From the NCBI GenBank assembly GCA_947627615.1, contig CANQWS010000031.1, positions 1 through 34,561 on the forward strand: a stretch of DNA of 34,561 nucleotides, read 5' to 3'. Under the pieces are notes generated by a model, which searched no databases, had not been told where the DNA came from, and saw only the letters and a list, made by a program, of their open reading frames with translations. Source of the stretch: an uncultured Muribaculaceae bacterium. Its GTDB lineage: Bacteria > Bacteroidota > Bacteroidia > Bacteroidales > Muribaculaceae. Of this stretch, positions 1 to 34,561 are shown piece after piece; position 1 is the first letter of the stretch, and each line of letters begins with the position of its first letter. The translations under genes were made by a program, and so were the position numbers.

Positions 1-2
1 TG

Positions 3-10
3 CAAAGATA
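3..10 (-). promoter_or_regulatory. Possible -7 promoter box for a gene left of the window
   Basis: The minus strand reads TATCTTTG, a full match to the Bacteroidota -7 consensus TAnnTTTG. A weak CTTG, one mismatch from the -33 TTTG, lies 18 nt upstream on that strand (plus positions 29-32). It would drive a leftward gene outside the window. The rest of 11-175 is AT-rich and holds no credible gene. Confidence 0.4.
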
Positions 11-175
11 AAGACTATTTGCCGCTTCCAAGAATTTTAAAGTTAAAATCCGTTAAAACTATTACATCCGTGTTACATAAATACGCAAATAATTGTTTGT
101 CAATAAAATAAAAGTTTGCAACCACCCCGATTTTTTTTGCAAATTCCCTGATTATTTTGATTATGCACCGGAAAC

Positions 176-207
176 AACACGGCGTGCCGTCAGCGGCACG
201 CCGTGTT
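176..207 (-). terminator. Terminator hairpin after fructokinase
   Basis: A perfect 14-bp inverted repeat with a TCAG loop (arms 176-189 and 194-207) lies 24 bases past the fructokinase stop. The stem is very GC-rich, but the minus-strand side has only a short, interrupted T tract. It is therefore a strong hairpin with a weak tail. It plausibly ends the GH32-permease-kinase transcript. Confidence 0.6.
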
Positions 208-231
208 CCAAAACCAATATATCATTTACAA

Positions 232-1113
232 TTACCTTTCGGTTATATCCTCAGGCAGCAGAGGCATAGCGCCCTTGCGGGTGCACACGAAGGCCGATGT
301 CGCCACGGCTTTCTGATGGGCCTCGGCCACGGACTTGCCTTTGAGCAGACTCGCAATGAAAGCGGCTGTGAATGAATCACCTGCGCCCACCGTATCGGCC
401 ACCTCCACGCGAGGCGTGGGCTGGAACGACACGTTGCCGGGGGTGAACACGTAGCTTCCGTTTATTCCACAGGTCAGGATGAGCATTCTGAGGTTGTATT
501 TGCCGAGCAGAATCCAGCATTTGTCCTGAAGGTCTATGCCCGGATAACCGAACATGCGGCTCACGGTAACAAGCTCTTCATCATTTATCTTCAATATGTT
601 GCAACGTTTCATGGAGTTGCACAGAATCTCCTTGTTGTAGAAGCCCTGACGGAGATTGACGTCGAAAACCACCAGATTGTCCCTGTCATCGCCCATGGCG
701 TCAAGGAAACGGTTGATGGTGTTGCGGGACACCACATTACGCTGGGCCAGCGAGCCGAAGCAAACGGCCTTGGTGCGTTCGGCCAGAGATTCGAGGCGTG
801 CGGTATAGGGGATGTTGTCCCAGGCCACATTCTCCTTTATGTCATACTGCGGGACACCGGCCTGATCTATCTCCACCTGCACGGTGCCGGTGGGATAAGG
901 CACTCTTTCAATATTGTGGGTCAGACCTTTGGATGTGAAATTCTCCACAATCTCATCGCCGAGCGCGTCATTGCCAACAGCGCTGACCACACAGCTCGGC
1001 AGTCCGAACTGCGATACGTGATAAGCGAAATTGGCAGGTGCTCCACCTATTTTCTTTCCTTCCGGCAGGACGTCCCACAGGGCCTCGCCCATGCCTACAA
1101 CAATGTCATTCAT
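232..1113 (-). CDS. Fructokinase, PfkB/ribokinase family
   Basis: A 293-residue sugar kinase, probably phosphorylating fructose with ATP in the cytoplasm so that it enters glycolysis. The PfkB signatures are visible: a GGAPANFA sugar-binding segment at residues 23-30 and DTVGAGDSF at 240-248, with D246 the expected catalytic base in the anion-hole loop. Length fits the family. It is the last gene of the minus operon, starting 14 nt after the permease stop, and matches the place of the kinase BT1757 in the B. thetaiotaomicron levan locus. The fructose assignment rests on this context; family members acting on other sugars have similar motifs. No truncation is seen. Confidence 0.88.
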   Translation of the reverse strand: MNDIVVGMGEALWDVLPEGKKIGGAPANFAYHVSQFGLPSCVVSAVGNDALGDEIVENFTSKGLTHNIERVPYPTGTVQVEIDQAGVPQYDIKENVAWDNIPYTARLESLAERTKAVCFGSLAQRNVVSRNTINRFLDAMGDDRDNLVVFDVNLRQGFYNKEILCNSMKRCNILKINDEELVTVSRMFGYPGIDLQDKCWILLGKYNLRMLILTCGINGSYVFTPGNVSFQPTPRVEVADTVGAGDSFTAAFIASLLKGKSVAEAHQKAVATSAFVCTRKGAMPLLPEDITER

Positions 1114-1127
1114 GATGGTTATATGTT

Positions 1128-2315
1128 TTAGATTTTAGATTTCAACTTAAATGTGTAGAATATGAGGTAGGCTACCCCTATGGCCATTACGCCCACAGCG
1201 CCGGCCTGTCCCATAGCATCGGCTGCAAAGCCCATGGCGAGCGGGAAAATGGTGCCTCCGAAAAGACCCATTATCATGAGGCCCGACACTTCGTTTTTCT
1301 CCGTGGGGCTGGAAGTGATGGCCTGGGAGAAGGCTATGGAGAACACGTTGGAGTTTCCGAAGCCCACAAGACCAATGCCGAGATAAAGCATTCCGAGAGT
1401 GGAGCCGGAGAAAAGAATCACCATGGCGGCCACCATCATGGCAACGCTGATGGCGAAGAATTTCCGGGCCGACATGAAGCGCAGAATGAAGGCTCCGAGG
1501 AAGCATCCGGCCGTACGGAAGATGAAGTAGACGCTCGTGGCGAATCCGGCCTCTTCAAGCGGCAGGCCGAGACGCTCCATGATGATTTTGGGAGCCACGG
1601 TGTTGGTGCCTACGTCAATTCCTACGTGACACATTATGCCGAGGAAGCAGAGCAACACGAACGGACGCCCGAGCAGACGGAGACATTCCTTTACGCCGGA
1701 GGCCTTGTCGGGCTTCTCTTCCTCGATGGGGGTGGCGGCAAGGATGGCGATTGAAAGGAAGCTTACGGCGGCGTAGATCACGAAGAAAGCCCTCCAGCCC
1801 AGACCGAACGTGGGCAGATAGGTTGTGGCGCCCCATGCCGCGAGGATGGGAGCGAGGAACGAGGCTATGGCCTTCACGAACTGGCCGAATGTGAGGGTGG
1901 AGGCCAGTTTGTCGCTGCTGATGAGATTGCTCACAAGAGGATTGAGCGAGGTCTGCATCACGGCGTTGCCTATGCCGAGAAGGGAGAACGACGCCAGCAT
2001 GGTCATGTAACTGTCACCGGTGATGGGTATGATGAGCGACACCACCGTTATTATAAGGCTTATGATTACCGTGCGCTTGCGGCCTATGCGGTTCATGAGC
2101 ATTCCGGTGGGCACCGAGAATATCAGGAACCAGAAAAAGACGAGCGAGGGGAAGAAATTGGCCTCGGAATCGGTAAGGCCAAGGTCTTTCTGAACGTAAT
2201 TGGATGCCGTGCCGACAAGATCTACAAATCCCATGGCAAAGAAACATAGCATCACCGGGATGATCTGCATCAGAGAACTTTTGCGTCCCATGGCTAAAGA
2301 CTGTGTTGAATTCAT
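1128..2315 (-). CDS. MFS sugar permease, probably fructose
   Basis: A 395-residue major facilitator protein with about twelve hydrophobic segments and the family's basic loop between helices 2 and 3 (NRIGRKR, near residues 75-81). The expected role is proton-coupled import of fructose across the inner membrane. It lies between the exo-type GH32 (stop 23 nt upstream) and fructokinase (14 nt downstream), as does the permease BT1758 in B. thetaiotaomicron. The start is followed by a short polar N-terminus before the first helix. Substrate is inferred from the operon, since MFS sequences alone rarely fix specificity. Confidence 0.85.
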   Translation of the reverse strand: MNSTQSLAMGRKSSLMQIIPVMLCFFAMGFVDLVGTASNYVQKDLGLTDSEANFFPSLVFFWFLIFSVPTGMLMNRIGRKRTVIISLIITVVSLIIPITGDSYMTMLASFSLLGIGNAVMQTSLNPLVSNLISSDKLASTLTFGQFVKAIASFLAPILAAWGATTYLPTFGLGWRAFFVIYAAVSFLSIAILAATPIEEEKPDKASGVKECLRLLGRPFVLLCFLGIMCHVGIDVGTNTVAPKIIMERLGLPLEEAGFATSVYFIFRTAGCFLGAFILRFMSARKFFAISVAMMVAAMVILFSGSTLGMLYLGIGLVGFGNSNVFSIAFSQAITSSPTEKNEVSGLMIMGLFGGTIFPLAMGFAADAMGQAGAVGVMAIGVAYLIFYTFKLKSKI

Positions 2316-2338
2316 GAATGTTACTTTATTCTGTCAGG

Positions 2339-4174
2339 TTACTTAATCGAATATATCTTCAGGTCCGATACCTTGGCTTTGCCGCCGAAGGATCTGACGG
2401 TCATGTGGGTATAGGGGTTATCGGGGAACACCAGATTGGTCATCACAAAGCGGCCGCCGTCGCCGAAAAGCTCTATGCTCGAACGGTCAATGAACATGCG
2501 CAGATTTATCCGGCCCCCGGTCTCGAAGGTGGGGCTCACCGTCACGGCGGGGAAATTCTGGCTGAAGCCCACGTTGCCGCTCTCGCGCCGGTCAAAGGCC
2601 ACGGTATGGGCCGCGGGATTGTAGGTCACGATGACTTTCTCGCCCTGATGGTTGGACAGCTGCAGCTCAACGGAATCGGCCTTCATGGCATTGATGTCGA
2701 GACTGATTTCGCATACACCTCCGTTTCCGGCGGGGAGAGCGAAAGATTTGCCTTTGGTGTTGACGGCAGCGCCTCTGACACTGACGGCAAGACGGTCACG
2801 CAGTGCAAGAAGTTCGGGCGACGGCACTGACGCGAGGTAAACCTGACCGTCATGGCCCTTGAAGAGCTCCATGTCGCGGGGCAGAGTGTTGGCGCTGCGG
2901 AACTGACGGGTGGGCACTTCGGCTGCATACTGCCAGTTGCTCATCCATCCTATCACCACCCTGCGGCCGTCAGGGGCGCCGCTCCAGCTCACGGTGGCAT
3001 AGTGGTCCTTGCCGTAGTCCATCCATTTGGTGGGTATTTTTCCGGAAGCATCGGTGTCGGCCTTGAAAGTCTTGCCGTCGAACTCGCCGGTGAAGTACTG
3101 GGCCGCGCTGCCGCCGAAGGGGCCGCCGGGGTTGATGTTGCATATCAGCACCCATTTCTTTTCATCGGTGCCGCTGACGGGCAGTTCAAACAGGTCGGGG
3201 CATTCCCACACGCCGTCCTGCGCGCCCTCGCCCTTGCCGAAAGCGCTCTGCAGAGTCCAGGTCTTCATGTCGGGCGATGTGAAAATCAGCATCTCGTGGT
3301 CAAGAGCGTGGGCGAGCACCAGATTCCACTCGCCGGTCTTGTCGTTCCAGAACATGTTGGGGTCTCTGGCCTCGCTGGAGAGAGTGAGCGTGGGGTTGCC
3401 GGGGAAGCGTGTGAAAGTGCGGCCGCCGTCGGTGCTTGTGGCAAGGCTCTGCACCTGCGACACGTCGGCCGAGGTGTACATGGCCAGAACGGCATCTTTG
3501 CCGAATCCGGCTGTGTTGGCGCTGTCAACCACACAGGAGCCGCTGAAAATCATTCCGAGGCCGTCAGGCTCGAGAGCCACGGGCTGATGCTCCCAGTTTA
3601 TGAGATCGGTTGAAGTGGAATGGCCCCATGAGAGGTTCTGCCATTTCGATCCGTAGGGATTATACTGATAATAGAGGTGCCACACGCCGTCCTTCCAGAA
3701 CATTCCGTTGGGGTCGTTCATCCAACCCCACTGAGGTGTGTGGTGATAGGCGGGACGGTGTTTCTCGGTGTTGGCCACAGAGAAAGTGTCGGCCACGGTG
3801 ATGTTCTTCCAGCAGGCGTCGTCCTGTGCCTCGCGTATCGACGAGCGGCCTTGAGGCGTGACCACGTTGAGCACCAGTTCGTGTCCTTTATAAGGAGTGA
3901 TGTCGAAAGGCACATAGAAATCCACCTTCGACTGGGCCAGACGCACGTTGATGGTCCGGTCGAGCCGTCCGTCGGACAGGACGTTTATGCGGGCATCGTC
4001 CTTGCTGTCCTCCACGGGGAGCATGACATACTTGCCGTTGCCGGTTACGCGCACCAAAGTATTGTTAAGACCGAGATGCTCGATACGGACACCGTCAGAC
4101 GCGCCGAATACGGCGGGAACGGTTCCGAGTACAAGAGCCACGGCGGCCAATGCTGATTTGATTGTCTGTTTCAT
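2339..4174 (-). CDS. GH32 fructan hydrolase with N-terminal DUF4980, periplasmic
   Basis: A 611-residue glycoside hydrolase family 32 enzyme. A Sec signal peptide (residues 1 to about 24, ending near VFGA) has no lipobox, so the protein is probably soluble in the periplasm. Residues about 28-130 look like the DUF4980 beta domain found before Bacteroides GH32 modules. The five-bladed propeller follows, with nucleophile D154 in WMNDPNG, the RDP transition-state motif at 270-272, and acid/base E324 in ECP. A C-terminal beta-sandwich carries the FIDRSSIELF motif. It probably trims imported fructo-oligosaccharides to fructose for the adjacent permease and kinase. Levan versus inulin preference cannot be read from the sequence. 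It is the first gene of the minus operon. Confidence 0.92.
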   Translation of the reverse strand: MKQTIKSALAAVALVLGTVPAVFGASDGVRIEHLGLNNTLVRVTGNGKYVMLPVEDSKDDARINVLSDGRLDRTINVRLAQSKVDFYVPFDITPYKGHELVLNVVTPQGRSSIREAQDDACWKNITVADTFSVANTEKHRPAYHHTPQWGWMNDPNGMFWKDGVWHLYYQYNPYGSKWQNLSWGHSTSTDLINWEHQPVALEPDGLGMIFSGSCVVDSANTAGFGKDAVLAMYTSADVSQVQSLATSTDGGRTFTRFPGNPTLTLSSEARDPNMFWNDKTGEWNLVLAHALDHEMLIFTSPDMKTWTLQSAFGKGEGAQDGVWECPDLFELPVSGTDEKKWVLICNINPGGPFGGSAAQYFTGEFDGKTFKADTDASGKIPTKWMDYGKDHYATVSWSGAPDGRRVVIGWMSNWQYAAEVPTRQFRSANTLPRDMELFKGHDGQVYLASVPSPELLALRDRLAVSVRGAAVNTKGKSFALPAGNGGVCEISLDINAMKADSVELQLSNHQGEKVIVTYNPAAHTVAFDRRESGNVGFSQNFPAVTVSPTFETGGRINLRMFIDRSSIELFGDGGRFVMTNLVFPDNPYTHMTVRSFGGKAKVSDLKIYSIK

Positions 4175-4205
4175 GATTATCGTTACAGGTTAAGTTTTTT
4201 CCGAT

Positions 4206-4213
4206 ACGAAGCT
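4206..4213 (-). promoter_or_regulatory. Probable -7 box for the GH32-permease-kinase operon
   Basis: The minus strand reads TAGCTTCG, one base from TAnnTTTG, 31 nt before the GH32 start codon. No clear TTTG lies at the -33 distance, as expected if an activator is needed. It shares the 188-bp divergent spacer (4175-4362) with the regulator promoter. Confidence 0.4.
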
Positions 4214-4263
4214 AATATAAAAGCCGGGCGGGAGGCATAAAAATTGGTGCATACAGTGTAAAT

Positions 4264-4272
4264 TATGTTGCA
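4264..4272 (-). promoter_or_regulatory. Candidate regulator-binding word TGCAACATA
   Basis: The minus strand carries TGCAACATA 50 nt upstream of the proposed GH32 -7 box. The same nine bases occur at 7233-7241, 29 nt upstream of the susC -7 box, so the two positions differ by 21 nt, about two helical turns. GTGCAT also occurs beside both sites (4247-4252 and 7206-7211). This could be a site for the hybrid AraC-type regulator, but the word also appears at 22754-22762 beside an unrelated gene. Confidence 0.25.
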
Positions 4273-4320
4273 TTGCTCTTTTTTTTAAAGAAAAAGAACT
4301 GTTTTTCATAATTTTACCAT

Positions 4321-4328
4321 TAATTTTG
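4321..4328 (+). promoter_or_regulatory. -7 promoter box for the hybrid regulator
   Basis: TAATTTTG matches TAnnTTTG exactly, 34 nt before the regulator start codon. No good TTTG is seen at -33, although the upstream stretch is T-rich. Confidence 0.5.
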
Positions 4329-4362
4329 CAAGTGCAATTCAAGACCTAACATCTTTAACGCC

Positions 4363-7116
4363 ATGTTGAAACGTGTACTGAATCTCATACTCGTCACATT
4401 CCTGCCACTGCTTATTCTTACCGGCTGCCATGAAGACAGGACCTACCGCATAGGCGTGTCACAGTGCAGTCAGGATGACTGGCGCCAGAAAATGAACGAT
4501 GAAATAGAACGGGAAATAATGTTTCATCCGGAAGCCACGGTTGAAATCCGCTCGGCCGATGACAGCAATGAAAAACAGATAGCGGACATACGCTATTTCC
4601 TTGACAACAAGTTCGACATCATCATAGCCGCTCCCAACGAGGCCGAGGCCATAACACCTATAATAAAGGAGGCCTACGAAGGTGGCACTCCGGTGGTGAT
4701 TTTTGACCGCAACATCAACGGCAACTATTTCACGGCCAATTTCGGGGTCGACAATGCCGGCATAGGGACGGAAGCGGCCGAATATGCTGCCCATCTGCTA
4801 AAATCCGGCGGCAAGATTCTTGAAATCCGCGGACTGACAGGCTCTACCCCTGCAGCCGACCGCGCGGCCGGCTTCCGCCGCATAGCCGATACCCTCCCCG
4901 GCCTACAGATTGTGGCCGGAGCCGACGGAAAATGGAACTACGACGACGCCCTTGTCACCGCCGACTCGCTGCTCGCCGCTCACCCCGACGCCGACCTGAT
5001 CTACGCCCACAATGACCGCATGGCCATAGCGGCCGCCGAAGTGGCGCACCACCGCGGACTGTCACCTTATATAATAGGTGTCGACGCGGCCCCCTCGATA
5101 GGCATCAAAGCAGTGGCCGACGGAGTGATCGACGCCACCTTCCTTTATCCTACGGAGGGACACCGTCTCATCCGCACGGCCCTCTCGATTCTCAAGAACG
5201 AACCCTACGATTCCATCCAGATGCTCCCGGCACTGGCGGCCGTTGACAAAAGCAACGCCGAAATACTTCTGAAACAGGACGAAAGCCTCAGGGAGGAAAC
5301 GAGCCGCATGCGCACGCTGAAATCGCAGGTCGACGATTACTGGTCAAAGCACTCCGCACAGACATCGCTGCTCTACGCCGCCATTGCCATCCTGATTCTG
5401 CTTTTCGCGTTCCTGTTCATGGTGCTCCGGGCTTTCTGGCAGAGGAAACGCCATCAGAAGGCGCTGATGGAACAGAACAGCCTGCTCCAGCAGCAGCGTG
5501 ACCTGCAGAAGGAGCTGAACAGCAGGCTCGAACAGGCCACCCAGTCAAAACTGATGTTCTTCACCAACGTGTCACATGACCTGCGCACGCCCCTCACCCT
5601 GATAGCCGAGCCTATAGAGCAGCTTCTCGGGGCCGACAATCTGACTCCGCGCCAGCACGGCCTGATGAAGATAGCCAACCGCAACGTGAGCATCCTGCGC
5701 CGGCTTATCAACCAGATACTTGACTTCCGCAAATATGAGAACGGCAAGCTGGGCACCAACCTGTCGGAAACCGACCTCGCCGGCCTCATGCGCGAATGGG
5801 CCGATTCATTCCTGACCATAGCCCGCAAACGTGACATTAAGCTCACCATTGACATCGACTCGCCACAGGAAATGACCGCGGCGGTGGATGTGGAGAAGAT
5901 AGAGAGGGTGTTCTTCAATCTGATGTCAAACGCATTCAAGTACACCCCTGACAACGGCCGGATACGTTTCAGCTACCGCGCCACCGACGCCGAAATAGTC
6001 TTTTCAGTGGCCGACACCGGCGAGGGCATAAGCGAGGAGGACCTCCCGAACGTGTTCGAACGGTTCTTCCAGGTCGACAAAATACATCCGCGCGGCTCAG
6101 GCATAGGACTGTCGCTTGCCAAGGCCTTCGTGGAACTGCACGGGGGCACCGTCGGCGTGACCAGCGAACTCGGCCGGGGCTCGGAATTCAGCGTGAGGAT
6201 TCCGGTGAAGCACGTGGAGAACCACGCCGCACCGGCAACAGCGCCCACCCTGACGGACCATGCCGTGATGACCGAGCTTGACAACACGCCCTCGGAGCAG
6301 TCGGCCGCCGACAGCTCGAAACCCGTGCTGCTGATAATCGACGACAATGCCGACATCCGCAATATGGTGGGGTCGCTCATGGCCGACGATTACAACACCC
6401 TCTTCGCCACAAACGGCAGCGAGGGTCTGCGTATGGCCGCGAAACATGTACCGGACCTTGTGATATGCGACGTGATGATGCCCGTTATGGACGGGCTGGA
6501 ATGCTGCCGGCGCATAAAGGACGAGGTTTCCACCTCCCACATTCCGGTGCTGATGCTAACGGCCTGCTCCATGGACGAGCAGCGCGTACAGGGCTACGAG
6601 AGCGGCGCCGACGGATATGTTTCCAAACCGTTCAGCATCAATGTGCTCAAGGCCCGGTGCCGCAACCTCATAGAGAACCGCAAGCGCATACGCAACATCT
6701 GGAGCAACGGCCTCGACACCGTCAGGACCGACAGCGGCGACGCGGCGTCACAGACAGGCGCCGTTACTTCCTCAGCTCCGGTAGCCGACATTGACAGCGA
6801 ATTCTACCGCCGCTTCCTCTCGGCTGTCAACGAGGGCATGGCCGACCCGGACCTCAACGTGGACCGTCTCGCGGCCTCCCTGGGACTGGGACGCTCACAG
6901 TTCTACCGCAAGATAAAAGCGCTGACCAACTACTCGCCGGTGAAGCTCGTCAGACGTCTGCGCCTCAACGCCGCCCGCGACATGCTCACCACCACCGAAA
7001 AATCCATCAGCGAGATAGCCTACGCCGTAGGATTCTCGTCGCCCGCCTATTTCACCCGCTGCTATCGCGAAGCTTTCGGGCAGACACCCTCGGAACTCCG
7101 CGACAATCTGGGCTGA
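4363..7116 (+). CDS. Hybrid two-component sensor/AraC regulator with sugar-binding periplasmic domain
   Basis: A 917-residue one-protein signalling system resembling BT1754, the fructose-sensing regulator of the levan locus. In order it has an N-terminal hydrophobic segment; a periplasmic-binding-protein type I domain (about 27-310, LacI/ribose-binding like) instead of the beta-propellers of many hybrid sensors; one membrane helix (about 338-360); HisKA with phospho-acceptor H405 in SHDLRTP; HATPase with N, G1 (DTGEGI) and G2 (GSGIGLSLAKA) boxes; a receiver with phospho-acceptor D703 in CDVMMP; and a C-terminal AraC helix-turn-helix (about 815-915). It sits between the two operons it probably controls. 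The N-terminus ends in LTGC, which resembles a lipobox; whether it is cleaved is unknown. Fructose as ligand is inferred from the architecture and context. Confidence 0.93.
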   Translation: MLKRVLNLILVTFLPLLILTGCHEDRTYRIGVSQCSQDDWRQKMNDEIEREIMFHPEATVEIRSADDSNEKQIADIRYFLDNKFDIIIAAPNEAEAITPIIKEAYEGGTPVVIFDRNINGNYFTANFGVDNAGIGTEAAEYAAHLLKSGGKILEIRGLTGSTPAADRAAGFRRIADTLPGLQIVAGADGKWNYDDALVTADSLLAAHPDADLIYAHNDRMAIAAAEVAHHRGLSPYIIGVDAAPSIGIKAVADGVIDATFLYPTEGHRLIRTALSILKNEPYDSIQMLPALAAVDKSNAEILLKQDESLREETSRMRTLKSQVDDYWSKHSAQTSLLYAAIAILILLFAFLFMVLRAFWQRKRHQKALMEQNSLLQQQRDLQKELNSRLEQATQSKLMFFTNVSHDLRTPLTLIAEPIEQLLGADNLTPRQHGLMKIANRNVSILRRLINQILDFRKYENGKLGTNLSETDLAGLMREWADSFLTIARKRDIKLTIDIDSPQEMTAAVDVEKIERVFFNLMSNAFKYTPDNGRIRFSYRATDAEIVFSVADTGEGISEEDLPNVFERFFQVDKIHPRGSGIGLSLAKAFVELHGGTVGVTSELGRGSEFSVRIPVKHVENHAAPATAPTLTDHAVMTELDNTPSEQSAADSSKPVLLIIDDNADIRNMVGSLMADDYNTLFATNGSEGLRMAAKHVPDLVICDVMMPVMDGLECCRRIKDEVSTSHIPVLMLTACSMDEQRVQGYESGADGYVSKPFSINVLKARCRNLIENRKRIRNIWSNGLDTVRTDSGDAASQTGAVTSSAPVADIDSEFYRRFLSAVNEGMADPDLNVDRLAASLGLGRSQFYRKIKALTNYSPVKLVRRLRLNAARDMLTTTEKSISEIAYAVGFSSPAYFTRCYREAFGQTPSELRDNLG

Positions 7117-7162
7117 CCGTCACCGCCCCATCCATATCAAAGTTTCATTCCGGACAGACTGT

Positions 7163-7187
7163 CCACATTGATTTGTGAAAAATGTGG
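7163..7187 (+). terminator. Possible terminator after the hybrid regulator
   Basis: CCACATT and AATGTGG form a 7-bp stem with an 11-nt loop, followed by the T-rich CTTTAGTTATT. A second dyad, GGACAG-A-CTGTCC, lies at 7152-7164 and overlaps it by two bases. The tail is not a clean T-run, so this is only moderately convincing. Confidence 0.4.
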
Positions 7188-7246
7188 CTTTAGTTATTAA
7201 ATTTTGTGCATCGCATGATTTTTGATAGCCACTGCAACATACGTGA

Positions 7247-7256
7247 TAACATGTTA
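7247..7256 (+). promoter_or_regulatory. Palindrome TAACATGTTA upstream of susC
   Basis: A perfect 10-bp palindrome ends 14 nt before the susC -7 box, where the -33 element would normally sit. Together with TGCAACATA at 7233-7241 it is a candidate operator. No binding evidence exists in the sequence itself. Confidence 0.3.
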
Positions 7257-7270
7257 CTATATATCAGCAA

Positions 7271-7278
7271 TAAATTTG
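7271..7278 (+). promoter_or_regulatory. -7 promoter box for the susC operon
   Basis: TAAATTTG matches TAnnTTTG, 39 nt upstream of the susC start at 7318. There is no TTTG at the -33 distance. This fits a promoter that depends on an activator such as the hybrid regulator. Confidence 0.6.
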
Positions 7279-7317
7279 CGACAGAAATTTTCAAAACTTA
7301 ACCAATCATCAATTAAC

Positions 7318-10300
7318 ATGAAAAAAACAATCCTCTGTACAGTGTTGCTGCTCATTTCGGCAATATCCGTACTCGCACAAAACATTACTGTGCACGGGAC
7401 CGTTATTTCAGCTACCGATTCGGAGCCCCTTATTGGCGCAAGCGTTATCCCGGCCGGACAGGCCGCAAAGGGAGTCGCCACCGATTTCGACGGCAAGTTT
7501 GAAATATCTGTCCCCGAAGGTACCGAACTCCGCGTCACCTACATCGGTTTCAAGGAGAAAATCGTAAAAGCCCAGAGCGAGATGACCATCGTTCTCGAAG
7601 AAAACTCCGAGGTGCTCGAAGAAGTGGTTGTCGTCGGCTACCAGACCCAGCGCAAGGCCGACCTCACCGGTTCCGTATCCGTTGTATCCACAAAATCGCT
7701 CAAGACCTCACCCGACACCGATCCCATGCGCGCACTGCAGGGCAAGGTTCCGGGCATGACTGTATCGGCCAACGGTTCGCCGAGCGGCACCGGTACGGTA
7801 CGCATACGCGGTATCGGCTCGTTCAACGCCTCGCAGGACCCGCTCTTCGTAATAGACGGTGTGCCCACTACCGCAACCCTCAACTCTCTGAACATGAACG
7901 ATATCGAGTCGATGCAGGTGCTCAAGGACGCCGCCTCGGCCTCAATCTACGGCTCGCGTGCCGCCAACGGTGTGATCATCATCACCACCAAGAGCGGAAA
8001 GGACGCTCAGGGCGGCAAGATAAAGGTTGACTTCTCGGCCAACCTCACCGCACAGTTCTATTCGCGCCAGTCAACCATGAACCTCTGCAACTCCGCCGAT
8101 TATGTCACCGCAATGGCACAGGCGGCACTCAACGACGGCATAGACCCCGTGGCCTACGCAAGCAACTACGGCATCGACCTCAACTCATCGGTAGGTGTTC
8201 CCGTCAGAGTCTACAACCCGGCTTCGGGCGAATACATGGACTTCATGGCCAACGGCCTCTACAACGGCTTCATCAACAACAAGCGCACCATGAAGTTCTC
8301 CAACACTGACTGGCTCGGCGAAATCTCCCGCACCGGATTCGCCCAGAGCTACGACGCTTCCGTGTCAAACTCGTCAGAGAAAGGTTCGATGCTCTTCTCG
8401 CTCGGCTACAAGAGCAACTCCGGAATCCTCAAGCACACAGACTTCGAGAATATCTCGGCCCGCATCAACACTCAGTTCAACATAAGCAAGGTGATTACCG
8501 TTGGCGAGAACTTCACACTGACCCACACCTCGCAGGTTGACTGCCAGCCCCTTGAAAACGCCCTGAAAATGGCGCCCATAGTACCCGTTTATGAAATCGA
8601 CGGCACTACTTTCTCAGGCCCCGTAGGAGGCATGAGCGACCGCCAGAACCCGCTGCGCGAACTCTACTTCAACCGCGACAACCGCCTCAACGTATGGCGG
8701 CTCTTCGGCAACGCCTTCATCAACATCACTCCGCTCAAGGGCCTCACACTGCGCTCTAACTTCGGTCTTGACTATGATGCAGCCTTCATCCACTCCTACC
8801 GCTATACTTTCCACAGCGACATTGTCAACAACGACACGTCGTCGACAACCCTCTCGCAGGCAAATGACACGAAGTGGACATGGTCAAACACTGCCAACTA
8901 TAACTTCACCCTGGCCAACGACCACCAATTCACAGTGCTCGGAGGCGTGGAGCTCTACCGCCAGACCCGCGTTGACTTCTCGGGCTACAACGAAGGCTTC
9001 AGCATCGAGACCCCCGACTATATGTGGCCCGACGCCTCCACCGGCGTCGAGAAATCGACAGGTAACCGCTCGGCCTACTCTCTGATATCATTCTTCGGCA
9101 AGGTCGACTATAACTGGAAAGACCTCATCCTCGCCTCGTTCACCATACGCCGCGACGGTTCAAGCCGATTCGGCCGCAACAACCGCTACGGTACATTCCC
9201 CGCCGCCACGCTCGGCTACCGCCTCTCGCAGAATCTCAGACTCGACTGGCTCAACGACCTCAAGATACGCGCATCATGGGGCAAGACCGGTAACCAGGCC
9301 ATCTCCAACACAGCCCGCTACGCCATCTATGTGGCCGACTATGGCAACGACCGCGTGACTTCCACAGCCTACGACCTCCTGCTCCAGCAGAGCGGCATAT
9401 TCCCTTCCGGCTACATCTGCACCCAGACAGCCAACGACAACCTCAAATGGGAAACGACCATACAGTACAACGCCGGTGTTGACTTCGGCATGCTCAACAA
9501 CCGTCTGTTCGGTAGCGTCGACGCCTATATAAAGGATGTCAAGGACATGCTCATCTCCCCCGCCTATCTCGGCTCTATGGGTGAAGGAGGCGCATCGTGG
9601 CTCAACGGTCCGTCACTCCGCAACTGGGGTATGGAATTCCTCGTGGGCTGGCGCGATCAGCTCTCATGCGGACTCCGCTACAACGCTTCGCTCAACATGG
9701 ACTTCTTCCGCAACCATGTGACCTATCTGCCCGAAACGACCACCGGCTCCTACGTCCACACCACCAAGGAGAATCTGGTGCAGTCACGCAAGCCTTACGG
9801 CTCGATTGTGGGCTACGTAGCCGACGGTCTCTACCAGAACCGCGACGAAGTGCTTGCCGCCGGTCAGGACAATGCCCGCGTGGGCGGTTTGCGCTACCGC
9901 GACCTCAACGGCGACGGACGCATAACGGCCGATGACCAGACATGGATTTTCAACCCCGTGCCCGACCTCTCGTTCGGTCTCAACATAGAGCTTGCCTACA
10001 GGCAGTTTGACCTCTCTATGTTCTGGCAGGGGGTTCTGGGACAGGATGTCTACAACAACCAGAAATTCCAGACTGACTTCTGGAGCATCACCGACGCCGG
10101 CTCCAACAAGGGCAACCGCCTGCTCAACGCATGGAGCCCCGTCAACACCGGTTCGTCGATTCCCGCCCTCACAACCAACAACACAGCCGACGAAGGCCGC
10201 GCCTCGACCTACTTTGTGGAAAACGGTTCCTACGCCAAGCTCCGTTCGCTGCAGATCGGCTACACTCTTCCCGACAAGCTGCTCAAATCGCTCCGCATGA

Positions 10301-10440
10301 CCAACTGCCGCTTCTACCTCGCCGGCCAGAACCTGCTCACAATCAAGAGCGGCAGCCTCACCTGCAGCGATCCTGAAAACGCCAACTGGGCCTATCCTAT
10401 CCCCACATCCTTCTCTTTCGGATTACAACTCGGATTCTAA
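7318..10440 (+). CDS. SusC-family TonB-dependent fructan transporter
   Basis: A 1040-residue outer-membrane TonB-dependent receptor that imports fructan oligosaccharides. I take the ATG at 7318 because it opens a typical signal peptide (MKKTILCTVLLLISA, cut near LAQ). The longer frame from 7222 would place the promoter inside the gene. A CarboxypepD_reg-like domain (about 22-100) precedes the SusC signature EEVVVVGYQTQRKADLTGSV, the plug domain (IRGIGSFN, FVIDGVP, YGSRAANGVIIITTK) and a long 22-strand barrel ending in aromatic FGLQLGF. susD starts 16 nt later, so the two are surely co-expressed. Specificity for levan is inferred from the flanking genes. Confidence 0.93.
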   Translation: MKKTILCTVLLLISAISVLAQNITVHGTVISATDSEPLIGASVIPAGQAAKGVATDFDGKFEISVPEGTELRVTYIGFKEKIVKAQSEMTIVLEENSEVLEEVVVVGYQTQRKADLTGSVSVVSTKSLKTSPDTDPMRALQGKVPGMTVSANGSPSGTGTVRIRGIGSFNASQDPLFVIDGVPTTATLNSLNMNDIESMQVLKDAASASIYGSRAANGVIIITTKSGKDAQGGKIKVDFSANLTAQFYSRQSTMNLCNSADYVTAMAQAALNDGIDPVAYASNYGIDLNSSVGVPVRVYNPASGEYMDFMANGLYNGFINNKRTMKFSNTDWLGEISRTGFAQSYDASVSNSSEKGSMLFSLGYKSNSGILKHTDFENISARINTQFNISKVITVGENFTLTHTSQVDCQPLENALKMAPIVPVYEIDGTTFSGPVGGMSDRQNPLRELYFNRDNRLNVWRLFGNAFINITPLKGLTLRSNFGLDYDAAFIHSYRYTFHSDIVNNDTSSTTLSQANDTKWTWSNTANYNFTLANDHQFTVLGGVELYRQTRVDFSGYNEGFSIETPDYMWPDASTGVEKSTGNRSAYSLISFFGKVDYNWKDLILASFTIRRDGSSRFGRNNRYGTFPAATLGYRLSQNLRLDWLNDLKIRASWGKTGNQAISNTARYAIYVADYGNDRVTSTAYDLLLQQSGIFPSGYICTQTANDNLKWETTIQYNAGVDFGMLNNRLFGSVDAYIKDVKDMLISPAYLGSMGEGGASWLNGPSLRNWGMEFLVGWRDQLSCGLRYNASLNMDFFRNHVTYLPETTTGSYVHTTKENLVQSRKPYGSIVGYVADGLYQNRDEVLAAGQDNARVGGLRYRDLNGDGRITADDQTWIFNPVPDLSFGLNIELAYRQFDLSMFWQGVLGQDVYNNQKFQTDFWSITDAGSNKGNRLLNAWSPVNTGSSIPALTTNNTADEGRASTYFVENGSYAKLRSLQIGYTLPDKLLKSLRMTNCRFYLAGQNLLTIKSGSLTCSDPENANWAYPIPTSFSFGLQLGF

Positions 10441-10456
10441 AACTCTACAACCACCC

Positions 10457-12193
10457 ATGAAACTCAAAAATATCCTCATAATACCGGCCATCGCTTTCGC
10501 TGCAACAGCCTGCAACGATTTCATCGATGTGCCCCCCACTGGTGTCATTGACGGCGACCTCGCCTACAGCCAGCCTGATAATATGGTCACTACCGCCTAC
10601 GCCGCTCTCGGCGACTGCTGGTACAGTTATCCCTTCAACCTCTGGCCTTACGGCGACGTATCGTCCGACGACTGCCTCAAGGGAGGTTCCGGAACCACCG
10701 ACACGGGCTACCACCCCATGGAGATATGGTCAACGCTCACCTCTTCGCCGGGCGAACTTGACGAGCTCTGGTATCGTCTCTACTGCAACATCTCGCGCTG
10801 CAACCGCGCCCTGGTGGCTCTCGAGCAGCACGGTGTGGAAAAACTCGGCGAGAAAACAGCCGCACAGCGCGTGGCCGAGGTGCACTTCCTCCGCGGACAC
10901 AGCTATTTCAAACTGCTCACCATGTTCCGCCAGATTCCCTGGATTGACGAAGAAGTATTCAAAAACAATTCCCAGGAAAAGGTGCGCAACGATGAATTCA
11001 CATATCAGGAACTGTTCGACAAGGTAATCAAGGAATTCGAGATGGCCTACGAAGGTCTCCCCGATTCACCCGCCGACGGCGGCGGACGCGCCAACCGCAT
11101 TGCCGCCGCTGCATATCTGGCCAAGTGCTACCTCACCATAGCCTGGGGCGACGGCTACGAAGCATCCAACGGCCCTGGATTCATCAACACGGACTATATG
11201 AAGAAGGTGGTGGAATACACTGACGTTGTAGTAAGCTCCAAATACGGCTATCTCGAGGACTACGGCGACATCTTCCTGCCCGAACACAAGAACTCAAAGG
11301 AGTCTATCTTCGCAGTGCAGACATCAGACCGTCTCGACGACAACACCAAATTCGGACGCGCCAACTGGTCGAACATGCTCAACGGCTGCTGGCAGATGTG
11401 GTCGTGCGGCTGGGACTTCCACAAACCGTCCCAGAACCTTGTCAACGCCTTCAAGACCCGCAACGGTCTCCCCATGTTCGATGACTGGAACAACTCCAAC
11501 GACTATCCCGTCAACGGAATGCCCGGCGCCCAGAAGTGGGATCCACGTCTGTTCCACACCGTGGGCATGCCATCGTTCCCCTACAAGTATGAAACGGCCT
11601 ATATGATGACCAAGGACAACTCCCGAACCCCCAACACCTACGGCTACTACACCTCGCTCAAGGAAGTGCCCCAGCGCAGCAAAGGCGAGTCTTACGACGG
11701 TTCCTGGCAGGCTTTCGCCATGAACGACTATGTGCTCCGCTACTCTGACGTGATGCTCATGCGTGCAGAGGCCCTTATAGAACTCGACCGTCTCCCGGAG
11801 GCCCGCACCATCATCAACGATATACGCCAGCGTGCCGCCAACTCCATAGACAAGCACATCGGCTACGCCCGTGACTTCTGCGAGATATCTCTCTATCCCC
11901 AGAGCTATTTCAACTCCAAGGATTCGGCCCGCAAATGCCTCCGCTGGGAGCGCCGGCTCGAACTGGCCATGGAAAACGGACGCTACTTTGACCTGCGCCG
12001 CTGGGGCATAGCCTCAACCACTCTCAACCGTTACTTCGAGACCGAACAGAACTCAAGCTACGACGGACAGTCTTATGCCCAGTACTACAAGGACGCACAT
12101 TACACCCCCGGCAAGAATGAGTTCTACCCCATACCCTACAATCAGCTCTACTACGTTCCCGGACTCTATGTCCAGAACAAAGGTTATAATTGA
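10457..12193 (+). CDS. SusD-family surface glycan-binding lipoprotein
   Basis: A 578-residue SusD/RagB-type lipoprotein that caps the SusC barrel and binds the polysaccharide. The signal peptide ends at C19 (FAATAC-NDF), with acidic residues soon after, as in surface-exported lipoproteins of this phylum. The N-terminal SusD-like region has tetratricopeptide-type helices. The C-terminal SusD/RagB signature WERRLELAMENGRYFDLRRWG is split here by its position near residues 495-515. It is the second gene of the plus operon. Length is usual for the family. Confidence 0.92.
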   Translation: MKLKNILIIPAIAFAATACNDFIDVPPTGVIDGDLAYSQPDNMVTTAYAALGDCWYSYPFNLWPYGDVSSDDCLKGGSGTTDTGYHPMEIWSTLTSSPGELDELWYRLYCNISRCNRALVALEQHGVEKLGEKTAAQRVAEVHFLRGHSYFKLLTMFRQIPWIDEEVFKNNSQEKVRNDEFTYQELFDKVIKEFEMAYEGLPDSPADGGGRANRIAAAAYLAKCYLTIAWGDGYEASNGPGFINTDYMKKVVEYTDVVVSSKYGYLEDYGDIFLPEHKNSKESIFAVQTSDRLDDNTKFGRANWSNMLNGCWQMWSCGWDFHKPSQNLVNAFKTRNGLPMFDDWNNSNDYPVNGMPGAQKWDPRLFHTVGMPSFPYKYETAYMMTKDNSRTPNTYGYYTSLKEVPQRSKGESYDGSWQAFAMNDYVLRYSDVMLMRAEALIELDRLPEARTIINDIRQRAANSIDKHIGYARDFCEISLYPQSYFNSKDSARKCLRWERRLELAMENGRYFDLRRWGIASTTLNRYFETEQNSSYDGQSYAQYYKDAHYTPGKNEFYPIPYNQLYYVPGLYVQNKGYN

Positions 12194-12213
12194 TCACTCC
12201 TTAACAGAACATT

Positions 12214-13716
12214 ATGAAACTATATAAATCGCTCTTACTGTTTGCTTTGTTCGGAGCCGCCGCCACTGCCTGTCAGGAAAATGACTTCGACGCCACAGCA
12301 CCCATTCTCTCCCCGCTCGCCGAAACCGAGATTTCAGGCTCGCTTCAGGGCAATGACTACGTGTGGACATGGCCTGCCGGCACAGGCTACGACATGCAGG
12401 TGTCAGTCTACGCCGGCTCCACGCTCCAGTCATCGGAAGTGATTTCGGGCAACACTTTCGTGCATCCTTCCATCGACACCAACATTGAGTACACCTACGT
12501 GTTCAAGTTCACCGACGGCAAAAACCTCTCCAGCGGCATAGTCAAGCGCTTCATGCGTTCCGGAGCCTCCAGAGTCACAGGCATAATGATGAGTCAGGTG
12601 GAAAAAAGCGGAGGCTACGACGCACGAATCGAATGGACCACCCCGGCCGACGCCCAGACCGTGATGATGACAGCCACAAACGGCAGTCGCAATATCAGCG
12701 AATCGTTCGGTTCATCGGTTACATCCTACATAATACCCGACGTGAACTATGGTGAGGAATGGAACGTGACCTTCGTGGCCAAAAACGACAAGGGCGAGTC
12801 GCTGCCTGCTTCCGCGGCTCTCCGCATAGGCAAGACGGCCATTGGCTTCCTCAGCGTCTATCCCACACCCGAGAAGCTCGTCAGCGACGGTGACGACGAC
12901 GAGGCCTGCGCATGGCTCTGGCTCAAGAACGAGTATCCCTCGGCACGCTACATCTACTTCGGTGACATACACAAGGCCGAGGACCTCGACCCCTATCGCG
13001 TGCTCTTCTGGCTGCGCGACCTTGAGGGCGTAGGCGAGGACGCCGTGTGGAACTATCCTGACTGCGTCAACAACGCCACCCCAGCCGTTACCGCATGGTA
13101 CAAGGCCGGCGGAAATCTCCTGCTATGGAGCCATGCCACCACCTACATTGCCGAACTCGGACGTCTTGACAAGACAATGCTCCGCACCAACGACCGCTCC
13201 ATAGCCACGGGCTTTGGCGGATGGAACGGCGATGTATGGGCCATGGCCGTACAGCTACACCCCGGAAGCCGGTTCAAGAAAGACGCATCCAGCCACCCCA
13301 TCTTCAAAGGTCTTGAAGTGACCGAGAATGACCGCACCAAACTAATCACGTTCAAGGGACCGGGATGGACAGAGGACCACAACTGCCTCTTCTTCAACAT
13401 CCCCTCCGTGCTCACCGGAATAGGCAATCAGGAAGAATCATGCTACAGCGTCATCACCGAGAAGTATGGCATAATCCCCCTCGGAACCTGGGATTCACAG
13501 ATTGACTGGGTATCGCAGCTTAACGTGTGGGAAGCACAGAAAGGCGAAACCGACTATAACGGTACCGTGCTATGCATAGGCAACGGCGGATGTGAATTCT
13601 CCATGCGCAACGCCGACGGCACCCCCGACATCAGCGCGTATCCGACCAACAACATCTATCAGGGCAACGTGCTGACCCTTGCCAAAAATTCTCTCGAATA
13701 CCTCAAAACCCGATAA
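12214..13716 (+). CDS. DUF4960 surface lipoprotein, BT1761-like levan-binding protein
   Basis: A 500-residue lipoprotein with lipobox cysteine C20 (AAATAC-QEND) and acidic residues directly after it. The N-terminal half (about 30-205) looks like two beta-sandwich, fibronectin-type modules. The C-terminal half (about 210-500) matches my memory of the DUF4960 domain of BT1761, an outer-surface levan-binding protein. It sits between susD (20 nt) and the lipoprotein GH32 (5 nt), where glycan-binding accessory proteins usually lie. It probably holds fructan at the cell surface. No catalytic motif is visible. Its presence is the best hint that the locus favours levan over inulin, though this is context, not proof. 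Confidence 0.82.
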   Translation: MKLYKSLLLFALFGAAATACQENDFDATAPILSPLAETEISGSLQGNDYVWTWPAGTGYDMQVSVYAGSTLQSSEVISGNTFVHPSIDTNIEYTYVFKFTDGKNLSSGIVKRFMRSGASRVTGIMMSQVEKSGGYDARIEWTTPADAQTVMMTATNGSRNISESFGSSVTSYIIPDVNYGEEWNVTFVAKNDKGESLPASAALRIGKTAIGFLSVYPTPEKLVSDGDDDEACAWLWLKNEYPSARYIYFGDIHKAEDLDPYRVLFWLRDLEGVGEDAVWNYPDCVNNATPAVTAWYKAGGNLLLWSHATTYIAELGRLDKTMLRTNDRSIATGFGGWNGDVWAMAVQLHPGSRFKKDASSHPIFKGLEVTENDRTKLITFKGPGWTEDHNCLFFNIPSVLTGIGNQEESCYSVITEKYGIIPLGTWDSQIDWVSQLNVWEAQKGETDYNGTVLCIGNGGCEFSMRNADGTPDISAYPTNNIYQGNVLTLAKNSLEYLKTR

Positions 13717-13721
13717 TCACA

Positions 13722-15251
13722 ATGAACAGAATAAAAAAATATATGCTTCCGGCGGCCACCCTCGCCGTGATGGCACTCACCACAGGCTGCCGCGACACCT
13801 CGGCCTTCGACTTCGAGCCCCCCATGCCCGCCGAAGAGACTCCGGACCAACCCGGCGACGATACCCCCGAGACCACCGGCTTTGACGAACTCTACCGTCC
13901 GCAGATCCACTTCACTCCCGCCAGGAACTGGATGAACGACCCCAACGGCATGGTGTATCTCGACGGCGTCTACCACCTCTACTATCAGGCCAATCCCTCC
14001 GGCAATGACTGGGGCAACCTCAGCTGGGGCCACGCCACCTCCACTGATCTCATCCACTGGCAGCACCAGCCCGTGGCTCTCTCGCCCGACAATCTGGGAA
14101 TGATTTTCTCAGGCTCGGCAGTCATTGACAAGAACAACACCGCCGGATTCGGCGCCAATGCCCTGGTGGCCATCTACACCTCGGCCGACAAGTTCCAGCA
14201 GCAGAGCATAGCCTACAGTCTCGACAAAGGCCAGACCTTCACCAAATATGAGGGCAACCCGGTGATTCCCAATGACAACACCGATTTCCGCGACCCCAAG
14301 GTGTTCTGGCATGAAGAGTCTCAGCAATGGATCATGTCGTTGGCACTGGGCTGGAAATACGGTATAGACTTCTGGGGCTCGCGCGACCTCAAGCAGTGGA
14401 CCCGGCTCAGCACATTCAGCTATCCCGCGGCGGCCCGCTGCAACAAGGGTCAGTGGGAATGTCCTGACCTCATACGCATGCAACACAACGGCCGCGACAA
14501 ATGGGTGCTCCTTGTAAGCACCAACCCCGGAGGTCCAGTGGGCGGCAGCGGCACCTTCTATTTCATAGGCGACTTCGACGGTAAGGAATTCAAAGCCGAC
14601 GACCTCCGCTACCCCCTCTGGCTGGACTATGGCGCCGACAACTATGCGGGCGTGACATGGAGCAATACCCCCGGCCGCCACATACTCATAGGCTGGATGA
14701 ACAACTGGAACTACTGCGGCATTGTACCCGCCTCGCCCTATAGAAGCGCCTGCACTCTGCCCCGCGAACTCAAACTCATAGAGCATGATGGCTCTCTTCT
14801 GGTTGCCGGCACAGTGGTGCCCGAACTTGAATCCATAGCCGGTGACTGGCAGCCTGCGGCAGGAGATTTCCCCGACGGTCAGGCCTATCATCTGCAGGTG
14901 AAAGCCGATCTGGGAACCGTCACCACCATGAGCCTCGCCAACAAGGCCGGCGAACACTTCGACTTCACCGTCGACGGCCCCCAGCGCAAACTTCTGGTGA
15001 AACGTAACGCCGCCACCGGCCGTGTGGACTTCGCTTCCAACTTCTCACTGCCCATGATTCAGAGCCCCCTCAACACCACGGGTTCCGAAGTGACTCTCGA
15101 CATCTACATAGACCACTCTTCAGTTGAGATAATCACTGCCGACGGCTCCATGAGCCAGACCAACATTGTGTTCCCCAAGAGCGTCTACAACTCCTTCACA
15201 GCCGACAAGGCTGTCGATGCCAAAGTGCGGCCGCTCCAGCGGATATGGTAA
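13722..15251 (+). CDS. GH32 surface lipoprotein, probable endo-levanase
   Basis: A 509-residue GH32 enzyme, shorter than the other one because it lacks DUF4980. A lipoprotein signal ends at C23 (LTTGC). An acidic, proline-rich stretch (about 24-54) follows and may act as a stalk. Catalytic motifs are intact: D73 in WMNDPNG, RDP at 190-192, E246 in ECP, and the C-terminal IDHSSVEII. It is the last gene of the susC operon, 5 nt after the DUF4960 gene. By analogy with BT1760 it would cut long levan chains at the surface to feed SusC. Endo action is inferred from position and lipidation; the sequence alone does not separate endo from exo GH32. Confidence 0.9.
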   Translation: MNRIKKYMLPAATLAVMALTTGCRDTSAFDFEPPMPAEETPDQPGDDTPETTGFDELYRPQIHFTPARNWMNDPNGMVYLDGVYHLYYQANPSGNDWGNLSWGHATSTDLIHWQHQPVALSPDNLGMIFSGSAVIDKNNTAGFGANALVAIYTSADKFQQQSIAYSLDKGQTFTKYEGNPVIPNDNTDFRDPKVFWHEESQQWIMSLALGWKYGIDFWGSRDLKQWTRLSTFSYPAAARCNKGQWECPDLIRMQHNGRDKWVLLVSTNPGGPVGGSGTFYFIGDFDGKEFKADDLRYPLWLDYGADNYAGVTWSNTPGRHILIGWMNNWNYCGIVPASPYRSACTLPRELKLIEHDGSLLVAGTVVPELESIAGDWQPAAGDFPDGQAYHLQVKADLGTVTTMSLANKAGEHFDFTVDGPQRKLLVKRNAATGRVDFASNFSLPMIQSPLNTTGSEVTLDIYIDHSSVEIITADGSMSQTNIVFPKSVYNSFTADKAVDAKVRPLQRIW

Positions 15252-15274
15252 AAAAGATTGTGACGAATTACTTT

Positions 15275-15308
15275 GGGAGGTGGCTGTCCGGGAGGGCGGC
15301 CACCTCTC
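15275..15308 (+). terminator. Terminator at the end of the fructan operon
   Basis: GAGGTGGC (15277-15284) pairs with GCCACCTC (15299-15306), extended by a G-T and a G-C pair. T-rich tracts follow (TTTT at 15311-15314 and a T6 run at about 15329-15334). It lies 23 nt past the GH32 stop. Confidence 0.65.
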
Positions 15309-15368
15309 ACTTTTCTCCGTCCTCTCACTTTTTTGGCATTCTTTTCGTGTTGTTTAGCGCTTAATGTG

Positions 15369-15376
15369 TAAATTTG
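15369..15376 (+). promoter_or_regulatory. -7 promoter box for the YqeY-serS run
   Basis: TAAATTTG is an exact TAnnTTTG match, 25 nt before the ATG at 15402. TTCG, one base from TTTG, lies 21 nt upstream at 15344-15347. Confidence 0.6.
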
Positions 15377-15401
15377 CACCATAATTAAATATTCATTGGA
15401 A

Positions 15402-15851
15402 ATGGATTTATTTGACAAGATTTCAGCCGATATAAAGACGGCTATGCTCGCTCGCGAAAAGGTGCGCCTTGAGACTCTACGCGGCATCAAGAAAGAATTT
15501 CTCGAGGCCAAGACCGCCAAGGGCGCCGACGGACAGCTCCCCGATGACCAGGCCACCAAGATTCTGGCCAAGATGGCCAAACAGCGCCGTGAAACGGCGG
15601 CTATCTATTCGGAACAGAACCGTCCGGAACTGGCCGAGAACGAACTGGCCGAAGCAGCCGTGATTGAAGAATATCTTCCGAAGCAGCTCAGCGAAGAGGA
15701 ACTCACAGCCGAACTGAAAAAGATAATAGCCCAGACCGGCGCCACGTCGGCAAAGGAGATGGGCAAGGTCATGGGCGTAGCCTCCAAGGCTCTGGCCGGC
15801 CGTGCCGACGGCAAGGCAATCTCGGCCAAGGTGCGCGAACTTCTGTCGTGA
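15402..15851 (+). CDS. GatB/YqeY domain protein
   Basis: A 149-residue, helix-rich cytoplasmic protein of the GatB/YqeY family, related to the tRNA-binding C-terminal domain of the aspartyl/glutamyl-tRNA amidotransferase subunit B. Typical features are KDAMLAREKVRLETLR-like start helices, the EEYLPKQLSEEEL segment (about 94-106) and the C-terminal GKAISAKVRELLS. I prefer ATG 15402 over the in-frame TTG at 15396, since the family usually begins just before the DLFDKI-type helix. The serS gene starts 68 nt later on the same strand, consistent with a translation-related role, although the true function of stand-alone YqeY is not settled. Confidence 0.88.
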   Translation: MDLFDKISADIKTAMLAREKVRLETLRGIKKEFLEAKTAKGADGQLPDDQATKILAKMAKQRRETAAIYSEQNRPELAENELAEAAVIEEYLPKQLSEEELTAELKKIIAQTGATSAKEMGKVMGVASKALAGRADGKAISAKVRELLS

Positions 15852-15919
15852 CACGCCTCCCGGCCGCAATCAATCCACCAATTCACACAAAAACACCCAC
15901 CCAGGCATAAACACTCACC

Positions 15920-17191
15920 ATGCTTACAATCCAACAGATTAAAGAAAATCCCCGGAATATAATAGAGCGCCTCGCCGTGAAAGGATTCGACGGCAAAGAG
16001 GTGATAGAGCGCGTGATCAATCTCGACAACGAGCGCAAACGCCTCCAGCTCAACAATGACAACAAAGCCGCCGAGCTGAACAAGCTCGCCGCCCAGATAG
16101 GCGCGCTGATGAAGCAGGGCAAGAAGGACGAGGCCCAGCAGACCAAAGAGGCCGTGGCCGCCATCAAGGAGGACCAGAAGACCATAGCCGCCGAACTCAG
16201 CGCCACGGAGAAGGAAATCCGCGACCTGCTGCTGACGGTGCCCAACGTTCCCTGCGCCATGGTGCCCGAAGGCAAGACCGCGGCCGACAACGTTGTGGAG
16301 AAAACCGGCGGCCCCATGCCCGAGCTCCCCGAAGACGCCCTTCCCCACTGGGAACTGGCCAGGAAATACAATCTCATTGACTTTGACCTCGGCGTGAAAA
16401 TCACCGGCGCCGGATTCCCTGTCTACACCGGCAAAGGCGCCCGCCTGCAGCGCGCCCTCATCCAGTTCTTCCTCGACGAGGCCGGCAAGGCCGGATATCT
16501 GGAGGTGCAGCCGCCCTACGTGGTCAACGAGGCATCGGGCTACGGCACAGGCCAGCTCCCCGACAAGGAAGGCCAGATGTATTACGTGAACGAGGACAAC
16601 CTCTATCTGATTCCCACCGCCGAGGTGCCCGTGACCAACATTTACCGCGACGTAATCATACCCGGCGACCAGCTCCCGAAGAAAAACTGCGCCTACTCGG
16701 CCTGCTTCCGCCGCGAGGCCGGCAGCTACGGCAAGGATGTGCGCGGTCTGAACCGCCTGCATCAGTTTGACAAGGTGGAGATTGTGCGCATAGAGCGTCC
16801 GGAAGATTCCTACGCCGCACTGGAGGAAATGAAGGACCATGTGCAACATCTTCTCGAAGAGCTCGGACTGCCCTGGCACATACTGCGTCTCTGTGGCGGC
16901 GACATGAGCTTCACCTCGGCCATCACCTTCGATTTCGAGGTCTATTCCGCAGCCCAGAAGCGCTGGCTGGAGGTTTCGTCGGTATCCAATTTCGAGACCT
17001 ATCAGGCCAACCGCCTGAAATGCCGCTACCGCGGAGAGGACAAGAAGACCCGTCTGTGTCACACACTCAACGGCTCCGCCCTGGCACTCCCCCGCATAGT
17101 GGCCGCCCTGCTGGAAAACAACCAGACTCCGGAAGGAATCCGCGTGCCGGAATGCCTGCAGAAATATACCGGCTTCTCAATCATAGACTGA
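15920..17191 (+). CDS. serS: Serine--tRNA ligase
   Basis: A 423-residue class II aminoacyl-tRNA synthetase that charges tRNA-Ser (and tRNA-Sec where present) with serine. The N-terminal coiled-coil arm spans about residues 25-105, rich in Lys/Glu/Ala. The catalytic core shows the TAEVPVTN segment, motif 2 (FRREAGSYGKDVRGLNRLHQF split around residues 258-280), the tRNA/serine pocket SSVSNFETYQANR, and motif 3 near the end (LNGSALALPRIVAALLENNQ). Length is standard. No promoter is seen in the 68-nt spacer, so it is probably read together with the YqeY gene. The methyltransferase gene starts 13 nt downstream. Confidence 0.97.
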   Translation: MLTIQQIKENPRNIIERLAVKGFDGKEVIERVINLDNERKRLQLNNDNKAAELNKLAAQIGALMKQGKKDEAQQTKEAVAAIKEDQKTIAAELSATEKEIRDLLLTVPNVPCAMVPEGKTAADNVVEKTGGPMPELPEDALPHWELARKYNLIDFDLGVKITGAGFPVYTGKGARLQRALIQFFLDEAGKAGYLEVQPPYVVNEASGYGTGQLPDKEGQMYYVNEDNLYLIPTAEVPVTNIYRDVIIPGDQLPKKNCAYSACFRREAGSYGKDVRGLNRLHQFDKVEIVRIERPEDSYAALEEMKDHVQHLLEELGLPWHILRLCGGDMSFTSAITFDFEVYSAAQKRWLEVSSVSNFETYQANRLKCRYRGEDKKTRLCHTLNGSALALPRIVAALLENNQTPEGIRVPECLQKYTGFSIID

Positions 17192-17204
17192 CGGAGAGGA
17201 CCGG

Positions 17205-17738
17205 ATGGAGAAAAAAAGCATACGCGACCTCCATCGCGACAGTATAGAGCAATACCGTCGGCGGCAGAAACTGCCGCTGACGGTTGTTCTTGACAACGTG
17301 CGCTCCCTCAACAACATAGGGTCGATATTCCGTACATCCGACGCCTTTCTGGTTGACCGGCTGATGCTTTGCGGCATCACGGCCACGCCGCCGTCAGACG
17401 AAATCCACAAGACGGCTCTCGGCGCGGAGAATTCCGTGGAATGGGAATATTACGGCACTACGATGGAGTGCGTGGAAAACCTGCGGCAGCAGGGCTACAC
17501 CATCTGCGTGCTCGAGCAGGTGAAGGAGAGCGTGAGCCTCGACAGCTTCCGCCCCGAGCCGGGAGGGAAATACGCCATAGTGGCGGGCCACGAGGTCCAC
17601 GGCGTAGACCCGGAGGTGGTGAACAGCGCCGATGTCTGTCTGGAGATTCCGCAGTTCGGCACGAAACACTCGCTGAATGTGGCCGTCAGCACCGGGATAG
17701 CCATCTGGCACCTTTTCACGGCCATGCGCAGGGACTGA
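17205..17738 (+). CDS. TrmH/SpoU-family RNA 2'-O-methyltransferase
   Basis: A 177-residue SPOUT methyltransferase that would use S-adenosylmethionine to methylate ribose in tRNA or rRNA. The three SpoU motifs are clear: LDNVRSLNNIGSIFRTSDAF (about 26-45), AIVAGHEVHGVDPEVV (about 120-135), and LEIPQFGTKHSLNVAVSTGIA (about 143-163) forming the knotted cofactor pocket. It is short, lacking the N-terminal substrate-binding domain of RlmB, so a tRNA target is a guess. It follows serS by 13 nt, suggesting co-transcription, and is convergent with ribF, leaving only 22 nt between stops. Confidence 0.88.
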   Translation: MEKKSIRDLHRDSIEQYRRRQKLPLTVVLDNVRSLNNIGSIFRTSDAFLVDRLMLCGITATPPSDEIHKTALGAENSVEWEYYGTTMECVENLRQQGYTICVLEQVKESVSLDSFRPEPGGKYAIVAGHEVHGVDPEVVNSADVCLEIPQFGTKHSLNVAVSTGIAIWHLFTAMRRD

Positions 17739-17760
17739 CCCCGCGGTTTTCATTATATTT

Positions 17761-18696
17761 TCACATTATTGAATCATTCTGCTGGAGCACCGAACGCGTA
17801 GCCTCGGCATCATTCGCCAACTGCATCCGCAACCCGTCAAGAGACGCGAAGCACATCTCATCTCGAAGCCGCGCCACGAAAGCGAGTTCAAGCTCGTGGC
17901 CGTAGATATTGCCCTCGAAATCGAGCAGATGGGCCTCGATGGTCACATCGGAACCATTGTCAAGAGTGGGGCGGGTGCCAATGTTGACCATGGCCATGAA
18001 CCGCCGCCCTCCCGCAGTGAGGTCAACAGCCCGTGCGGCATAGACACCCGGTGCCGGTACAAGCCGGCGCGGGGAAGAGGGAGAAATATTGGCCGTGGGG
18101 TATCCAAGACCGTGGCCAACGCGGCGCCCGTGGACCACCACGCCACGCAGTTCATAATACCGGCCGAGACATTCGGCAGCCATCTCCACGTCGCCGGCGG
18201 CGAGAGCACGCCTGATCACCGACGAGCTTGTGCGCCGTCCCGGCTTCTCGGTGGCGCGGACCACATCCACCCCGATTTTCTTTCCGAATCTGACATAATC
18301 GCTGAAATCATGCTCGCGGTCACTGCCGAAACGGTTGTTGAAGCCCACAACGAGGCAGTCAACGCCGTAGGAATCATGTAGCATCTCAAGAAACTTCGCG
18401 GAGGTGAGCCGCCGGAGTTCCGGGGTGAATCCGAGCACAATCACATCATTGATACCGGACTCCTGCAGCATCCCGAACCGTTCGGGGGGAGAAGTGAGCA
18501 GGGCCACGGGGCTGTGAGGCGTAAGCACCTGAGAGGGATGCTCGCCGAAAGTGACCGCGGCCGGCGTAAGGCCACGGCGCACAGCCTCGTTGCGCACCTG
18601 GTCAAGGAGATGGACATGGCCCGTGTGGACCCCGTCGAACATCCCGATGGCGGCGGCGCGGCGGCGCGATTTGTCTGGAGCTTCTATTATGGGCAT
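17761..18696 (-). CDS. ribF: Bifunctional riboflavin kinase/FMN adenylyltransferase
   Basis: A 311-residue cytoplasmic enzyme making FMN from riboflavin and then FAD. The N-terminal adenylyltransferase domain has the nucleotidyltransferase motif GMFDGVHTGH (18-27). The C-terminal flavokinase domain shows GYPTANI (about 200-206) and NIGTRPT followed by the IEAHLLDFEGNIYG segment. Length is typical. It starts 30 nt after the stop of the HAD phosphatase gene, so both are probably on one minus-strand transcript. A phosphatase beside ribF could be involved in flavin precursor dephosphorylation, but this is only a suggestion from proximity. Confidence 0.95.
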   Translation of the reverse strand: MPIIEAPDKSRRRAAAIGMFDGVHTGHVHLLDQVRNEAVRRGLTPAAVTFGEHPSQVLTPHSPVALLTSPPERFGMLQESGINDVIVLGFTPELRRLTSAKFLEMLHDSYGVDCLVVGFNNRFGSDREHDFSDYVRFGKKIGVDVVRATEKPGRRTSSSVIRRALAAGDVEMAAECLGRYYELRGVVVHGRRVGHGLGYPTANISPSSPRRLVPAPGVYAARAVDLTAGGRRFMAMVNIGTRPTLDNGSDVTIEAHLLDFEGNIYGHELELAFVARLRDEMCFASLDGLRMQLANDAEATRSVLQQNDSIM

Positions 18697-18726
18697 CCCT
18701 GATTGCAGTGTCGTGGAATGAGCGGG

Positions 18727-19365
18727 TTATTTCCTGCCGTCGATGTCCAGGCCGGGATACTGCCGCAGGAGCTGATAGAATTCCTGACCGGGGTGGACCC
18801 AAACGGTGTTGAAACCGAGCTTGCGGGCAGCCTCGCAGTTGGCCTCCGAATCATCGAGGAAAATTGTCTCGGCGGGTTTTATATCGAAGCGGCGTTCGGC
18901 CTCGCGGAAAATCTCCGGGTCGGGCTTCATGACATGTGCCTCATAGCTGCGCACAATGCCTTTGAAATAGTAGTCCGCGTCATGTCCGTCCTGAGCGAAG
19001 TTGCGCGCAATGCCGTCGGCCCACATGATGGGGTTGGTGTTGGAGAGCAGATAGAGCGAAAAATGCTTTTTCAGCGATTCGAGCTCTCTGAGCCTTTGGA
19101 GCGGAATACCGGTCAGGAAGCGGCCGAAAGCCTCGTCAATGTCCCTGTCGGACACATCGCGTCCGATTATGCGCCTCATCTCGTCACGGAACTGCTGCGG
19201 AGTGCTGGTGCCGTTCTCTATGTCGGCGAACGGGCCGGCCTGACAATACTCTCCGAGAAAACGGTCGGGTTCATCCATGCCGAGTTTCCGGAACGCTTCC
19301 ACACAGTTCTGACGGCGTATATCCATAATGACACCGCCGAGGTCAAACATCAGATTCTTTATCAT
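18727..19365 (-). CDS. HAD-superfamily phosphatase, YihX-like
   Basis: A 212-residue HAD hydrolase. I choose the ATG at 19365, which places the HAD motif MFDLGGV at residues 6-12 and leaves a well-formed promoter upstream. The longer frame from 19419 would overlap that promoter. Motifs: nucleophile D8 in FDLGG, where the usual second Asp is Gly, as in the YihX-type subgroup; motif II LSNTNP; motif III Lys in KPDPEIF; and motif IV FLDDSEANCEAA. An alpha-helical cap lies between motifs I and II. Substrate is probably a small phosphomonoester; sugar phosphates (YihX) or a flavin precursor (neighbour ribF) are possible and not distinguishable here. Confidence 0.87.
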   Translation of the reverse strand: MIKNLMFDLGGVIMDIRRQNCVEAFRKLGMDEPDRFLGEYCQAGPFADIENGTSTPQQFRDEMRRIIGRDVSDRDIDEAFGRFLTGIPLQRLRELESLKKHFSLYLLSNTNPIMWADGIARNFAQDGHDADYYFKGIVRSYEAHVMKPDPEIFREAERRFDIKPAETIFLDDSEANCEAARKLGFNTVWVHPGQEFYQLLRQYPGLDIDGRK

Positions 19366-19388
19366 GACTGCTACGGGTTTTAGTGATG

Positions 19389-19420
19389 CAAATTTCTCCA
19401 AATTTCCCCATATAAACAAA
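19389..19420 (-). promoter_or_regulatory. Promoter for the HAD-ribF operon
   Basis: The minus strand has TTTG (plus 19417-19420), then exactly 20 nt, then GAAATTTG (plus 19389-19396), one base from TAnnTTTG. Spacing is ideal for the Bacteroidota primary sigma factor, with a leader of under 20 nt to the ATG at 19365. Confidence 0.65.
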
Positions 19421-19471
19421 AATCGCCTGAAATCAATCCTTAAAAATGAGCAAATTTTACAGATTTTTTGT

Positions 19472-19479
19472 TATGTTTG
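19472..19479 (+). promoter_or_regulatory. -7 promoter box for the secreted nuclease
   Basis: TATGTTTG fits TAnnTTTG, 28 nt before the nuclease start. The -33 region has T-rich sequence but no correctly spaced TTTG. Confidence 0.5.
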
Positions 19480-19507
19480 CATTCTCATAACCCCAAACAT
19501 GTAATTC

Positions 19508-21175
19508 ATGAAACACGTATACCCGTCACATCTGCTATGTTCTCTTCTGATAGCTTTCTCATTCCTGAGCGCCGGCGCCGCGATACCCGCAGGTTATTAC
19601 TCGGCTCTCAACGGCAAAAGTGAATCGGCACTGAAAACAGCCCTGTATCAGATCATCAATCCCCACACGCTGGTTTCGTCCTATCAGAATCTGCCGCAAT
19701 ATTTCCAGAAAACCGACGTCTATCCCAATTCCTCGCGATGGTGGGACATGTACTCCAACGACCCGCTTTACGCGCCTGATTTCCGAGGCCTCAACCGCGA
19801 GCACTCGTTGCCGAAAAGCTGGTGGGGCGGCAGCCAGTCCACACCGGCCTACACGGACCTGAACCACCTCTATCCGTCGGAAGCGGCAGCCAATCAGGCC
19901 AAGAACAACTATCCGCTGGGAAAAGTGACGGGCAACACGAAATTCAACAACGGAGTCTGCAAGGTGGGCCCGGGCCAGAATTCGGGCGGCGCACAGTATG
20001 TGTTCGAGCCGGCCGACGAGTACAAGGGCGATTTCGCGCGCACCTACTTCTACATGGTCACCTGCTACCAGAACATGTCGTGGAAATACACCTACATGTG
20101 CCGCGACGGCGTCTACCCCTCGCTGCAGCAATGGGCCATAGACCTGCTGCTGCAATGGCACCGCGCCGACGGAGTGAGCCAGAAAGAGCTTGACCGCAAC
20201 GAGCAGGTGTTCCTGATACAGAACAACCGCAATCCGTTCATTGACTATCCGGAACTGGCCGAATACATCTGGGGCAACAAGAAAGGTCAGGCCTTCACAA
20301 CGCCGGATTCGCCCGACGAACCGGGAGGCGAGGCCAACCTTATCACACCGCCCAACGGAATGACGCTTGACTTCAGCCAGACAGCCGCCGGCCACACTTC
20401 CACCGCACAGCTCCAGTTCAAGGGCGAATATCTGCGCGGCGACATGGAACTTTCCGTCGGAGGCCTCAACCGGTCATACTTCACGCTTTCCACCGACCGC
20501 GTGGCCTCGGGAGCCGCCAATTCCGAGTCCGGAACATGGATCACGGTCACCTACAAGCCCCAGACCACCGGCGAGCACACGGCCAACCTCATCATCACCG
20601 ACGGCGGCCTTGACGAAGGGTCGAGAATAGTGAAACTGCGCGGCGAATGCCTGCCCGTGCCGGAGCTTTCGGCCGTCACCGCCACCGACGCCACCGACCT
20701 GACCGACGACACCTACACCGCCAACTGGAACATCCCGGCCAACGAGGTGATTGACTATTACGTGGTCACCCTACGGCGCTACAGCAACGGCACCTACATA
20801 GAAGAGGAACTGACGGCCGAGGAAAACTCGCTTGAGATAACCGGCTTCTCAGCCTACGAATATGACACCTACAGCGTGCGTTCGGCGCGTCTGGGCGTCC
20901 TCTCCGAGCCATCGAACACCATCACGGTGCGACACTCGTCGGCCATAGAGGGCATCGACACCGACCTGCCGTTCGTAGTGGAGACCTTCCCCGGCGGAAC
21001 CGTACGCTTCCGCTGCTCCGAACCGATTGAACAGATAGCCGTCCTTGACATGACGGGCCGCATGGTCACAATGCTGGAGCAGATAACCGACCTCCAGGAA
21101 ATCACGTTGCCCAACGGAGTCTATCTGATAAAGGCAGCCTGCCGCAGGACGCCTGTCAAGATAGTGGTCTACTAA
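19508..21175 (+). CDS. Secreted endonuclease I with type IX secretion tail
   Basis: A 555-residue exported nuclease. A signal peptide (about 1-25, SAGAA) is followed by an endonuclease I/NucM domain (about 27-265) with LNREHSLPKSWW (catalytic H99, beta-beta-alpha-metal fold) and DLNHLYPS (N119/H120, metal site). A proline-rich linker leads to two beta-sandwich modules (about 285-385 and 388-480), the second fibronectin-III like. The last 75 residues resemble a type IX secretion (Por) C-terminal sorting domain, with VLDMTGRMV, a LPNGVYLIK segment and a basic end. It is probably released or anchored outside the cell and cuts environmental DNA/RNA for nutrients or biofilm turnover. The gene ends inside a 19-bp tandem duplication. 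Confidence 0.9.
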   Translation: MKHVYPSHLLCSLLIAFSFLSAGAAIPAGYYSALNGKSESALKTALYQIINPHTLVSSYQNLPQYFQKTDVYPNSSRWWDMYSNDPLYAPDFRGLNREHSLPKSWWGGSQSTPAYTDLNHLYPSEAAANQAKNNYPLGKVTGNTKFNNGVCKVGPGQNSGGAQYVFEPADEYKGDFARTYFYMVTCYQNMSWKYTYMCRDGVYPSLQQWAIDLLLQWHRADGVSQKELDRNEQVFLIQNNRNPFIDYPELAEYIWGNKKGQAFTTPDSPDEPGGEANLITPPNGMTLDFSQTAAGHTSTAQLQFKGEYLRGDMELSVGGLNRSYFTLSTDRVASGAANSESGTWITVTYKPQTTGEHTANLIITDGGLDEGSRIVKLRGECLPVPELSAVTATDATDLTDDTYTANWNIPANEVIDYYVVTLRRYSNGTYIEEELTAEENSLEITGFSAYEYDTYSVRSARLGVLSEPSNTITVRHSSAIEGIDTDLPFVVETFPGGTVRFRCSEPIEQIAVLDMTGRMVTMLEQITDLQEITLPNGVYLIKAACRRTPVKIVVY

Positions 21176-21198
21176 CCGCATAGTGGTCTACTAACCGC
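21161..21198 (+). repeat. 19-bp perfect tandem duplication at the nuclease stop codon
   Basis: The 19 bases at 21161-21179 are repeated exactly at 21180-21198. The first copy encodes the last residues of the nuclease and its TAA stop; the second copy is untranslated. It looks like a recent slippage or duplication event. Confidence 0.9.
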
Positions 21199-21208
21199 GA
21201 CTTACCTC

Positions 21209-21250
21209 AATGCGGGGGCTGCGCCGAGACAAAGGCACGGTCCCCGCATT
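21209..21250 (+). terminator. Hairpin after the nuclease gene
   Basis: AATGCGGGG (21209-21217) and CCCCGCATT (21242-21250) form a perfect 9-bp stem around a 24-nt loop, 33 nt past the stop codon. No T-run follows (the next bases are ATTACATAAA), so termination strength is uncertain. Confidence 0.45.
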
Positions 21251-21335
21251 ATTACATAAACAGGGCGTTTTGTGACATTTTGATTGAAATTTACAAATTT
21301 TGTGTCAAAAATTTATTATTTTTGAAAATAATTCG

Positions 21336-21343
21336 TAAATTTG
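21336..21343 (+). promoter_or_regulatory. -7 promoter box for the Lrp-type regulator
   Basis: TAAATTTG matches TAnnTTTG. TTTA, one base from TTTG, lies 20 nt upstream at 21312-21315. It supports a start at 21403 rather than the longer frame from 21280, which would contain the promoter. Confidence 0.6.
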
Positions 21344-21402
21344 CCGGACACGTCTCATTCAGACTAAAATATTTACACACAAAGAAACAGTCAGAAACCA
21401 CC

Positions 21403-21864
21403 ATGGGCAAAATAGACAATCTCGACCGCAAGATTCTTGAAATAGTCATGAACAACGCTCGAATACCCTCGAAGGATGTAGCAACGGAATGCGGTGTGTC
21501 ACGGGCAGCGATCCATCAGCGGCTCCAGCGCATGCAGGACCTCGATGTGATCACCGGCTCCAGTTATAATGTCAATCCCAAAGCATTAGGTTACACCACC
21601 TGCACCTTCATAGGCGTGTCGCTGATGCGCGGCGCCATGTACCGCGAGGTCGTGCCCGAGCTGGAAAAGATTCCGGAGATTGTGGAATGCCATTTCACCA
21701 CCGGCCCCTACACCATGCTGATCAAGCTTTTTGCCCGTGACAACGAGCATCTCATGGACCTGCTCAACAACAAGATTCAGATGATACCGGGCGTGACCGG
21801 AACGGAGACCCTCATCTCTCTTGACCATTCCATCCATCGCAAGATACCCATAAACCACGAATAA
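21403..21864 (+). CDS. Lrp/AsnC-family transcriptional regulator
   Basis: A 153-residue DNA-binding regulator. The N-terminal winged helix-turn-helix (about 1-60) opens with the family hallmark NLDRKILEIVMNNARIPSKD, and the recognition region contains GVSRAAIHQRLQRMQ. The C-terminal RAM/ligand domain (about 65-150) shows TGPYTMLIKLFARDNEHLMDLL and a final PGVTGTETLISLDHSI strand. Such proteins form octamers and often respond to amino acids. I start it at the ATG at 21403, which fits the family's short N-terminus and leaves the promoter outside. The outer-membrane barrel gene lies 59 nt downstream and may be read with it. The regulon is unknown. Confidence 0.9.
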   Translation: MGKIDNLDRKILEIVMNNARIPSKDVATECGVSRAAIHQRLQRMQDLDVITGSSYNVNPKALGYTTCTFIGVSLMRGAMYREVVPELEKIPEIVECHFTTGPYTMLIKLFARDNEHLMDLLNNKIQMIPGVTGTETLISLDHSIHRKIPINHE

Positions 21865-21870
21865 CCTTCC

Positions 21871-21888
21871 GGAGAATAAGAATTCTCC
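21871..21888 (+). terminator. Small hairpin between the regulator and barrel genes
   Basis: GGAGAAT and ATTCTCC form a 7-bp stem with an AAGA loop, directly after the Lrp stop. No T-run follows, so it may be a weak attenuator or processing site, or chance. Confidence 0.25.
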
Positions 21889-21923
21889 CTCGGGATCTGT
21901 CACATTTCAAAATCCCTGATGCC

Positions 21924-22607
21924 ATGAAGCTGAAAAACATTCTCAGGACTTCAATAATTCTCATGACCGCAGCCATGCCGCTGGCAGGCTCCGCGCAGTC
22001 GACCGTGTTCGACAACCCCGACAGCCGGACCCGCATCGCGGTCAAGGCCTCGTATGAATATTCAATACCGGTGTCACAGGACATCTACGGCAATACCGAC
22101 GCCCTGAGCGGCCGTTCGGGATTCTCGTTCGGACCGGAAGTTGACATAGCCCTGTGGAAAAACCTCACTCTCGACGCGGGCGTAGACTTTTTCTTCAACT
22201 CCTTTTCCATAGCCCCGGAGATTCTCGACGGCAACACCAATGTGAACAAATGGGAATTTGAACGGATGTCGATATTCGGCTCCCGCATCAATCTGTTCGC
22301 GGGCTATCGGTTTGACTTTTCGGAATCATTCAGCGTGGCCGTCAAGACCGGCCCGCAACTTGCTATAGGTTTCTCCACATCGGCCCATTCCGAGATGGTG
22401 GACGACCCCAACACACTCTATGCCAACGTTGGAGACGGCTATCTGACACGCGCCGATTTCCTCTGGGGCGTAGGGTGCGATTTCCTGATAAAGAATCATT
22501 TCCTGATAGGATTCACCTTCTCCCAGGGCCTGACAAACATGTCGGACCAGAAACCCAACACCTTCAAGCAGCAGATCATACAGGCTTCGGCGGGCTACGT
22601 ATTCTGA
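21924..22607 (+). CDS. Small outer-membrane beta-barrel protein
   Basis: A 227-residue protein with a Sec signal peptide (cut near GSAQ-ST, about residue 25). Amphipathic beta-strands of alternating hydrophobic and polar residues, roughly eight, then run to a terminal phenylalanine (SAGYVF), the usual sorting signal of outer-membrane barrels. Examples are RIAVKASYEYSIPV, LTLDAGVDFFFNSF, INLFAGYRFDF and FLIGFTFSQGL. It fits the broad porin-like/OmpA-barrel-like group (PF13568 type). Function is unknown; no OmpA peptidoglycan domain follows. A good terminator lies 33 nt downstream. Confidence 0.78.
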   Translation: MKLKNILRTSIILMTAAMPLAGSAQSTVFDNPDSRTRIAVKASYEYSIPVSQDIYGNTDALSGRSGFSFGPEVDIALWKNLTLDAGVDFFFNSFSIAPEILDGNTNVNKWEFERMSIFGSRINLFAGYRFDFSESFSVAVKTGPQLAIGFSTSAHSEMVDDPNTLYANVGDGYLTRADFLWGVGCDFLIKNHFLIGFTFSQGLTNMSDQKPNTFKQQIIQASAGYVF

Positions 22608-22640
22608 CGCACCGCGGCAGCCGGGACAAAACACAGTGAG

Positions 22641-22668
22641 AATGGCGGAATTTTTTCCGTCATTTTTT
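22641..22668 (+). terminator. Intrinsic terminator after the barrel gene
   Basis: AATGGCGGAA pairs with TTCCGTCATT (one G-U pair) around a TTTT loop, followed by a T6 run. It is a typical rho-independent terminator, 33 nt past the stop. Confidence 0.8.
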
Positions 22669-22723
22669 GTGTGCTAAAAATTCTGAATTTCCGCAACACA
22701 GTGTCATGGTTTTCAGCAAAATC

Positions 22724-22755
22724 TTTGCGGGGGTTCAATATATTCATTATTTTTG
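22724..22755 (+). promoter_or_regulatory. Canonical Bacteroidota promoter for the 715-residue protein
   Basis: TTTG (22724-22727), a 20-nt spacer and TATTTTTG (22748-22755) match both consensus elements. This is the best promoter in the window. The expected transcript start is near 22761-22763, just before the ATG of the 15-codon upstream ORF. Confidence 0.8.
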
Positions 22756-22767
22756 CAACATATAGCT

Positions 22768-22815
22768 ATGGCAAATTATCACATTGCCTGTTCTTCAAAG
22801 ACAAATCCTGCATAA
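22768..22815 (+). CDS. 15-residue upstream ORF (possible leader peptide)
   Basis: ATG to TAA encodes MANYHIACSSKTNPA. It would be the first start codon on the transcript from the promoter at 22724-22755. Its stop abuts the next ATG with no base between (TAA|ATG). Being in the same frame as the large gene, it could couple translation or act as a leader peptide. It may also be a chance ORF inside a 54-nt leader; nothing in the peptide suggests an attenuator with repeated codons. Confidence 0.35.
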   Translation: MANYHIACSSKTNPA

Positions 22816-24963
22816 ATGAGCACAAAATATCCTTATCTTGATATAGCGATCAGCGTACTTGCTGACAACAACCAGCCTGTCAACTATAGTTTTAACTCCG
22901 CCCCCACAATAGCCCTTCCGTCACTGAGCGATCTGGCCCGTCATTTCGTGAATCTGTCAGACGGCTATGTGATGTGGAAAGTAGGCGGCCGCAGGGCATT
23001 CACCTATTTCCAGCTCAACAACGAGGGCACCGTCACCCAGCTCGCCGTAACAGTGAGGATGGACACCGACATACTTCTTCCCGGCCGTCCGATAGTGAAC
23101 CTTCTCGGCACCATACGCCGCACGGTCACCGACGGAGCGCGTCTGACCCACGAGACCATAGTCCGCGCGCTTTCCGACAGCGGATTCCCCGAGAACCCGC
23201 TCCGCACCGAGGCCGAGAGCGACCAGCAGGACGCAGCCACCGGCCTTTGCTGCCGCACATACATCTCCGGCACCGAACTGGCCAACATAATGGCATTTCC
23301 GCGTCAGGAGGACTATGCCCCCTATCAGGGCGTGATAGTTGTCCCGGCAACCGTTTCCATGCAGCCCGATTCCTCGATTCCGGTAATCACCAACCCGATT
23401 GACAAGGCGCTGATGGTGGTTTGCCCCGAGGAAGCCAAAGCGTCGGCCTACCGCGTGGAGCTTTCGGACCATCTGACCGTGACCTACAATATGGCCGGAT
23501 TCGATCCGCAGTCCGTTGAATTCGAGGTGGGCACCACCAACCGCTATGTACGCATCAACGGTCCGGCCCTGGTGGTCAACTCAGCCCGCCATGCCGGAAT
23601 CGTTTTCAGCCGTTCGGTGCCTTACTCCGTGAAATCGGCCACCGGCAATGACATTGACACCTACACGATCCTGGTCAACGGCCGCACAGCCACCCGCAAC
23701 GAAAATTCCTTCGAGCTGACCAATACGGATTTCTCCACAACCGCCGACGGCAAAGTCACAATCTCAGTGTCATCGACCAACTTCGGGTCCTACTCCCGCG
23801 AGTTCACCCCCGAAGAGTTGTCGGAGGCAATGCCGCTCGACATTGTCCTTGAGCCGGAAGCCCGCAAGGTGAGTCTGAGACTGGATTTCGGCGGAGGACG
23901 CATTCTCGAGGACTCCATAACCCTCGAGAAAAGCACTCCCGAATACAACCGCCTCCGCGCGGGCAACTTCCACGGATTCCGCGCCCACAGACTCATGGGT
24001 TCCACTCCGGAGACCTACAACATTGACCTGAAATGTCAGGCACAGCCGGCACAGCCCTCACTGAACTTCTCGCAGCCCGCCTCGGCGCCTCTGGCCAAAG
24101 AGCCGGTTTCAGACAACGAAAAGGCCCGCGACGAACAGCCCGCGGCCGAAACCGAGAAGCCCGAAACGTCCCGGACACCCCGGCAGCCCCTGCGCCACAA
24201 CGGCCCCGTGGCTCCAGTAATAGAGAAAGCGCCCTCGGCAGTGTGGGAGGAAAAACAGAGCCGCCGCGTGGCCCCCAAGTTCGAGAATGTAACCGGTGAC
24301 AGGAAGCAGGACAAGAAGCGCAAGAAAACCGCCGACGAACTGCCGACGGTAGAGAAGGCTGAAGAGCCTCAGGCCGAGACCAAGGAAAAGGAATCGAAGC
24401 TTGACATGCGCCTGATCATCATAGGCATATCCGTGATAGCCGTGGCCCTGATCGTATGGTGGCTCATGCTTCTGTTCTCAGGAAACGGAAGCTCCGACGC
24501 CGACAACGGCGACATGGCGGCCGATTCAGTGGAACAGGTGAACTATACCGACGCAGCCGGCCAGCCGGCAGCAGCCGCTCCCGTTCAGGCCGCACCCGTA
24601 GCCGCTACCAGCGATGCGGAGAAGGCCGACGTGCAATACCTCAACGACAACACCACCTGGAACATAGCAGACCTTAAGAGCGACAAATACCGCGCCCTTA
24701 TCAATGCCATGCAGCAGGGCGACATTGACGCCGTAGCCTCCAACCACTACTTCTCCGTTGCCGGCACGGCGACCAACAAGAAAGCCGTGCAGGTGGTGAC
24801 ATATCTCTGGAAAGCCAAAGGCACCCCGCAGATGAAGGGCAATGTGAAAATACTCACAAAACTCACCAAGGACGGCAAAGCCAATCTGGGCCAGCTCATC
24901 GACGACCTTTCACGCCTGCAGCCCACGGAACCGAATGCCGAGCCCATGCCCGCGGCAAAATAA
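22816..24963 (+). CDS. Unrecognised 715-residue protein with one internal membrane helix
   Basis: I do not recognise this family. There is no signal peptide. Residues 1 to about 410 look globular and beta-rich, with two possible Ig-like or carboxypeptidase-regulatory-like stretches (about 210-400). Residues about 410-530 are a low-complexity Pro/Ala/Glu/Lys linker ending in a strongly basic KKRKK segment. One clear membrane helix (about 535-556, IIIGISVIAVALIVWWLMLLF) follows. Then come an acidic Ala/Pro/Asp stretch and a folded 90-residue C-terminus. By the positive-inside rule the large N-terminal part is cytoplasmic and the C-terminus periplasmic, like some anti-sigma or scaffold proteins; that is only an analogy. 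A strong promoter and a short upstream ORF precede it, and a phosphatase gene follows 45 nt later. Confidence 0.75.
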   Translation: MSTKYPYLDIAISVLADNNQPVNYSFNSAPTIALPSLSDLARHFVNLSDGYVMWKVGGRRAFTYFQLNNEGTVTQLAVTVRMDTDILLPGRPIVNLLGTIRRTVTDGARLTHETIVRALSDSGFPENPLRTEAESDQQDAATGLCCRTYISGTELANIMAFPRQEDYAPYQGVIVVPATVSMQPDSSIPVITNPIDKALMVVCPEEAKASAYRVELSDHLTVTYNMAGFDPQSVEFEVGTTNRYVRINGPALVVNSARHAGIVFSRSVPYSVKSATGNDIDTYTILVNGRTATRNENSFELTNTDFSTTADGKVTISVSSTNFGSYSREFTPEELSEAMPLDIVLEPEARKVSLRLDFGGGRILEDSITLEKSTPEYNRLRAGNFHGFRAHRLMGSTPETYNIDLKCQAQPAQPSLNFSQPASAPLAKEPVSDNEKARDEQPAAETEKPETSRTPRQPLRHNGPVAPVIEKAPSAVWEEKQSRRVAPKFENVTGDRKQDKKRKKTADELPTVEKAEEPQAETKEKESKLDMRLIIIGISVIAVALIVWWLMLLFSGNGSSDADNGDMAADSVEQVNYTDAAGQPAAAAPVQAAPVAATSDAEKADVQYLNDNTTWNIADLKSDKYRALINAMQQGDIDAVASNHYFSVAGTATNKKAVQVVTYLWKAKGTPQMKGNVKILTKLTKDGKANLGQLIDDLSRLQPTEPNAEPMPAAK

Positions 24964-25008
24964 CCGGAAACAGACAACCGTATCAATCATAATTCACCCG
25001 TTCCCGCA

Positions 25009-26328
25009 ATGAAACTCAAGAGAATCCCGCGTTCACTGGCAGCTGTGTTAGCCATAGCGGTGCCTTCGGTCTGGGCCTGCGCCGTTGAGCCGGTACAGGA
25101 CAATCTGAAATACGCCAACTACTATTTCGCCTATCCTTATCCGGAAAAGCAGCTCCCGCAACTGACCGACGCGCCGGAAGGCTACGAGCCGTTCCACATG
25201 GAGCATTACGGACGCCACGGCAGCCGCTGGCACATCGGCGAATGGGTCTACCGCCAGCCCATTGACCTTCTGAGACCGGCGGAACGGAACGGGAAACTCA
25301 CGCCCCGCGGAGTGGAGCTGATGAAGCAGCTCCGCAAGACCGAGATGCAGAGCCGCAACCGCAGCGGAGAACTCACCCCGCTGGGGGCAAAGCAGCACCG
25401 GGGCATTGCCCGAAGGATGACCCGTAACTTCCCCGGGATTTTCGCCGACGGTTCGCATGTCGACGCCCGCTCCACCACCGTGATCCGGTGCATCCTTTCG
25501 ATGGACAACGAGCTGCAGGAAATAGCGGCATTCAACCCCGATGTCGACATAGTGTCGGACGCTTCGGAGGCCACCATGTACTACATGAATTTCCAGGACT
25601 CCATAGCCAAGGAAAAAGCCTCGGGTCCCGTCGGGAAAAAAGCCATAAAGAAATATCGCAAGCAGCTGCCTGTGGAGTATGATTTCGTGAACCTCATAAT
25701 CAACGACCCGCAGTTTGCCAAGGACAGCATAGACACCAAAGAGCTGTGGTCGGCCCTGTTCCGCATAGCCACCAACGCCCAGAGCCTCGACGAACCCACG
25801 CCGGTCTGGGACCTCATGACGGAACAGAACCTGATCAACCAGTCAACACGTAACGATGCCGACTGGTATCTGAAATACGGCAACACGCCGCTCAACGATT
25901 TCAGCGGCCCGATGCGACAGCGCCACCTGCTGCGCAACATAATAGAGAGCGCCGACACAAGCATCATGCGCAAACTCCCCTCGGCCAATCTCCGTTTCGG
26001 CCACGACGTGGTTCTCACGCCGCTGGCAGTGCTCATGGACCTCGACGGCCTCGGACGCACCACCTCGGACTTCAACGACCTTCCGGAATTCTGGCGCCTG
26101 TATGACATCACGCCCATGGCCGCCAACATCCAGATGGTTTTCTACCGTCCCACCGGCCGCAATTACACGGCCGACGACGTTCTGGTGAAAGTGCTGCTGA
26201 ACGAAAAAGAGACCGTCCTGCCGGCCAAGGCCGTCAGCGGCCCCTACTACCGCTGGTCCGATCTCCGCAAAGTCTACCTTGACCGCATAGGCGAGAAATC
26301 AGACCTCCCGGAACCGTCAGAATATTGA
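25009..26328 (+). CDS. Exported histidine acid phosphatase (branch 2)
   Basis: A 439-residue histidine phosphatase that would remove phosphate from phytate or other phosphoesters outside the cytoplasm. The signature RHGSRWH is at 69-75, with H70 the phospho-histidine nucleophile. The distal proton-donor motif is GHD at 331-333. MINPP-type phytases usually have HAE here, so this protein looks like a related but distinct acid phosphatase. The hydrophobic N-terminus ends in VWAC-A; C24 could be lipidated, but the Trp at -2 makes the lipobox atypical, and cleavage by signal peptidase I is equally possible. It follows the 715-residue gene by 45 nt with no terminator, so both may share a transcript. 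Confidence 0.85.
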   Translation: MKLKRIPRSLAAVLAIAVPSVWACAVEPVQDNLKYANYYFAYPYPEKQLPQLTDAPEGYEPFHMEHYGRHGSRWHIGEWVYRQPIDLLRPAERNGKLTPRGVELMKQLRKTEMQSRNRSGELTPLGAKQHRGIARRMTRNFPGIFADGSHVDARSTTVIRCILSMDNELQEIAAFNPDVDIVSDASEATMYYMNFQDSIAKEKASGPVGKKAIKKYRKQLPVEYDFVNLIINDPQFAKDSIDTKELWSALFRIATNAQSLDEPTPVWDLMTEQNLINQSTRNDADWYLKYGNTPLNDFSGPMRQRHLLRNIIESADTSIMRKLPSANLRFGHDVVLTPLAVLMDLDGLGRTTSDFNDLPEFWRLYDITPMAANIQMVFYRPTGRNYTADDVLVKVLLNEKETVLPAKAVSGPYYRWSDLRKVYLDRIGEKSDLPEPSEY

Positions 26329-26386
26329 GACGGCCCCATCTCTCGCGGATATATTCATTCCAACATCCATAAAAACCCATACCGCC

Positions 26387-26992
26387 ATGTCATTCTCCGA
26401 AAAAAGCTATCAGATTTTCTGCCAGTCAACCGAAGACTACCACAAATATGACGATGTTGACGCCCTCGTCCCCAATCCCTACGCCGAAGGCACCATAGAG
26501 CATGTACTTTACGCAAAGAACATGGTCGATGCCGTCCAGTGGCACCTCGAAGACATTATCCGCGATCCGGAGATTGACCCGGTTGCGGCTCTCGCCCTGA
26601 AACGCCGCATTGACCGCTCCAATCAGGTGCGCACGGATATGGTGGAGGAACTCGACACCTATTTCCTTGAGAAATATGCCGGCGTGAAGCCCGCGGCCGA
26701 CGCCACAATCAACACCGAAAGCCCCGCATGGGCGTTTGACCGCCTGTCGATACTCGCGCTGAAAATCTACCACATGCTCCGCGAGGTTGAACGCACGGAC
26801 GCTTCCGAGGCCCACATTGCCAAATGCAAGGCGAAGCTCGCCGTGCTCACCGAGCAGCGCGCCGACCTCTGCGGCGCCATCGACACTCTTCTGGACGACA
26901 TTGAGGCCGGCCGCAAGTACATGAAGGTCTACCGCCAGATGAAGATGTACAACGACGCCGACACCAACCCCGTGCTCTACGCCAAGAAATAA
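26387..26992 (+). CDS. DUF4254 protein
   Basis: A 201-residue, mostly alpha-helical cytoplasmic protein that I place in DUF4254, a Bacteroidota family without known function. Supporting features are the N-terminal FSEKSYQIFCQST-like helix, WHLEDIIRDPEIDP (about 48-61), the IDRSNQVRTDMVEELD segment (about 72-87) and a C-terminal MKVYRQMKMYNDADTNPVLY. No signal peptide, membrane segment or catalytic motif is seen. Its stop is 9 nt before ruvB, so it heads a five-gene run. Family members are often near cell-envelope glycan genes, which fits the downstream flippase and glycosyltransferase. Confidence 0.78.
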   Translation: MSFSEKSYQIFCQSTEDYHKYDDVDALVPNPYAEGTIEHVLYAKNMVDAVQWHLEDIIRDPEIDPVAALALKRRIDRSNQVRTDMVEELDTYFLEKYAGVKPAADATINTESPAWAFDRLSILALKIYHMLREVERTDASEAHIAKCKAKLAVLTEQRADLCGAIDTLLDDIEAGRKYMKVYRQMKMYNDADTNPVLYAKK

Positions 26993-27001
26993 CTGCTGCC
27001 G

Positions 27002-28039
27002 GTGGACGATAATTTCGACATACGGTCAGCCCGCGAAAGCGTTTCGCTCGCCCAGGGCGAAAAAGACATAGAGAAAGCCCTGAGGCCCTCGGAATTCGAT
27101 TCTTTCTCCGGGCAGGACAAGATTGTGGAGAATCTGAAGGTGTTCGTTGCCGCCGCACGGATGCGCGGGGAGGCTCTGGACCATCTCCTGCTCCACGGCC
27201 CTCCCGGACTCGGAAAAACCACCCTTTCAGGCATAATCGCCAATGAACTCGGAGTAGGTTTCAAGGTGACGTCTGGCCCGGTGCTCGACAAGCCCGGAGA
27301 CCTGGCTGGTATTCTGACCTCGCTTGACGAGCGTGACGTGCTGTTCATCGACGAAATCCACCGCCTCAGCCCGGTAGTGGAGGAATATCTCTACTCGGCC
27401 ATGGAGGATTTCCGGATTGACATAATGATTGACAAAGGTCCCGGCGCACGTTCGGTCCAGCTCACGCTGGCCCCGTTCACACTCGTGGGAGCCACCACCC
27501 GCAGCGGCATGCTCACCTCGCCGCTACGCGCCCGTTTCGGCATAAACTGCCATCTGGAATACTATGACCACGAAGTGCTCGAACGCATTATCCTGCGCTC
27601 GGCCCGGTTGCTGAGGGTTGACTGTCTGCCGTCGGCGGCCCACGAGATAGCTCTACGCAGCCGCGGCACGCCCCGAATAGCCAATTCGCTCCTGCGGCGC
27701 GTACGCGACTTCGCCCAGGTGAAAGGCAACGGTCGCATCGACCCGGAGATAGCGCGTTACAGCCTGGAGGCCATGAACATTGACCGCTACGGCCTTGACG
27801 AAATCGACAATAAGATTCTGACCACAATAATAACCAAATTCAAAGGCGGCCCGGTAGGACTCGGCACCATAGCCACAGCTCTCGGAGAGGACCCCGGCAC
27901 CATAGAGGAAGTTTATGAGCCTTATCTGATCAAGGAGGGATTCATTAAACGGACTCCGCGAGGCCGCGAGGTCACCGAACTCGCCTGGCAACATCTCGGA
28001 CACTCACGTCCTTCCGAGACCGGCTCGCTCTTCACATGA
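27002..28039 (+). CDS. ruvB: Holliday junction branch migration helicase RuvB
   Basis: A 345-residue AAA+ motor that, with RuvA, drives branch migration of Holliday junctions during recombinational repair. It has Walker A GPPGLGKT at 66-73, Walker B LFIDEIH at 114-120, sensor/arginine-finger segment [18 protein letters not shown] at 163-180, and a C-terminal winged helix with the RTPRGREVT motif. The start is a GTG at 27002, giving MDDNFDIR, which fits the family N-terminus. No in-frame ATG lies close upstream. The DUF4254 stop is 9 nt before and the flippase start 10 nt after. No ruvA or ruvC is nearby. Confidence 0.97.
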
Positions 28040-28049
28040 TCATTGATTT

Positions 28050-29558
28050 ATGGGTTCTGTGAAATCTCTGGCCAAGGACACCGTGCTCTACGGGGCAAGT
28101 TCCATCATAGGCCGCATACTAAACTGGCTTCTTGTGCCGCTGTACACCAATGTTCTTCCGGCCGACGAATATGGTGTAGTCACCTATGTCTACTCGTTTG
28201 TGGCGCTGGCGCTGGTCATTCTCACCTACGGAATGGAGACCGGTTTTTTCCGCTTTGCCAACGACGAGCGTTACCGAGGCTCATCGGTGGTCTATTCCAC
28301 CACCCTCACGTCGCTTGCCGTCACCTCGGTACTGTTCGTGGTGCTGGTGCTCTGTTTCCTCAATCCCATATCGGGATGGATGGAATGCGCGGACCATCCG
28401 TCGTTCGTGGCCCTGATGGCCGCCTGCGTGGCCGCAGACGCCTTCACGGCCATTCCGTTCTCCTATCTCCGGTTCCGGCACAAACCGCTCAAATTCGCCA
28501 CTCTGAAACTTCTCGGCATAGGGCTGAACATAGGGCTGAATCTTTTCTTCATCCTTCTGTGTCCCTGGCTCATGAAAACGGCCCCCGGGACAGTCAGCTG
28601 GTTCTATGACCCCACCTACAGCATAGGCTACATATTCCTGTCGAATTTCATCAGCTCCATTGTGCTGATTCCCGTGATGCTGCCGGAACTGACGGGCTTC
28701 AGATGGCGTTTCTCCATGACCGTCTGGAAACAGATGATGCACTATTCCTGGCCCCTGCTCGTGCTCGGATTCGCCGGCATCATGAACCAGAACCTCGACA
28801 AAATGCTGCTTCCGCATCTGCTGTCCGACAAGGCCGACGCCATGGCCATGACCGGTATCTACGGAGCCTGCTTCAAGCTCGCCGTGGTGATGGTGATGTT
28901 CCTGCAGGCTTTCCGCTTTGCCTACGAGCCTTTCATCTTTGACCGGGCCACAGCGCAGGGCGAGGACCGGAAGCAGGTCTACGCCACGGTGATGAAATGG
29001 TTCGTGGCCTTTGCCATGCTGATTTTCCTCGGCGTCATGATCTACATGCCCGTAATCGAGCTGTTCATAGGCCCCGGCTACCGCTCGGGAATAGGGGTGG
29101 TGCCGGTAATCATGATGGGCGAGTTCTTTTTCGGAGTGACGTTCAACCTCTCGCTCTGGTACAAGCTGACTGACCGCACGCGGTGGGGAATGTGGATCAC
29201 ACTGATAGGAATGTGTGTGGTCATAGCCCTCAACCTCATTCTGGTGCCCCGGTTCGGATATTACGGCTCGGCATGGGCCTCGTTCAGCTGCTATCTGACC
29301 ATGATGGTGGTTTCATGGCTGCTCGGACGCAAGTATTTCCCTATCGATTACCACGTGGGGCGCCTTGTCACGTTCGTGGCGCTGGCACTGGCTCTGTATT
29401 TTGTCTCGGAACTGGTTTCCACCGCGAACAAATGGCTCGACATGGGTGTTGGAACTTTGTTAATCGCATTGTATATATGGATTGTCCTGCGCATAGAGCA
29501 CGTGACTCTAAGTCAGATGCTTCCGATAGGCGCGATTAAGAAGAAACTTCACAGATAA
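28050..29558 (+). CDS. Wzx-like polysaccharide flippase
   Basis: A 502-residue inner-membrane protein with about 14 hydrophobic helices, in the MVF/MATE polysaccharide transporter fold (lipopolysaccharide biosynthesis protein family). The start is typical: a Lys-containing amphipathic helix (SLAKDTVLYGASSIIGRI) then GRILNWLLVPLYTNVLPADEYGVVTYVYS. It would flip a lipid-linked glycan across the inner membrane. It begins 10 nt after ruvB and is followed 31 nt later by DUF389 and then a GT4 enzyme, which could supply or extend the glycan. A complete O-antigen or capsule cluster is not present here, so its substrate is open. Confidence 0.86.
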   Translation: MGSVKSLAKDTVLYGASSIIGRILNWLLVPLYTNVLPADEYGVVTYVYSFVALALVILTYGMETGFFRFANDERYRGSSVVYSTTLTSLAVTSVLFVVLVLCFLNPISGWMECADHPSFVALMAACVAADAFTAIPFSYLRFRHKPLKFATLKLLGIGLNIGLNLFFILLCPWLMKTAPGTVSWFYDPTYSIGYIFLSNFISSIVLIPVMLPELTGFRWRFSMTVWKQMMHYSWPLLVLGFAGIMNQNLDKMLLPHLLSDKADAMAMTGIYGACFKLAVVMVMFLQAFRFAYEPFIFDRATAQGEDRKQVYATVMKWFVAFAMLIFLGVMIYMPVIELFIGPGYRSGIGVVPVIMMGEFFFGVTFNLSLWYKLTDRTRWGMWITLIGMCVVIALNLILVPRFGYYGSAWASFSCYLTMMVVSWLLGRKYFPIDYHVGRLVTFVALALALYFVSELVSTANKWLDMGVGTLLIALYIWIVLRIEHVTLSQMLPIGAIKKKLHR

Positions 29559-29589
29559 CCGTTCCGACAACACACAATTGTGACCGATC

Positions 29590-30993
29590 ATGAACACCGA
29601 TTTGCCCAAAAAGATAGCGAACTATTTCGCTGACTATTTCACCATCAGCACCCAGCTCATACCGCAGTCCCAGGCCGAACAGGACATCAGAGAGGGCGTA
29701 TCGTTCCGCGGCACCAACATCATAATCCTCGTGCTCGCGATCCTGATCGCATCGCTGGGTCTCAACACCAACTCCACCGCCGTCATAATCGGCGCCATGT
29801 TGATTTCGCCGCTGATGGGACCTATAATCGGTATAGGTCTCGGTGTGGGTATATGCGATTTCGCCCTTATCAAACGGGCGCTGAGAAACCTTCTGATGGC
29901 CGCCGTCTTCTCCATTGTGGCATCGACGCTCTACTTCCTCATATCGCCCGTCAGCGAGGGACACAGCGAGCTTCTGGCCCGCACGTCGCCCACAATCTAT
30001 GACGTGCTGATAGGCTTCGTGGGCGGTTTTGCCGGCATTCTCGCCATAGGCAGCACATCGAAAGGCAATGTGATTCCGGGCGTGGCCATAGCCACCGCGC
30101 TTATGCCTCCGCTGTGTACGGCAGGCTACGGACTGGCCACATGGCAGCTCAACTACTTTTTCGGAGCCGGATATCTGTTTGTCATCAACTCCATCTACAT
30201 AGCTTTCGCCACATTCATAGGCGTGAAGCTGCTTAACTACAAGAACATTCCCGCTTCGGACCCCATGCGGGCACGCAAGGTGCGGAGGGTTGTCTACACC
30301 ATCGCCATCCTCACCATGCTCCCGAGCATCTGGCTGACATGGCGCATGCTGAACCAGACCAAGTTCAACATGCTCGCATCGCGTTTCGTGGCTACGGAGT
30401 GCCAGTTCCCCGACACTCAGGTGCTCTCTGAGAAACCGGAGATAATAAACGGCGAAAAGACCATAACGATAACCTTCATAGGGCAACCGCTTCCGCTCGA
30501 TTCAGTGCGCATGTCACTGGCGGCACGTCTCAACGGCTACGGTCTCGACGGGACCAAACTCGTGCTGCTGCAGGGCGGCAACATAATCAACAACAACGGG
30601 ACATCGACCGAGGGCATGCGCGATGTCTTCGCCATGGCCCAGACCACCATTGTCAGCCAGCAGCGGCAGCTTGACTCGCTCCGCTCCGAGATACGCTCCC
30701 AGAAGGCCACGATGGATTTCGGAGCCATGGTGGCGCCGGAACTCAAGGTGCTGTTCCCGGAAGTCACGGATATAGCCGTGTCGCGCAACATTTTCGCCTC
30801 GACCGAACACAAGGGGCAGCTCGACACCGTCAATGTGGCGCTGGTGCAGTTCTCGGCACCTATGAACAGACGGCAGCTCGAGAAATTCCGGGAATATCTC
30901 GAAGCCCGGCTCACCCTCTCCAGCATACAGATAGTCAACACAGGCAACATCATAAAATCAAATGAAAAATCAGGCCACAAACAAGCCTCTTAA
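29590..30993 (+). CDS. DUF389 (TIGR00341-like) membrane protein
   Basis: A 467-residue protein. Residues about 40-260 hold six or more membrane helices with the DUF389 hallmarks: NSTAVIIGAMLISPLMGPIIGIGLG (split near residues 60-84), GFAGILAIGSTSKGNVIPGVAIATALMPPLCTAGYG, and a Pro/Gly-rich reentrant pattern. The C-terminal 200 residues are soluble with a short coiled-coil region (about 350-375). Function is unknown, although members are sometimes described as hydrophobic transporter-like domains. The end overlaps the start of the glycosyltransferase gene by 32 nt, suggesting translational coupling. Confidence 0.85.
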   Translation: MNTDLPKKIANYFADYFTISTQLIPQSQAEQDIREGVSFRGTNIIILVLAILIASLGLNTNSTAVIIGAMLISPLMGPIIGIGLGVGICDFALIKRALRNLLMAAVFSIVASTLYFLISPVSEGHSELLARTSPTIYDVLIGFVGGFAGILAIGSTSKGNVIPGVAIATALMPPLCTAGYGLATWQLNYFFGAGYLFVINSIYIAFATFIGVKLLNYKNIPASDPMRARKVRRVVYTIAILTMLPSIWLTWRMLNQTKFNMLASRFVATECQFPDTQVLSEKPEIINGEKTITITFIGQPLPLDSVRMSLAARLNGYGLDGTKLVLLQGGNIINNNGTSTEGMRDVFAMAQTTIVSQQRQLDSLRSEIRSQKATMDFGAMVAPELKVLFPEVTDIAVSRNIFASTEHKGQLDTVNVALVQFSAPMNRRQLEKFREYLEARLTLSSIQIVNTGNIIKSNEKSGHKQAS

Positions 30994-32233
30994 TGTAACC
31001 CTAATCTGTCACAGTGACCTGCTTGGCGGCGCTTCGATAGTGACCTACCGTCTGCTCTATGCCCTTCGCGAAGCCGGAGTCAACGCCCGCATGCTGGTCT
31101 TCAACAAATACAGCAACGATCCGCTTGTGGAGGAATCGGCCCGGCGCCTGAAACGCGGGGTGACGTTCCTGACCGAACGCATGGGCATATTCACGCGCAA
31201 CGGATTTTCTCGCAACAATCTTTTCAAGGTCTCTACCGCTTCGACCGGACTGTCCATTGAAAAACATCCGTGGGTGGCCGAGGCCGACGTAATTCTCCTG
31301 AGCTGGATAAACCAGGGCCTGCTTTCGCTCAGTGGCATAGAGAGGCTCGGAAATCTCGGCAAACCTGTTGTGTGGACCATGCATGACATGTGGAACCTCA
31401 CGGGAATATGCCATCATGCGCAGGAGTGCCGGGGATACACGGAGAAGTGCGGCCACTGCCAGTTTCTCACGGGAAACTCGGAGAAGGACCTCTCGCGCTC
31501 AGTGTGGCAGAAAAAGAAAGAGCTTTATTCCAAGCTGCCTGTGACTTTTGTGGCGGTCAGCAACTGGCTTGCGGAATGTGCCTCGAAGAGCTCGCTGCTG
31601 GCGGATCAGGACGTCAGGGTGATTCCCAACGCGTTTCCTGTTGATACGTTCATCACCGAGCCCGACATGCGCATAGAGCAGCTTGCCAAGGTGCCCAACT
31701 ATATCCTGATGGGCGCCGCTCGCCTGGACGACCCCATCAAGGGGCTGCCCATGGCCATAGAGGCGCTGAACATTCTCTTTGACAACCGCCCGGATATAGC
31801 CAAGGACACCATGGCGGTTTTCTTCGGTGCGCTCGGCGACGCCAACGCCCTTTCCGGACTCCGCTTCCCCCACCAGCATCTCGGCACTGTCAATGACAGC
31901 AAGATTCTGCGCAATATCTATGCCAACGCCAAGGTGGTGCTCTCCGCCTCCCTCTACGAGACCCTGCCGGGCACTCTCATCGAGGGTCTCGCCTCAGGCG
32001 CTCTGCCGGTTTCGTTCGGACGGGGCGGCCAGGCCGACATCATTGACCACAAAGTGAACGGATACATTGCGGAATACAAGAACACCCGCGATTTCGCTAA
32101 CGGAATCATCTGGGCTCTCGAACAGAATCCTGACCGCAAGGAACTGCACGAAGACATGCGCCGCCGCTTCGCTTCGGAAACTATCGCCGGCCGCTACGTC
32201 GACCTGTTCCGTTCGCTCCTGTCACAGCAATAA
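30962..32233 (+). CDS. GT4-family glycosyltransferase
   Basis: A 423-residue GT-B glycosyltransferase transferring a sugar from a nucleotide donor to an acceptor, probably in envelope glycan synthesis. The N-terminal Rossmann half begins NVTLICHSDLLGGASIVTYRLLYAL. A cysteine/histidine cluster (CHHAQECRGYTEKCGHCQ, about 143-160) is shared by a GT4 subset and may bind a metal. The C-terminal half has the retaining-GT4 EX7E motif at E333-E341 (ETLPGTLIE) followed by GLASGALPVSFGRGGQADII. The start overlaps the upstream gene by 32 nt; the next in-frame Met lies too far inside the fold. A terminator follows 20 nt after the stop. Confidence 0.88.
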   Translation: MKNQATNKPLNVTLICHSDLLGGASIVTYRLLYALREAGVNARMLVFNKYSNDPLVEESARRLKRGVTFLTERMGIFTRNGFSRNNLFKVSTASTGLSIEKHPWVAEADVILLSWINQGLLSLSGIERLGNLGKPVVWTMHDMWNLTGICHHAQECRGYTEKCGHCQFLTGNSEKDLSRSVWQKKKELYSKLPVTFVAVSNWLAECASKSSLLADQDVRVIPNAFPVDTFITEPDMRIEQLAKVPNYILMGAARLDDPIKGLPMAIEALNILFDNRPDIAKDTMAVFFGALGDANALSGLRFPHQHLGTVNDSKILRNIYANAKVVLSASLYETLPGTLIEGLASGALPVSFGRGGQADIIDHKVNGYIAEYKNTRDFANGIIWALEQNPDRKELHEDMRRRFASETIAGRYVDLFRSLLSQQ

Positions 32234-32253
32234 TCAATGACAGATATTAAAGC

Positions 32254-32286
32254 AAAGGAGTGACTGCAAAAGGCCACTCCTTTTTT
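32254..32286. terminator. Shared terminator between glycosyltransferase and recA
   Basis: AAGGAGTG (32255-32262) pairs with CACTCCTT (32275-32282), followed on plus by a T6 run: a strong plus-strand terminator. On minus the same stem is followed by CCTTTGCTTTAA, so it can also end recA, whose stop is 35 nt away. A smaller CGCTC/GAGCG hairpin at 32299-32313 lies between it and recA. Confidence 0.8.
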
Positions 32287-32320
32287 ATGTGTCCGCTGCG
32301 CTCTTCAGGAGCGTGGTGGG

Positions 32321-33493
32321 TCAGATGTCTTCTTCAATGGAGAATTCGTCGTTGAGCTCGTCGTCGAGACCGTCAAAGTCATCGAGCGCATCAAGAGACT
32401 GCTTCGGTTCTTCGGCCGGTTTAACGGCAGCGCGTGGAGCTTTGGGGGCGTTTTTGGAAGCCGCCTTCTCCTTCATGGCGCTCATGATTTTCTCTTCGAG
32501 TTCCTCGGCGAGTTCAGGATTGTCCTGGATTACGCGCTTGGCCGCATCGCGACCCTGAGCCAGTTTGGAACCGTCGTAGCTGAACCATGAACCGCTCTTC
32601 TGGATCACACCGTATTCCACTCCGAGGTCAATGATTTCGCCGCTACGCGAGATTCCTTCGCCGAACATAATGTCGAACTCTGCACGACGGAAAGGAGGCG
32701 CCACCTTGTTCTTCACGACCTTCACCTTGGTGTGGCGTCCGAGCACGTCGTCACCGTCCTTGATGGTGGAGCTGGAGCGGATGTCGATACGTACGGAAGC
32801 GTAGAACTTGAGGGCGTTGCCGCCGGTAGTGGTTTCGCTCGGGCCGAACATCACGCCGATTTTCTCGCGGAGCTGGTTGATGAATATGCAGGTGGTGTTT
32901 GTGCGCGAAATAGCGCCCGTGAGCTTACGCATGGCCTGTGACATGAGGCGAGCCTGCAGACCGACGTTACGCTCTCCCATATCGCCCTCTATTTCGTTTT
33001 TAGGGGTAAGCGCGGCCACGGAGTCTACCACGAGAATATCCACGGCAGCCGAGCGGATGAGCTGTTCGGCAATCTCAAGGGCCTGCTCGCCGTTGTCGGG
33101 CTGGGCTATGAGCAGGTTGTTGACATCCACACCGAGTTTCTCGGCATAGAAGCGGTCAAAGGCGTGCTCGGCATCGATCATCGCCGCGATGCCGCCCGCT
33201 TTCTGGGCCTCGGCTATGGCATGGATGGCGAGAGTTGTCTTTCCTGACGATTCTGGGCCGAAAATTTCGATGATACGGCCGCGGGGGAATCCACCCACAC
33301 CCAGAGCATAGTTGAGCGAAATGGAGCCGGTAGGGATGACTTCAACGTCCTCCACCACTTCGTCGCCCAGTTTCATGATACTTCCTTTTCCGAAGTCCCT
33401 TTCGATACGCTCGAGCGCCTGATTGAGCGCATTGAGTTTCGCAGCGCGCGGGTCAGCGGCCGCGCCTTTCTTTGTTGTTTCCTTTTTTGCCAT
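32321..33493 (-). CDS. recA: Recombinase RecA
   Basis: A 390-residue DNA strand-exchange protein that also triggers LexA-type autocleavage. It has the N-terminal oligomerisation helix ([21 protein letters not shown], about 20-40), Walker A GPESSGKT at 79-86, Walker [10 protein letters not shown] (about 151-159), and loops L1/L2 (GDMGERNVG... and [16 protein letters not shown]). A long acidic C-terminal tail ends in DEFSIEEDI, with an extra Lys/Ala/Pro-rich linker (about 340-370) that explains the length above the common 340-350. It is monocistronic, minus strand, convergent with the glycosyltransferase. I see no clear LexA box in the upstream region. Confidence 0.98.
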
Positions 33494-33535
33494 ATAATAG
33501 TTTTCTATTTATTTTTCATTTTTGATTTTACAATG

Positions 33536-33543
33536 CAAATATA
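33536..33543 (-). promoter_or_regulatory. -7 promoter box for recA
   Basis: The minus strand reads TATATTTG, an exact TAnnTTTG, 42 nt before the recA ATG. A second exact box (TATCTTTG, plus 33616-33623) lies further upstream and could be an alternative start. Neither has a well-placed TTTG at -33. Confidence 0.5.
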
Positions 33544-33739
33544 ATGCCACAGTCGGGCAATACTATTGCACACCACCGCAAATTTTCTCAAACAGAATCT
33601 CTGCGGCCTTATATGCAAAGATACGCATTGTTTCGTTAACATCATTCCGTGCCGCAAAAAAGTTGACACATGCGGAGAAAATAATTGGGCTCCTGATATA
33701 GATTCACGGCAAAAATAAGAGGTAAAAGACATGTTTGAG

Positions 33740-33892
33740 TTAACGTGTGTTAAAAGTTAACATCACACCAAACCAAAAGAGGACTAATCACGTTCTAATG
33801 TCAAATTACTTTTCAATTGCAAGAAATGTGATAATGATTGGTTTATTATCTAAACGAGGAGACGTCGTGAGACATCGCCTCGTTGCTTTTTT
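33740..33892 (+). ncRNA. Candidate structured small RNA beside recA
   Basis: About 150 nt of plus strand without a credible gene folds in consecutive elements. Hairpin A: GTGT-GTTAA (33745-33753), loop AAG, TTAAC then ACAC (33757-33768, 3-nt bulge). Stem B: AAACCAA (33770-33776) with TTGGTTT (33838-33844), enclosing ATCACGTT (33787-33794) with AATGTGAT (33825-33832, one G-U). Hairpin C: AACGAGG (33853-33859) with CCTCGTT (33878-33884), inner GACGTC/GACATC with one mismatch and a GTGA loop, then GC and a T6 run. The last is a rho-independent terminator. CATGTTTG at 33730-33737, one base off the -7 consensus, would start the RNA near hairpin A, though no -33 box is seen. It is flanked by minus-strand genes only. 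Identity is unknown; 6S RNA or an Rfam Bacteroidales motif is possible. Confidence 0.5.
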
Positions 33893-33919
33893 AGCTACAC
33901 CACAATTATCCATAAAATA

Positions 33920-33990
33920 GGATACCCGCAGCAAGAGGTATCCGCATCGAGAGGGGATGCAGCCACTCCGGACAGCATCCCCTCTTTTTA
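33920..33990 (+). terminator. Second hairpin pair with T-run downstream of the candidate RNA
   Basis: GGATACC (33920-33926) pairs with GGTATCC (33937-33943). AGAGGGGATGC (33950-33960) pairs perfectly over 11 bp with GCATCCCCTCT (33975-33985), followed by TTTTTATC on plus. The T-run orientation points to a plus-strand transcript. On minus the large stem could still end the DUF4332 mRNA (stop 37 nt away), but without a U tract. The rest of 33494-34022 outside these structures and the recA promoter shows nothing further. Confidence 0.6.
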
Positions 33991-34022
33991 TCTTCAGACT
34001 GAATATTCTTCAGACCGGGGTA

Positions 34023-34430
34023 TCAGTAGGTCACTACCGGTTCGAGCTCGCCCGCCATCTCAATCATCTTCTCGATTTCCTTTTCCGAGGGAGTACGGTT
34101 GGAGAGATTCTTGCTCTCGTTGACCTCCGCAACCTTTGCGGCGAGATTGGCGGCTTTACGGTGACGCAATTCCTTCACGGTATCCACTCCGGAAGCTTCG
34201 AGCAGTTCTGCAAACTGAGGACCAATGCCCTTGATGCGGAATAGATCGGCATGATTCACCCATTTCAGAATTAGTTTGGGAGAAATACCGGTAGCTTCGG
34301 CAATGGCCTGACGTCCCTTTGCGGTGGCTCCCTTCTCAAGAAGCTCTTCAACGGTTGTTATGCCCGCTTCAATCAGTTTCGATGCGTAGCTATCGCCCAC
34401 GCCTTCGATTTCTATAATCTTGTAACCCAT
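34023..34430 (-). CDS. DUF4332 helix-hairpin-helix protein
   Basis: A 135-residue small protein made of two helix-hairpin-helix units: IEGVGDSYASKLIEAGITTVEELL (about 8-31) and IKGIGPQFAELLEASGVDTVKELRH (about 66-90). The IxGIG/VG turns typically contact the nucleic acid backbone. This matches DUF4332, found alone or fused in many bacteria. It probably binds DNA or RNA non-specifically; its partner is unknown. Closeness to recA is suggestive only, since a 529-bp spacer separates them. No clear TAnnTTTG box is seen upstream on its strand. Confidence 0.85.
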   Translation of the reverse strand: MGYKIIEIEGVGDSYASKLIEAGITTVEELLEKGATAKGRQAIAEATGISPKLILKWVNHADLFRIKGIGPQFAELLEASGVDTVKELRHRKAANLAAKVAEVNESKNLSNRTPSEKEIEKMIEMAGELEPVVTY

Positions 34431-34527
34431 GACTTAAATTTTTAGGGATTAATTCTTGACATTAGAACAAACCCTAAGTATAAAAGTGGCGCATAGTAAA
34501 AAACCTGTGTTTACGGAATAAAAATTA

Positions 34528-34535
34528 TACCTTTG
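34528..34535 (+). promoter_or_regulatory. -7 promoter box at the right edge
   Basis: TACCTTTG matches TAnnTTTG on plus. TGTG sits 18 nt upstream (34506-34509), a poor -33. It would drive a rightward gene starting about 20 nt later. Confidence 0.45.
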
Positions 34536-34553
34536 CAGTCTAAACAGATTGCG

Positions 34554-34561
34554 ATGGAAAA
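34554..34561 (+). CDS. Possible start of a gene cut by the window end
   Basis: An ATG followed by GAAAA lies 18 nt after a good -7 box. This is a typical short leader for the phylum. Only two full codons are visible, so nothing can be said about the product, and it may not be the true start. Confidence 0.3.

Follow-up and report, generated by a model that had tools for sequence, protein, structure and literature searches.

The window analysed here, the whole 34,561-nucleotide stretch of DNA, carries recA on the minus strand (ORF at 32321-33493) and, across a spacer, a second minus-strand ORF at 34023-34430, which keeps the putative name DUF4332-like gene from an earlier sequence-only reading. 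That reading had noted a plus-strand fold with a T-run in the spacer between these two genes, and the sequence and the ORFs bear this out. Our comparison indicates that positions 33803-33892 of the plus strand very probably hold a genuine small RNA (sRNA) gene, divergent from recA, which the sequence-only reading rightly spotted but wrongly outlined. Its proposal of an undescribed sRNA upstream of recA is upheld by conservation, a promoter motif and covarying terminator stems, while the extent, the 5′ helices and the promoter that came with the proposal do not stand. The predicted RNA, about 90 nt long, is the conserved part of a 102.9-bit match to our model R1 at 33794-33892. Upstream of it, on the same strand, are a -35-like element, AAACC (33770-33774; family consensus GAAC[C/T]), and a -10-like element, CGTTCTA (33791-33797; family consensus [C/T]GTTNTA); the 5′ end of the RNA would fall about 10 nt past the GTT box. 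Within the RNA, block 1 (33808-33823) has diverged in the window copy, where it reads ACTTTTCAATTGCAAG against the consensus ACTTTTTCCATTGCAAG of a 42-copy alignment, and is followed by block 2 (AAATGTGATAATGATTGGTTTA, 33824-33845), the most conserved stretch, with invariant columns in that alignment (A1). An intrinsic terminator hairpin (33853-33884) and its T-run (33887-33892, read from the sequence), both on the plus strand, complete the predicted gene.

Folded as one piece, 33735-33895 reached -37.3 kcal/mol (z -2.42), a value equalled by 3 of 200 shuffles, in keeping with the earlier proposal of a structured region. The fold signal sits in the 3′ part: 33803-33892 gave z -2.85 (1 of 200 shuffles as good) and the terminator at 33852-33892 z -3.36 (0 of 200), with -1.51 for the open stretch at 33803-33852 (16 of 200) and -0.33 for the 67 bases of the 5′ part, 33736-33802 (68 of 200). 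This 5′ part is promoter DNA. Because its z is -0.33 and the signal is limited to the 3′ part, the string of helices in the sequence-only reading is not one structure. Indeed, the helices drawn in the 5′ part fold no better than shuffles and are also without conservation in the 170 related copies introduced below. The quoted stem arm AAACCAA occurs exactly upstream of 2 of these 170, and upstream of 35 when up to one mismatch is allowed; GTTAAC...GTTAAC precedes a single copy; and the left arm of the inner stem ATCACGTT/AATGTGAT falls in the -10 region.

A search with 33735-33900 returned good matches in 61 genomes, often more than one per genome, which covered query positions of about 69-159, corresponding to window 33803-33893. 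The window's own genome has a second copy, 97% identical, at C1:86999-87088. From 53 flanked copies, 42 distinct aligned copies (A1) and copies of further genera we read a common order of elements: GAAC[C/T] and [C/T]GTTNTA come first, often followed by GTACATAGCA; next come block 1 (CTTTTTCCATTGC), a linker whose length varies, and block 2 (TGTGATAATGATTGGTT(T)A); the hairpin and the T-run close the series. Counts were made on 170 distinct copies with block 2 at no more than one mismatch, full flanks and no N, obtained from 171 rows by removing L153, an antisense target site that the copy search had picked up; because block 2 is required at that stringency, the set is biased to close copies. 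With up to two mismatches, GTACATAGCA is present in 109 of the 170 and block 1 (CTTTTTCCATTG) in 136. The window copy, which is without GTACATAGCA and has a changed block 1, is therefore a diverged member. Copies of other genera retain block 2 with minor changes, and it is nearly invariant over about 20 nt. It is likely to be a seed or a protein site, and its near-invariance, longer than a short seed needs, may reflect the latter. A hairpin within block 2 (GATAATGA with the bases after TTGGT) can form all eight of its pairs in 96 of the 170 copies and five or fewer in 36; given those 36 copies and a fixed left arm, we do not count it as conserved structure.

Following block 2, a hairpin of at least six pairs is found in all 170 distinct copies, made by 141 distinct stems (the shuffled controls for hairpin folding cover the window copy and the second own-genome copy), and 117 copies have at least six T within 13 nt after the terminator stem. 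Compared in this way, the terminator stems differ in sequence yet appear to stay paired, and the plus-strand terminator of the sequence-only reading thus draws support from folding and from the family comparison alike. The sRNA terminator, whose stem has internal mismatches, was absent from the output of a consensus terminator scan. RNAalifold on A1 misplaced it, so the structure of model R1 is imperfect and the model works mainly on sequence. Elsewhere in the spacer, a second plus-strand hairpin (GAGGGGATGC/GCATCCCCTC) followed by TTTTT was seen by eye at 33951-33989, about 60 bases past the sRNA terminator, and the terminator scan reported a minus-strand terminator-like hairpin, GGATACC...GGTATCC, at 33920-33943, possibly the end of the DUF4332-like gene.

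The upstream sequences share a promoter motif. A -35 AAC box and a -10 GTT box at fixed spacing (AAC-N17/18-GTT), as expected of an ECF-sigma-dependent sRNA, lie 15-70 bases before block 2 in 166 of the 170 distinct copies; 20 sets of shuffled upstreams averaged 6.2 and never exceeded 13. The GTT is most often 44 bases before block 2 (90 copies), the gap in the window copy is 18, and the motif precedes 60 of the 61 recA-linked copies; a strict promoter pattern has 3 matches in the window's own genome. ECF sigma factors in general typically use AAC and GTT boxes, and the conserved upstream element, judged by its letters, appears to be an ECF-sigma-like promoter. The near-consensus -7 box proposed earlier (CATGTTTG, 33730-33737) lies outside the conserved pattern, and no conserved TAnnTTTG was seen by eye upstream of the copies. 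Among known promoters, published reports describe a non-canonical promoter of Bacteroides thetaiotaomicron, PM2, whose elements lie at -10 and -30 and which has been tied to oxidative-stress genes (PMC7366714), and a TGTT at about -10 that ties PM2-like promoters to ECF sigma factors (PMC12596196). The family promoter is alike in form to these -10/-30, ECF-tied promoters, as compared by description only (PMC7366714, PMC12596196). Further upstream, GTTAA repeats about 10 bases apart stand at window 33739-33761, before the promoter, and in 23 of the 170 copies a GTTAA-GTTA direct repeat with similar spacing stands upstream; the repeats are a possible activator site.

At E 0.01, model R1 matched 183 of the 297 genomes of a bacterial family taken to be Muribaculaceae and 20 of its 30 genera, with 1-8 matches per genome among the matches listed. 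These totals include the matches in G081 (L110) and G176 (L109), which on inspection were false and leave at most 181 genomes and 19 genera. L109, L110 and, outside the 183, L119 are weak matches (E 0.0036, 0.0081 and 0.03) without the blocks; the weak matches in the bacterial family were inspected in part, L109 and L110 among those checked. One genome, G065, has eight matches, two of them partial. Among 393 genomes drawn from the order, searched at E 0.001 with stricter filters that may miss distant relatives, 7 matched: six belong to the bacterial family, and the sole match outside it (G350) is a lone terminator, which leaves no credible match outside the family among these genomes. At least 115 stretches were found, and the titles of 80 named loci among them read Muribaculaceae, Duncaniella, Paramuribaculum, Muribaculum and Amulumruptor and, more loosely, Bacteroidales, Porphyromonadaceae, Bacteroides and Barnesiella. 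Copies also lie at contig ends (for example L014, L023 and L099), which suggests that assemblies undercount them.

In Rfam, the window gave no match at gathering, and at E up to 10 the interval 33480-34060 gave four implausible matches and a consensus copy one; five related loci gave only tRNAs at gathering. The library held 4227 models and may not include FopS, a Bacteroides family discussed below. A search for small RNAs in Muribaculaceae among open-licence PMC papers found no relevant report. The copies form a multicopy Muribaculaceae sRNA family that has no Rfam match and appears to be undescribed. For Muribaculaceae, a leading family of the mouse gut, it provides a defined RNA whose promoter class, start and end are predicted and which has kept its place beside recA.

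As a full explanation we favour, and consider reasonably probable, a stress-sigma-driven, trans-acting antisense sRNA family of Muribaculaceae that acts at translation starts. Under this explanation, 33803-33892 would encode one member of a paralogous family of trans-acting sRNAs of about 90 nt. Transcription would start about 10 bases past the GTT box of an ECF-sigma-type promoter, GAAC[C/T]-N16/17-[C/T]GTT, and would end at the intrinsic terminator; since they share this promoter, an alternative sigma factor, probably a stress-related one, would activate the copies jointly. The two conserved blocks in the open 5′ half would then pair with the translation start regions of several mRNAs, and the pairing would impede initiation, in the manner of FopS and GibS in Bacteroides. 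A comparable logic is known from the sigma-E-dependent sRNAs of enterobacteria (MicA, RybB), where an envelope-stress sigma factor drives trans-acting antisense RNAs at starts; these are Hfq-dependent and not known to be related in sequence to the Muribaculaceae family.

The pairing step was approached through complementarity to translation starts. As starts we used the first ATG of each long ORF in a sample of roughly one tenth of the genome, together with the SusC loci, a definition that adds noise. Against the -20..+20 regions of 250 own-genome starts, the core beat 20 of 20 dinucleotide shuffles of equal CAU count; at -40..0 and 0..+40, 1 and 2 of 20 shuffles were as good, and further from starts 9-13 of 20. 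With 60 shuffles, 1 was as good as the core at starts of the own genome (220 genes), compared with 20, 23 and 13 in the order genomes G051, G059 and G057 (146, 87 and 37 genes), of which G051 is listed without a match in the order search and the other two gave chance-level matches only in the search with 33735-33900. We take this complementarity as moderate support for the sRNA pairing near translation starts; the diverged 5′ end and block 1 of the window copy speak against the explanation. SusC-like genes did not stand out clearly as special targets, their 12 starts having a mean pairing z of -1.26 against -0.84 for other genes. In 34 genomes, non-self near-complements of block 2 numbered 15, while the reversed pattern gave 1; dinucleotide-shuffled block 2 patterns gave 14 and 10 sites (3 and 4 for their own reversed controls), and because of these 14 and 10 the count was dropped as target evidence. 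The placing of the near-complements is a trend only, 10 of 15 lying just before or over a start compared with 8 of 24 for the shuffled patterns (9 of 24 with one doubtful frame). As targets, individual mRNAs are weak candidates, the best being, by reading of translations, an outer-membrane protein gene (L152), a GH3-like enzyme (L153, from the window's own genome) and a transporter found in two species (L183 and L185).

That block 2 lacks enrichment of near-complements over shuffled patterns would also fit a conserved stretch that mainly binds a protein, for example an RRM protein such as RbpB, with the RNAs serving as decoys or sponges. Block 2 is nearly invariant over its roughly 20 nt across genera, beyond what pairing with varied targets needs, and RbpB is reported to bind the FopS RNAs (PMC11697453). 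We nevertheless regard this as unlikely, as the complementarity of the core peaks at start codons here and less so in genomes without the RNA.

Trans-acting antisense action, our preferred explanation, has close parallels in Bacteroides. FopS comprises paralogous sRNAs of about 65-70 nt (14 copies in B. thetaiotaomicron) that have canonical sigma-ABfr promoters, target SusC genes and carry a seed termed R1/R1′; one copy was reported from a phage (PMC11697453). GibS is one sRNA with seeds R1 and R2, lying between other genes, driven by the non-canonical promoter PM2 and pairing with translation starts (PMC7366714). The present family is like FopS in being multicopy in Bacteroidales, in having an open 5′ part followed by a terminator hairpin, in its proposed action at translation starts and in having a copy in a phage. 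It differs in predicted length (about 90 nt), in copy number (1-8 matches listed per genome), in its AAC-N17/18-GTT promoter and in that SusC is not singled out. With GibS it has in common a non-canonical promoter, compared by description only, and, as proposed here, pairing with translation starts, whereas GibS is described as a single sRNA with two seeds. By this analogy the sRNA probably works like FopS and GibS. We do not file it with FopS because the promoter class differs, as described.

Descent from FopS or GibS, which would make the family their Muribaculaceae branch, could account for the multiple copies, the open 5′ part with terminator, the likely action at starts and the phage-borne copy, all as in the published account of FopS (PMC11697453), and for the non-canonical promoter, as reported of GibS (PMC7366714). 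This seems improbable to us: FopS RNAs are described as about 65-70 nt long with canonical sigma-ABfr promoters (PMC11697453), the 4227 Rfam models, which may not include FopS, gave no match, and R1 had no credible match outside the bacterial family among the 393 genomes of the order.

Within any one genome, copies are alike in one part only. In 45 within-genome pairs the bodies are 97.3% identical, compared with 87.1% in 1,333 between-genome pairs, while the 90 bases upstream are 61.7% and 59.8% identical and the roughly 60 bases downstream 53.6% and 54.3%; here G025's copies and one copy from G035 were treated as coming from separate genomes, a treatment that can only weaken the contrast. 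Such a pattern would follow from gene conversion confined to the body or from bodies having spread recently, and since the promoter motif stands at nearly every copy, conversion among established genes is favoured. The family offers a clear example of concerted evolution of sRNA bodies with promoters that stay independent. A small mobile or recombining DNA repeat, rather than a gene, would also leave several dispersed copies with alike bodies within a genome, unrelated flanks and copies at contig ends, but a repeat would not be expected to carry a fixed-spacing promoter motif before 166 of 170 copies, to keep its terminators paired or to keep its place beside recA, and we hold this reading to be very unlikely.

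The place beside recA is widely shared. RecA was found with a 390-aa query in 29 of 34 same-genus genomes, and in 23 of the 29 a copy lies upstream of recA, head-to-head. Among those with no linked copy, G023 and G021 have only a 3′ piece of RecA, the contig of G003 ends 307 bases upstream of recA, and G019, G029 and G009 have 900 bases upstream of recA without a copy. Family-wide, among the matches listed, the link is present in 30 of 59 genomes and 8 of 18 genera; the 59 are genomes with RecA and a copy both listed, so that genomes with only weak copies are under-represented. In all 30 (one of which, G036, is known from a 39-base fragment) the copy is divergent and 129-674 bases from recA, and in genus g37 the link occurs in 0 of 8 genomes. 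The recA link is either old or frequently retained, and dispensable for the sRNA. Other arrangements include a copy upstream of recA and in the same direction (L249) and, beside recA of Duncaniella muris DSM 103720, a tandem pair of copies separated by 183 bases (L259:7020-7224). Two strong RecA matches each were seen in 6 of 139 family genomes among the matches listed (G035, G087, G106, G124, G153 and G160), which reflects either a second recA or mixed bins.

Such a neighbourhood, head-to-head in 23 of 29 same-genus genomes and in 30 of the 59 listed from 18 genera, could be taken to mean that the sRNA regulates recA, either in cis via the spacer they share or through pairing at the start of recA. 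The sequence-only reading had likewise suggested an action on the recA leader. Pairing with recA starts is, however, mostly no better than shuffles: for 61 linked sRNA-recA start pairs the median fraction of shuffles as good or better was 0.33, with 5 of the 61 at 0.05 or less and the window's own pair at 0.33. Other copies are also unlinked, entirely so in g37, and regulation of recA is accordingly a slim prospect. A 6S or other known housekeeping RNA, also raised earlier as a divergent 6S RNA, is favoured only by the stems of that reading and is practically discounted by the lack of an Rfam match in the window at gathering, by the four matches at E up to 10, none of which is to 6S, and by RNAs that are multicopy, short and without a long bulged duplex.

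Beyond the single gene, the data would tentatively fit a clade-wide stress response, a wider picture that we put forward as possible. One ECF sigma factor would fire several unlinked sRNA genes, the oldest of them beside recA; gene conversion would keep their bodies, not their promoters or flanks, alike; and the RNAs would act jointly as antisense to a translation-start sequence that many mRNAs have in common. At least one phage with a version consisting of block 2 plus terminator may enter or disturb this circuit. The phage and plasmid records searched gave no match, and viral 17-mer matches (L382-L385) were without a terminator and judged to be chance. The phage-like version was found on the IMG/VR contig UViG_3300035520_000548 (L358), which carries block 2 and its own terminator, without block 1, at about 5793-5858, along with terminase-, dUTPase- and helicase-like genes by reading of translations.
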